Below, piece after piece: positions 1 to 64,000 of a DNA stretch of 64,000 bases; the first letter of the stretch is position 1; every line of letters starts with the position of its first letter. The notes under the pieces are model-generated. The model did not search any database and was not told where the DNA came from. It saw nothing but the letters and a program-made list of their open reading frames with translations. The stretch lies in contig CM037862.1 in assembly GCA_021292105.1 (NCBI GenBank), forward strand, positions 4,286,501 to 4,350,500, in the 5' to 3' direction. This DNA is from Anadara kagoshimensis. Its lineage: Eukaryota > Mollusca > Bivalvia > Arcoida > Arcidae. A program made the position numbers and the translations under genes.

Positions 1-381
1 TCATGAAGAGTCCTGACCTAAATCAGCCTAAACGGATACCTACTTTGGATATGCTACCTTTACATGTAACCCCTACGCATGCCTTATTGAATTATTTTTA
101 AAAAGTATGCATTTGATACTTTTGTTCTTCTGAGCCTTTAAAAATTATCTTTTATTAAGTAACTGATTTTTGTTATGTTACGTTTTTGTCCTATGCTTTG
201 TTTTAAAGAAAAATTATTTGTATATTGTTATAACATGCATAATAATAAAGCCCCGTTCAAACCGCGAGAATGTCACATTCTGTAGTAGATTTGCACTTTG
301 AACCTTCTATGTGCAATTTTATTACACGAGTAAAAGTTCCATATGCAAAATTTAAATACGAGTAAAAGTACTTAGGTATGC

Positions 382-464
382 AATTCTTTCCGACACTCGT
401 CGTAAGAACTGAAGAAGTATTTAATTCTTTCCGACACTCGTCGTAAGAACTGAAGAAGTATTTA
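382..464. repeat. 41-bp perfect direct duplication
   Basis: AATTCTTTCCGACACTCGTC GTAAGAACTGAAGAAGTATTT is present twice in tandem, at 382 and 423. Confidence 0.93.
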
Positions 465-875
465 ATTCCATAGAACCGAAGAACGGGACTTTAGAAGCAG
501 CAAAAGTGCATGCCGATTTATGTGATATTAATTGTATCAAATTGTCATCTCGTATAGTGCATTGAAACACCTTTGTCACAGGTTGTATATATGCTATCAT
601 TGTTTTATTCAACATTCCGTATTTTTACATTCCGGTATACTTTTACATGTATTTTAAAGCTTTTGATATGTTATTTACGCAGACAAAACCATGTATCATT
701 TTAAATCATATTTCCCATGATCATCTTATGCTAACTAGTTATTATTGTTTTTAAATTATCAGTGCAATAATTATCGGAGATGTTTTTGAATATCGTGTAT
801 ACAATAAAAATGTATGATTGTATGTTGTATTTGTTGTCTCGACTGTCCATATGTTATGGCACGTTGCAGCGTATG

Positions 876-898
876 TCACACACACACACACACACACA

Positions 899-960
<62 letters not shown>
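876..960. repeat. Compound CA then CT microsatellite
   Basis: CA repeats to 900, then 30 CT units to 960. Confidence 0.98.
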
Positions 961-964
<4 letters not shown>

Positions 965-1029
965 TCGGTGGTTCTTAACCGTGACAACAATTCAAGGGCG
1001 TCACCAATAAAATAAATTAATATAGTCAA

Positions 1030-1865
1030 AAACAAACAAAACCAATTAATGTCAAAATCACAATCCCAAGGCAAAGTAAAAAACAAACATACCAATTCAT
1101 GTCGAAATCACAATCCCAAGGCAAAGTAAAAAACAAACATACCAATTCATGTCGAATTCACAATCCCAAAGCAAAGGAAAACAAACTAACAATTTATCCC
1201 AAATCACAATCCCAAAGCAAAGTAAAAACAAACATACAAATTTATGTCCAAATCACAATCCCAAAGCAAAGTAAAAACAAACATACAAATTTATGTCCAA
1301 ATCACAATCCAAAAGCAAAGTAAAAACAAACATACAAATTTATGTCCAAATCACAATCCAAAAGCAAAGTAAAAAACAAACATACCAATTCATGTCGAAA
1401 TCACAATCCCAAAGCAAAGTAAAAACAAACATACAAATTTATGTCCAAATCACAATCCAAAAGCAAAGTAAAAACAAACATACAAATTTATGTCCAAATC
1501 ACAATCCCAAGGCAAAGTAAAAACAAACATACAAATTTATGTCCAAATTACAATCCCAAAGGAAAAACAAACATACAAATTTATGTCCAAACCACAATTC
1601 AAAAGCAAAAGGGAAAACAAACATACAAATTTATGACCAAATCACAATCCCAAAGCAAAGGGGAAAACAAACATACAAATTTATGTCCAAATCACAATCC
1701 CAAAGCAAAGTAAAAACAAACATACAAATTTATGTCCAAATCACAATCCCAAAGCAAAGTAAAAACAAGCATACAAATTTATGTCCAAATCACAATCCCA
1801 AAGTAAAAACAAACATACAAATTTATGTCCAAATCACAATCCCAAAGCAAAGGGGAAAACGTTAA
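1030..1865. repeat. 49-bp minisatellite, ~17 copies
   Basis: The unit reads AACAAACATACAAATTTATG then TCCAAATCACAATCCCAAAG and CAAAGTAAA; successive CACAAT words lie 49 bp apart. The left copies carry CCAATTCATG and the middle ones CAAATTTATG, so variants are grouped. The unit equals one segment of a dispersed repeat (see 34379-34470). Overlapping ORFs are by-products. Confidence 0.9.
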
Positions 1866-2559
1866 AACTGACTAAGCAAGTAAAACACTAGGGCAGTTAG
1901 ACAGATGATTAAGTTTGTATGTTATAAACGCAGTACATGTACCTCTAACATTGCATTGGTAAACGATTTAAACTACTTTTGAGGTACAAAGAATGCACCA
2001 GGAAGATAAAAGCATTACTGGTTCCGTCTCCTGAGTGGCATGACATTGGCTACTAAAACTGGTAAAAGTTACATCACCGGGAAAGCAGTTTATCTTTGAA
2101 TCCATTGCCTGTTCAAAGTCGGGGACTAAATATGTGTTTTTACTTCTGTTTTGTCCCTTGTTTTTCATGAACTCTGATTTTTTCATGTCTTTGTTAACTG
2201 GCAAGTATGTGTTTTATATACTCGTTTCAGCTTTCCTAGTTAGTTATTAAACTAGTAGACTCGTCGTCACTTAAGGCTTTGTTCATATACTGCTAAATTG
2301 TTACATGCTCCATTACATGCTGGGTAGATTTACTCTACAATAACATTGTCTTGAATGGTCCTTACAAAATGTCCAAAACCACCAGACAAATTGCGACAAA
2401 ACATGTTTAAAATTGAGAATGTGATTGATGCTGTAATAAAAATCAAAGCGATATCAAGACTTCCGACTTCCGGTTTTTGTCACGAAAACGACTTTCTATG
2501 AGGTCGTAAAAATTAATGTTATCCATGACAGACACCAGTATACCTGTTTTCGAGAACAA

Positions 2560-2775
2560 AGATTTACGTCCCATTCAAGAATATTTCACTTATATCGAGA
2601 TGTCACCAGCTTCAAGTGAAGTAGCAGAATTTTTTACCTTTACAGTGCGTTTAGGGCAATGTGCAGAGAGGGTTCTTAAACGTACTACGCTTCCCATGAT
2701 AGGGGCCATCGGGGTTTAAGGTCTTTTCCTAAGGACCCTGTTACATTCAGTTCTAAATACCGAGTGCTGCGAGAA
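2560..2775 (-). mobile_element. 5'-truncated SINE fragment of the same family
   Basis: Shares AAGAATATTTCACTTATATC, GAGA(T/C)GTCACCAG and the TCTTCCTAAGGACC-like block with the copy at 36367. The tRNA-like head is missing or degraded. Confidence 0.6.
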
Positions 2776-5167
2776 CATCTTTCTAGAAAAGGGATGGAAA
2801 TAATATAGTTTGACACGTTTTATATTCGAATGATAGCAAACTGGTTTTAAAAGAGTTAAAACTAAATTAGCTTCGTTGAGATTGTCAAGAGCAGTTATTG
2901 AGTAAAACAAGGTCACAGTATATTTGATTAACTTGGGTTATAAAAATGTCTATTAAATATATTTGTTGAATTTGAATACCCATAAATGAAATGTTTTGCA
3001 CGCATACATACATATAATTTTATACCTAGACTCAATAAAAAAGTTTTAAACCATATTTGTACTTTCTACAAAACGGTCTTTATACCGTGTATATTATCAA
3101 TACTCGTATTTGCATATTGAAAATTTAAAAATATTTATGTTAGATTTACCATTTAAAAAGTTGTCGCTGAAAGGAAATGTCTTAGCAACTTAATTGAAAG
3201 ATACACTATGGTTTTGAATAAATACAGAGAACAAGCCAATAATATGGGAGTTGGTTGAATATTAAAGACCATTGAAAATACCGACGCAATTTGCCTGAAT
3301 CCTATAGATGTAGTTGTGCTGAGTCTGACAAGTCGCAAAAGCAACAATGCAGTAACGATACGCCACCTTATTGTACTAAAGGTGAATGAGATAATCTCTG
3401 TCATATCGTATGGGATGGCACTAAAGTAGAAGAAATAATTATATAATAATTTATCGTTCAAATGCTTTAAAGGAACAAAATATTATTGGGACAACATCAA
3501 CTTTGCTACTATAATAACAACCATGTTACAAATGGTCAAGATGGGGCAATTCGCGACGAGATTGTCTTATCAGAGCCAGAGAATGTGTTATATAGACTAT
3601 TATAATAACATAAAAAAGTTTCTAATATATATATATAATAGTCCACTACTGCATGTCTCTTGACTACAGAGATAAACTCGGATAAGGGGCCCAGTAGACA
3701 ATGGCTCATAAAAATCATTCTGGTCTCTAAATTTCAAACATTTTAGCTATTAATTACCTTTTCTAAAAAAATGAGCTTCATCCTAACTCAAAACAGTTAA
3801 GCTTCATCTCTGCTGTGATACTTAACCATTTAACAGTTTAGCTATTTATAACTTTGCGAAATTTAGTCGGGCCCAAGCATATGCATGTACATGTAGTTAA
3901 GCTTTAATTTTGCTGCTGTGACATTTAACTAACACTTAGAACGAATGCTATAGATTCAACATCAAACCAAAAACCTGCATGGCTCAATCTCCTATATATA
4001 GATTTTATCAATAGAATTTGATTTATCATGATATTTTGTATCGGAACAGTTGTTACGGTGTTAAATTATCGACCATGCTATACAATCTGCAATACAATTA
4101 AAAGACTTTGGTTCATTCTGATACTTAATGGATCTAAAGTCACCTGTCGTATGCTACTTCGATTTTTAAAAATGAAATAATGAATTCAAAAGTAGCACAT
4201 TAAAATTATAACATTACTACACTGAAAATTAACTGTTAAATTGGTACAGTAACCAATTAAAAAATCCGGAAAATAGACAATGCACGATGTACACGATGCA
4301 GTATTCAAAAGATCCGATCTAAATAACCATAACATATAGTATATACAATATAACTAAATTTTAAAATAAAAAAATATCTATGTATGAGCGACAGTGCCCA
4401 ATTATCAACAATTGAAAAAAGTTCTGAAATTAGCAAGTTAAACCTAGTAACAAAATGGTTCTCAAAACCAGTTCAAAATTTACTGAACGAAAAGAAAGTA
4501 CATACAAAAGTATGTATTTTCGAGGAGAAAATGTCTGTAGAATTGTACATACCCCATCCAAAATAAGTTGTTTTATATTTAGTGGTCATTGACTCTCAAA
4601 TGTTTATTATGTCATGTGTTTTGTTGTTTTATGGTTGTAAAACAGCACAGTATAACTATTAAGTCAAAAGAAAATATAATAATTTAATTTTACTTACGAT
4701 ATGGCGTCTTGTTGTACACAGTTCTAGTTAGTCCTTGCTGGTGTTAAATATTTTGTTATTTGGAAATTTTAATTAAGTCCAATATTTTGCAGTCTTACAA
4801 TATGTAAACATAAGAAAGCACTTAAACGTTAACGCCTTAATATGATCATTAGGTAGACCGATATATCGCCAATTCACTCTACCCACTCGAGTTTAAAGAG
4901 ACAAACAAAAGGTTGTGAATGTTTTAAAATCTCACTAAGGAAACGAGGTTATTATGTATATATATTTATGGTGAAAATCAATAAACACATTATTTTATTA
5001 CTTTATCGATATATTATTTATCTATAGCTATGATTTGTTGAAGGTCAAGGTGAATGATCATATAGAATATATAATTAATTCTTTAGAAGTTACTTTGTGC
5101 GTGTCTGAAGGTAATCAGAAATGCGTGCCGAGTGTCGTGTGTGCATATTTTCAATATTAGTATTGAG
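2776..5167. other. No gene seen
   Basis: AT-rich DNA with short chance ORFs only. A hydrophobic minus-strand ORF at 3153-3461 lacks splice sites or recognisable motifs. Confidence 0.5.
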
Positions 5168-5315
5168 TACAGACCTGTCAAAAGTTTTAACATTGAGCCA
5201 ACGCATTAGTGCAGGAGCTTTGCAGCCTTTTGCTAACCTTTGAATCTTGTCCACTCGGAAGCCTAGCTTCGACTCCTTTTCGTTTGCCCAATGTTAAACA
5301 TTCGATTGGTCTGTA
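5168..5315. mobile_element. MITE with CAGACCTGTC(G)AAAG ends, copy 1
   Basis: Inverted ends CAGACCTGTCAAAAGTTTTA and, reversed, CAGACCAATCGAATGTTTAA, each flanked by TA. This is the target preferred by Tc1/mariner elements. About 148 bp, non-coding. Relatives lie at 49346 and 52372. Confidence 0.6.
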
Positions 5316-6194
5316 CTAAACATACATGCACATAATAAGAAGTAATTACAATATAGTGCCCCCCCCCCCCTCAGTTACACGGAATACACAAATCACGCAC
5401 AATGTGCATTAATTGCACTGAAAATTACATTGGCTGTTTTTGCTGTTTGGAAGTCGAAGGCTGTTGCTTGGTGTTGGTCAAGCTTTAATCCAGCCCACCT
5501 ATGGATCTTTAATCCTAAGTTTGGTTTAATTGACCAAGTGATTTTAGAGAAGATTTTTTTAAATTAAAACATTTAGTAAGTATCACATGAGAATCTGATC
5601 AGCGAACAATTTCTGAGGAAAATGCGCAACATACAATGTATGTTAAATGCCCACCTATGTCTTTGATGAAATTCGATTGAATGGCTATTTTGCACTCTTA
5701 CTATTAATGCATGGTAACGGCGGTCACCCTGGGTGTTGGACGAGGCCACTTTGTGCAAACTTTAGTTTAAAATATCCATAACAAGTTACAGGCTAAATTT
5801 AGTTGCAATCGGCCCAGTGGTTTTAGAGGAGAATATCATATTTTAAGTTAAGTTCACGTGCATGCATGCACGCGTTATGTTTTAACATAGTCTTTAGTTG
5901 TCTTTGACTGAAAGCGTAAAGACCAAACATGCATCATTATTACTCTGACGGAAATGAAAACCGACGTATTACTCTCACGGAAAAAATACGATGTTCGTAC
6001 CAGGATTACCTACGTTTTGTTGCCCGCATGCATTTTCCAAGTGCCTATCATGTATTGTAAAGATCATTATTAATTTTTGTCTGTTATTGAGCGATTTAGA
6101 TTTGAGCAGCAACAAACTTTGAATGGGACCGTGAACATTTATACAAAAAAAATTGTGCTTGTGATATTATTCCTTTTAATCCATCAAGAAAATC

Positions 6195-6295
6195 ACTTCC
6201 CTACAGTAGACGTTTTTAACTATATTAATTTGTTAGTTTCAAAGATTTTACTTTCCTTTTGGATTTTGATTTGGACATGGATTAGTATGTTTGTT
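6195..6295 (-). repeat. Dispersed repeat D, copy near 6.2 kb
   Basis: AACTATATTAATTTGTTAGT, TTCAAAGATTTTACTTTCCT, TTTGGATTTTGATTTGGACA, TGGATTAGTATGTTTGTTTA on +. The open reading frame here is incidental. Confidence 0.6.
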
Positions 6296-6742
6296 TATTA
6301 TTATTATTATTTACCAGTAACGCCATTTTTTTTACTATATAGAGTCTACTTGCTTTATATAGATCTATATCTTATAATTTTTATGCTATAAAATATACTT
6401 TTGGCGGTTGTTTGTGTACACTGGCACAACCTTTGACAAAATGACGTTTTATGTGACGTAAGGCGGAATAGTCGACTTTTTACGTAGGTTTTACAGTTCA
6501 GGGATGGATTGATTTGAACGTTACTTGGGCTGCCTTAATCTATTCAATAAATTGATAAAGTCAAAAGTTTTTTTTACATTATAAAACTGTGAGAAAATGA
6601 TATAAATTAACATTTTTAAACTCTACGGGGGTTTTAAGCTACCCTTCACTGTGCCCCTTACATACCTACGTAAATAATCAATTCTTCCGTCATCATTACG
6701 TCACACGAACGGCAACGCCATTTTGTCAAAATTTTTACCACT

Positions 6743-7330
6743 GTGAACATCCACCAAATCGTTATATTTAGTGATGGAACAAAAATTATTATTGGTAAAG
6801 ACAGGAAAATTTACGTTTGGAGACGAGTGGACAAGTGTCTCGATATGTGTAGTTATATAGAATGTACAAACAGGATTTTTGACGTTCTGGGGCCGCTTGA
6901 CGTAGCGTTTGGAGTCAGTGAGTAGCCTACATTCGTGAATACATGGGTGGCAACATGAGTGATGTTGATAAGTTCGATGATGTTTACGACCTTCAATTTG
7001 TATCGCGAGACATTATTCAAACAAACCAGGAATATTTCATTAAGACATCTCAACGAGCTCAAACCAATATGGTAGATATCCATATTATTTGGAGACGAGC
7101 AAGATGGCAATGTGGAGTGTACCAGCAGAACAGGACCTATCTGTAATGTTCTGGGGCTACTGTGTAGTGGATATATTACATTAGTGACTGGACAACCCCG
7201 TAAATACGTTGGTGCTTTAACCAAAATTTTATTGCGAGGCGTTTTCCCAACAAACCAAGGATATTTTAGGAAGAAAAGGCACCCTGTCATGTGTGTGAAA
7301 TATCAAACCATTACCCAAGGAAAAAAACGA
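6743..7330 (+). mobile_element. Decayed Tc1/mariner transposase remnant with an internal duplication
   Basis: Fragments in several frames match Tc1/mariner landmarks. IVIFSDGTKIIIGKDRKIY then WRRV fits the 'FSDE...WRR' block. A second WRRA...VMFWG block follows near 7090-7160, and FPTNQGYFRKK near 7245-7275 aligns with the 'FP...FQDDNAPVH' block, with the last catalytic Asp lost. The WRR block occurs twice, so the remnant is duplicated or two copies overlap. Frameshifts and stops are frequent. Confidence 0.5.
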
Positions 7331-7887
7331 AAGTACAATAGTATGAATCATTCTTCAGTTGCTTGTACAAAACCCGGGCATTAATATAATTACCGTTGAT
7401 CATGTATCCAGATTTGGATCCATTTAGCGTAGGCCTATAATTAAACGTCCAAAAAGTGTTAAAACATGGATATAGACAAGGACACGCAAGATTAGAAAAT
7501 TCGGTAACATGGATCGACTCGGTAGTGAGATTTAAACCCCTCTTCCTAGGGAAGATTTGGTTTAAGAGTTAGAAGAAACAATGCCAAGCATTGAAGTTCT
7601 AAATGCAGTATTAAAAAATCTAGATCTATTACAAAATCATAAAATAGCTTTATTCGAGGGACCATATTATCGAGCTCGTATTTTCTCTCTTGTTTTATAT
7701 TAAAATGGAATACATGGATTTCAATGTGTCTGCAAAATCGCTAAGAGCTGCAGTGTTAGTTTTTTTTATACTTATGGAATTATTTGATAAAGCATTTAGT
7801 TTTTATACTAAAGAAAATCAGTCAACAAGAACATCACTGAAAATTTATCCGAGCTCCGCGAATCATCACTTAAGAAGATTTTAATTG

Positions 7888-8064
7888 TGACGTCATTAGG
7901 ATGCGGCCAAAATTTATGCAAATGAGGTTGGCGTTGTCAAGCAACTGATCATGCGCATGCGCAAATTGCTTAGAACAATAGGATGACGTCATAGTTACCA
8001 ACTAGTGTTTACATTTTCGCTAGGAACGACAAGGTATGCACGCATGCTGTAGTGCTTAGCAAAA
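7888..8064 (+). promoter_or_regulatory. Promoter region of the Kelch-like gene: two CREs, NRF1 site, octamer
   Basis: Within 180 bp upstream of the ATG there are two perfect TGACGTCA CRE palindromes (7888-7895 and 7984-7991), a perfect NRF1 palindrome TGCGCATGCGCA (7952-7963) and an octamer ATGCAAAT (7916-7923). There is no clear TATA box, which fits a housekeeping or germline-type promoter. The motifs are seen directly; their use is inferred. Confidence 0.7.
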
Positions 8065-8274
8065 ATGCCACGCTTTAATTTCTCCGCTTACGTAGCGAGG
8101 AATAGCTTAACAGATTTTAGTGATCATTATGATCTTCATCCCCAGGAGGAATGGGAGTCCAAACACAAGATCAAAACTGTTTCTGTCCAGGAAGAGCCAA
8201 AGACCAGTGCTCAAGATCCTGCAGAAGACGGTTCTACCTGCTCTAGTGATCTAGAGAGAAGTCTTCATGATGAG
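8065..8274 (+). CDS. Kelch-like gene, coding exon 1 (N-terminal extension)
   Basis: Encodes residues 1-70, starting MPRFNFSAYVARNSLTDFSD and ending LHDE. Donor is GAG|GTAAGA, phase 0. Linking it to exon 2 nearly 12 kb away rests on matching phase, strong splice sites and similar acidic, disordered composition, so this join is the least certain in the gene. The ORF runs on into intron 1, where it reads transposon end sequence. Confidence 0.75.
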
Positions 8275-11200
8275 GTAAGAAAAAACCAGCAAATTATAAC
8301 ACTGGACGAAAAGTGCGGTTTCCGCAAATCGGATCCTGAACTGAAATCCGGCGGAAACTCGGCCATGAAGCTTCAGGTTCAATTCCGCCGGTCGGAAACT
8401 ACCTTGACGGCTCAGGTTAGCTTCCGTCGACGGAATCTTTTGTTTCAGGTGATTTCCGCTGACCCCTGAATCTTGGGGTTTACGGGAATGGAATATCGTC
8501 GGAAACATGACAGAAACACAAACCCGTGATTTCAGTCAAGTTTCAGTTCCATCTGTAATCCGAGGTTTCAGATGAACGGAAACTGATGATCAAAACCGTC
8601 GGAAAAGTGTCGGAATCGTTATGTTCCCGGTTTATGGTTTTTTTTTATTATGTTTATCTTGGAGTTTTCGAGTACCGTGCAAGCGGATGACTCACGATAA
8701 TAACAAAATAATAATAATAAGTGACTGTTCAAGTTAGATTCCGTCACAGATTCCGTGTGACGGAATCTTATGGTTTCAGTGATTTTCGGTGACTACTGCA
8801 TGGCGGAAACACAGATTTGTGGTTGCAGTCAATTCCGATGATATCGGAAACCTAAGGTTTTATGTGGTTAGGACTGACGGAATACAGTCGGAATTGATAT
8901 ATTTTCAGTTATCGTTTCAATCGGATTCCGTTGGTAGCGGAAATGCAGAGTTATACGCAGACGGAATAATGCAGATAACGAATGCAATTTTAGGTGACAG
9001 CTTAGGATTTTTAAAAAGTTTTGATACTTGAATTTTTTATATTATACACACACTTGAGTAGCAGATAAAGGAAATAAAATGAATCGCCATACACTTAATT
9101 ATGTTTAAAATCCCCCAAGGGATTTCTTAATGGATGTTAGTCTATTGAGCAACGCTATAGAAATATCGCCCATCGTTTCCTGCCTTTTTACTAACTGTCT
9201 TAGTAAAATTTAACATCTCTTGGAAAATCAGTAGTTATATACAAAACGGACCAAGCCCTAACTTCAGACACATGTCTTTGCTAGGATTTTCCTAAACATA
9301 AATCTAACAAATTTCAAATAGCAAGTTTAAATATTTTACTTTAATTTGAAGATACGCAGGGATTATGGATCGGTTATAAGCTTAGTATTTATCCCACTTT
9401 GTAGTATCCTAAACGTTAACCATAATCTGCTTAAATTAAATTTCGGGATTTTTTTGTGAAACCATCATGGCTATAACAGCATAGTAAATATACAGAAAAC
9501 TGCGGTAGCTCAGTTAGTAGAGTGCTCGCATCGGAAGTGAGAGGTCGTGTGTTCGATCTCCGACCGGGTCTGACCCAAGAACCCAAGACATGAAAGTTGG
9601 TAGTGACTGTTCTTTCGCCAAGCACTCGAAATTTCGAAATGAAATCACGGTTCTTTCGGATGGGAACTTAAAATAAACGAGGTCCCGTGTCCCGGTAGGG
9701 TTGGCATGCTAAAGAACCCTGCTGCATATGCATAATGCCATCAGCGCAACGCGCAGGCAAAATTTCTGCACTTTTGCCTTTGGCTGGCGACGTCTGAATA
9801 TAAGTGAAATATTCTTGACTGGGATGTTAAACACCATTATCCACACCAGTAACCTTCATAGAGAAAACATTCTATTATTAATTTAATTATTATTATTATA
9901 GTATCCGGTTAAATCAGATGTATACCAATATATTCGTATATAATTCTTTTTAAACTCAACAATGCATACTTTTATAATCACATTTAATACGTATAATCAA
10001 ATTCCACATATTAAATAAATCAATAACAAACTATATAAATTAGACACTTAAAATTGAAAATTTAGGACCTGTTTCACAATGATTCAACGAAATTATATTA
10101 TAAATAGTCATGCTTAACACTTGGGCACACAATGAGATATGATTCGCTACCCTTTTTCTCAACTTTCCATGAAAATTTTCTGTTGATCCTCTGTATTGGC
10201 AAATATGATACCGGTCCATCATTCTGGCATTTAGTTTGCCACACAGATATAGGCGATTTATAATTCAAGGTACATGTTGTGTACTTGAACCATTCAAAAT
10301 AAGCGATCATATGATCGATATATAACCCTTCTTCAGTCTCTAGTGTGTGCTTCAGGTAAAACTTTACCTTCGATGGTCTTGTATCTCCCGTTTTTGTATT
10401 TCCGTCAGCCCAGGTTGCTAGAATCATGCTATAATTCGCAAGTTTCGGAGATGCCAACGATCCATATAGTTCTCGATTGATATACACAGATTGGAATTTC
10501 TTACAAAATGAAGCAAGAAGAGAGTTGTCAATGTGCTTACCATACAAAAAAGAGTACATCTCTGCTAGCTTTAACTTCTCCCCTTCATTCAACTTATAAA
10601 GTTCATAAGATTCTTGTTTGAAACAGCATAACCCTAAATTTGACCATACTGAAGGCGCAATTTTGTCAGCAGATTCGATAGACGCAGTCAATAATTCCGC
10701 TAAATTCACGCAATCTGTTATACTATCTTTTTGTTGATGAATCAAAGCATCGAAGAAATCTCTACAGTCTGCAAAATCTCTATTACGAAGCTCATATACA
10801 AATGAAAACTGCAAAAACTTTCTAATGAACTGAATTTCTAGCGATCTTTTATTTGACGGTAAGCCTGACAAAATTCCGTTATATCTTTCGAATGAAAAGA
10901 GCCAGAATCCATAAACACTCCCAAAATCCAATAGAGACTGTTTCAAATGGCAATGCATATGCATATGTACTTTACGATTTGTTGCATAAATTTATGACCA
11001 CATCTCCGACTAAAAAATAGACATTTTAGCAATATGATATAGAAACGCTAGTAGTTATTACACATGTGACTATATACGAAAGCCATTCATTAGAATAAAG
11101 CTTAACGTTGAGCTAAAAGATACATCGGGACAATTAAAACTTTTAGAAAAAATATATGATACATTCCAAGCAATTTACATCCATATACACAATTGTATAC

Positions 11201-13026
11201 ATAATCCGACTATAGTAAGGCATAATTTGCATGTTAAAACAAGCAAACTTGTGGTAGTATATTAAGAAAAATCTTCAATTTAGTTAATGCATTATTTTAG
11301 TGTTAATAAATGCGTAATTTTAGTGCATATATGACTTATTATTAGTGAACAATACCGAAATATAATTTCTTTATCTAATTCCCCGTTATACATTTGTATC
11401 ATGGTAGCCAGGGAATAGCGCCTACATTTAACCTGCTTTTCTACATCATTGAATCAATTCAATCTAATAAAACTTATCAAATATATTGTAATGAGGTTGT
11501 TTTAATATCTCCCGACTTTTATTTGAAATTTATCAGCATTGAAACTCCAGAGTTATTACGTAAGAACAAGAAATGAGATGTCATAAACAGTTTATATTAA
11601 TTCAATAAAGTACTCAAAATAAGGACTTGACAAATTCAAAATTCATTACTGGTGGTCGATATCGAGATAATCCACTCATCAAGTTTCAACTTATAACAGA
11701 TATAATCGCTGATAAACTATGTATTAATAATTGAAGAAACACTGAGATATAAAGTATATCAATTGTTTTGTATAAATATTAGGTAATTTCAAACTGAATT
11801 GGGTATCAAATGTTATGCATGCACATATGTAATGCCATTTAAGGCGTTGACGCATGTTAATAGATTAAATATATTTTGTTTTTATAAATATCATGCAAAC
11901 AAATATTTGATCAAAAATAGTTGACCTTTTACTTAGAAAATATGACAAAATTTTTGTACACTTAACTAATAATTGGCTATATTTACATGTAGGATGGACA
12001 ACGTTATTGTTCTTGTTGCAATATGAAAGTTGTTCTATGTGCAATATAACTGTATACACCTCATGTATTGACTTGTGATAAAAATTATAATATTGGTCTG
12101 ATTTTTTATCTACAAACTAAAGTTTAGAATAGAGTTTAGTAAAAATACTCTACATTGGATATACATTACTTAAGTGATTAACTTTACACAGCTACAGGTG
12201 GGTTTAACAGATAAAATGTAGACATAGTAAAATGTAAAATCTATACAAGCTTACCGTCAGATTAAATTGGCTTTCAATCCATAAAACTTTCTGTTTCGAT
12301 AGAACAATAAACAGGAACAACAGGTATCTAATAAATGGTGAAATTTCAATTAAAAGTCGCGATAGGTGAATGACCCTTTTATACCAATTCTGCCAACGGG
12401 TAGGCTTCACACGATGGCATCAATTACGTCATGTATTGTGGATGAAGGTTTTACTGTAGCATACTCGGTGTTATTTTGACTCCGGATTTCATTAGATCAA
12501 GGTAAAAACTTTAAAAATGGCTGAAAATTCTGATACTTCCACAGAAAAGTCTGTGCTTGACAAAATAATGGAGGAGATGACACAAATGAAAGAAAAACTT
12601 GAGAGTCTTGAAGAAGGTTTACAGACACCGAAAAGACCAAAGAAGACTGTGAAAATTCCAGAAGATGTTAGGGTAATATAAAGAAACACGCACGCACATA
12701 ACACATGAACATAATTTAAACACACATGCACAAGATAGAGAGAGAGAGAGAGAGAGAGAGAAAGTGTGTGTGTGTGTGTGAGAGAGATAAAGAGAGGGAG
12801 GGGGAGAGATTACTATTCTACAATATAATTAAATAAATTACAAAACACTGATACATAATAATAAAATAGAAGCAGAAAAAATGTATAGGAAAGCAAAGCC
12901 AGAAACATTATTGAATCATGGTTGGAACTTGAAATGTTTTGTAATGTACTAACTGAATTACAATGTATTTCTAAATAAAATAGGCATCAAAATACTTCTC
13001 ACATGTCATAGAATGAGAATACATCT

Positions 13027-13061
<35 letters not shown>

Positions 13062-13536
13062 CTTAACAGACCTAATCTGAACATTAATTACTAGAACATG
13101 ATAAGCATTTGTACTGTATTCTTTTTGGAGGCGATTGTTTTATGAATTGGGTGCTGTATTGTATAGAAATAACACTAGAAACTGACCTCGTCAGTAATTC
13201 GCCGGGATAAGATACAAGTTATTGCCATTTGAAATACTATTATACATGTATTTATTTAATTTTCAGGGACCAAAATACAAGAATTGTATCTGGAAAATAT
13301 GAAAAACACAGGAAAGACAGCAAAGACAAAAAGAGACTGAGAGTAGTAAGTCTTCATTCTGCAGTATTTTAGTATTTGTCAATTGTGGTATTGTGTCGCA
13401 AATGAAATTATGAAACCATAATTCAACTAGATAGCATTTTCTTAAAATAATAGATCACGGCAATCATTAACCAAAGTAAGTCGTAGTACTTGGTGTCTGG
13501 AAACAGTTTACATGTCTAGAGATGTAAAATACATAA

Positions 13537-13582
<46 letters not shown>

Positions 13583-14057
13583 ATTCTAGTGAAGTCTAAG
13601 CATTTATATATATACCATTATAAAGTTCACATACATGCACCTTAGTCTATAAATCTATAAATAATATCTATATATGTATTGTCAATGTGTATTTTCAGAA
13701 ACTAAAACGACGCCAGTCAGCGCTGGAAAATTTAGACGCAACAGATAAAGAAAAAGAGGAAATAAAACTTGCATTAAAACCAGAGTTTATGTCACCAGTA
13801 AAAAGTGATGATGAGAGTGGGGGAAGAAAAAGAATCAGAATTCCATTTAAATGGGAGAGTAGCCTTCTTACGAGAAGGAAGGAAAAGCTTGACCAGGCTT
13901 ATGAAGCCAGGCTCTCACCATCAGCCAGGCGCCAACTGGCAATTGTAGAAGATGCGCGGGATAACTCTACAACCGACAGTCCGCCACCAAAAGAGACACC
14001 ATCATGGGCATTATCCCGAAAATATAAACAGTAAAACATCATGGCTAACGAGCGCAG

Positions 14058-14135
<78 letters not shown>

Positions 14136-14253
14136 TGTTGTATATTAAACTGTACAAACAATGTCATATATTGATTGGAGAGAGAGAGAAAGGGAAAGAG
14201 AGAGAGAGAGATTATTGTTGTATATTAAACTGTACAAACAATGTCGTATATTG

Positions 14254-14296
<43 letters not shown>

Positions 14297-14335
14297 TGTT
14301 GTATATTAAACTACAAACAATGTCATATATTGATT

Positions 14336-14372
<37 letters not shown>

Positions 14373-14421
14373 TTATTGTTATATATTAAACTGTACAAAC
14401 AAAACAATGTCATATATTGTT

Positions 14422-14461
<40 letters not shown>

Positions 14462-17400
14462 TTATTGTTGTATATTAAACTGAACAATGTCATATATTGA
14501 TTGGAGAGAGAGAGAGAGAGAATAAAATCATGTGTTTATATATGTTTTGATCTTTTTGCATTAAATATGATACTTTTTAACTGCATCATTTTGTATTTTA
14601 ATTTTGTAATATTATTTAGTTAGATGTTAGCAAATATTGTACAGATTTTCTGGAGCATTGTATGTTTTGTGATTCACTATAACACCTTTAATCTGATTGT
14701 TCAAGACTCGGTAGCTTTGTATACCAAAATGTCAGTGGAATTCAGAACTACCGTACTTGTAGTGTTTTATGCCCATTCAACTTTCATTCAGTTATATCGA
14801 GGCGGTCATTTCTGTGATGGACTAGGAAACAGAAGTTAAGAGAGATCAGAGCAGACAAATGAATGCATAATACAAGATCAATGACATACTCCCGGTTCGT
14901 TTCCGATCGAAGAATATCGAAAACCTTCTGTAAAATGCCCCAGAATCCAAGGTAAAGCATACTTTTCATAGCAGAAATCTTAAAGGAAACGTCACGAATC
15001 CAGAAAAAACGAATGCAGATCAGATCTGTCAGACTGCAAAGAAACGCAAGATATAATCCGGAATCCGACGTAAACGTCACTATTCCGATAACCATCAGTG
15101 CAGATAAATGATATAAACTGCTTTAGAAACGTATGCTTTATAATGGAATCTCGGAAACGTCATCTTTCCGCAAAACTAATGACGTAAACCTGCCGTAAAC
15201 ATATAAATTACTGCACAGAAATGTAAAACATATTGCGGAATATATCGGAATATTCAAGATTCCGTCAAAAAGCTCTTTAAATTTGCTGTAAACCTGACGG
15301 AATCGGAACAATTCAATGCGGAAACCATCGTTTACATCTTATTTCCGACTAAACGGTTACGGAATTTACCAGAAAACCTCTCGTTTCCGTTTAAAGTTTT
15401 GACTGAAACCACACAGAAACCTGTGAACAACAAAAGAAAACGTTTAACATTTGGACGGAATCTAGTCACGGAATTTTGTAGTTGCCGACTTATTTTTGAC
15501 GGAAACTATGCTGAATTTGGGCCATCTACGGGTTTCCGCAACGGCTGAATCGACAGTTTCCGTTGCGGAATGTCCACGGAATAAAGCCGGAAACGAATGG
15601 ATTCCGGTTGTTTTCCAAAAGGATTCCGTCACCGGAATCTGCACTTTTCGTCCTGTGTAATTGACACATATTATATAAGTTCCTTGTACCCTGTTTCAAA
15701 ATTATTTACTACATTTTTCAGTATTTCAAATCTGTCAAGTTAAAATATCCTGTTTTTATGGGAGTTTGAAGTTGGATATATTTAACATTATGGCATCAGT
15801 ATTTTCTTTTTTTCAATACGTCAGGCCTAGCTGCTAATATAAAACCAGTTTACATAAAAATTAAAAGGGTTGTGCCATGATGTAGAATTGTGCCTCTGTG
15901 ACACAAGTCATAGTTACACAATAGTGCGTTTAAAGCTACTTGAACAAATAGTCTTGATTATTTACACAGACATCTATAATATTGTCTGAATAACATGCTC
16001 TTATTTTTTAATACTGTATTTTAGTTGTGATGTGCTAATTTTTGAATATTTTATTTCAGTTGTCTTTCAATTTGGAATAGGATTTTCAGTTGTCATTTGC
16101 TAATATTGGAATAGCATATTTCAGTTGTCGTGTGCTAACGTTGGAATAGCATTTTTAGTTGTCATTTGCTAATATGTGAATAGCATATTACAGTTGTCAC
16201 GTGCTAACATTGGAATAACATAGTTCAGTTGTCATGTGCTAACTTGGAATAGCATATTTTAATTGCCATATACTAACTTTGGAATTGCTTATTATAGTTA
16301 TCTTTTGCTAACTTTGGATAAACATATTTCAATTGTCATATGCTAACTTAAAAATAGCATATTTTAGTTGTCATATGCTAAATTTGGAATACTACAAATA
16401 TCATATTTCAGTTGCCAGGTGTTAACTTTGGAATATCATATTTCCTCAAGTTTGAATAGCATATTTAAGTTGTCATGTGCTAACTTTGGAAAAGCATATA
16501 TTAGTTGTCATTTGCTAATTTTGGAATCTCATATTTTAGATGTCATATGCTTACTATGGAATAGCATATCTTAGTTGCCATGTGCTAACTTTGAAATAGC
16601 ACATATTAGTTGTCATATGCTAACTTTGAAATAGCATATTTCAGTGTCACGTGCTAACTTTGGAAGATCATTATTTAGTTGCTATGTGCTGATGTTGGAA
16701 AAGAGCAAATTTCAGTTACCATGTGGAAATTTTTAAACAGCGTTTCAGTTGTCTTATGCTAACTTTGGAAAAACATATTTCAGTTGCCATGTGGTAACTT
16801 TGGAATATCATATTTCAGTTGGCATGTGCTAACTTTGGAATAGCATATTTCAGTGTCATGTGCTAACTTTGGAAGATCATTGTTCAATTGCCATGCACTG
16901 ATGTTGGAAAAGAGCAAATCTCAGTTACCATGTGGAAATTTTTGAAAAGCATTTCAGTTGGCTTGTGCTAACATTGGAAAAAACATATTTCAGTTGCCAT
17001 GTGGTAACTTTGGAATATCATATTTCAATTGTCATGTGCTAACTATTGAATAGCATATTTAAGTTGTCATGTGCTAACTTTGGAATTGCATATTTCAGTT
17101 TTCATGTGCTATTAAACTATGAATAGCATGTTTTAGTTGACATGTGCTAACTTTTAATAGTAGATGCTATTTCAGTTTCCTTGTGCTAGCATATTTGTAC
17201 AGACATTTGCCACTGATGGAAACTCCTCTGACTCTGTACCAGTCACCTCAGACTCTTGAGTACCCAAAGGCACTATCCTAGGACCCATCCTTTTTCTTGT
17301 ATATATGATATATATGATATATAAATGATTTACCAGAGCATCTAAAACACAACAAAGTTCTACTATTTGCAGATGACATCATTATCTACAGAAGGGTAAT

Positions 17401-19024
17401 CAAGCATTAAATCAAGTAATTATTTAGACTTAAACACAGCATCTAGGTGGATAAAGTCTGGCTCATGGCTTTCTATCCAAATACGCTTTCCTCTCTGTTA
17501 CATCTAGAACGAGATGCATTAAAACACGAAACTTCTATATCTTAACATGACTACATTTTTCATAATCATAAACTAACTAGACCATGTCTCTTCTGCAAAA
17601 TACCTTGGCATCAGTCTCTTTAGTCAGATCTTAATTTGACATTGACAACATCTCTGCAAATGGAATAGGTCTCTTGGATTTCTCAATAGAAACCTCAAAA
17701 TAGTTAATAGCAAACATCACAATTAACAGCACAGCATACCAAGCACTGGTAAAACCCAAGATTGAGCTGTTCGGTATGGGACCCCCACAAATCAACATTG
17801 ATCAACAAACTAGACATGGTGTTCATGCAGCACAATGCAGCTTGTTTTCAATGAAACAGATACCATAACAATGGAAGTTTCAGTAACATGATGGGGCAGC
17901 TGCAGTGGCCAATCTTAGCAGAAACAAGACAGAATTCAAAACTCACCATGTTCTATAAAATCACACAACACCTTGTCCTTGTTGAAAACCTTTACATTCA
18001 GATTACTCATCCAAGCAGACTCAAGGACTGTAATTGAAAGAAGGAGAATAACTTGAAATGGTGAAACACTGAGCAGCTGCATTGAGTACCATAACACAAA
18101 CAGTGTTAGTAATACGGGGGCTGCAGTGGCCAACCTTAGCAGAGTGATAATTGAAATCATGGCTCATTAATATGTTCTGTTGATTCTCCCACTCAATTGT
18201 TACAGTCCCATACAGTGACATACTTATCCCAGCAGACTCAAGGGTCAGAAACTTGCATACAGATCTACAGACACATGCTTCTAACAAATAATGTAAATTC
18301 TCATTCTTCCTGCTCGCCCACTTACACATTGAAATCTCCTGCTGGCTTACATTGCCAAAAATCCAACTATTGACTCCTTCTGAGAACAACTTTAATAATC
18401 TGTTGTTCTCACACCACTTTATCACTCAATTTCACTTTACCCTGTACTTAATACTTTTAATCACTACAATATTGTCACTTTGTTTTCTGCACTTTATTCT
18501 TTACATAAGTCCACACATGCTAGCATGTAATGTCTAATTTTGAATGTAATGTTACTGCTGTAATTGAAAGTGACAGAAGCATATCAAGTTCAGTTATTCC
18601 ATACAAGGCCATTCACTAGAAAATGTACATTTCTGGCAAAAACTTAAGTATTACAGTCCCAACAGAAGCACATTGCTAGGCTGTTTTAAATGCTGTACAA
18701 AATAAATGTGTGTGAAATTGTAACAAAACAGGCTTGTTTACTTGTCATAGGAAATTTAGGCACCACAACTCTGCAATATTTCCCATACCACAGTGTAATG
18801 TGTCAAGAAACAATTCCCCAGGAGAATCTGTGACTGGAATAGCCTCTCAGACAGCTTTGTACTAAGTGAGATGTTTGACATAGTTTGTTTAACAAATCTT
18901 CATTGCAATGTTGTCAGCAAAATTGCAAGTTGTTTTATCTTATATTTAAAATACCCATTGTCCCCATTGTTAATTTACCTTTGATCTTTCCTGTCATGTT
19001 ACATGCCATTAAACAAAACTACAT

Positions 19025-19071
<47 letters not shown>

Positions 19072-20162
19072 CTCTCTCTCTTTCCTCTTAAAGATTATTT
19101 TAACATTCAAATGATTTAAAGTACCGTAACTAAAACTCCACTACATAAATTACTAACCTTTCTTAATATCAAAACTGAAGATGAAGAAAAAACCAACATT
19201 ATATTTATCATATAAACCTAATGTCTGTCCAAAGTAGGAATTAAAAACAAAACTAGTATTTGTTGAAATAACAACCCCCCCCTCAAAAAAAAAAAAAAAA
19301 GAAAAGTAAAAAGTGGCAAATTTAGTTAAATGCGAAATGAGCCCAGATGCTCTTGTAGGTTATTAGGCTAGCATCTCTTGTTTAGGTAGCTACACCTTGC
19401 CATGTGGGTAATCCAAATTGAGAATGAATTTAGGAACATGGAACTATTGGATGCCAAATATATCCAGGGTAGTCCTCATAGTATACTAACTGTTAAACAA
19501 ATACAGTCAACCCTGCCTTAAAGGCCACCTGCTTATAAAGACCAGTAAAATTTTGTCCCAATTGCTCTTTATTTATGTAAATGGAACCTGTATATATGGG
19601 CCACCTTCCCATTTTGGCCACTTTTACTAGTTCCCTTGGGTGACCTTTATAGACATGTTGGAATGTACACTATAAGCAGGAGAAGGTATATTGCTGAATA
19701 GAAAAGGAAAACTGACAGTTCAAAACTTAAGAGTAATTGGGTTTGTCATACATATAGCTTCATGTAGCCTTTTGTGAGTGCCACATTTGTTGATTTGATG
19801 TATAAGTCCAAATATGAAGCAGAACTTGAAAAATCTTTTATCTGTTTAATGTTAAGGTCAGTACTGAGTATTATAGATGACATTCACATTATAGTCTCCA
19901 AATTTGGATTAAAAGTCAAAACTACACTTGTGGAGTTGGGTGATTTGGCAACAGTCTTTTCTCCAAATTTAACATTTAGTTCTGCACAGAAACAAATCAA
20001 CAAGCAATAGTGTACAGTTTTGAAGTTATAATAATTGTCCAAATATGTATTGAATTTTTACCCTGTATTGTTTGCTTGTTTTGTGGACATTTATTGTCAT
20101 GTCATGTCATGTCAAATGTATTTATTATATTTATTTATTTATTTATTTATTTATTTATTTGT

Positions 20163-20217
<55 letters not shown>

Positions 20218-20585
20218 TGTAACTGTAGGTTGGAAATCTTACACAGGAAATGTCAGAATTTGGTGACGAGTTTTTAGATCCTGTAGAATCGGCCATGTTT
20301 TCACCGATAACTTCACCAATACAGACTCCTGTCAGAGATTCCGGACTAGAGACCTTCTTTGAAGATTCCCAAGTATCGAGGAATACCAAACAAGATGAAA
20401 GGATAACAAAAACTTCTACTCCTATGGCAAGTAGTAAACAGCCAAAACCTGATCCGGTTTATACTACTGTTACCACAAAGAAGTCACCAAAATCATCACC
20501 AAAACAATCACCAAAACAACCCAGGGAGATCCCAGTGTCTGAACAAAAACAGGACACCATCTCTTATAATGAAGAAGGTATGATA

Positions 20586-20629
<44 letters not shown>

Positions 20630-22212
20630 ACCATTGGACCATGGCTTATAATGGTCAGTTATGTTTTGCAATGATTGTAGGGGAAATAAAACCTATAAAG
20701 CATCGAAAATTTGCAGCTGGTTAAAAATTCTTTCTTATTTAATTGGATTTGTGTTGAAGTGTATTAATATTGTCATGTGCTGATTCAAAATTAAAATTCA
20801 AATATGACAAGACAGCTCATTTTGAATACAAGTACCTGCTTGGTCAAATTAAATATATTTGGTGTCTAGTGTGCCTTGATAATTAAAAAACATCATATAA
20901 ATGTTTCTTCCAATTAGGTATTGAAGTAAAATTTTCGTCTGAGTGTGTTTTGCATTTGCACACTTAAACTTGTAAATCAATAAATAATGGTGTGTTTCAA
21001 TGTTCTGCTTGACCTGCTTGGTCAAATTAAATATATTTGGTGTCTAGTGTGCCTTGATAATTAAAAAACATCATATAAATGTTTCTTCCAATTAGGTATT
21101 GAAGTAAAATTTTCGTCTGAGTGTGTTTTGCATTTGCACACTTAAACTTGTAAATCAATAAATAATGGTGTGTTTCAATGTTTTTCTTATTTTAGCAAAC
21201 AGTATTTGTAATTTTTATAAAATCACAGTTATTAAATATTGCAGTGTTTTTCAATTTCACAGAATGTAGACAAGCTTTATGGTCAACTGTCAATGCTAAA
21301 CCATCTGAAGGCCAAGGCTATCTTTTAATGACACTGGATGATATTGGAGCCCTTAAACCTGTTAAAAAGATGGAAGATATACAGGAAATATTTGAAGAAG
21401 TTGGCTGTGGGATGCTGCCACCACCAAGCAAAGAGGTCCAAATGGCAATCAAAAGGATAAAAACAATGCCACTTACTACTGCCGCCCATTATACCACAGT
21501 AGGCTCGTATGTCAACCATCTTTATCAGGAAGAAAAATTAACTGATGTAGTTGTGCGTATAGGAAATCAATGTTTCTATGGACATCGAGTGATCATGGCA
21601 TCCTATAGTTTATATTTTGATGACCTCTTTAAGAACCCTGAAAACAACAAATCACCAGCCTACATACGGTTGAGAGGAATATGTCCAAAAGCCTTCAAAA
21701 CGTTTATGGATTTTATTTACACCGGCCAATTGAACATAACACCAGATGTTATTGGGGATCTAATCGTGTTGTCAGATTTGCTAAAAGTCGCAACTCTGCG
21801 ATCCAAATGTTCTGACTTCATGGAAGAAATATCGGTAGAACAAGCATTGATCTTGCTTGCCAAAGGAAAACTCAAACCAGAAACTGAGCTGTTTGATTTT
21901 GCTGTGAACAGTATATTCCACCATTTTACCGATCTTTACAAGAGAGATGTATTCCTGCAAATAGATCTCAAGACATTGTGTCTAATACTGGATCATGACT
22001 ATTTGAAGATTACTTCAGAATATGAAGTATTCGAGGCAGGGCTAAGATGGATTGCGTCATCATTGCACGAGAGACAACAGCATATTGAAGAGGTCATGGA
22101 ATGTGTCAGATTTCCTTACATGACACAGAAAGAATTATTTGAATGCATGAAGGTTACAGATTTACTAAGGACCAACGAAGCATGTCAAAGGATGGTTCTT
22201 GAAGCAAACTGG

Positions 22213-22245
<33 letters not shown>

Positions 22246-25200
22246 AACTCTCTAACTCTCTAATGATTCTGGAAGCAAATTGGTCTCTCCATACAATATT
22301 GCAAATGATTACAATGTTAACAGAGTAATGGGTTCTCATCATCCAACTAAAACTTTCTTACTTTAAATCTCAGCAATAGACAAAATAGTATAATATGCAG
22401 TTACAAAAGATTAGAACCTGTTACATATCTTCCCAACCCATTGATTTTACATGGAGTGACCATAAACTTTGCATATCAAAATGTTGTAAAATACTGATGA
22501 TGGTGAAATGAACACTAGAAAGATAAAACAACTATCAATATTTAAGTTGTTTGTTTAAATGTTATCAGGTTATGGCCTGCTTGGTGAATTACCTAAATTA
22601 GACAATTTTCAACATTATGACATCAAATGACATGTTCATTTTTCAGGATTGTATCAGCATGGAAACTGAGAATTGATGAACCAATGAATATGGAAATAAG
22701 GGGCCCTAGGATGTGTTTTGCAGAAGATTACAATGCCAGTGAGGATCTATTTTATGTGAGTAAAATGTTACTTTATTTCAAATGGCATTCCCATATAAAT
22801 AGCTGTTATGTTATAGTGTTAAGATGTGTGTTACTCATTAGGTAGTGACATATCTATACTTTAATAGCTCGTTTGTTATGGCGTTTAGTTACCTGTTTGT
22901 GCCTATATACTGATTTAACCTTTCATAATTTGTGTATGGCATGTTTTTTACTGTCTTTAGTTAGATTATATTATTCTCATTAGTTCTTACTTACTGGTAT
23001 ACATAGCTGAGGTTTTATAAAAGTAATTTCTGAATGAATAAATCATGTATGAATGTTTAGATAAAGAATATTGTTATCTTTTCTATTGTAGAGTACAACA
23101 TCTTTGCCTACAGTACAAGTTGAAGTCCAGCCGGACTCTCAGCAAACTACACCAAGAAATGAGCCAAGTCCTGTAAGCTCACCAAGATCCCAAAAATCTG
23201 CAACCCCTGCAAACTCGCCAAGATCACAAAAGTCACCAAAATCACCCATTCAAGGTGCAAGAACACCAACAGGGGGTAAGTGAAATTACTTCATATAAAT
23301 CTTATAGGAATCAGCTAATATATGGATAACTCCAGGATAACTTATCATAAGTGAATGTATACATAGTATAAGTGGATTAGGGATCAGGCTATAATAGTAA
23401 TGCATATGTATAGTTGCAGTTGTTCTAATCTGGCGTTTACTTTAAATATTGTTTAACATTAAGGCCTACATCCAAGTTTCAAATTTATTAGGTTAACAAT
23501 TGTATATTATTATCATTCATTCTTCTTCTTCTTATTATTATTATTATTTAATTATTATTATTATCATAGCAACATCAGGTAAGGAGGCAGAGCAGCCTGG
23601 TGATACTTCATGGATGCAATTCAGCAATACACCAGAACCTCAATACCATCATGCAGCCACAATGTTCGCTGGAAAGATATACATGACTGGTAAGATTTCC
23701 ATGTCCTTACTCTCCTCAATTACATGGTGTTTGTTATTAGGTGTTCGAACCAGATATTTGTTTCTTGGGCTAGATTATTTCCTGTATAGTATTTAATTGT
23801 GTGACATATATACTAGATATGCAAATGATCCATTTCATAAGTGAGTTGATCAGACAAATTAACATTTCGTTAATGTCACACCAAACAAAAATACTTCCAG
23901 AAAAAGCTGTTTTGCAAAGATGTACATTTAGATAATTTATTAAATTAGAACCAGTCAAGTTGTTGAGGAATGCCTTTTCAGTTTTTCCATTGAAAGAATT
24001 TTTTGTTGACAGTTATATGCAAACTTGGCAATGCTACCCTTTATGTAAATGTCACATGACACATTGGCTTACACTTTGGTAAAACACATGACTTTCTGTA
24101 TAGAGTTCTGTGAACATCGTCTGGGTCTGAGCAATTGGCATCACTTACCTGTTGAAGTTCACCTGGTTTTAACCTAATTTGCCAATTTCAGAGTTTTTAC
24201 TTCATTTTGGGATCGTGATTTAGATATGGATTGGTATATGTTTTTGTTTGGTAGACAAGTTAGAGTTAATTTATTTTTACAGGTGGTACAGGCCAAGGTA
24301 AAGGTGGAGTAGCCAGTAAGCAGGCATTTGTAATGGACCTAAGAACCAGAGAATGGAAGCCCATAGCTCCAATGTTAACAGCAAGGTCACAACACTCCAT
24401 TTGTGCATTCCTTGGTATGATATATGTTGTAGGAGGCCTGGATCAGAACAAGAAGTAAGTCAACAATATACATCTTCATACATACATTCTCCATTTTCAA
24501 TCAGACACCATATTCCAAATCACCCCATCATTAAGGCCTTAGTGGGCCATCATTATGTAATGTAAAACTCTTGATGTTATAATTAAAAGTAGCATTTTTA
24601 AAAATGGCCCCTTCTGAAAAATCCTAAAATAAACACTGATGCCTACATCTTGTATACATATAATCTTTTTGACAACTTCATTTCTTTATCTCAGTCTCTG
24701 TATATTATAAACCAATAAATCTCACTCATAAAATACACATGTATGTACTTATTATTTTATAGGGTTCAGGATACAGTGGAATGTTACAATCCAACGACAG
24801 ACAAATGGTTTTATGTAAAATCTATGTCAGTAGCCAGAGCAGGAGCTGGTATCAACGTATTTGACGGGAAGATGTTTGTTGCTGGTGGATATGGCAACCC
24901 CACAGGAGTCAAATCAGTCAAACCCTTGTTGAGCAGTGTAGAGAGCTTTGATCCTAGGAAAAATGCGTAAGGATTTAATCAATTTATAACACAATATCGT
25001 TACCATGGTTATATTAGATTATGTAACAACAAGTTAACATAAAACCAGAATCAGATATCAAGGAACTGTATCTTAGCAATATTAATATTACCACTTTTAA
25101 ATTTGCTTTAGGAATGTACTTTTTTTTGCCTCACAGACAACAATTTTTAGAATTATTTAAATTTCAAAAGCATTGATTTTCTGCAGTGTATAACAATTGA

Positions 25201-26302
25201 ATACAGTGAGGTTGTGTCTTTAAAGATATGTGTAATTTAGACTTTGTCTTGGATCATAATAATCTCAAGTGTTTCTGAGCACACTGATAAAATTAATAGC
25301 ATCACTATAGTTTTTTTATAATGACTTGTAATCTTAAGGTTACTGGTAAGTGTTATGATATATTTCATAGTAGTCTTTGTTTGTACCTTAAATGCAATTG
25401 ACATTAATTTATTTCAGATGGACAACTCAGAATGACCTCCGCTTTCCCAGATGCCATACAGACTTGGTCACTGTAAATGGTCAGATGTTTATATGTGGTG
25501 GTTTGACCAGAAAGAAGGAAAAGGACAGTGTTTTGTCAAGCGTATCCAGTCTGGACATATATAAGAGGCGCTCAGATACCTGGGAATTTCATACCGATAT
25601 GGTTGTACCTAGACACAGCCCTGGAATCACAATTATAGGTAAAAAATCTAAACACCTTTATGCAGATGTAAATCTAATTATACATGTTCTGAGGTCTGGA
25701 TACTGAACAACTTTATACAAAAACCAATAGAGTGATGACAAAAAATGGCTAGACTATAGAAAGATCTTCACTATAATTGCCATAGAACAGCGTACCTGAT
25801 TCTAACTTGAGCTCCACATAGCTGTGGGTTATATATCCCTGGCATCTCCTTTCTCATACAAAATTTCCATTATACATGTATGTGGTATCAATGTAATAAT
25901 ATCATATACAAGTTCTGAAAAGTTATCCAGGTCTGCACATCTAAATATGACTAACTTAAATTGCATTTAAAGTCCTTATACTCAAGATACTGGAAAGTTT
26001 TATTAAAATCTTTCAAAAGCTATAGCATTATTTGTCCGTATATTCTGGTGTAAAAATTATCTGTAATTTCTTTTCTTTTTCTTTCTCTTTTTGTTGGTCA
26101 CATTTAGAGGATCTTTAAATTGTTTCTGTTTTCAGACAACAGAATATATATTGTTGGTGGAATGTCAACAGTGATGGATAGTGCGTTAACATCCATAGAG
26201 TGCTTCGATGTAGCCAGAAACAGATGGATAAATGATGTGAAAGAGCTTCCATACCAAGCCAAATGGCTCTGCAGTGTGGCAGTGCCTGAAAGAAGAAGAT
26301 AA
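8065..26302 (+). CDS. BTB-BACK-Kelch (Kelch-like) protein, 10 coding exons, 894 aa
   Basis: Ten exons join in frame with GT-AG borders: 8065-8274, 20229-20577, 21263-22211, 22647-22755, 23092-23275, 23570-23689, 24283-24454, 24763-24966, 25418-25638 and 26136-26302. They total 2685 nt, ending in TAA. Residues 1-185 are a disordered, acidic then Ser/Pro/Lys-rich extension. A BTB domain lies at about 268-380 (KLTDVVVRIG, GHRVIMASYS), BACK at about 385-490, a Ser/Pro/Arg linker at about 540-610, then about five Kelch blades marked by IYMTGG, IYVVGG, MFVAGG, MFICGG and IYIVGG. Family members usually act as substrate adaptors for cullin-3 ubiquitin ligases, with BTB binding CUL3 and Kelch binding the substrate; that role is inferred here. 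Typical KLHL proteins are near 600 aa, so this one is long. The start is the first ATG of exon 1, just below a CRE/NRF1 promoter. Orthology to a named KLHL is not clear. Confidence 0.9.
8300..8975. repeat. Left subterminal repeats of the CACTA element
   Basis: About 20 occurrences of CGGAA or its complement TTCCG in under 700 bp, often as CGGAAAC or paired as TTCCG...CGGAA. In plant CACTA elements, subterminal repeats bind the element's own regulatory protein; the same role is inferred here. Confidence 0.75.
9502..9840 (+). mobile_element. tRNA-headed SINE, copy 1 (inside the CACTA element)
   Basis: The head has A-box GGTAGCTCAGTTAGTAGAG and B-box GTTCGATCTCC. A central block follows with TTCTTTCGGATGGGAACTTA, GAGGTCCCGTGT and CTAAAGAACC, and the tail is CTTGACTGGGATGTTAAAC. 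The central block resembles the conserved domain of MetaSINEs as I remember it. Three relatives lie elsewhere in the window. There is no intact tRNA cloverleaf, so it is not a tRNA gene. Confidence 0.75.
10098..10964 (-). CDS. CACTA-type transposase, C-terminal fragment (288 aa)
   Basis: An open stretch beginning MHMHCHLKQSLLDFG and continuing VYGFWLFSFERYNG. This has the shape of the segment downstream of the catalytic core in CACTA transposases (the DUF4218-like 'MHL.HL...GPV...W...ERY.G' pattern). An in-frame stop lies a few codons upstream, but an AG acceptor just before the HMHCHL codons suggests this is a 3' exon. Upstream on this strand (10985-12430) the DNA is AT-rich with no detectable coding exon, so the DDE part seems lost or decayed. 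Family assignment combines this motif with the element's ends. Confidence 0.65.
   Translation of the reverse strand: MHMHCHLKQSLLDFGSVYGFWLFSFERYNGILSGLPSNKRSLEIQFIRKFLQFSFVYELRNRDFADCRDFFDALIHQQKDSITDCVNLAELLTASIESADKIAPSVWSNLGLCCFKQESYELYKLNEGEKLKLAEMYSFLYGKHIDNSLLASFCKKFQSVYINRELYGSLASPKLANYSMILATWADGNTKTGDTRPSKVKFYLKHTLETEEGLYIDHMIAYFEWFKYTTCTLNYKSPISVWQTKCQNDGPVSYLPIQRINRKFSWKVEKKGSESYLIVCPSVKHDYL
12517..12672 (+). CDS. CACTA second gene, exon A
   Basis: 52 codons from the first ATG, rich in Glu/Lys. Donor is TTAGG|GTAATA, phase 0. An in-frame TAA lies just inside the intron. Confidence 0.5.
12517..14034 (+). CDS. Second gene of the CACTA element: small basic nuclear-like protein
   Basis: Exon A 12517-12672 (52 codons, MAENSDTSTEKSVLDKIMEE..., a short coiled coil then PKRPKK) joins in frame to exon B 13699-14034 (KLKRRQSALENL... 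to SWALSRKYKQ, TAA). A possible middle exon 13267-13345 (79 nt, clean TTTTCAG acceptor and GTAAGT donor) reads well only in a frame one base off, so it is either skipped or marks decay. The final part has EFMSPVKSDDESGG followed by a basic stretch and PSWAL. From memory this is like small proteins that recur in invertebrate genomes, possibly as transposon partners. A DNA-binding accessory role is inferred only. Confidence 0.55.
12737..12790. repeat. GA then GT microsatellite
   Basis: GA units followed by GT units and a short GA tail, inside the first intron of the CACTA second gene. Confidence 0.95.
13030..13058. repeat. CT microsatellite
   Basis: About 14 CT units within the CACTA element. 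Confidence 0.95.
13541..13577. repeat. GT microsatellite
   Basis: About 18 GT units, upstream of exon B of the CACTA second gene. Confidence 0.95.
13699..14034 (+). CDS. CACTA second gene, exon B with stop
   Basis: Acceptor GTATTTTCAG. 111 codons plus TAA: a basic N-terminal part, EFMSP plus an acidic patch, a basic helix LLTRRKEKLDQ, then a Ser/Pro tail. Confidence 0.55.
   Translation, partial: KLKRRQSALENLDATDKEKEEIKLALKPEFMSPVKSDDESGGRKRIRIPFKWESSLLTRRKEKLDQAYEARLSPSARRQLAIVEDARDNSTTDSPPPKETPSWALSRKYKQ
14062..14521 (+). repeat. Tandem GA arrays with a conserved spacer, 3' of the CACTA second gene
   Basis: Six GA tracts separated by five near-identical spacers of about 45 bp that contain GTATATTAAAC and AATGTCATATATTG. 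The repeat unit is about 70-85 bp. It lies just past the stop codon and so may be in the 3' UTR. Confidence 0.85.
14880..15657. repeat. Right subterminal repeats of the CACTA element
   Basis: A matching cluster of GGAAAC, GTAAAC and TTCCG words, densest between 15090 and 15640. It mirrors the left end in composition but not base for base. ORFs crossing it are by-products of the repeats. Confidence 0.75.
16050..17195. repeat. 35-bp AT-rich minisatellite in Kelch-like intron 1, ~30 copies
   Basis: The unit is near CATATTTCAGTTGTCATGTG CTAACTTTGGAATAG. It is well diverged, with occasional longer units. Each unit holds TTTCAG, a potential 3' splice acceptor, and the tract lies in sense orientation within the intron. 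Confidence 0.9.
17190..18560 (+). mobile_element. Dead LINE fragment, reverse transcriptase C-terminal half (jockey/CR1-like)
   Basis: Frame-broken stretches read VPVTS, VPKGTILGPILFLVY, INDLPEHLKHNKVLLFADD (17270-17380), YLGISL near 17600, and NISANG..RSLGFLNRNLK near 17650-17700. A downstream region matches the usual 'QLQWP.L..R...L.MFYKI.H.LV' tail. The 'GQLQWPILA' segment recurs degraded near 18115-18140, suggesting an internal duplication. It lies in intron 1 of the Kelch-like gene, in sense orientation, with no intact ORF. Confidence 0.7.
19027..19085. repeat. CT microsatellite
   Basis: About 28 CT units with one interruption, in Kelch-like intron 1. Confidence 0.95.
19345..19480 (+). 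repeat. Dispersed repeat D, 3' half, diverged copy in Kelch-like intron 1
   Basis: CATCTCTTGTTTAGGTAGCT, ACACCTTGCCATGTGGGTAA, then TAGGAACATGGAACTATTGG, ATGCCAAATATATCCAGGGT. One copy of the 42-bp unit. Confidence 0.6.
19503..19668. repeat. 'AAAGACCACCTG' interspersed repeat, copy 1
   Basis: ACAGTCAACCCTGCCTTAAA, GGCCACCTGCTTATAAAGAC at the left and CTTGGGTGACCTTTATAGAC at the right form a near-palindromic unit that I know from molluscan genomes. Confidence 0.55.
20126..20219. repeat. TTTA tetranucleotide microsatellite
   Basis: About 23 units ending nine bases before the exon 2 acceptor. It acts as the polypyrimidine side of that splice site. Confidence 0.97.
20229..20577 (+). CDS. Kelch-like gene, coding exon 2 (Ser/Pro/Lys-rich)
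   Basis: Acceptor follows a long TTTA microsatellite and ends CTGTAG. Encodes residues 71-186, including SPITSPIQTPVRDSG and a run of SPK-type repeats (KSPKSSPKQSPKQP). Donor is GAAG|GTATGA, phase 1, and a GA array starts 11 nt after it. If exon 1 is not used, the in-frame ATG at 20250 would be the next start. Confidence 0.85.
20589..20627. repeat. GA microsatellite at the exon 2 donor
   Basis: About 19 GA units starting 11 nt into intron 2. Confidence 0.97.
20834..21183. repeat. 178-bp direct tandem duplication in Kelch-like intron 2
   Basis: ACCTGCTTGGTCAAATTAAA begins at 20834 and again at 21012. The sequence that follows matches almost base for base up to CAATGTT. It lies between exons 2 and 3. 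Confidence 0.93.
21263..22211 (+). CDS. Kelch-like gene, coding exon 3 (BTB and BACK)
   Basis: A 949-nt exon encoding about residues 187-503: a pre-BTB helix-rich segment, the entire BTB/POZ domain and most of BACK. Acceptor is TTTCACAG and donor is ACTG|GTAAAT, phase 2. A CT array begins five bases after the donor dinucleotide. Confidence 0.93.
22216..22262. repeat. CT microsatellite at the exon 3 donor
   Basis: CT units begin within five bases of the exon 3 GT donor and end as CTAACTCTCTAACTCT. Confidence 0.97.
22647..22755 (+). CDS. Kelch-like gene, coding exon 4
   Basis: Acceptor is TTTTTCAG and donor is TTTAT|GTGAGT. It encodes the end of BACK and the following stretch (SAWKLRIDEPMN...). 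Phases 2 in and 0 out fit both neighbours. Confidence 0.88.
23092..23275 (+). CDS. Kelch-like gene, coding exon 5 (Ser/Pro/Arg linker)
   Basis: Encodes a low-complexity linker between BACK and the Kelch blades. It has repeated SPRSQKS and SPKSP motifs that look like proline-directed kinase sites. Donor is GGGG|GTAAGT, phase 1. The exon is symmetric neither with nor against its neighbours (phase 0 in, 1 out), so skipping it would shift the frame. Confidence 0.88.
23570..23689 (+). CDS. Kelch-like gene, coding exon 6 (first Kelch blade)
   Basis: Acceptor TTATCATAG follows an ATT microsatellite. Encodes the first blade up to GKIYMTG, with the second G of the Kelch GG pair on the next exon. It is 120 nt and symmetric in phase 1, so it could be skipped without a frameshift. 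Confidence 0.88.
24160..24250 (-). repeat. Dispersed repeat D, copy in Kelch-like intron 6
   Basis: GTTCACCTGGTTTTAACCTA, ATTTGCCAATTTCAGAGTTT, TTACTTCATTTTGGGATCGT, GATTTAGATATGGATTGGTA on + is the complement of the minisatellite-unit order. Diverged. Confidence 0.6.
24283..24454 (+). CDS. Kelch-like gene, coding exon 7 (Kelch blade)
   Basis: Acceptor TTTTTACAG, donor AGAA|GTAAGT, phase 2. Encodes the end of blade 1 and blade 2, with AFVMDLRTREW and IYVVGG. Confidence 0.9.
24763..24966 (+). CDS. Kelch-like gene, coding exon 8 (Kelch blade)
   Basis: Acceptor TTTTATAG, donor ATGC|GTAAGG, phase 2 in and out. Encodes VECYNPTTDKW, the MFVAGG blade and VESFDPRKN. Confidence 0.9.
25418..25638 (+). 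CDS. Kelch-like gene, coding exon 9 (Kelch blade)
   Basis: Acceptor TATTTCAG, donor TATAG|GTAAAA, phase 1. Encodes the MFICGG blade with an extended basic loop (TRKKEKDSV), then SLDIYKRRSDTW. Confidence 0.9.
26136..26302 (+). CDS. Kelch-like gene, coding exon 10 (last Kelch blade, stop)
   Basis: Acceptor GTTTTCAG. Encodes the IYIVGG blade, the closing IECFDVARNRW strand and a basic tail ERRR before TAA. The 3' UTR starts in A-rich DNA with AATAAA-type hexamers near 26425. Confidence 0.9.
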
Positions 26303-26599
26303 TGTGTTTAGTGACCCAGTGATGCTATGTTATCTTAAAACATAAGCATCTGAACATTGTTATAAATCTGCAGCTAAAAAAATAATTAAAAAAAATATAA
26401 AATAAGTAAAAGTAAAAAAATTATAAAATAATAAATAAAAGTAAAAAAAAGTTTTTAAATTTGATTGACATTATAAGTATTGCTATATTGATATTATTGT
26501 ATAATGTATATGTATATAGAATTTTATGGACATGATAAAAAGAGCCAAATTTCCATGAGAGTTGAATGTGGAACATGGAATTTAGGATGCACCACACTT

Positions 26600-26994
26600 G
26601 TTGAACAGTAAAGTAATTATTTAAGTGGTGATATTATTTTTTAAATGGTGATAATGTGGTGATAGTATTGTATGTTAAAGAGGCAATAGCATTTTAAGTG
26701 GTATATTGATATATTAGACACATAAGTACAAAAAAAAAAAAAGCAGGGATGATAGGATGATAGTTTATGGAAATGAGGGAAAGTGCCTTTGAATGTTTTA
26801 GGGTATATCAAACTTGTTGAATAGTAAAGTGGCGATGGTATTGTAAATTAAAGTTGTGTAATAGATATAGTATTGTATATTATGTTGGTGATATTATTAA
26901 TTTTTTTAAATGGTGATAATGTGGTGATAGTATTGTATGTTAAAGAGGCAATAGTATGATATTTTTAAGTGGTTTATTGATTTTTGATAAGTGC

Positions 26995-27026
<32 letters not shown>

Positions 27027-27850
27027 ATATTTAAAAAATAAAAAAAAATATGGTGATGATTGCACCCTATGTGCAGTTTGTGGCAATGATGGAAACTGCC
27101 TAGTTATTGTATATTGTGGCAGTATTGTAAATTGTATATTATAGTGGTGATAGTAATTATATGTTTTTATGGATATCTTTTTAGGATATGGTGATGATGG
27201 TATCTTATATTGCAGTTTATGGACACAATGAAATGTGTCATGTGTGTTGATTGTGGAAATATCAGTTTCAAAATGTACCAAACTTGTTAAATAGTGAAGT
27301 GGTGATAGTATTGTATGGTACAGTGGAGATAGTGTTTTTTTTTAAATGGTGATAAATGTGGTGATAGTATTGTATGTTAAAGTGGTGATATTATTTTTTT
27401 AATGGTGATAATGTGGTTATAGTATTGTATGTTGGAGAGGCAATAGTATTACATTTTTCAGTGGTATATTGATATATTGAATACATATGTGCAAATAAAA
27501 AAATAATAAAAAAATACAAAAAATATTAAAAAAAAAAAAAAAAAATATGGTGATGATAGTAAGTATCCTATGTGCAGTTTATGGAAATGATGATACAGTG
27601 TTTCAAAATGTTCCAAACTTGTTGAATAGTGAAGTGGTGATAGTATTGTATGTTAAAGTGGTGATATTATAGTTTTTAAATGGTGATAAATGTGGTGATA
27701 CTATATTTTTAAGTGGTGATAGTATTGTATGTTAAAGTGGTGATATTATAGTTTTTAAATGGTGATAAATGTGGTGATACTATATTTTTAAGTGGTGACA
27801 GTATCATGTTTTAAAGTGATGTTTGTATTGTAAGTTGAAGTTTATGAACA
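26600..27850. repeat. Irregular GGTGATA-rich repeats 3' of the Kelch-like gene
   Basis: Repeated phrases GTGGTGATAGTATTGTATGT TAAAG and TAAATGGTGATAATGTGG recur at several scales, with A-rich runs (26998-27020 and 27520-27545) between. A 60-bp block at 27632-27710 is repeated directly at 27712-27790. May fall in the 3' UTR or just beyond. Confidence 0.85.
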
Positions 27851-28158
27851 CACAAGTGCCAAAAAATCGAATTTTCAGGAAACGGTTATGATAGTATTTA
27901 TTGAATTTTATGGGCATAAAAAGTGCTAAAATATTGAATATCCTTGAATATTGGAATTTATTGATACGGGTATAAAGTTTTTAAATTGTTGTATATTAAA
28001 ATTTATTTATTGTTAATTGTTAATAAATTAGCAAATGTTAAATGAATGCATTACTTATTATTTTCAAACAGTTCTGAAAGGAATGAATGATCGAAAAAAT
28101 GTTAGAGTTATTCCTCTTGAATCAATAAAATGTCATAAGGAGTATGTTACCAGGCCCC

Positions 28159-28404
28159 GGTTTCACAATCATTCCTAAGCTAAGATTTTCCTTAACTTAA
28201 ATTTAGCTAATTTTTGTAATCTATGTTTGGAACTGCTGATGAATATTTTTGTCAAAGCTAAATGCAAATGTTTAATCTAGAAGTAATCTTAAAAATGACA
28301 CTTTAAATTCCTGAACATCTTGAAAATAAACAAAATTAGAAAGACTTGAAATTTTGCTGGATTTAAGTTAAGGAAAATCTTAGCTAACGAATGATTGTGA
28401 AACC
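28159..28404. mobile_element. MITE with ~45-bp inverted ends (GGTTTCACAATCATT)
   Basis: The left arm GGTTTCACAATCATT...CTAAGATTTTCCTTAAC and the right arm GTTAAGGAAAATCTTAG...AATGATTGTGAAACC are inverted repeats about 45 bp long. A further end fragment lies at 28446-28493 and a diverged relative at 33540-33785. No ORF. Confidence 0.65.
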
Positions 28405-28869
28405 GTCAATTCCTAGGTATCTTAAAAATTAAGAAAATTATTAAAGTATTTTTGCCAGATTTAAGTTAAGGAATAATTGCGAAAACGGAACCAGCTCACA
28501 TATATGTCCTACTTGTGCGAACCTTTGGCTTTGTTAGGCTTAAGGATGACGTTGGCCGTTGGGGGATGTCTAATATAAGTGATATAGTGATTAAATTTTT
28601 TGTTCCACGACTTTCCCAGTTGGACACGTACGCGTGTAGTCGGTATAATACGAATCGCATGATTTTATACATTAAGACGCATGCAGGAACCACTGCAAAG
28701 TACTAGCATGCGGTATATATATATATATATATACTCCCCTACAACAAAGGTCCTTTTAATAGCAGAAGTTATATTAAATAAATCAGTTGCTGTTAACATA
28801 TCAAAACAAACATTGGTCCATGTACAATCCAAAAAAGCAAAGAAAAAAACTCCGAAAACTGTCAAATGT

Positions 28870-28992
28870 AGTAAAACACGTGAGCATCCACCAGGAAAGT
28901 GAGGCCGGGTGCTTCAGAATGCTTAGCTAACTAAATCAAAATTGAAAATAAAAGGAACATGGAGCTTTGGGACGTCAGGAATATTTTTGATA
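28870..28992 (+). repeat. Dispersed repeat D, 3' half, single copy
   Basis: CCACCAGGAAAGTGAGGCCG, GGTGCTTCAGAATGCTTAGC, then AATAAAAGGAACATGGAGCT, TTGGGACGTCAGGAATA. This has one unamplified copy of the 42-bp unit in its natural setting. Confidence 0.65.
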
Positions 28993-29280
28993 CAGAGACA
29001 ACATTCTTAAAAATATTGCGATGACGGCCATGAAACTTTCTGGGGGCTTTGATAAGCCTAAAATTGCAACATCCCGGAGTCGACAATTTATTTGTAGGTA
29101 TAAAGTTTCCGCAGTTAGAACAAGCTCTACCACTGAAAAACAAGTGCACCATAAGCAGGTATATACGACAATGACATACTACAACTATATGCTGCCCTGC
29201 CATCTTAGATTCGGTCGTATCGCTTTTTCGTCTCCGGCATTGTGCATTACCTGTTGTCCTTACATCTTTGCTTTATCGCA

Positions 29281-29975
29281 TTTTAGCTCACCTGGCTGTG
29301 GCCATGTGGGCATTTTTTTCATGACTTGGCGCCCGTCGTCCGTCCTCTTGTCTGTAAATTTTTTCAAAATATCTTCTCCGAAACCGCTTAACGGATTTGC
29401 TTAAAACTTGGAAGTAATGATCTATGACATTTTATCTAAAAGGATTTCTCTCAAAATTCAGATTCTGCTTAATTTTCCATAACTATTTATCAAAAGTGAA
29501 CAAGACAGGTGATTGAAAGGTGAAATTGATATGCCGAGATGAATGCCGATGGCGATTTTTTTTCAAAGCAACCATTTTCAATACGGCAGCCATTTTTCCG
29601 CCAAATTTTAAAGTTGCTCGGATTTCAACGAAATTTTACATGGAAAACGTCGAATGCTGAGTTGCATGGTGCTGACCATTTTTAGAGCATCCATTTTAAA
29701 GATAGCCGCCCATTTCCCACCAAATTTTGAAGATTTTTGGCTTACATGAATAACATGGTATGCTGAGTTGAGTGCCGGTGACGCAAATGGCGACCGTTTC
29801 CCTTCGATATTTTAAAAGTTGCTCCGATTTCAACCGTAAATTTGGTTTTTGTACACATGGGAATGTACCGAGTTAACTACTAACGACAAAATGTTCCGAG
29901 TGAAGGCGGTCGTCTTCCTGCCCATCGTGCGTTAGGTGCTAGATGAGCGATTCGGTTTCCTCGGAGGCTCTTGTT
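29281..29975 (+). mobile_element. Long bivalve interspersed repeat (TTTTAGCTCACCTGG ... AGGCTCTTGTT)
   Basis: It begins TTTTAGCTCACCTGG, then CGCCCGTCGTCCGTCCTCTTG, ...CTTCTCCGAAACCGC and TTGCTTAAAACTTGGAA. It ends AGGTGCTAGATGAGCGATTC then GGAGGCTCTTGTT. I recognise this start, middle and end from a very abundant repeat of bivalve genomes. The middle has diverged tandem blocks of 'GCCATTTT..CCGCCAAATTTT'. No coding capacity. Confidence 0.65.
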
Positions 29976-30934
29976 GCTCTGCCTCCTTGATTCATAGACA
30001 ACAAGTTTAATGCGATAGACTAAATGAAAAAGGCAAAACCAAAATGCGAAGATGCAAAAGCGATTAGCCGAAAGAGCGATAATTTTAAATTCATATCTCT
30101 CGTATCCACGTTTTCGCGTGATTTCTTCGCCGTCACGTTTAAGGCAAGGGAAACAAGCCTAACAAACCGTCATATTTACTTAGTTCTCGATCTGTACGTA
30201 AAACATGCATGGCCCATAAATCAATATTATCAATCATGTACGTGCAAATATACTACTTAAGGGGCATGGTTTATATTTAAATTTCATAATCGACCTATGT
30301 TGATATACTTCAAAGAAGCACTAGACATTGAATGATTTAAGTAACCTGGTATGTTTAAGAGACAAAATCCACCTGTATTTTACACAATACTTGGTCTCTA
30401 CATGACATTTAAAACCGAATCACGCAATATTAACTTGTAGTAAGTAGGTCCTCGTTCATTATTTACGTATTTTAGTATTATTACGGTATTGACAAATAAA
30501 GCAAAATAATACACTTGAATGACGTGGGCAGGCAGGATGACATGCAGAGTATCAATACAATACAGTCCCTTAATTTTCATTAATTAATCATCTATATATA
30601 ATAACTGGTAAATAAAAACCCGTATATGCATTAAAGTTATACATAAAAGACGCATCGCGAATCTATTCAACTGTAGATATTAAGAATTGTACATACAATA
30701 CCGTTATGTTAATTGTATACATTTAACAATAGCAGAATTATGAATAGAGCCGGTTTTGTAATGGGAGAAGTAAGAAATAAGAAGGATCAATTTACATTTG
30801 ATCTACAGTTGAGGACCTCGGGGGCACGACTGGTACAGGAGCTAGCGCCAAATATTAATAAATAGGTCTCAATAAACATTAATATAAATTATAATCAAAA
30901 TGTTTACATATATCCGACATTTTGATAAGATAAA

Positions 30935-32044
30935 ATGGCTAGTTTTGATCGGAAAATTATCTCTAGCAAAGAAAGTTTTGAGAAGCACCCCGGTGTTACT
31001 ATTCAAGAGACGGTTAATAATCGTATAAGGTATAAATTGAATAGTACGGTATATACACCGCATAAGTGTTGTTATAAACGTCGACCAAATAGATTTGGTA
31101 AAGTATACCCGGGTATAATTCAACAAGGAAATGTTCTTATTGGAAATGAATACAGGAGACCTTTATCAGAGGATACTAAGGTCAAGAACCTGCTGGTCAT
31201 GATAAGGAAAAGGGAAAGGGGTTTAGAACATAGACTGGTATCAGAAAAAACCATGCTTACAGAGACTAGTTCCACAGTCTCGGACTATAATACCATCCAA
31301 CCGAGACAACAGATAAACTTTGGTTTTGAACAACTTGGAGATACAAGAGTGTTTAAACGGACAAGGAATATGTATCGTGGTCGGCCATCTCTAACACGAT
31401 GGCCGTCCGGATTCGAGTTAAATGGAGAAAAGCTAGTTCGACAAACCGAGAAAGATAAAAATGAGAAAGAGAAAGTGGAGGAACCAACTCAAAAGAATGA
31501 CGAGACTACCAGTGTTCTGTCACATGTAACTAACAAGTCTGTGTCAGTGTCAGTAAACAGTCGTCTGCCTCCATTACCATCCCCGCGATCTGAATACAAG
31601 GGCATTCCATCACCTGCGTTTTATTCAGATTTTGGTTTGAAAAATATACGAACTGATGCTTTTTCAGGATATCAAAGGCCAAAGAAAAGAAACAGTAAAG
31701 TAAGCGAGGAAGTTAAAAGGAAAATTGAACAAAATGCTGAACGACATATTTACGCCTGTCAAGTGCTAAGTAATGGACATAGGGGGAGCCGAGCTGTTCA
31801 GAGTGTTATGGCTTTGAGAGACAATGTTTGCCCTCAGAGGAGCTATGTTAGATCAGCTATGGACGAAGCTCCCATACATAAAGTTACAAGACATAATACA
31901 TTTTTAGACGGAACAAAGAAATCTTCATATGCTTTAGTGATAAAAACGCGTGTTTCAGAGAGCGAACAGCGGAAGAAAAAGAAAGCGGACCCGTTGCCAG
32001 AAATAAGTGGACATACTTTAATATTGGGGATAGTGGATAAATGA
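30935..32044 (+). CDS. Intronless hypothetical protein, 369 aa
   Basis: One uninterrupted ORF from ATG (context AAAATGGCT) to TGA. I do not recognise a family. The protein is strongly basic and mostly without predicted order: an N-terminal third with IQETVNNRIRYKLNS and many Lys/Arg, a charged Lys/Glu run near residues 168-190, a Pro-rich LPPLPSPRSEYKGIPSP near 209, a basic helix VSEEVKRKIEQNAERHIYAC near 265-285, and a C-terminal EQRKKKKADPLPE. There is no signal peptide or membrane segment. An open frame this long in such AT-rich DNA is unlikely by chance. An AATAAA hexamer lies at 32764. The next gene-like features are kilobases away. Confidence 0.75.
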   Translation: MASFDRKIISSKESFEKHPGVTIQETVNNRIRYKLNSTVYTPHKCCYKRRPNRFGKVYPGIIQQGNVLIGNEYRRPLSEDTKVKNLLVMIRKRERGLEHRLVSEKTMLTETSSTVSDYNTIQPRQQINFGFEQLGDTRVFKRTRNMYRGRPSLTRWPSGFELNGEKLVRQTEKDKNEKEKVEEPTQKNDETTSVLSHVTNKSVSVSVNSRLPPLPSPRSEYKGIPSPAFYSDFGLKNIRTDAFSGYQRPKKRNSKVSEEVKRKIEQNAERHIYACQVLSNGHRGSRAVQSVMALRDNVCPQRSYVRSAMDEAPIHKVTRHNTFLDGTKKSSYALVIKTRVSESEQRKKKKADPLPEISGHTLILGIVDK

Positions 32045-33120
32045 TTAATCTGATAATGGGATTCTAACTGGAGTTAATCACAATAGGATAACTGATCATG
32101 GCAACACAGTCATCTATAATACTATACTAAACAATGAATATCAAACACAGATCCAATACTAACAGCGATAGTAAAATCAAAAGTGTTCAACTTATGTATA
32201 CTTAGGACCTTCCTAATCTGTAAACGTTTCAATTAGTGAGTTTGTTATCACTGGAAGCAATGATTACAAGAGGATGAAATGGTTTACGATATTGGTTAAA
32301 CTGGAACAGAAGACAAACGCTACACATATTTGATTTTCAAACAAACTTTACACAAGTTTCGCCTATTTCGCATGTTTTGTTCCCTAACAACGCCACAACT
32401 TTGACTCGTGTCATAAATTGGAAGTGAATCTTTTCATCAAGAGGATAAAATGTTTTGGATTACATAGATTACCAGTAGATAACATCATAATTTTGCTTTT
32501 TACATTGAGAAACGGTTTTATTCGAACAGAGTACAACCTCAGTCGGTTTCATATAATAAAAAACAATGGGTATAAAAAAGGTAAAATGTTTTATAAAATA
32601 TTGAATGAGAAAAAACAGGTAAACTAGATTTATGGTTATAAGCATTGATGTTATCGTTAAAGAAAAACATGGGATGAATTTATCGAAGCATTGCTCTTTA
32701 CTTATATGTATTTTATTTGTTGTGTTACAACAAAATATTTGATCCCCACTAATTCTTATATGAAATAAAAATATGAATATTTCATATTTATTAAGTCTTA
32801 TTGTAACACACGTTTCTTAGCGGATTATTTTTTGTTAAAGGATTTAGTAGCCGTTAAAATGCTGACAGGTTGTTTAAATTTGGATTTGGAAATAAAATTT
32901 CCCATTTATCAAATTTAATCTACTGTGAAAACCATTTTGACATTTATATCTATCATATTTTTATTTCAACTACGAATTATATTTTATAAACATGTCAATC
33001 ATTAAATTGCAATTCGATGTTTTTATATTGTCATGTGGTGCCCATGTGTTTTCTAAAGTAGTTGAGTACTAGGCTTATAACCAACAGAAAGGGTACATAT
33101 TTATTTACTATTGTGCTGTC
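32045..33120. other. No gene seen (3' flank of the intronless ORF)
   Basis: Contains the AATAAA at 32764 that may end the transcript of the intronless ORF. Otherwise AT-rich with nothing recognised. Confidence 0.5.
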
Positions 33121-33128
33121 ATTATACT

Positions 33129-33211
33129 GTCATATTTTAATTTTTTGAATTTTCTGAATGAAATATACAAAAATTTAATATATGACAATTCAGAAAATTT
33201 AAAATATGACA
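33129..33211. repeat. Small palindrome with TGTCATATTTTAA ends
   Basis: TGTCATATTTTAA...TTTTCTGAAT on the left is mirrored by ATTCAGAAAATTTAAAATAT GACA on the right; the left arm has an extra 8 bases. It could extrude a long hairpin. Confidence 0.6.
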
Positions 33212-33539
33212 ATATCACTAAACTTTGAAACTTTTAAGATAAAAATAAAAAATTGGTACAATGTATATGACTGTCATTCGGTTGTTTATAATCTGTAAAG
33301 TGCTAAGTACATGTACATGTAATAACTCACAGAGATGTATCTTGAAGAAGTTTGCATTATACTGACTAACAGTGAAAATGGAGCAGCTGAAAAACCACTT
33401 TGTCGCGACAATCTTCAGTATATCTACCTCGTATTTTATTTAATAACTTATCTAGTTCTGTTTGATATCATTGAATTTCAATTTGAACTGGACATTATAG
33501 TTAGTCAGGACTTGAGTATCTGGTCCCAGTTTGACATCA

Positions 33540-33785
33540 TTTCTTAACTAAGATTGTCTCTAATTTAAACCTAGCAGATTTTGACAATTTGTTTTTGCCA
33601 TTATGGTACTAAAACAAAAAGCTTCAACAAAATAAAAATATAAATGTATTAATCTTAGAGCGATCTTCAAAATCGCACATTGAATTAATAAATATCTTGA
33701 AAACAAACAAAATTATAAGACTTCAAATCTGCCAGATTTAAGTGAAAGAAAACCTTGGTTAATAAATTATTGTGAAACTGGATTT
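33540..33785. mobile_element. Diverged second copy of the GGTTTCACAATCATT MITE
   Basis: Shares TTAACTAAGATTGTC near the left, CTTGAAAACAAACAAAATTA in the middle and CCAGATTTAAGTGAAAG...ATTATTGTGAAACTGG at the right with the copy at 28159, in the same order and spacing. Confidence 0.55.
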
Positions 33786-34365
33786 GATCCACATTGAGTG
33801 ACAATGCTGTTGACCCGTCCAAACACCCCAACAGGAGTTAAATGTCTCAACAAAAAATCTACAGCTTTCAAATTTGTTTTATCATGAAGTATTGTAATTT
33901 TTAGTGACTCTATATATTTACAATGTCGTATAGTGTTTGTCCAACAATATTTTTTCATTATTTCTATTAAAACAACATTGGTTTGTGTGTACACATTTTA
34001 TATGTTTATCCGGCTTTCAAAATGACACTATGTACATATTCAGATTATTGAATACATATTACTTTTATATTTAACATCTTTCTGTATTTTAACTGCTTAA
34101 ATACTAATTGAATTATTTTACCCATATCTTCAGTGTTCGTCAAAATGCTACAGATTGTAGAAGACAAAGGTCATTATGTGGTGTTATCATTATACAGATC
34201 TATACATCACATGTTTTGCAATTTTAGTAGCTGCTCAGATGCTGTTCATCTGATAACTGTAGAAATTCTGACATTGATATCGCACACAACGGTGTATCAT
34301 AGCTATAATAATTACATGTGTATTAAAAAAAAACTAAAACACAACATTACTGACAAACCCGACCT

Positions 34366-34475
34366 GACTTCCCTGGTGGAAGTTCACGTGTTTAACCTAA
34401 GTTGTCAGCTTCAAAATTTTTACTTTTCTTTGGAATTGTGGTTTGGACATGAACTGGTATGTTTGTTTTTTAAGT
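34366..34475 (-). repeat. Dispersed repeat D, single copy (source segment of the 49-bp unit)
   Basis: On the minus strand it reads AACAAACATACCAGTTCATG, TCCAAACCACAATTCCAAAG, AAAAGTAAAAATTTTGAAGC, TGACAACTTAGGTTAAACAC, GTGAACTTCCACCAGGGAAG. The first 49 bp match the minisatellite unit at 1030. Other copies: 6200-6292, 24160-24250 and 56150-56215 (all this orientation) and 54525-54610 (+). Confidence 0.7.
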
Positions 34476-34850
34476 CTATTGAAATTGCGACTTTCCCCAT
34501 GACGTTCACATTTGTTCAAAATGCAATGCAATGATTTTCTCTCACATGTAATGCGAGATTGTTGATATTTAATAAAGGTAATACTTCATGTTAAAATGAT
34601 GTCGCTTGTAGTAATTATACAGATGATTTCCGTCAAGTCTTATTAACTTTAAGGAAAACACAAATACTTATATTGAAATAGTTCTCAGTGGGATGATAAA
34701 AAGACGGTTTAAGAATTGACTGCCCATTTTTCCTTGGCCATCAAGTAATGAACCAGATTAAAAAAACTAGGAAATCTTCGCAGTTTATTTTCGATTTGCT
34801 AGTTTTAAATTCTGTCTGGCATTGTTGACTGAAACACCATTTTGAGGTTA

Positions 34851-35182
34851 CGATTTCACCCTGCTTACCATGTCGAGACTTTGTATTGTAAAGCTGAATT
34901 CGGACCTTGATGTATTGTGAAGACATTTCTTTACGATTTCACCCTGCTTACCATGTCGAGACTTTGTATTGTAAAGCTGAATTCGGACCTTGATGTATTG
35001 TGAAGACATTTCTTTACGATTTCACCCTGCTTACCATGTCGAGACTTTGTATTGTATAGCTGAATTCGGACCTTGATGTATTGTGAAGACATTTCTTTAC
35101 GATTTCACCCTGCTTATCATGTCGAGACTATGTATTGTAAAGCTGAATTCGGACCTTGGTGTATTGTGAAGACATTTTTTCA
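34851..35182. repeat. 83-bp tandem repeat, 4 copies
   Basis: CGATTTCACCCTGCTTACCA starts at 34851, 34934, 35017 and 35100, exactly 83 bp apart. The copies are nearly identical, so the expansion is recent. Confidence 0.93.
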
Positions 35183-36366
35183 GAAAAAGAAACGTCACGA
35201 CAGTACTTTGCAAAATAATATATTTTGGTTTTTGCTGCCTTATATCAATGCTGATCATTTCACCCCGATTGAAAACGTATCAATTATATAACTGTCTTCA
35301 TATACCAAGAGTTCCGAGTCCCAGATTTTAAATAAATTACAAATAGCTAGACTTAAGGACACTTTATTGAATCAGTAAAATTAAAATGAAAAATTATTTA
35401 AATTGTAACTCCTCCAAGGAATTGGTCTTTTGAACTTTATTAAATCAAGCACGCAATTGTTGACTTTTCTCATGTATTATGAACCATTTTTAACCTTGAA
35501 TACAATATTAAAATTTTACATAATTATACCTTCGTACCTATCACGGGGTATTAAAAAATATTTGAAAATAAAACTGATTTTTAAACATGCAAAGAACACA
35601 TATCGCATTTGCACTTGTGAATATATAAGAGACAGCTTCATTCATGCATACAACTTTAAAAGTAATGTTAAGAAATGATGTTTATAATTATTGTCATGTG
35701 TTATTTTTGACTTTGTATGAAACAACAAAATTCAAAAATAGGATATGGTACATATCTACCCAGAAACATGCTGCTATTGAGTTTTATTTCCCTAGTCTTA
35801 GGCTAAGTTCTCAACAAAACTGTTTGGATGACAGTGTTTGAGAAAAATGCACCCAAATTGTTTGCCGAACCTGCATAAGATTGAATTCAGTGGAACTGTT
35901 GTTTGTGAACTTTTTGAACGATTATTTCTGACTAAGCCTTAACAGTTCGTGACTTTAATATGAACAAATAACCTATTGTTTTCCACATAAACATGAGTTT
36001 ATATTAAGCTTTAAGACGAACCAAAAAACTTAAAAACATTTTTTACAAATCATTCTCAGATTTAAGTAATCGTTGTATAAACCCACATGTAAAATTGAAG
36101 TTAAAATTCTTATGTTGCAGTGTTAGAATTCCATGTTGATATTTTAATTAATTTTTAGGATACTCATATACCAATTTATCTGTGACAATTTCACGAACGG
36201 TGATATTTAAAGTGTAGTAACACACGACCAACACGACGTGTATTTATATTTCTGTTATTGACATATTTTATATCAGATATGATTGTTTATATAAGCTGTT
36301 TAGAAAGTTACATGTGGGTTAGGACGATCATATGGTAAAGATTTATTATCTCCACCTTTCGAAGAC
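35183..36366. other. No gene seen
   Basis: AT-rich sequence between the 83-bp repeat and SINE copy 3; only short chance ORFs. Confidence 0.5.
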
Positions 36367-36676
36367 TGATTGATTGATTGAATAGGGTTTTACGTCCCAG
36401 CCAAGAATATTTCACTTATATCGAGACGTCACCAGTTATAGGTGAAAAGACAGAAATCAGTTTGGCCTTTGCTCAGTTCAATGTACAGGGGGTGTTCTTT
36501 ATGTACCCCGCCTATCGTGACATGGGGCATCAATTTTAAGGCCTCTTCCTAAGGACCCCATGACGTTCATTGTGCTTGGTGAAAAAACATCATTACGTGT
36601 ATTTAAGTCTTGGTCAACCATTCGAGATTCGAACCCACGACCTCCCACATACGAAGCGAGCACTCTATCACCGAGA
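36367..36676 (-). mobile_element. tRNA-headed SINE, copy 3 (minus strand)
   Basis: Read on the minus strand the head is at the high-coordinate end, with B-box GTTCGAATCTCG and an A-box region near 36660-36676. The tail at 36367 is GGGACGTAAAACCC followed by a short ATTC-type repeat (GATTGATTGATTGA on +). Confidence 0.7.
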
Positions 36677-37052
36677 ACAGTGAATACGAAACACTGTTTT
36701 ACGATACTCGGTGCAAAGCATTAGCATTGATAAATGTGCATATTATTAACCCGAGAAGTTTTGCTAATTTCCCTGGGAGTTATGGCCCTTTGAACATAAG
36801 AGCACCTACTTCATATGTTTGTTCTTCCTGCATTAGACTTTGTATAAATCACTGTAGGACCATTTGATTTATAACAGAATGTAGTACTTCAAATGTATAG
36901 ATTGGTTCCGTATCGTGTTTGTAAAATTTACGATGTCCTTAAACTATTTACAACAGAAACATGTTTTATGACATACTAGTGTAGTAAGTAGCATATTTCT
37001 AAAAACGTCATGAAATTGATAAAATTTGTCAAATTGTGGCTTCTAACTAATA

Positions 37053-37098
37053 GTTTTTTTTTTTTTTTGTTTTTTGTTTTTTTTTCTTTTTTTTTTTG
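37053..37098. repeat. T-rich homopolymer tract
   Basis: Interrupted poly-T followed by a G run. It could be the minus-strand tail of a retrocopy, but no body was recognised. Confidence 0.9.
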
Positions 37099-37825
37099 GA
37101 GGGGGGGATAGAATCAGTTCTTTTATTCAGCATATTCTATCCTGCATCCGTTTTAACTGTTTCAGGTAACACATTCATATTCACAGCTTATTGCTACTCA
37201 AACTATATACAAACAATTATCTTGCACGTCAATTTGTCATAGTTTCGTCTGCAATAAAATTGTCGTGTATGCTTTTTTGTTAGGCTTATACGTCCTGCAA
37301 ACCTGTATACTGAAACAAAAAGAAACAAATACTGTGAAAATTTACAAGTACATGTACTGCAATCAGTGTTGCAAGAGATGGGTCTCTGTAATGTGTGAGA
37401 CTTGAAGTGTTGACCTGCCGTAACTTATTGCAATTGGTAGTTGTCATGATTAAAACATCATATACATGAATATTAAAATTAAAAATGTGTATTGAATTTC
37501 ACATAATCGGAAAATTCAAAGTGAAAGGGTTAATGAAGCTGACTATAAACATGCTTTGTATCCTTCAACAGGTAAACCCTCGCCGCCGTTCATTTTTGTT
37601 TAGGGTGACGAATTTGGGGCACTCGAGTTACGATAATTGCTATCCTGGGTAGCATATGTATAAAGTTGTGCGGTTTAAGACCACCCCCCCCAAAAAAAAA
37701 ACACACAAAACAATTTCTTTTCGCTTAAATGGAATTTGAATGTGAACAGGGCGTGGTATCTTTTTGAGTACACCTTAGCAAAAGACGATTTTTTTCAAAG
37801 AATTCAAATAGCTGTTAATATGTAC

Positions 37826-37830
37826 AAAAA
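37826..37830 (-). terminator. RNA polymerase III terminator of tRNA-iMet
   Basis: TTTTT on the minus strand, within ten bases of the mature 3' end. Confidence 0.8.
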
Positions 37831-37836
37831 GATAAT

Positions 37837-37908
37837 TAGCAGAGCGTGGTTTCGATCCACGGACATCTGGGTTATGGGCCCAGCACGCTTCCACTGTGCC
37901 ACTCTGCT
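37837..37908 (-). tRNA. Initiator tRNA-Met (CAT anticodon)
   Basis: A 72-nt gene that folds into a full cloverleaf. The acceptor stem is AGCAGAG/CTCTGCT with A1:U72, the anticodon stem has three G:C pairs (CTGGG/CCCAG) around CCCATAA, and the T arm is CGTGG-ATCGAAA-CCACG with A54. These are the eukaryotic initiator hallmarks. It differs from the vertebrate gene as I recall it mainly by compensatory changes in the T stem. A T5 run follows seven bases past the 3' end. No intron. Confidence 0.97.
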
Positions 37909-38330
37909 CTCAATTTCTTGATAATATTATGGTTTATTTCATCAGAAAATAGATAGAATCATGAGAACTATAGGAGTTGTTTCCCTTATATGTAGACTTG
38001 CACAAGTCTATATTCTATATAGGCTATGTTCCTGGGTTTTGAGAGTAAATTGACTTTTGTGAGTTGATCTCTGTAATAGTTTTAAAGGGGCAAGATATTG
38101 AAATTAATAAATTAATATAGGGACTTGTGCAAGTCTACGTTATATGGTAAACGGCTTTTTCATTGAGTACGCAAGAAAATACAAAAGCCTATTAATATTA
38201 CTTTAAGAGATGATAAATTAAAACATGCCTGAATGATACATATTGTTAAATGTTATTATCATAATGTAATGAAATAATATATGTGTAGATATATGTAATT
38301 TATATGTAAAAAAATATTATGGAAACACTT

Positions 38331-38655
38331 TCCATAGTAGCTCACTGTTAGGGCAGAGTGATCACTCCGTAAGTGGAAGGTCGTGGGTTCGAACCCCGAC
38401 CGGGTCTGACTCAAAACTTGAAAGTGGGTAGTGACTGTTACTATGATTCACCAAGCACTTGGCATTACGAAATGAAAGTCACGGTTCTTTCGGAAGGGAA
38501 CTTAAAATAAACGAGGTCCCGTGTCACGGTGTGCTTGGCATCATCGCAACGCACAGACAAACTTTCTACACCTTCGTCTATAGCTGGCGACGTCTCGATA
38601 TAGGTGAAATATTCTTGATTGGGACGTTAAACTCCATTACTCAACTCAACTCTAT
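38331..38655 (+). mobile_element. tRNA-headed SINE, copy 2
   Basis: Same family as the copy at 9502: B-box GGTTCGAACCCC, then GACCGGGTCTGA, CGGTTCTTTCGGAAGGGAAC, ACGAGGTCCCGTGTC and the tail TTGATTGGGACGTTAAAC. It lacks the CTAAAGAACC block present in copy 1. Confidence 0.75.
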
Positions 38656-40429
38656 GTATATGAGCATATAATAGTATTTTGAAAAAAAGATTTATCATTT
38701 TTCAGAAGTAAAAGACCTTTTTTGTGGTTAATGAACTTTCATTAGCATATCTAAACTTTTATAGAAATCCATTACATTTAATTTTTATCGGGTTCATTAA
38801 AGTTTGTTCATAAAAATACATCTTTTAGCTGGTATCAGTGTAAATATCATTAAATGAAAAATGTATGTTTAATTATTATTCTCTCTGTGGGTGAGTAATT
38901 TTTATTGATAAAATCAGTGGATGTTGTAAAGTGGTAATTTTTATTGATAAAACCAGTGGAGATTTTTTATTAATATAACCAGTGAATGTTGTAAAGTGGA
39001 CACAGCTTTATTATTACACAAGTGTTATTTACCAAGGAGAAAGCGTTAAATCATTCTTTAGGAACATGAAACCGCATGGTCTATACTGGCATAATACTGC
39101 TGTATCAAATACAAAGGAAATCTTTTGATAAATAATGTATCATTAACAACAAGATTTCAATAGTGTCCAAATTCGTGTTTCACACTGCTACGTAATCGTC
39201 ACAATTATATTTATCATAACCGTCCACACGGATGTGAAACAAATAATAAAATAAAACTACCGTGGGTTTGGTGTAGAGAGAACTAAATGTTTCAGATTTC
39301 ATTTAGCTTTTCTAGTGGTTCTATTTGTAGTCTGTGGCGATACGTCCTCCTCTTAATTTCTTTGAAATTTTCTCAAATATTTTATTTTATTCTTGATTCT
39401 TAATGAAATCCAAATTGAAAAGTACTATTGACAGCATGCATGGCCAATCGCCGCACAAATGACGTCACAGGTGTATAAATATGCAAGTGACGTGATAAAT
39501 GACATTCATTATTCACATAAACACTATTGGTATCAGTTATATAGGAAAAAAACAACTCGGTTTTGTTTCTTAGAAGCAGTGATGTAATAGCTGTCATACA
39601 AATACCGGTAATATAAGTTAAGCGCTAACGCCTTTGTGACAATCTACACTTGGAGCTATCGTTACAAAAACTTACTGGATACCGGTCCAAGGAAAATTTA
39701 CAGCTTGTTTTGACCGACCTTCTGTAGCTTGCTGTGTGGCAATTAACTATAAAAGCCACAGCACTTCTTTCTAGCTTTATTAAATAATCTCATGTCTGCA
39801 CAAAACTGTATAGATTAAAGGAATAACAGTCTGGATTGAACTTAATATCCACATTTTTTCAGTAGTTGTTTAGCCTGCTTTTACACAAGTTGACGTTCAT
39901 TATACTGAAATCTCTGTGAAAAAATTGCTACACAATGACCTGAGTTGACTGTCATTGGAATTATCTGAAATGCATCATCAATAAAACAAGATTATCTCCT
40001 GGGAAATAATAATCTCCAATCACTATTAGGTCCTGTGGTTAGTAGTACACGATAATAACTATGTTTGTGTGATGTGGATATCAATTAATTGATACCGATG
40101 TATAGTGAAAAATTCTGTCCATCAAATACTAATGAATAAGGATTTACTAGCCAAGGAATAAAAAATATATCTCTATTACCGGTCCATGGTAATAAAATGT
40201 CCCTTTTATCACCTTAGTTTTACAATTATATCCGACTTTCAAAGGTTCATCTCGAGTTATAGATGTATATGGGGATCAGTCATAATTAACTATGAAAATG
40301 GGGTTTTAATTGTGGGTTTGATTAATTAAACTCGTAACAGTACTTTGTGTCGGTGTTTTTGCACGTGAACTTGCGATCAACTCACTCCATAAAGGTATGG
40401 ATGATAATTTATTTGTGCCAGTATTGAAT
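38656..40429. other. No gene seen
   Basis: Includes short direct repeats near 38890-38995 (TTTTTATTGATAAAA, CCAGTG) and otherwise anonymous AT-rich DNA. Confidence 0.5.
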
Positions 40430-41580
40430 GAATAACTCGCACAATAAAAACGCATGAATAACTCGCAAAATGCAGACGCGCGAAAAATCACCATAATACA
40501 GACGCATGAAAAATTCGTACAATACAGGAGCATGAAAAAATCGCACAATTCACGCGCATGAGAAATTCGCACAACATAAACGCATAAATAATTAAATACA
40601 GATGTACGAATAATATGCATAATGTAGACTCATGACAAACCCGCACAATAAAGGCGCATGAAAATCTCCCATAATAAACACGCATGAATTTAACCCGCAC
40701 AATACTGACGCATGAATAATCCGTACAATACAGACGCATGAATTACTCCTACAATGCAGACGCATGAATAACTTCTACAATGCAGACGCATGAAATAAAT
40801 GAATACAAGTTCAAACAATACCAGACACATGATCACAAAATACAGACGACATATGACTAATTTTTACACTGCAGACGCATGATAAACCCGCAAAATACAG
40901 ACGCGTGAATAACTCGCACAATACACATGCATGCAATAATAAAATCGTACAATACAGACATGCATAAACGCACAATACAGACGCATGATAAATTTGTTCA
41001 AAACAGACGGATGCAAAAGCCATACATTGCAAACGCATGCTATATTTGTACAATACAGATGCATACATAAGTGGCACAATGCAGACGCATGATAAATTCG
41101 TACAATACAGACTCATGAAAAATTTGCACAATACAGAGACATGAAAAAATCCGTACAATACAGACACGTGCATAGACGCATGATAAATTCGTATAAGTCG
41201 CTCAATGCAGATGTACAATACAGACGCATGATAGATTAGTACAATACAGGCACATTTGTCATATACCATTTTTTAAATGTATTTTATGATTAAATTAAAA
41301 AAATGGTATATGACACATTCATAAATCTCTGACTCAAAATGCAGACGCATGATAAATTGGCACAATACAGACGCGTGGATAACTTGCAAAATATAGATAC
41401 TTGAAAAAGCAACATACAGAAAACAGTTAAATACAAAATTCACATTATATAGATGCATTTATCGTACAATACAGACGCATAAAAAACACATAATACAAAC
41501 GAATCGCACAATATAGACGCATGAACACTCGCACAATACAAACGTATGAAAAAACCACAAAATACAGGCGGATGGATAAC
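40430..41580. repeat. 26-bp minisatellite, >40 diverged copies
   Basis: The unit is near GCACAATACAGACGCATGAT AAATTC, with many substitutions and small indels. Interrupted by a palindrome at 41257-41315. ORFs rich in 'RLYCT' and 'ACVL' motifs on the minus strand are translations of the repeat. Confidence 0.9.
41257..41315. repeat. Small perfect-arm palindrome inside the 26-bp minisatellite
   Basis: TGTCATATACCATTTTTT at 41257 is mirrored by AAAAAATGGTATATGACA ending at 41315, with a 23-bp loop. CATT flanks both sides. It interrupts the array like an insertion. Relatives with TTGTCATAT ends lie at 57181 and 33129. Confidence 0.7.
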
Positions 41581-41788
41581 AATAGGAGGATGCTCCGTTA
41601 CAAAATGGCAGGATGTTATATGTATAACCTTATCACTTGCTAAAGTACATGTGTTTGTTTTATCCTTTATCTAATGAAAAATGATGTTGAAACAAGCTAG
41701 CACCAATATATCAAACAAGCACACCAGAATAAGATGTATTAGAGGTATTGTTAATGTAAAACACTATTCATCACTACATACCAATATA

Positions 41789-41792
<4 letters not shown>

Positions 41793-41826
<34 letters not shown>
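41793..41826. repeat. GA microsatellite
   Basis: About 17 GA units. Confidence 0.97.
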
Positions 41827-41829
<3 letters not shown>

Positions 41830-42194
41830 AAATGCATGTTATGTAGTTGTTGTCTGTAAAGAGTTTGTATAAATTAGCAACAATAATATCACACGCCTTT
41901 GATAAACACTACATCTCGGAGATAATAAAGACCACGGTTTACAATTTCGATTTTTGTTCGTGCCTCCGGTATGGAAACAATTAATATAGTAGTAAGTACA
42001 CTTCTTATCAATCAAAACTGGACATACTGACCACTATAAGACATAGTGATGTATGGAAACTGAAGCAATACATTTCTATTCTCATACATCACTACTTACT
42101 TAACGCTACAAACTTAACCGTGGGAGTTAGGTTTGTATCTTAAACTCGTTGTGTATGTTAAGGCGACGCCTCTTCGTAACCAAAACCATTTTCT

Positions 42195-42410
42195 GTCGTG
42201 GAACTATTTTTACCCGGCCTCCTCCCCAAACAAAGTTTATGGGGTACTAGTATATAGGTTTCACCCTGTCTGTCTGCTCCTATATGGTTTTCACTTCATA
42301 CCTTCCATGTCTATGGATGGATTTCGATCAAACTTGGAAGTGTTGGGGACGGGAGTATTTGTCTCTAAAGATACTGCTTCAGTTTTAATTGATTTTACTT
42401 GAATACGATT
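42195..42410. repeat. Fragment of a bivalve-type interspersed repeat
   Basis: GGGGTACTAGTATATAGGTT, TCACCCTGTCTGTCTGCTCC and GATGGATTTCGATCAAACTT GGAAGTG have the form of the 'GTCTGTC...ATTTCGATCAAACTTGG' repeats common in molluscs. The ORF here is incidental. Confidence 0.4.
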
Positions 42411-42830
42411 GCCAAAAACAGTAGATTAAATTATGAATGGGCAAGTGTATAATCTTCCAGGACCCAGTTGGTCCAAGCTTGATAAGCTTCATCAATGATT
42501 AACACAAACTTAAAATATCAATAAAAATCATCATATCATCATAAAATCCATAGATTTATAGCCACGTGCTTCAATTTGTTGAAATCCTATTCACTAACGA
42601 CATTTTCAACATCAATTTCACAACAGATTTGAAATTATGCATTATTTAAATTCTGACAAATCAATTGATTAAACTAACCAGGCTTCGAACAACTTAACCC
42701 AGGTTTCTCCTTCTACCTATCCCTTATAATAACATCTATACTCGAACTTTCCAAAATAGAAATACATGTAGAAACCATGGAACAAACGATTACATCAGCG
42801 ACCCTCTTGTAAGTATAGTTTTATCACAGG

Positions 42831-43953
42831 TACATAAGGGTTTCGGCTTTGAGACTTCGACAAAACCAAACTCTCCAGTATAAGTTGTATATAAGGCTTT
42901 CTTTGAGACTTTGACAAAACCAAACTCTCCAGTACAAGTTGTACATAAGGCTTTCTTTAAGACTTTGACAGAACCAAACTCTCCAGTACAAGTTGTACAT
43001 AAGGCTTTCTTTAAGACTTTGACAAAACCAAACTCTCCAGTACAAGTTGTACATAAGGCTTTCTTTAAGACTTTGACAAAACCAAACTCTCCAGTACAAG
43101 TTGTACATAAGGCTTTCTTTAAGACTTTGACAGAACCAAACTCTCCAGTACAAGTTGTACATAAGGCTTTCTTTGAGACTTTGACAAAACCAAACTCTCC
43201 AGTACAAGTTGTACATAAGGCTTTCTTTGAGACTTTGACAAAACCAAACTCTCCAGTACAAGTTGTACATAAGGCTTTCTTTGAGACTTTGACAAAACCA
43301 AACTCTCCAGTATAAGTTGTACATAAGGCTTTCTTTGAGACTTTGACAAAACCAAACTCTCTAGTATATGTTGTACATAAGGCTTTCTTTGAGACTTTGA
43401 CAAAGCCAAACTCTCCAGTATATGTTGTACATAAGGCTTTCTTTGAGACTTTGACATAACCAAACTCTCCAGTATATGTTGTACATAAGGCTTTCTTTGA
43501 GACTTTGACATAACCAAACTCTCCAGTATAAGTTGTACATAAGGCTTTCTTTGAGACTTTGACAAAACCAAACTCTCCAGTATAAGTTGTACATAAGGCT
43601 TTCTTTGAGACTTTGACAAAACCAAACTCTCCAGTATATGTTGTACATAAGGCTTTCTTTGAGACTTTGACAAAACCAAACTCTCCAGTATAAGTTGTAC
43701 ATAAGGCTTTCTTTGAGACTTTGACAAAACCAAACTCTCCAGTATATGTTGTACATAAGGCTTTCTTTGAGACTTTGACATAACCAAACCGTACATAAGG
43801 GTTTCTTTGAGACTTTGACAAAACCAAACTCTCCAGTATAAGTTGTACATAAGGCTTTCTTTGAGACTTTGACAAAACCAAACTCTCCAGTATATGTTGT
43901 ACATAAGGCTTTCTTTGAGACTTTGACAAAACCAAACTCTCCAGTATAAGTTG
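42831..43953. repeat. 54-bp minisatellite, ~20 copies
   Basis: The unit is TACATAAGGCTTTCTTTGAG, ACTTTGACAAAACCAAACTC, TCCAGTATAAGTTG. Copies differ at a few sites that are grouped by position: GTACAAG with TTTAAGAC at 42930-43150, GTATATG from 43360. One copy near 43780-43800 is truncated. 54 = 3 x 18, so the minus strand reads openly for 396 codons as repeats of KKALCTTYTGEFGFVKVS, and other frames are open too. No start context, introns or non-repeat protein supports a gene. Confidence 0.93.
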
Positions 43954-44499
43954 CAGTGTTCGTTTTAGAAAGGTCACCATTGTTTAGACCTTGATTACCG
44001 ATTATTGGCCATATTTTACGTTATACGAATGCAAAATATTGTTATGCTATGGTGCTTTAGAGGAAATAAGTTTTTTGTAAATGGTTACTCTGAAAAAAAA
44101 AACTACATTGAATTTGAAACGGTAAATGTAAATGGGAAATCCATATTACGGCTGTACGTACATGGAATTATTATCTTAATTTTTCCTTACGAAGTGCGTT
44201 TAATCAATAAATAATAACATGAGGTTCAAGTGATGGAGCAAGTGTTTTCTTTTTGGCCGGGTTCGAACATAGTGGCTTATAGTGCATAGTGGAGACACTT
44301 TTGGCAATGACGAGATACACATGGCAGTTTAAATGGGCATTTTAAACGTTAACCTCAAATCTAAACTTAGAAAAAACAAACGTGATTGTGTGTTTCATTT
44401 GTTTTAAATTAGTTTAATTGGAACAATCGTTTCCACATGGTTCATTGGGGGAGAACTTTCTCATACAGTCGCCTATCCCAAACAACGTTATTTTTACGG

Positions 44500-44850
44500 G
44501 AAAACGTCAAATAATGCGTTTTGATGTGATTTGTTAACTGCATTCAAGAGGACATTCAATGAGTACTTGTTGGATCATTAAAAATCATAATTTGAATTTA
44601 TAACTGTTTATAAGTTTATAAACAATAACAGTTTACATCATAGTCCATCCATATATAAAAAAGGTCTATTGTTTGTTATTACTATGTATACTTTACAAAA
44701 TAAGGTTTATTATTTTTTTAACTGTACTTACCATGCTATTTTATAACTCTATGTAATACATTGTTATTTATTTAATGTACCGCCGTACAGTATGTAACCA
44801 ATAAGTGTAGACTTACGGAATAAAGAATTAGAATTAGAATTAAAACTTAA
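44500..44850 (+). mobile_element. LINE 3' end fragment with AATTAG-type tail
   Basis: The codons TAFKRTFNEYLLDH followed by a stop (44537-44580) look like the C-terminus of a LINE reverse transcriptase. An AT-rich 3' UTR follows, then GGAATAAAG and a short GAATTAGAATTAGAATT tail. Only the 3' end is present, as in 5'-truncated LINE insertions. Confidence 0.4.
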
Positions 44851-45098
44851 AATGCTTTCCAATTAAATGTCCACCAACGTTAACGGCGTTGTAGTTAATT
44901 GTCGGCTGCAAAATGCTTCTAAATATTGATACACGTATTAAAACATACGACTACACTTTTATTCCATTGTAATCTCTTTCATTTGTAGTACATTACAGTT
45001 AGAAAAATATTTGGAATGCAAGTATTAAGATGTCATTCGTAGATTCATATTCGATTGAGCCAATAGGCAATTACATATTATACCAGTTTTAATTTTAC

Positions 45099-45144
45099 AG
45101 CACTAGACGGCCGTTTCGGAATACAATTCCTCATCAGTAGTGCT
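45099..45144 (-). ncRNA. Type I hammerhead ribozyme, copy 1
   Basis: On the minus strand: stem I AGCACTA, core CTGATGA, stem II GGAAT-TGT-ATTCC, core GAA, short stem III A-C...G-T around GGCC, cleavage triplet GTC, stem I return TAGTGCT. All seven stem I pairs match and every invariant core base is present. The cut falls between positions 45106 and 45105. A stem III of only 2-4 bp is usual for Penelope and retrozyme hammerheads and often needs a dimer to cut well. Confidence 0.92.
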
Positions 45145-45437
45145 TGGACCAAAATTATGAAACCAAAATTATTTTGCAGATGTTGAAAAGCTACCCAAAG
45201 GACCAAAATATATTTTACCAACTTAAGCTAAGGAAATACTTTGCATGAGGGAGTATACCTTAGTTTTTGAGAAATTTCAAATTTTAACTTGCAGGAAATT
45301 TAGAGAATTATAGTATATTTCTGACAATAATACGAAATTATTGCCTACTGAGTTGGTGATATCCTCGGGGCACCAGCCACCAGCAGAGATATCGGCTCAG
45401 GGGTTTAAATTACATATTATACCAGTTTTAATTTTAC

Positions 45438-45483
45438 AGCACTAGACGGCCGTTTCGGAATACAATTCCTCATCAGTAGTGCT
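45438..45483 (-). ncRNA. Type I hammerhead ribozyme, copy 2
   Basis: Identical to the copy 339 bp away, with the same core and stems. Cleavage is predicted between 45445 and 45444. Cleavage at both sites would release a 339-nt linear RNA with ends suited to circularisation. Confidence 0.92.
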
Positions 45484-46070
45484 TGGACCAAAATTATGAA
45501 ACCAAAATTATTTTGCAGATGTTGAAAAGCTACCCAAAGGACCAAAAATAAAATCGAAAATGAACAATAATAATTTGTTTTAGTATCATGTTATATTTAT
45601 AGACATATAACACAAACACCAATACTGGTTTTATTGAGTGTTATACAATTATTAATTTTGATTTATTTTGACACTATAGTCAGCCATCGATCACTTGTTA
45701 CGTAACTAACTCACAGCGATTGCTGCAAGCTATTTTCACGATAATCTAAACTCAACCAAACATTGTGACACATTTATAACATCACGATAAACACAATAAT
45801 ATTAATATGAATAGAACTTTTAAAATACCACTTTCAGTCTAATCGATCTTTGATCCATTGTACAGGGAAGGTGTCAGTGTGTCGCGGAAACCTGTCCGGA
45901 TTTTGTACTAAATTAAGATAGTTCCTAACTGACTTCTTATTTAAATATGAAAATAACACAAAATGTATAAGTGATACGGAAATTAAACCGTGACAAGGGA
46001 ACAATAATTTCCCGCTTTTAGTTTTACAAATAAACATGCTATGTATAGTTATAAAAAAATCTGATGATAT

Positions 46071-46176
46071 AAATAAATAAATAAATAAATAAATAAACAA
46101 ACAAACAAACAAACAAACAAACAAACAAACAAAACAAACAAACAAACAAACAAACAAACAAATAAATAAATAAATA
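46071..46176. repeat. AAAT/AAAC tetranucleotide microsatellite
   Basis: AAAT units flank a core of about 18 AAAC units on both sides, as if AAAC arose inside an AAAT array. Confidence 0.97.
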
Positions 46177-46941
46177 TAATTTTACATGTTTTAAAATATA
46201 AAACATACTACAATTAACAAATCATTTGAAATATCCCCACTACACTACATTTGCGTAGCTTTCCCGTCGGTAAAATATTTTTCAATTAATACATGGAGTT
46301 AGAGATGCTGATTTCATTTAGTAATCCATTTCACAAAGCACCCTGATAAATTAAGACTAAAGTTGTATTACTTATCTACCTGTATAATACATGTATCTAT
46401 TATTTATTGAGTAATCTCACTTGTTTCTATATTTATATATTTTTTTCTATTGTAATGGCAATTCCATTTGAGAAATAGGGATGTTAACTTGATATTTCAT
46501 TGATGATGTCGTCAATATTCTAATGAAGATAAATCCATTAAATGTATTGATTTTTATCGGATCGAACTACGTCACTTTACCTTTTCCTTATAAAACTATG
46601 GTCTTTGTACTAGCTGTTAGTTTTATTGTTCATCCATGCATATATAATGTCATGAAGGAAAAGCAATCGTGATAAATGTCCCAGTTGTGATGCCAGCTTC
46701 CAAACAAGTGGGGTCGCTTATGTAGCTAATGAAATATGATTCACGTTAACTGTATAGTCGACTAAAAATACATAACACACAATATTCTCGGCAGGCTTAT
46801 TTTGTTATAGATATCTACCAGGCTAACTAGACACTAACTCTCACTTCTACTGGAAACTTGTATACAGAACCAATTGTTATAACTTGGAATTTTTAAAACA
46901 ACATCTAATTATAGTAATAATTATTATTATATTATTTCACA

Positions 46942-47221
46942 ATGGGTAAAACAGAATTTTATAATTTTGTCATCGTTATAGCATTTTCTATTTTAAGTAT
47001 CGCTGTATCAGAAATGTGTGATCCAAATAAAAATCCTAGTGCAATTACAATTGGAGAGAGGATTTATTACTCCCAACATGTTGTAGTGGGGACTGTTCAG
47101 GACATCATTAGGCCAGACCCCAAATATCAAAACCAGGAGAAGGCTTTTGGGGCTAAATTTACAGTAAAATGTATCTACAAGGGCGGTGCTATACCTGAAG
47201 ACATTACCATCGTAGGAGCAG
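46942..47221 (+). CDS. Secreted protein, first coding exon (partial gene)
   Basis: ATG in context ACAATGGGT, then a clear signal peptide at residues 1-23 (VIVIAFSILSIAVS core). The mature start is near EMCDPN, followed by HVVVGTVQDIIRPDP and FTVKCIYKGGAIPEDITIVG. Donor is GCAG|GTGAGA, phase 1. The pattern of one early Cys, a 'VVVGTV' strand and a 'C.YKGG' strand recalls NTR/TIMP-like folds, but I cannot assign a family. I found no convincing next exon before the window ends, so the gene has a long intron, continues beyond the window, or is broken. A TATAAAA near 46590 could be its promoter. Confidence 0.6.
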
Positions 47222-47284
47222 GTGAGATGATGCTTGTAATATATATTTGGTGTTTTGTAAAAGGATATGATGATGATAATGATG

Positions 47285-47289
<5 letters not shown>

Positions 47290-47318
<29 letters not shown>
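47290..47318. repeat. GATGAT then GA microsatellite
   Basis: Begins as GATGAT units from 47268 and becomes GA, about 70 nt into the first intron of the secreted-protein gene. Confidence 0.95.
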
Positions 47319-47321
<3 letters not shown>

Positions 47322-49345
47322 AAATGTGCCGTATTATTTTTGAAATTGGAATGCAAAAAATGTGGTACAACGTGGTCACAGTAATGTGGAAATGTAGACG
47401 CCTACTCACGTGCTTGTGAACCTTACGATTTTTCATACAAAAATGCATGACATTTAAATCCTTTATTTTAGAAAATTGAACTTTAAAATGCTGGAAAAAT
47501 TAATTTTGTTATATGGTAGTAGTATGACAAATCAGTTTGATAATTCGCCATCAGCATGTTTGTTTGGGATTGATTTTTATATAATTCTGTCTATATCGAT
47601 TTCATACTACTTGTTATGAATGGCTATGTGACTTTTTGTTGTAAACTCTTACCAACTTTTATCAATACCATCAAAGCATATCATTTAACAGCCGGCAACA
47701 TTACAAAAAATCTCGGGACAAAGATGTGGGAAAATCAATAAAAACTCTATTTTTTCAAAATACTCAGTGTCGGTTTTACATCTGCATATTAATGTGTAGA
47801 CACGTGCTGCTCTACATAGTTAACTGTTGCATGAGTAACAGAGGTAGTGACCTCGTTAGCGCCGTGTACTTTTTTTTGTAAAATATTTCATAAACAACAC
47901 TGCACGGACACACGGACGTACATTCGCACGCACATTGATACATGTACGATGTTCTTTTTATATATATACGTACTATATGATGATATGTACTGGTTGATGA
48001 ATTGATACAGCCTGTTTTATTTTAAGCATGGCCCTCAGAGTTAAGTAGGCATGACAGAAGTCAAATATTTGCAACTCAACATCTTGGTCTGAATCAATTA
48101 CCCCTTTACTTCTTTGTCTAATGAATACAAGCGCGTCCGTATTCACTCGACATCTGGTTGAATTTACCCTGCTTTGTCACGGTGATGAAAATAAACCATT
48201 TCCCCTTTCTTTATCAAGTTTGTATGCATAAATTTCAGGATGCTATTTTTATTTCGCAAAATTAATTTTATCATAATATCTTAATGAATGGGATGCAACA
48301 ATGGCATGGTTTTAAACAAAATCAAGACCGCATGTATCGGTGAATAAATTAAAGATTTTTTATGTCCATAAAACATATTTAAATTGTTCCCTTATTTTAA
48401 TTTCAGGGCACGTGTTATTTATTGATAAAAATATGACTTATTAAATTCTTGACATTTTGAATGATTGTAATAAGATAAAATTACACATAGCATGTGGTGT
48501 CATATTATTATTTTGAAATTCCATTTAAAATGACAGAAGTTTTCACTTAATTATATAATAACAATATCGATGGTCATTCTATTAGCAGGAACAATAATTT
48601 AATTAGATGTCCAGCATGTATTTATGTCGGGACAAATTATGTCCACTTGTCATGTCCATTGTCCATCCTTCTGATATAATTAATATAAGTATTGTGGTGA
48701 CAGCTTATACCGGTATTTAGACCTGTTACCTGACAGATGACGTTAACGCTAGCCCCTTCATTATAAATCAAAGCCACGTGCCATTTTGTCAAGTCAGGAG
48801 GGCAATTAGGTCTAGGCTATGAAGTAGGGAGGGGGTCATCATGCCATTTGGTAAATAAATAAATAAATAAATAAATAAATATTGAATCAGAACCACTCGT
48901 CTTGCTTAGATAAGTCTAATACCTTGACATTTTTGAATAATGTTCAACACACCCAAGTAACACCGTAACGGTCTGACTCTCTCCAACTATTTTTTTTTGT
49001 TTATTTTTTGTGGTGACAGTAAGTGCACTGGGTAAAAGGTTCTTTGTCTCGCGCTTCAGTGAAGCGTCACATCAACATACCATGTACCATGTAGACACAC
49101 AATGAACAGGGAAGCTGCTTGTTAAGTAGCAAGCTGGGCCTTGAATTTAAATATTAAAACGGGAACAAATAACAGGGAACAATAAAAATGGAAATTAGGC
49201 AGTAATTGAGGAAAAGGGTTATTTTCTGTCATTGAAATTATTAGTTATATCTAAGGCTGATTTTTGTTCGAAGATAAATAATGAATATAAAATAACAGTA
49301 TACCACTAGAGATAAATGTAATAACGGCATGGTATAGAGATACAG
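47319..49345. other. No exon recognised after the secreted-protein exon
   Basis: Presumed intron or intergenic DNA. I looked for a phase-1 acceptor followed by coding sequence and found none convincing. Confidence 0.4.
48851..48883. repeat. AAAT microsatellite
   Basis: About eight AAAT units. Confidence 0.95.
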
Positions 49346-49460
49346 AACAGACCTGTCGAAAGTTTAACAACATACTAACTAAACGTAAGTGAAGTGCAGC
49401 TGCCAAGTGACCGAGATATGGATAGCTAGTGACTGAAAACCTTCCGACAGATGTAGCTGT
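49346..49460. mobile_element. MITE of the CAGACCTGTCGAAAG family, copy 2 (shortened)
   Basis: The left end ACAGACCTGTCGAAAGTTTA is well kept. The right side is reduced to CTTCCGACAGATGTAGCTGT. Internal AGTGACCGAGATATGGATAG relates to the CTATCCGTATCTGGACC of copy 3 on the other strand. Confidence 0.5.
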
Positions 49461-49734
49461 GTGCTGACAATTTGGCACAAATTCGTTAGCTACAAGTGTT
49501 CAAAATCTCTATAGGCCTCTACTGTATAATAATGACAACCCTTGTAGTATTTATCTAAAACATGTTAGATATACACATTTTTTGCATGATTTGCAATTTA
49601 AACTTTATCGTGATCATGTCAGAAAATATATTTCAAAGTCAATCAAAATTAACCCAACGCATGTATATGTACATACTAATGATACTATTGCATTGCCTGA
49701 ATAAATAAGAATTATGAGAAAGACGTGTACTATC

Positions 49735-49960
49735 TAAAAATCCAAAAAATCCCGTATTCTATTTTAAAGATCCTAGGAAGCATAGGGGTTATTTTAAATT
49801 TCCAGGAAGCCTAACTGCTGCTACTTTAAAATTTCAAAAACTCCCGTGTGATCTTTTTTAAAACTGCCAGGGAGCCTGTGTGATATTTTATATTTTAACA
49901 CCAAAGAGGCCTGTGTGCTATTTAAAATTCCAGGGTGTTATTTTAAGTGTACAGTGGCTA
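49735..49960. repeat. Degenerate ~45-bp tandem repeat
   Basis: Four to five diverged units built on CCAGG(G/A)AGCCT...GTGT GATATTTTAAA. Too degraded to set a unit length firmly. Confidence 0.5.
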
Positions 49961-51168
49961 CTTTTAAGCAAAAGGGAAGAGTGAAAGTCAAACAAATGAA
50001 ATGGGCATAAGCATTTGACCAAACATGGTAAAAGTAACGGTGTGTCTAGTGACGACTTGCTATGTAATGTACGTAGGTGTGTTGAAGGTTTCATGGTGAC
50101 TGACTGGATAAACATATGTAATGAATTCAGAGGCAGAAAGCTATTTTTATATTATTAGCCATGGTTCTGCTTTGTCAAATATTGGTCAGGCGTTTTCTTA
50201 TAACCATATCTTCGGTATTTTAAACTACAAATTATGTCTGGTGAGAAAATCGCCACGGATCTAATTTCAGTCAAAGATTCATTCGAACTATCTGAAACCT
50301 AAAACCAGTCCATCAAGATAGCGCCTTAATATGATGTGATTGAAGCCCATCACATACAGCTACCGTGGCTTTTGTAATTGTATTTCCAGCCTCCAGAAAT
50401 GACATTGGAGTTTGTCACTTCTTAATCATAACTAAGAGAACTTGAGCAGACCGTGTAAATATTGACAAACAATTTAACTTGTTCAGCATTCTAACATGAT
50501 AAAGTAATCAATATAAATAGAGCCATTTGATGGAAAACATCAATAATGGCGTATTACATTTGATACAAGACAGGCCCAGGAGAATTATCTCAGCCATTGG
50601 TTTTATATTAAGTGGAGAACTAGGGCCCTTCTGTCTTTTAACTGACATTGGAATGCTGAGTTTTTTGGCTGTTTGCCGTTTTTGACAAAGTTGGGTCTGT
50701 TCTTTCCTCATTATTAAGTTTATGTTTTATTTATAGTTAGGCTAACAATAAAACCGAGTTTCATTTCGTTCTTATCTCCGGCATTCATTCTTGACACTGT
50801 TAAGGGGAGTAAAATATGATCTTAGCTTGTTTTTGTATGAATTCAATGATTCCTAAAAGTGAGGCCAGGTTCTTACTGTTTTACGATAATTCTTTCTTCT
50901 CCTTAAACACAGAGAATGATTGAGTTCTGACATTGACTGGTTTTGACGACAAAGGTTTATTTTCTTTTTTTCTTTCCGTTTTTAAGACTACACGCACGTC
51001 TTCGGTTCAACATACTGGAAGCTGTTGTTTAATGCTTTAATCAAAGAAATTTAAAATAGCATCTATACATAATATTTCAATTGTGTATGAACAATACAAA
51101 CAAAAGAACATGTTACAGATGATGGAAAACGTATCCCACATTTTCAACATCAGTTTTTAAAGCAACAC

Positions 51169-51501
51169 TTAACGTAATGCTGTAAGACAACAGGCTTCTC
51201 TGATCAATTGTACTAACTGGTATCGTTGTTCTAATTCTTGTTTGCATGGAGAGTATGCCTGTTTCTTCTTGATTTTGATGTTACAATCACAACCTTTGTT
51301 CCGACCTAAAATAATTAGAACATAAATAATTGACAAGTCAGCAAATATTGCGATTAATGCATAGACTATGTTTTTTAATTTCCCTATTTCAAACGTGCAC
51401 CTGAATCCGATAACACGCACTTGCAGCCATACATTACAACTACACAACATCAGAACCGTAGTATATGCACCTATTGAGACCATAGATTGCAATAAATTCA
51501 A
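51169..51501 (-). pseudogene. Possible membrane-receptor exon or fragment, unassigned
   Basis: A 110-codon open stretch with no ATG at its start. It has a hydrophobic segment near its N-terminus (SIGAYTTVLMLCSCNVW) and a strong one in the middle (IVYALIAIFADLSIIYVLIIL), followed by a basic Cys/Lys region and LEQRYQLVQLIRE. The order 'membrane helix, basic loop, RYQ..-IR' is reminiscent of the TM5-loop region of some serpentine receptors. This is a weak call: no splice sites or matching exons were found. Confidence 0.2.
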
Positions 51502-52370
51502 AGTTTATATGTATGATTTTAATGAGCTTTTATTTGTAGATATTAAAACACGTGTATTATAGATTTTTTCATTTCAAATTGTTATTTTTCATTATTAGGA
51601 AATAGGCTTTACTGAATATTTACAAGAATGTATTCTATCCTCAATGATGACAGAATTTCTAATAAGTATTCTATGCTTTTGTTCTACAAGCTGGACCCTC
51701 CTTGTCCACTAAATTTGGCATCGAGTTGAAGTTAATCACTGGATTATGCAAATGTCCAAATACAATGTCATCAAAAACACCCAAAATAATATATGGAATT
51801 TAATTTGCATCGCTATCCTTTCAAAAGTCTGATAATTTTATAAATATTCATAAGCATCAAATGGTCAGAAGAAATTATGCCACAAAGAAAGCCTTTTCCA
51901 ATAATTGACCACGCTCAAACTGTTTTATTTAAGATCAAACGGCTCATTAATCAAAGTGTTTTTATTTAAATGACAAATCAATTGGCGTTTTTTTCTTATC
52001 CTCATAAATTCACACATACGTCATTATCTATAATAGACCTTCAAACATTTTCAAATTCACACAAAGACAGATCTACGATTAACAGCGCTTAATCAGAATG
52101 TGGACATTAACAACAGCTGATGATCAACAAACACAGATCAATATTTATATATGCATGTTACATGATGACAATAAAAATTATCACTTTGTTTATTACTTAT
52201 AGAAGACTTGGCATGGCTGATCGATATTTTACACTTCAGATCATTGACATATGTTTATCTTTGAAGAAATCACCTGTCTGAGTGGTGAGAAATAAATCAA
52301 CAAAATCAGTTAGTCTATAGATCCTAGTTGTAATGCAATATTAATGTGTTAAAAGTCTGAAAATACAACA

Positions 52371-52554
52371 CAGAGCTGTCGAAAGTTTAACACTGAGCTA
52401 ATGAATTAGTGTCAAATAATTAGCTATGTCACGACAGCTGCTATCTATCTCTCGGAAGCTTTTCGGTAACTAGCTATCCGTATCTGGACCGTTTGACAGT
52501 CAACCTTCGACTACTTTTCGTTACTTCAATGTTAAACTTTCGACAGATCTGTAC
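52371..52554. mobile_element. MITE of the CAGACCTGTCGAAAG family, copy 3
   Basis: Inverted ends ACAGAGCTGTCGAAAGTTTA and, reversed, ACAGATCTGTCGAAAGTTTA frame about 184 bp. The interior has TAGCTATCCGTATCTGGACC. Non-coding. Confidence 0.65.
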
Positions 52555-52767
52555 TCTACAATGATCTGTTGATTTTTGTCAATCTTTGTATCAGTTTTTT
52601 GTTTCTGTTGTTGAGAGTTTTTGGCTTGATTGTTAAATTATCGAACATAATTCTGTAGATCTTTATGTACCGATGTAATAAGACAAATTATAACACTTTA
52701 CATCGATACTGATACTGCCAATCATTCCGATAAAGTTCACTTTTAACTGAAGGGGTTTTGGCAGCTT

Positions 52768-52955
52768 AATTGTTTCAAATAATTGTAAAAATGCATTTAT
52801 AGCCTTTCATTGTTTTCGATAAGCCGAGAACACAGAAAGGTGATACGTCATCAGAATGTGACTAAATTGTTTCAAGTAAGGGTAAAATGTGCTTTTATAG
52901 CCTTTCATTGTTTCCGATAAGCTGAGAACATAGGCAGTCATCAGGATGTGACGTA
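52768..52955. repeat. 97-bp diverged tandem duplication
   Basis: AATTGTTTCAA...TTTATAGCCTTTCATTGTTT begins at 52768 and again at 52865. Both halves carry CGATAAGC(C/T)GAGAACA and CATCAG(A/G)ATGTGAC. Confidence 0.8.
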
Positions 52956-54524
52956 TTTGTCAAGGGAGACAACTTACAAGTTTGTTGTTCATATTGCTCT
53001 AAACGGATAAAGAATTCACTTTGTTATACGTTCATTGAATAATTCTTTAATTTAAATTTCTTGGTAACCTTAGAGATCAAACTTTGATTAAAGAAACCAA
53101 TTTAACTAAGACAATACACGAATTAAGTTACATGACGGTTTAAATTTATACAAACTATCAGAGGCATATAATACATGGCATAATTTGCAACCTAAACCCA
53201 CGCTCCGAACCATGTATCGATAATTTTAAACATGACATGGTTTTTACTCCTACAAGTTTACTGCGATCTGGTTCCTACATCTGACAGAAACAAGCAGAAT
53301 CTTATATATTATGGATGGGTTCTTAACCACTGGAACAGGCTTGTGTATTGCAATTTTTACAAAACATGATGGTATATGTTGTAATTAGCGGGAAACGACA
53401 GGTTTCTCTTGATGGGATTTTGAAGTCTGTAGAATCAATCATTGGCAGTGTGCCGTCATACTTTGTTTATTTTCTTTCTCAGTGCGATGTGCCAATGAAC
53501 TATTTTCAAGACTTGAAAAGCTCATCATCAAAATTGTAATATACATAATGGCATTCAAGATCACCTTATACATAAATGATGTTATTGTTTAAAGTACATA
53601 TTTTACTTCAATCAAATTACTGCCTCTAATTAAGTTACTGTCTCTAATTAGTAAAGTGTATTGTTTGCTTCTCACTGTTTTCGTGTACACACATCTGATA
53701 ACAGAGTTATTGTGTCCTATGACCTCCAGTCTAATTGTAATTTTGTATGACCTTGAGTTGCATTGTGGAATTGCTATATCCTCATCATGTTGCTTATTAA
53801 GCAGTTGTTTGCATATTATTTGATTATTTGATTACTTTCCTCGTCCAATCTATAAGAATCATTTCCATTACCTCGGGTATTGCTGATTGGTATTATTGTC
53901 GGGTATCGAGCTAGGTTGTTCTGGATTTCTGATGAAAGGCGGGAATTCTATAGTCGATGTTTATATTTACTGGTGTCTTATTCCGTTCGTATTGTTGATG
54001 CGTATCTAGTGTTTTAGCAGGTTGTTCTGAATATTTCATCATGTTATTGCACGTGGGTAATAAAATACATATGGTAAATATTTTGCAGAAGTATTACTTT
54101 TTACCTTAATGGTTTTCAAGCAAAGCATGGGTAACGTCAGTGGATGGTTAGAACTATCCCCCACAAAAAACTATCCAAATTTCTCTGTAGATAGTGAGTT
54201 TATTTGAAGTTTATCACAAGTGATATCAGAGTTAATGTTATATATCAGCTGTGAAGTTATACAGCCTGATCAGACTTCTCACTGAAATCACCACAGGCCA
54301 TTCCAACCTTTCTATGTAGAGGCATCTCTAATTTCGTAATCGGATTTGATAACAGAACTAAACGATCCGTGTGATCGTATAAGACCACCTTATAATAGCC
54401 CATTTTCATCGGAATCTGTATGGCTTTTGTTAAGTATGTTGGCAGCTGTTTTATACTTTTGTAATGTTCGACATTTATAGAAACAGTGTGTTATGTTTGA
54501 AGATGATTTCCTATTGTGAGCAAA

Positions 54525-54661
54525 TAAAACAAACACACCAAAACATGTCCAAACCGAAATCCTAAAGCAAAGTCAAAACTTTAAAGCTGGCAAATTAGGT
54601 TATACAAGTGAAGCCAGGTTCTCGCTCTGAAAGAGTAAACACTTCCTGTTTAGTTAGCTAC
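54525..54661 (+). repeat. Dispersed repeat D running into the 42-bp minisatellite
   Basis: Reads AAACAAACACACCAAAACAT, GTCCAAACCGAAATCCTAAA, GCAAAGTCAAAACTTTAAAG, CTGGCAAATTAGGTTATACA, then GTGAAGCCAGGTTCTCGCTC and TTCCTGTTTAGTTAGCTACA. It leads straight into GGGAATAAAAGAAACGTGGA, the first minisatellite unit. Confidence 0.7.
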
Positions 54662-55318
54662 ACCCGCCAAAATTGGGAATAAAAGAAACGTGGAACTATG
54701 GGACGTCAAATATATCAAGGGTAAAAGGAACGTGGGACTATGGGACGTCAAATATATCCAGGGTAAAAGGAACGTGGGACTATGGGACGTCAAATATATC
54801 CAGGGTAAAAGGAACGTGGAACTATGGGACGTCAAATATATCCAGGGTAAAAGGAAGGTGGGACTATGGGACGTCAAATGTATCCAGGGTAAAAGAAACG
54901 TGAAACTATGGGACGTCAAATATATCCAGGGTAAAAGAAACGTGGAACTATGGGACGTCAAATATATCCAGGGTAAAAGGAACGTGGAACTATGGGACGT
55001 CAAATATATCCAGGGTAAAAGGAACGTGGAACTATGGGACGTCAAATATATCCAGGGTAAAGGGAAGGTGGGACTATGGGACGTCAAATGTATCCAGGGT
55101 AAAAGAAACGTGAAACTATGGGACGTCAAATATATCCAGGGTAAAAGAAACGTGGAACTATGGGACGTCAAATATATCCAGGGTGAAAGGAACGTGGAAC
55201 TATGGGACGTCAAATATATCCAGGGTAAAAGAAACGTGGAACTATGGGACGTCAAATATATCCAGGGTAAAAGGAACATGGAATTATGGAACGTCAAATA
55301 TATCAAGGGTATTTTTGA
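54662..55318. repeat. 42-bp minisatellite, ~15 copies
   Basis: The unit is GGTAAAAGGAACGTGGAACT, ATGGGACGTCAAATATATCC, AG. Since 42 is a multiple of 3 and the unit lacks stops in several frames, long ORFs appear on both strands (about 210 and 227 aa); they are not genes. Related single units occur at 19427-19472 and 28945-28990. The unit block 'aaggtggga..tgtatcc' recurs about 210 bp apart, showing higher-order duplication. Confidence 0.92.
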
Positions 55319-56147
55319 ATAGAAAGACATCATATTGTAACTGATTTCCTATTGTGAGCAAACATATTATCATGATAATTATACACACTGTATAAAAACC
55401 AATTACAAAATTGCCAGCAGTATAACAATTCCCTGACCCCATATAGCAAGTGAACATGCAGAAGCAAAAGTGTTCAATAAGTCGCAATCTCTATGGATGG
55501 AAATTAAGTAGTTGAGCTGTAAATCTGAATTCACAGATCTATTTACTCCCAACTACATGCATGTGCTTAATGTATTTTTGCCCTCGTTCATTATTAATTG
55601 ACTTTGAAAAAAGGCACATTAGGTTTAAGTAATCCCCGATGTGTTATAGAGTTATTCATGGTTCATTCTCCTTTAAAACAAAGCTAAGGTTGTTTTCGTT
55701 TGTTGATTGTTCTTTAGAACGTTTGATCATATCATATAAACGTCTTGGTAATATGAAACATTCAACTTGCTTGTATTCGGATTTTTATGCGATGAAAACT
55801 TTAATCTACAGATAATTTGCAAATTTTGAAAAATACCAATGAGACACTCAATCTCTAAAACTCATTATCATGATTTAGTTTATTTAATTTTTAATAATTA
55901 CACTTAAAACTAGCATACTGTATATATAAGAGGTTTATTAAATGGTTATATTTGTTACAAGACTTTCATTTCCTTTCAGTTCAGACACGCCTGTTCATAC
56001 TTAAATTTACACCAGGGAATATACAAGTGCATTTTGTACTTCCATTTTTACAACCAAGGAAAACAAATCTGAGGTCTAATCAGGAGTTATTGGATGGTTA
56101 AAATATGCAGTCACAAGCCTTTAAATTAAAAACAAACAAGTCACGTT
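55319..56147. other. No gene seen
   Basis: AT-rich. A TTTCAG at 55974-55979 precedes about 40 open codons, too weak to call an exon. Confidence 0.4.
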
Positions 56148-56290
56148 TTAACTTAATTTGTACAGTTTCAAAGTTGTAACTAGCTTTGGAATTTTGATTT
56201 GGACATATATTGGTATGTCACCAGGGAAGTGAGACTGGATGCCCCAGAAGGATAAGCCATTCCTGTTTAGCTAACTACATCCATCGACAC
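56148..56290. repeat. Dispersed repeat D, rearranged copy
   Basis: A minus-orientation D segment (CAGTTTCAAAGTTGTAACTA ... TTGGACATATATTGGTATGT) is joined directly to the other end of the family in plus orientation (CACCAGGGAAGTGAGACTGG ... TTCCTGTTTAGCTAACTACA). The family is therefore inverted on itself here. Confidence 0.6.
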
Positions 56291-59200
56291 ATATAAGGCC
56301 TAAATCATGGCTAAAATATTCAGCCACGAGTCTTTAAATTTAGGCTATGACAACTCGTGATACATAGTGATGTGTCATCGTACTAGTATTGAGACTGATG
56401 TTGAATTGTAAAGTGCTTAATGACATGGTTCAGAACTGAAATTTTATCCGATGTGGGCTGTACATCGTATGAGAGGCAAGTACATGCGGGTACCATTAAT
56501 ACATACAACAGTTTGTCGGTTTGGAATCAAAGAAGTCGGCCCTTCATTTCCTTGCATGTTTAAAATTATAGATGTATTCTACCAAATGTAGAACGAGTAA
56601 ATTTAATTGATGTCCTTATGGTGTCCCGGTTCAATTACAGTTCATTGTCTGATAAAAATAATAACAATAGTGTTTGTATTTATGGATTTCAGAAATGCAT
56701 TCGATTCTGTGTCAAGATTCCAAGAATAAGTCTGTCGACATTTCTTTATATTCTATGTATTATTGTATATATTCTCGATGAGTTCTGAATCTTGATGGCA
56801 TTTCTCACATAAAATGTTATCAAGCATGAAGCATGGTTTTTCTTCCTGTACAATAAAGTCTCACATTACCATACATATTGTTTATACTAATGGGTTGTGT
56901 CTATTTGATCGTGGGTATATATAATACGATGTTTTATCTAATATTTCTTACTAATTCTGTATATTTTGTCAGCAAGAATGAAAACAATTTGTATCTTATC
57001 CTCCTGGTATCTCTTCACTCTGCCATCTGTATTTGATATAGGTTTTCATCGGAACCTACAGGGCGATGTGTAACCATTCTTCTATACATAAGGAACTGGA
57101 ACAATCCATTGTGATAAAATGAGAGTTTGTTTGTGGTGTTTCAATCACTTACGTGTATATATAATGTGAAGTAATATTTTTTGTCATATACTGTACCATT
57201 TTTATGTCTTGAATGATAAAATAAAAAAGGTATATATATATGACAATTTCACTATTTCCCCCCACTGTGAATTGCAAATAAAAGTACAAGTATATATACA
57301 AGAATACAGAAGGCATGTTTCACTTATTCGGTACTTGATTATTTATTTTTTTAAGTTTAAATATCTCCTTTACACGTCACACAGACTTAATTGTCATATG
57401 CTACTTTTTTGGTATTATTTCATAAAAATCAAAAGTAACACATGTCAGAATATAGAATAAATGAAACAATGTTTATAACAATATATTAAATGCAAAATAA
57501 AATAATATCATGGCGATGGTACAGATTCAAAAATAACACATGGCACAATGCTGACATGTTACTTATAATAAAACATTGATTATGTGTAGTGAACGACCCC
57601 ATGCCATGATACAAAGAATTTAACAATGCATTCTTCCCACGGATATCGTCTGCAATGGCTGACCCTTGAGTCAGCATCCCCTGACCATTTGGCTAATGAA
57701 ATCCGATATTTTGTTGTTTGAGTCATCAAAGTCAGGTTATGACTATCGGATCATGGGATACAAACAGACAGTATTGTGATGAGATTGAAGACAACGTTAT
57801 TAAATATAACAGGATGTGTTGAAATGACCAATTTTATTGCCATTAATATTATTATTGTGACAGTTACTTATATGTCACGGCATATTATAGAGTTGTATAC
57901 AGCTGTATGTTGGAGGCGCCAGATCACAAAGTTCGACCAATATCAAATCTAGTTATGTTGATGTTTGACCAAAAGTCAACCGGATGAAGGGGTTGAATAT
58001 ATACACAAATTGCATTCATTTCTGAAGCCTAATCTGATTAAACATTCCACTAAGACATTTGACTTTTGATACACAGTTGCCAATATCAAGTGTTTGACCA
58101 ATAGTCAGTCGGATGCCAGAAACGCATGCATACATTTCTGAGGCCTGATCTTTACATATTGATTTAACTTTGGGAAATTTAATCGAAAAATAAGCCGCTT
58201 ATTCCGGCGGAATTGTAATGGCGAGGCCTGCAATAATTGCCTGAACCCATCATGCTTTGGTAGCCTTCCACTGTCTCAAGTTTTAATGAATAGAGTAAAA
58301 AGTTTCTAAAATGTTTGGTGAACTAGACTCGAGCTCATAGCCAACTATGTTAACCAAATAGCTTACAGTCTCCGATTTAATTGGAGGTATTCATTTGTTT
58401 TAATACTATGAGTAATATATTTAAAATTAAATGCTCATTTATTTTGCTTATTTGTGGTTCTTTATGACTGCTTTTGTCAATGCAACGTGTACGCCATTAC
58501 ATCATTATTATGAACGACATGTACACACATGTGTAGCACATTAAATAACTATGCATTTATATTATGTAAATTATTATTTTCAGTACTGATGTGTGACATA
58601 TTGAGTTTGTAACATAAGGCTCATTTCCATATTGATAATATTGAAATATTCATATATCATATATCATATATTGATGTAGGTGTATCAGATAAACCTTGGT
58701 GCTGTAGATAAACCTTCAAATATTATCTGACTCTCAGAGGAGAATGATAACCCTTTAAATGACAGATTTTGAGTCATATACAATCATGGGTTATGATGAT
58801 GTTTTGTGTATAGTGGTTGCTTTATGTTACAGTCTGCTGATGGTTGCAAATAATATTTAAAGGTCACCTGGTTTGGTGTTTGTGTTTCATGCTCATGACG
58901 GCTTCGAAATACTCTCCAATCCCACAAGAAAACAAAACACTAAATGAAATCACAAAATGATTAAAGAAATATCAGTAAAAACTATTAAAAACATTTTTTA
59001 AAGAAAGAAGTACCTAATATAAACAAAAACGAATCAATGTAAAACAAGGGCTCAACTGTGTCTGTATTTGTTTTAATGAAGCTAACAGCCTGGTGATGAC
59101 AAACATAGAATTAATACAAGATGACAGTAAAATTTCTATGATAGTTGCACTTCCTTGTTGTTTTCTCACAAGTGATTTCAATGGATCAAGCCAGGTAAAA

Positions 59201-59543
59201 TTAATGTATCACATTTGCATTATATGTACCACATATAGCATACTAGTCACGATAAGAAAGTAGCTAAATGACCTACTAAGGGAGCAGTATCATGGTACAA
59301 CTATCTGTTGTATTTGTCTTCTTGGATGGACTGTTCACCTTCCTGATTAATGTGTGGTCAGCATGAAATATGTATTGTCTTTGCTGTAATGGGATTTATT
59401 TCTCGTACTCTACATCTGACTTGATACATATATCATATTCTGTTTCTAAAACTTTATTGAGATACAAATGAAGAAATGTATCTTAACATCAAACGCTTGA
59501 CAAACTATACAAAGGCTAATTAGTGATAAAGATTATTTCATCA
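56291..59543. other. No gene seen
   Basis: Anonymous AT-rich sequence with the palindrome at 57181 and a weak duplicated segment at 57960-58150 (GTTTGACCAA.AGTCA..CGGATG). Confidence 0.5.
57181..57246. repeat. Small palindrome with TTGTCATATA ends
   Basis: TTGTCATATA...TACCATTTTTAT is mirrored imperfectly by ATAAAAAAGGTATATATATA TGACAA. Same end sequence and size class as the palindrome at 41257. Confidence 0.6.
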
Positions 59544-59568
59544 CACACACACACACACACACACACAC

Positions 59569-59615
<47 letters not shown>
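59544..59615. repeat. CA microsatellite
   Basis: About 35 CA units with one interruption. Confidence 0.97.
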
Positions 59616-59616
<1 letters not shown>

Positions 59617-59764
59617 ATCTACTCATCTTGAGGGATTGTACACATTGGCTTTTCATGGGTCATAAAGATCTTAGCACTTAAGAGGTCAATGTTTTTTGGT
59701 AAGTTTTTGTTTGTCCAGAGAGAGTGAGTTTCTCTAAATTCACTCAGTCTATTTTGAGACAGAT

Positions 59765-60400
59765 GTTGAAAGTTTGTTTTCAGTTCAATGGGAAAGGATG
59801 TCTTTTGTACGTTTGTTCTCAGTCCAGTGGAATATGTTAAAAATAGTTTTAGGTCAGACGGGGATTCTTCCAAGTTTGTTTTTCAGTCTAGTGGGTGACG
59901 TTTTGTTCGAAGTACTTTCTCAGTCGAGTGGCAACGATTGTTTCAAGTTCGTTCTCAGCCGAGTGGCAACGATTGTTTCAAGTTCGTTCTCAGTCGAGTG
60001 GCAGTGGTTGTTTCAAGTTCGTTCTCAGTCGAGTGGCAACGATTGTTTCAAGTTCGTTCTCAGCCGAGTGGCAACGATTGTTTCAAGTTCGTTCTCAGTC
60101 GAGTGGCAGCGGTTGTTTCAAGTTTGTTCTCAGTCGAGTGGCAGCGGTTGTTTCAAGTTCGTTCTCAGTCGAGTGGCAGCGGTTGTTTTAAGTTCGTTCT
60201 CAAGTGGCAGCGGTTGTTTCAAGTTCTTTCTCAGATGAGTGGCAGCGTTTGTTTCAAGTTCGTTCTCAAGTAGCAGCGGTTGTTTCAAGTTCTTTCTCAG
60301 ATGAGTGGCAGCGTTTGTTTCAACTTTCGTTCTCAGTTCCGTTGGAGATCTTAGTTCAAGTTCTTTCTCAGACCCGTGAAAAACGGATATTTCTCAGTCC
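59765..60400. repeat. 35-bp minisatellite, ~15 copies
   Basis: The unit is CTCAGTCGAGTGGCAGCGGT TGTTTCAAGTTCGTT. Central copies (59930-60190) are nearly identical, while copies toward both edges are diverged. All + frames stay open, giving several overlapping ORFs that are not genes. Confidence 0.9.
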
Positions 60401-61898
60401 CATGGGAGAAAAACGTTGGAACTCTGTCCAGTGGTGATGTGCCAAGAGAATTTACATAGCATTTATCACCTTTTGTGTGTAATTAGAACCATTATAAAAA
60501 CTATTATTACAGTATCCTTGACTTGAGAACATTACACAAGAGGAAAACAAATGTATTTGGCACCGTGTAACACTTACAAAAATGTTGTTAGGTAAAACTG
60601 CCAATATGTGCTTGTCACTCTAGACTGATTACATTGCATCTTAGTAAATACGGATGATAGTATGCCAATATATATATATATTAGCAAATAAAATATCGTT
60701 TACGACATTGAAGGGTACATAACACTTAATCATAGAGGTGAAAAATGATCATTTTGATTGTTAGTGGTATACGTTTCGTTTCCATGTGAACAAAACTTCT
60801 CAAGATCTCAATCTCAAGCATGAGGAATTTGAAAGATAATTTTTTTTCTTCAAAATTTGCTTTTAATGAAATCTTCTTTGCAAAACTGGTAAGTACTTGT
60901 AAGGCAACAATTGGTAAACCAACTGGTAAACCTACCCTCGTCCTACCCCAACCCCAATTTGTCGCCTGGTTTAATTAAAATAGCAACTTGTCTTTAGATT
61001 TAGAATTAAATAGATACAACAGGAAGTCTGAATGAATTAAGACACAGTATATGACAGTTCAACAAGTTTGACCAAGCAATATTACAACAATCTATAAACA
61101 ACGTTCAGTTTAACTGATGGATTGCAATTGATTAGGTTTTGACAAATTCAGTTTTGATAGTGCCAATTTCCATGTACACAAAATAAGAAAATCACACCCG
61201 TTCATGTTTGAACATTTGGAATCATAATCATGTATAGCAGTTGAAGAGTCAGGTTAAGGAATCCAAAAGAACCTTGACCTTGATTTGAGGTGATATATAT
61301 AAGACATGACACTTGACCTAGTTTACAAATACATACAATAGGGTTGAAAATTTCAAAATAACTTTGAAAACCCAATTGCAACAAGGCTATCAAAAATAAA
61401 GGTAGAATGATATACATGTTTATGCAGATTTTCCTCGGTCGGTTCTTCTAATGTTTAGTGGCATGCAACCCTCTGGCGCTTCGCCTAATATTTATAGAGA
61501 TAAATCTTTTGTACATCTGTTAACACATAGTAATATACGAGTAAGATAAAGTGTCTAACATTGGAAATGTTTGCAGTAATTAGTCTCAAGGATATATTTT
61601 AGATGAAAAAACTACTTCTTAAGATTTTCCTATATCGCTTTGCTCTTTTATAGGAATTTCATCTCATTTTCACGTTGTTTACTGAATTCCAGGATTGTTT
61701 ACAAAAGTCATATCGATATTTTGCTTTCCACTCGACTAAAGTAGTAAGTGAGATACTAAAACTGTTCTCTGAAACAACCATAAAACAAGGATTTGAAACA
61801 TTATAGACGACTGCGTAGCACAAAACGACTTAACCACAAAGTTCTAGAAAAATATAATGAATATACGAGTAACATAGTTACCACCTAATAAATTGATT

Positions 61899-61901
<3 letters not shown>

Positions 61902-61946
<45 letters not shown>
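61902..61946. repeat. CT microsatellite
   Basis: About 22 CT units. A GA array lies 210 bp further on, so the two could pair as inverted repeats. Confidence 0.97.
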
Positions 61947-61948
<2 letters not shown>

Positions 61949-62151
61949 GCTAACAAAGTCAGATAAACATGGTATCACATTCCAGCTTTCCCCCATTTCT
62001 TCTTTAATAAATTTGACCTTGCTTGAGCTTTAAGCTTCAAGCTTCGGACATTTTAGTTTCCAAGTTGTGTCTCTTTAGTTGATTTATAATGATTTATATA
62101 AGAGTGTAACGTGGTACCATATATCAAATCCAGTTGCTCAGACAAAATGGT

Positions 62152-62152
<1 letters not shown>

Positions 62153-62191
<39 letters not shown>
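62153..62191. repeat. GA microsatellite
   Basis: About 19 GA units, complementary to the CT array at 61902. Confidence 0.97.
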
Positions 62192-62193
<2 letters not shown>

Positions 62194-63144
62194 TAGATGC
62201 ACTAAGTTATATATCAGTAAGAGACATCCAAGGTTACACTAGGACATGATCTACTGTCTGCTTATAGATAATGCATTGTTTGTTGTGAAGCTGATCCAAT
62301 TTATCGCTAATTACTTTTATTAGTAATGACATTTATGCAAACATGAACGCGTCACACCCTGAACTGCAATCTGAAGTATATTTATACGTACACAAATTTA
62401 ATATCAACAGTTGCCGACCTTTTGACTATAAATTTTGCTGAAATCCGTCCTGTCCAGAAAATTAGCATTAATTTGAAGACATAATACCAAAATGACATAC
62501 ATAATTACAGATTGTATTTCCAAATTCATTTAAATAACTATAATAGACATTTTGAAAAGGTTATTTCAATTAATCTTAATAAAATTCAAAAGTTAATCCA
62601 AGTTCATACAGTGAATAGAATTATGGTTACAGACAAGTTTACATTAACCCTGGATAACTCTGCCATTTACAACTATGCCATTTACCATGCTCATTTTGAT
62701 CCTATCTCGCTGGAGATCAATACAAAAACTGATAAAGCGCCTTCTATAGTTGTAGAAATATCAAAGGGTTAATACAAACAGACCAACGACTTAAAATTGC
62801 GTCAAATCTCTGGACACTATCTAACTCTAATATTTAGTGTATGTACAAAGTCGAGGATTTTATCAAAGTGGTACCAAACCCATTTGTTTTCTCTTTTCTT
62901 ACCAGATTGCCAGTGGTCGTTATTTATGAGCTGTTAGTATTTATTAGCAATTTCTTTGAGGAATGATTCTTTTAAACCAAGTAAAATTAACTTTGATACA
63001 CTGGTATTTACAATAAGCCTAATGCCACATTGCTAATGTCTTACAGATGGCGTTATTAAAATTACGTAACTCCTATACGATATATAGAGGAAGCGGTTCG
63101 TTGCATCAAAATATCGTGAAACCTGTTTAAAGAACCAAATATAT

Positions 63145-63430
63145 AAATACTACCTGTTCATTAAGACCACTGTTTAAATGTTTCTTTACTTAATATGTCG
63201 AGTAAAAAGAACCTCTTTATAAAGGCCATCTATCAATACAAACCACTGCTTCAAGGTTCCTTTAATTACTATTTCAACCAAAAAGAACCTCTTTAAAGAC
63301 CACCTGCTCATTAAGGTCAGTGTTGTATTGTCCCTTCGAATTTACGTAATATTTCAACCAAGAAGGACCTTCTAAAAAGTCCACCTGGCTATAAAGTCCG
63401 TCCATATTTCTTGGGTACCATTGTAGGTCT
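63145..63430. repeat. 'AAAGACCACCTG' repeat, tandem diverged copies
   Basis: Three to four diverged units with TTAAGACCACTG, AAAGAACCTCTTTA, AAAGACCACCTGCTCATTAA and AAGTCCACCTGGCTATAAAG. Related to the copy at 19503. Confidence 0.55.
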
Positions 63431-64000
63431 ATATATAATATATCGTTATGCCCTGATGCGGCATAGTTAACACTAATGCTGATTTCGTATGCACTTCGTG
63501 ATGAAACCTGAGATTTGGTTATATAACCATTTGAATGTTAACTAGTTGCAGTTTTAAAGACGCTGCCGAAGCATTTTATACAGACGGAGTGATGACGCCC
63601 ATGGGATTTGTAATGACTTAAACGCTATTGATTTATTGTTACATAAACACTGTTATGTTCGGTTAGAGTGTTCAGTATTGCCAATATAATATGCGTTCTG
63701 TGCACCATAATAATTGCTTAAATGTAATGTGCTATATTACACAATTGCTGATGTGTTATGTACAAGATCACATTAAATTTCGAGAGAAATCTGACTTCTG
63801 TATACATATACACTATACATGCATACTTGTCGCAAAGCCGGAGTGTATGATAAGACGAGGTGGTGACGCCCACATGATTTGTTACGGTTTTCAGATTAAT
63901 GATTTACTGTTGCAGTGGATAAGTCGCTCAGTATTGCGAATTTTCAACTGTTTTGTCCAATCATGACTTGTATGTTTAAGCATGACTTGCCATATCGCGC

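Follow-up and report, generated by a model that had tools for sequence, protein, structure and literature searches.

This locus raises the question of what kind of element places two hammerhead ribozyme motifs within a few hundred base pairs of each other, and what its RNA might do. A sequence-only reading had described a 46-nt type I hammerhead that occurs twice, in identical form, on the minus strand, the two lying 339 bp apart within apparently identical 140-bp repeats, and had named a retrozyme and a Penelope pseudo-LTR as possible sources. We addressed both points in the 64-kb window, by which we mean the whole stretch of DNA that was analyzed. 

The repeats and their hammerhead motif

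Comparison of the repeats and motifs confirmed this layout. Two direct repeats of 140 bp, 100% identical, start 339 bp apart (Table 1), and a comparison of their flanks revealed that the identity stops abruptly on both sides. No further copy of the element was found elsewhere in the 64-kb window. The abrupt ends of the overlapping repeats and this lack of another copy in the window fit a single insertion rather than a local array, and the copy is apparently young, with 0 differences over 140 bp. One candidate third copy, a 9-mer match at 30318, was rejected, as no hammerhead surrounds the 9-mer.

Table 1. Coordinates of the element and its parts within the 64-kb window
Feature	Coordinates	Strand	Basis
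Whole element, 479 bp (1.41 monomers of 339 bp)	45069..45547	-	5' end 45547, 3' end 45069; direct repeats and flank comparison
140-bp repeat, 5' copy in element orientation	45408..45547	-	100% identity to 45069-45208
140-bp repeat, 3' copy in element orientation	45069..45208	-	Direct-repeat comparison
Single-occurrence part, 199 bp	45209..45407	-	Lies between the repeats
Type I hammerhead, 5' copy, predicted cut 45445/45444	45438..45483	-	RF00163, 28.1 bits at 45439-45482 (below gathering); core and stems
Type I hammerhead, 3' copy, predicted cut 45106/45105	45099..45144	-	RF00163, 28.1 bits at 45100-45143 (below gathering); core and stems
Predicted 339-nt monomer (would-be circle)	45106..45444	-	Cut positions; 35.1% GC; longest stop-free reading 49 aa on the circle

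Both copies of the motif read 5'-AGCACUA CUGAUGA GGAAU UGU AUUCC GAA AC GGCC GU C UAGUGCU-3' on the minus strand. Each contains every part that had been listed for it from the letters (CTGATGA, GAA, GTC, a 7-bp stem I, a 5-bp stem II and a short stem III), in the order expected of a type I hammerhead under the usual core numbering and helix rules, with a 3-nt UGU loop closing stem II. Our script tallied three pairs for stem III. Since a third pair would leave a loop of 2 nt, we judge that helix III consists of two pairs, A-U and C-G, capped by a GGCC tetraloop. Cleavage is predicted after GUC in each copy, and the RNA between the two predicted cuts would measure 339 nt. The hammerhead reading and, as a prediction, the release of such an RNA, both proposed earlier, are supported by the sequence itself together with a covariance-model match below threshold.

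That match came from the Rfam model Hammerhead_1 (RF00163), which aligned end to end with both copies at 28.1 bits and an E-value of 9.4e-5 in a search of 621 bases. This score is below the gathering score of 34, and neither copy was listed in scans of the full 64 kb, whether at gathering or at E<=1. We take the miss in the latter scan to reflect its coarser filters, because the length-scaled E-value would be about 0.01. Another Rfam match over the same bases, JPX_2 (17.1 bits, gathering 48), was dismissed as a chance match.

Shuffled controls addressed the role of chance. A descriptor setting stems I, II and III to at least 5, 3 and 2 gave 2 matches in the window against 1 across 200 dinucleotide-shuffled windows, where the two matches are copies of one motif and hence a single independent event. 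When stem I was relaxed to at least 4 or at least 3, matches across the 200 shuffles rose to 9 and 21, respectively, and the count in the window stayed at 2. When up to 3 mismatches were allowed, a search for the 44-nt motif recovered the two known sites alone in the window, and none of 100 shuffles contained it.

Folding of single and paired hammerheads

We compared predicted fold energies, which exclude tertiary contacts and magnesium, for the motif alone and for longer RNAs. The 46-nt motif is mildly more stable than its shuffles (z -1.63, with 16 of 200 as good), and a 71-nt version less distinctly so (z -1.10, 27 of 200). For a single motif the hammerhead fold reaches -7.8 kcal/mol against -12.3 kcal/mol for the predicted minimum, which is without helix III. 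The 71-nt minimum contains a further helix, AAUUUU/AAAAUU, distal to stem I; the 66-nt hammerhead that includes this helix reaches -7.4, compared with -13.4 for the free fold. Loop 2 is only 3 nt long, and contact between loops 1 and 2 is a canonical type I feature; mussel hammerheads also do without most canonical type I contacts (PMC7229834). The whole 339-nt monomer is unexceptional as a linear RNA (z -0.64, 27 of 100 shuffles as good) and as a circle (z -0.85, 18 of 100), in which 57% of its bases are paired.

Such unremarkable folds, together with the score under the Rfam cut-off, speak for a defunct fragment of recent duplication, with a hammerhead that is inactive or arose by chance. 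This explanation appears very improbable, as it sits poorly with intact core positions, three intact helices, repeats that are 100% identical and a descriptor matched once in 200 shuffled windows.

Two copies of the motif are predicted to behave differently from one. The helix III palindrome ACGGCCGU allows an 8-bp helix III to form between copies in the predicted dimer, and the predicted minimum for two 46-mers is an exact double hammerhead, at -34.5 against 2 x -12.3 kcal/mol. This minimum combines the 8-bp helix III with two intermolecular 7-bp stems I and both stems II, and leaves the core bases open.

Within the 479-nt transcript, the free minimum lies at -99.9 kcal/mol, the full double hammerhead at -97.6 and two separate hammerheads at -86.8, while a single hammerhead gives -93.1 for the 5' copy and -92.7 for the 3' copy. 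Reading the free minimum pair by pair, we found that it includes one complete hammerhead assembled from both copies. Its stem I joins the 3' strand of the 5' copy to the 5' strand of the 3' copy, and its 8-bp helix III is built from the two palindromes. The 3' copy contributes the core, GAA and stem II, and the 5' copy the unpaired C17 beside the cut site. On this fold, the first cut would fall at the 45445/45444 site. This minimum leaves the reciprocal half of the double hammerhead unformed, and in it the core region of the 5' copy pairs elsewhere.

As a control, the 46-mer was refolded with all 256 tetraloops. GGCC ranked fifth of the 256, with a dimerization gain of -9.9 kcal/mol; about half of this gain is generic, because the mean over the 256 tetraloops is already -5.4 kcal/mol. 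The exact double hammerhead was the dimer minimum for 12 of the 16 palindromic loops, compared with 5 of the 240 others. In these models, the control and the transcript fold strengthen the case for the inter-copy fold and weaken the bare energy argument. The palindrome ACGGCCGU probably lets the hammerheads of a tandem transcript pair as a double hammerhead and so stabilizes a weak helix III, as far as folding models indicate.

Activity as a dimer is already known for newt and axolotl hammerheads (PMC7229834; PMC6155905). We tentatively propose, with more doubt than confidence, that the element represents a new family of retrozymes. Its single hammerheads, weak on their own, would work mainly within one molecule as a double hammerhead joined through the palindromic helix III; efficient cutting would then be confined to tandem transcripts, and a freed circle with one motif would be spared re-cutting. 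How retrozyme circles escape re-cutting by their own ribozyme is a puzzle stated in the published account of these elements (PMC7229834), one for which the predicted double hammerhead suggests an answer that can be tested.

A candidate metazoan non-LTR retrozyme

Given these features, we consider it likely that the element, 1.41 monomers long as inserted, is a copy of a non-autonomous metazoan non-LTR retrozyme. Both this type of mobile element and the action of newt and axolotl hammerheads as dimers were known before. Cleavage, circularization, expression and mobility are what we infer for the present copy. Transcription would run across both repeat copies, and self-cleavage at both hammerheads, the first cut being predicted from motif and fold, would free the 339-nt RNA. 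A host tRNA ligase of the RtcB type may then close this RNA into a circle, by analogy with other species, for which the tRNA ligase step has been described in vitro and circles as templates have been put forward as a model (PMC7229834). During insertion, finally, the circle would be copied for more than one turn by a reverse transcriptase from an autonomous Penelope-like or LINE element. If 479 nt were read off a 339-nt circle, 140 nt would be read twice, and this over-copying would generate terminal, identical repeats that each hold a ribozyme. On this reading the locus is a compact copy of such an element, and its length of 1.41 units is the product expected when a circular RNA is over-copied.

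The element most closely recalls the metazoan non-LTR retrozymes (Cervera and de la Pena 2020, PMC7229834), which include repeats of ~350-390 bp in Mytilus galloprovincialis and also have type I hammerheads in tandem, at a spacing of a few hundred bp. Its 339-bp monomer, with 35.1% GC, falls inside the ranges published for metazoan retrozymes (150-450 bp, GC below 45-50%; PMC7229834). Low GC, the non-coding character, the lack of any LTR, primer-binding site (PBS) or polypurine tract (PPT) seen, and a two-pair helix III with a tetraloop are common to both, the last being the form described for invertebrate hammerheads in PMC7229834. Two pairs are also found in HHR_Amex2, in contrast to the single pair of HHR_Amex1, with which the element shares a palindromic tetraloop (PMC7229834). 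This comparison covered the features named above, and the element differs from the metazoan non-LTR retrozymes in having 1.41 units only, no duplication found and less self-pairing.

Several points stand against the retrozyme reading: the absent duplication, the modest self-pairing, the Rfam score below gathering with no listing in the full 64-kb scans, a single-motif minimum that is not the active fold, a dimer gain that is partly generic and the half of the double hammerhead left unformed in the free minimum. No target-site duplication of at least 6 bp was found within 60 nt of the element ends, and none of 5 bp near the junctions, where only two 4-mers are shared, both offset, leaving no flush 4-bp duplication. 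In metazoan retrozymes such duplications exceed 4 bp when present and are not obligatory (PMC7229834). The 57% pairing of the circle falls short of the more than 70% given for metazoan retrozyme RNAs (PMC4918200), which we regard as a described tendency and not as a defining criterion.

On the circle, no stop-free reading exceeds 49 aa in either sense, a simple pattern search detected no Pol III A or B box in the element, and inspection by eye revealed neither a PBS nor a PPT next to the repeats. Two hammerhead patterns had 0 loci in IMG/VR, one pattern had 0 in prokaryote genomes, and the 339-bp monomer had no match among plasmids, collections not meant for animal DNA, in which absence says little. 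The sequence-only reading named no match for the monomer and suggested that the family may be new; a lack of this kind is by itself no sign of novelty, because repeat sequences of invertebrate retrozymes are species-specific as a rule (PMC7229834).

Penelope-like elements with hammerheads in their pseudo-LTRs resemble the locus in placing a type I hammerhead in partial-tandem repeats. They occur in tandem or partial tandem, with flanking UTRs that form the pseudo-LTRs and carry the hammerheads (PMC11167929; PMC7761336), so that the locus might be a piece of such partial-tandem pseudo-LTRs or an internally deleted Penelope copy. However, Penelope hammerheads are usually minimal and without helix III (PMC7761336, PMC6155905), whereas the element has one (AC-GGCC-GU). 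The element also has no coding part and no ORF inside it, and a Penelope domain was absent from all 11 open stretches of the window that were run against Pfam. We regard this origin as unlikely, and as less likely than a retrozyme because of the helix III that Penelope hammerheads usually lack. Of the two sources named in the sequence-only reading, the retrozyme is accordingly the better fit, by helix III, size, GC and the absence of an ORF.

Plant LTR retrozymes share with the element a non-coding sequence and a hammerhead in each terminal repeat (PMC4918200; PMC7761336). Their hammerheads are type III, however, in units of 600-1000 nt with repeats of ~350 bp, compared with type I, 339 nt and 140 bp here (PMC7761336). 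They also have a 4-bp duplication, a PBS and a PPT (PMC7761336), unlike the element. We rejected an assignment to this class given the type I hammerhead, the lack of a PBS or PPT seen and the lack of a flush duplication.

The satellite-type retrozymes of newt and axolotl are comparable in having monomers of ~330-350 bp and hammerheads that act as dimers, the latter being predicted for the element (PMC7229834). It was in satellite repeats that hammerheads of newts were first reported (PMC7229834), and a fragment of satellite DNA, dispersed or shortened by unequal crossing-over instead of reverse transcription, would accord with the lack of a target-site duplication. We give this explanation little credence: the window holds 1.41 units only, and published work reads hammerhead satellite repeats as retrozymes themselves (PMC7229834). 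Because published work calls such repeats retrozymes, the distinction is mainly one of how copies spread.

Surroundings of the element

The window as a whole is low in GC and rich in microsatellites and minisatellites, which, together with a BTB/BACK open frame and a tRNA-Met, suggests an animal source. One repeat, at 42830-43953, comprises 21 copies of a 54-bp unit and is likely a minisatellite; several frames run open through it, and one on the minus strand reads 397 aa from stop to stop. Another, at 20834-21182, consists of two repeats of a 178-bp unit with a 100% match, just upstream of a BTB/BACK open frame (1 of 7 frames with a Pfam match). An Rfam MIR1023 match at 61893-62204 on the plus strand (41.1 bits, gathering 90) spans CT and AG microsatellites and is probably a simple-repeat artefact.

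On the strand opposite to the element and 1.4 kb from it, an open frame at 46921-47340 (+) has near its start a stretch that by eye resembles a signal peptide. This frame had no Pfam match and may be a first exon. A scrap of reverse transcriptase at 17318-17407 (+), from one of the 11 open stretches run against Pfam, has an FADD motif, has a LINE-like look and matches RVT_1 at an E-value of 0.034, below the Pfam cut-off; it is probably a decayed LINE. Finally, the minus strand carries a tRNA-Met (CAT) at 37837-37908, which we take to resemble an intact eukaryotic initiator tRNA.
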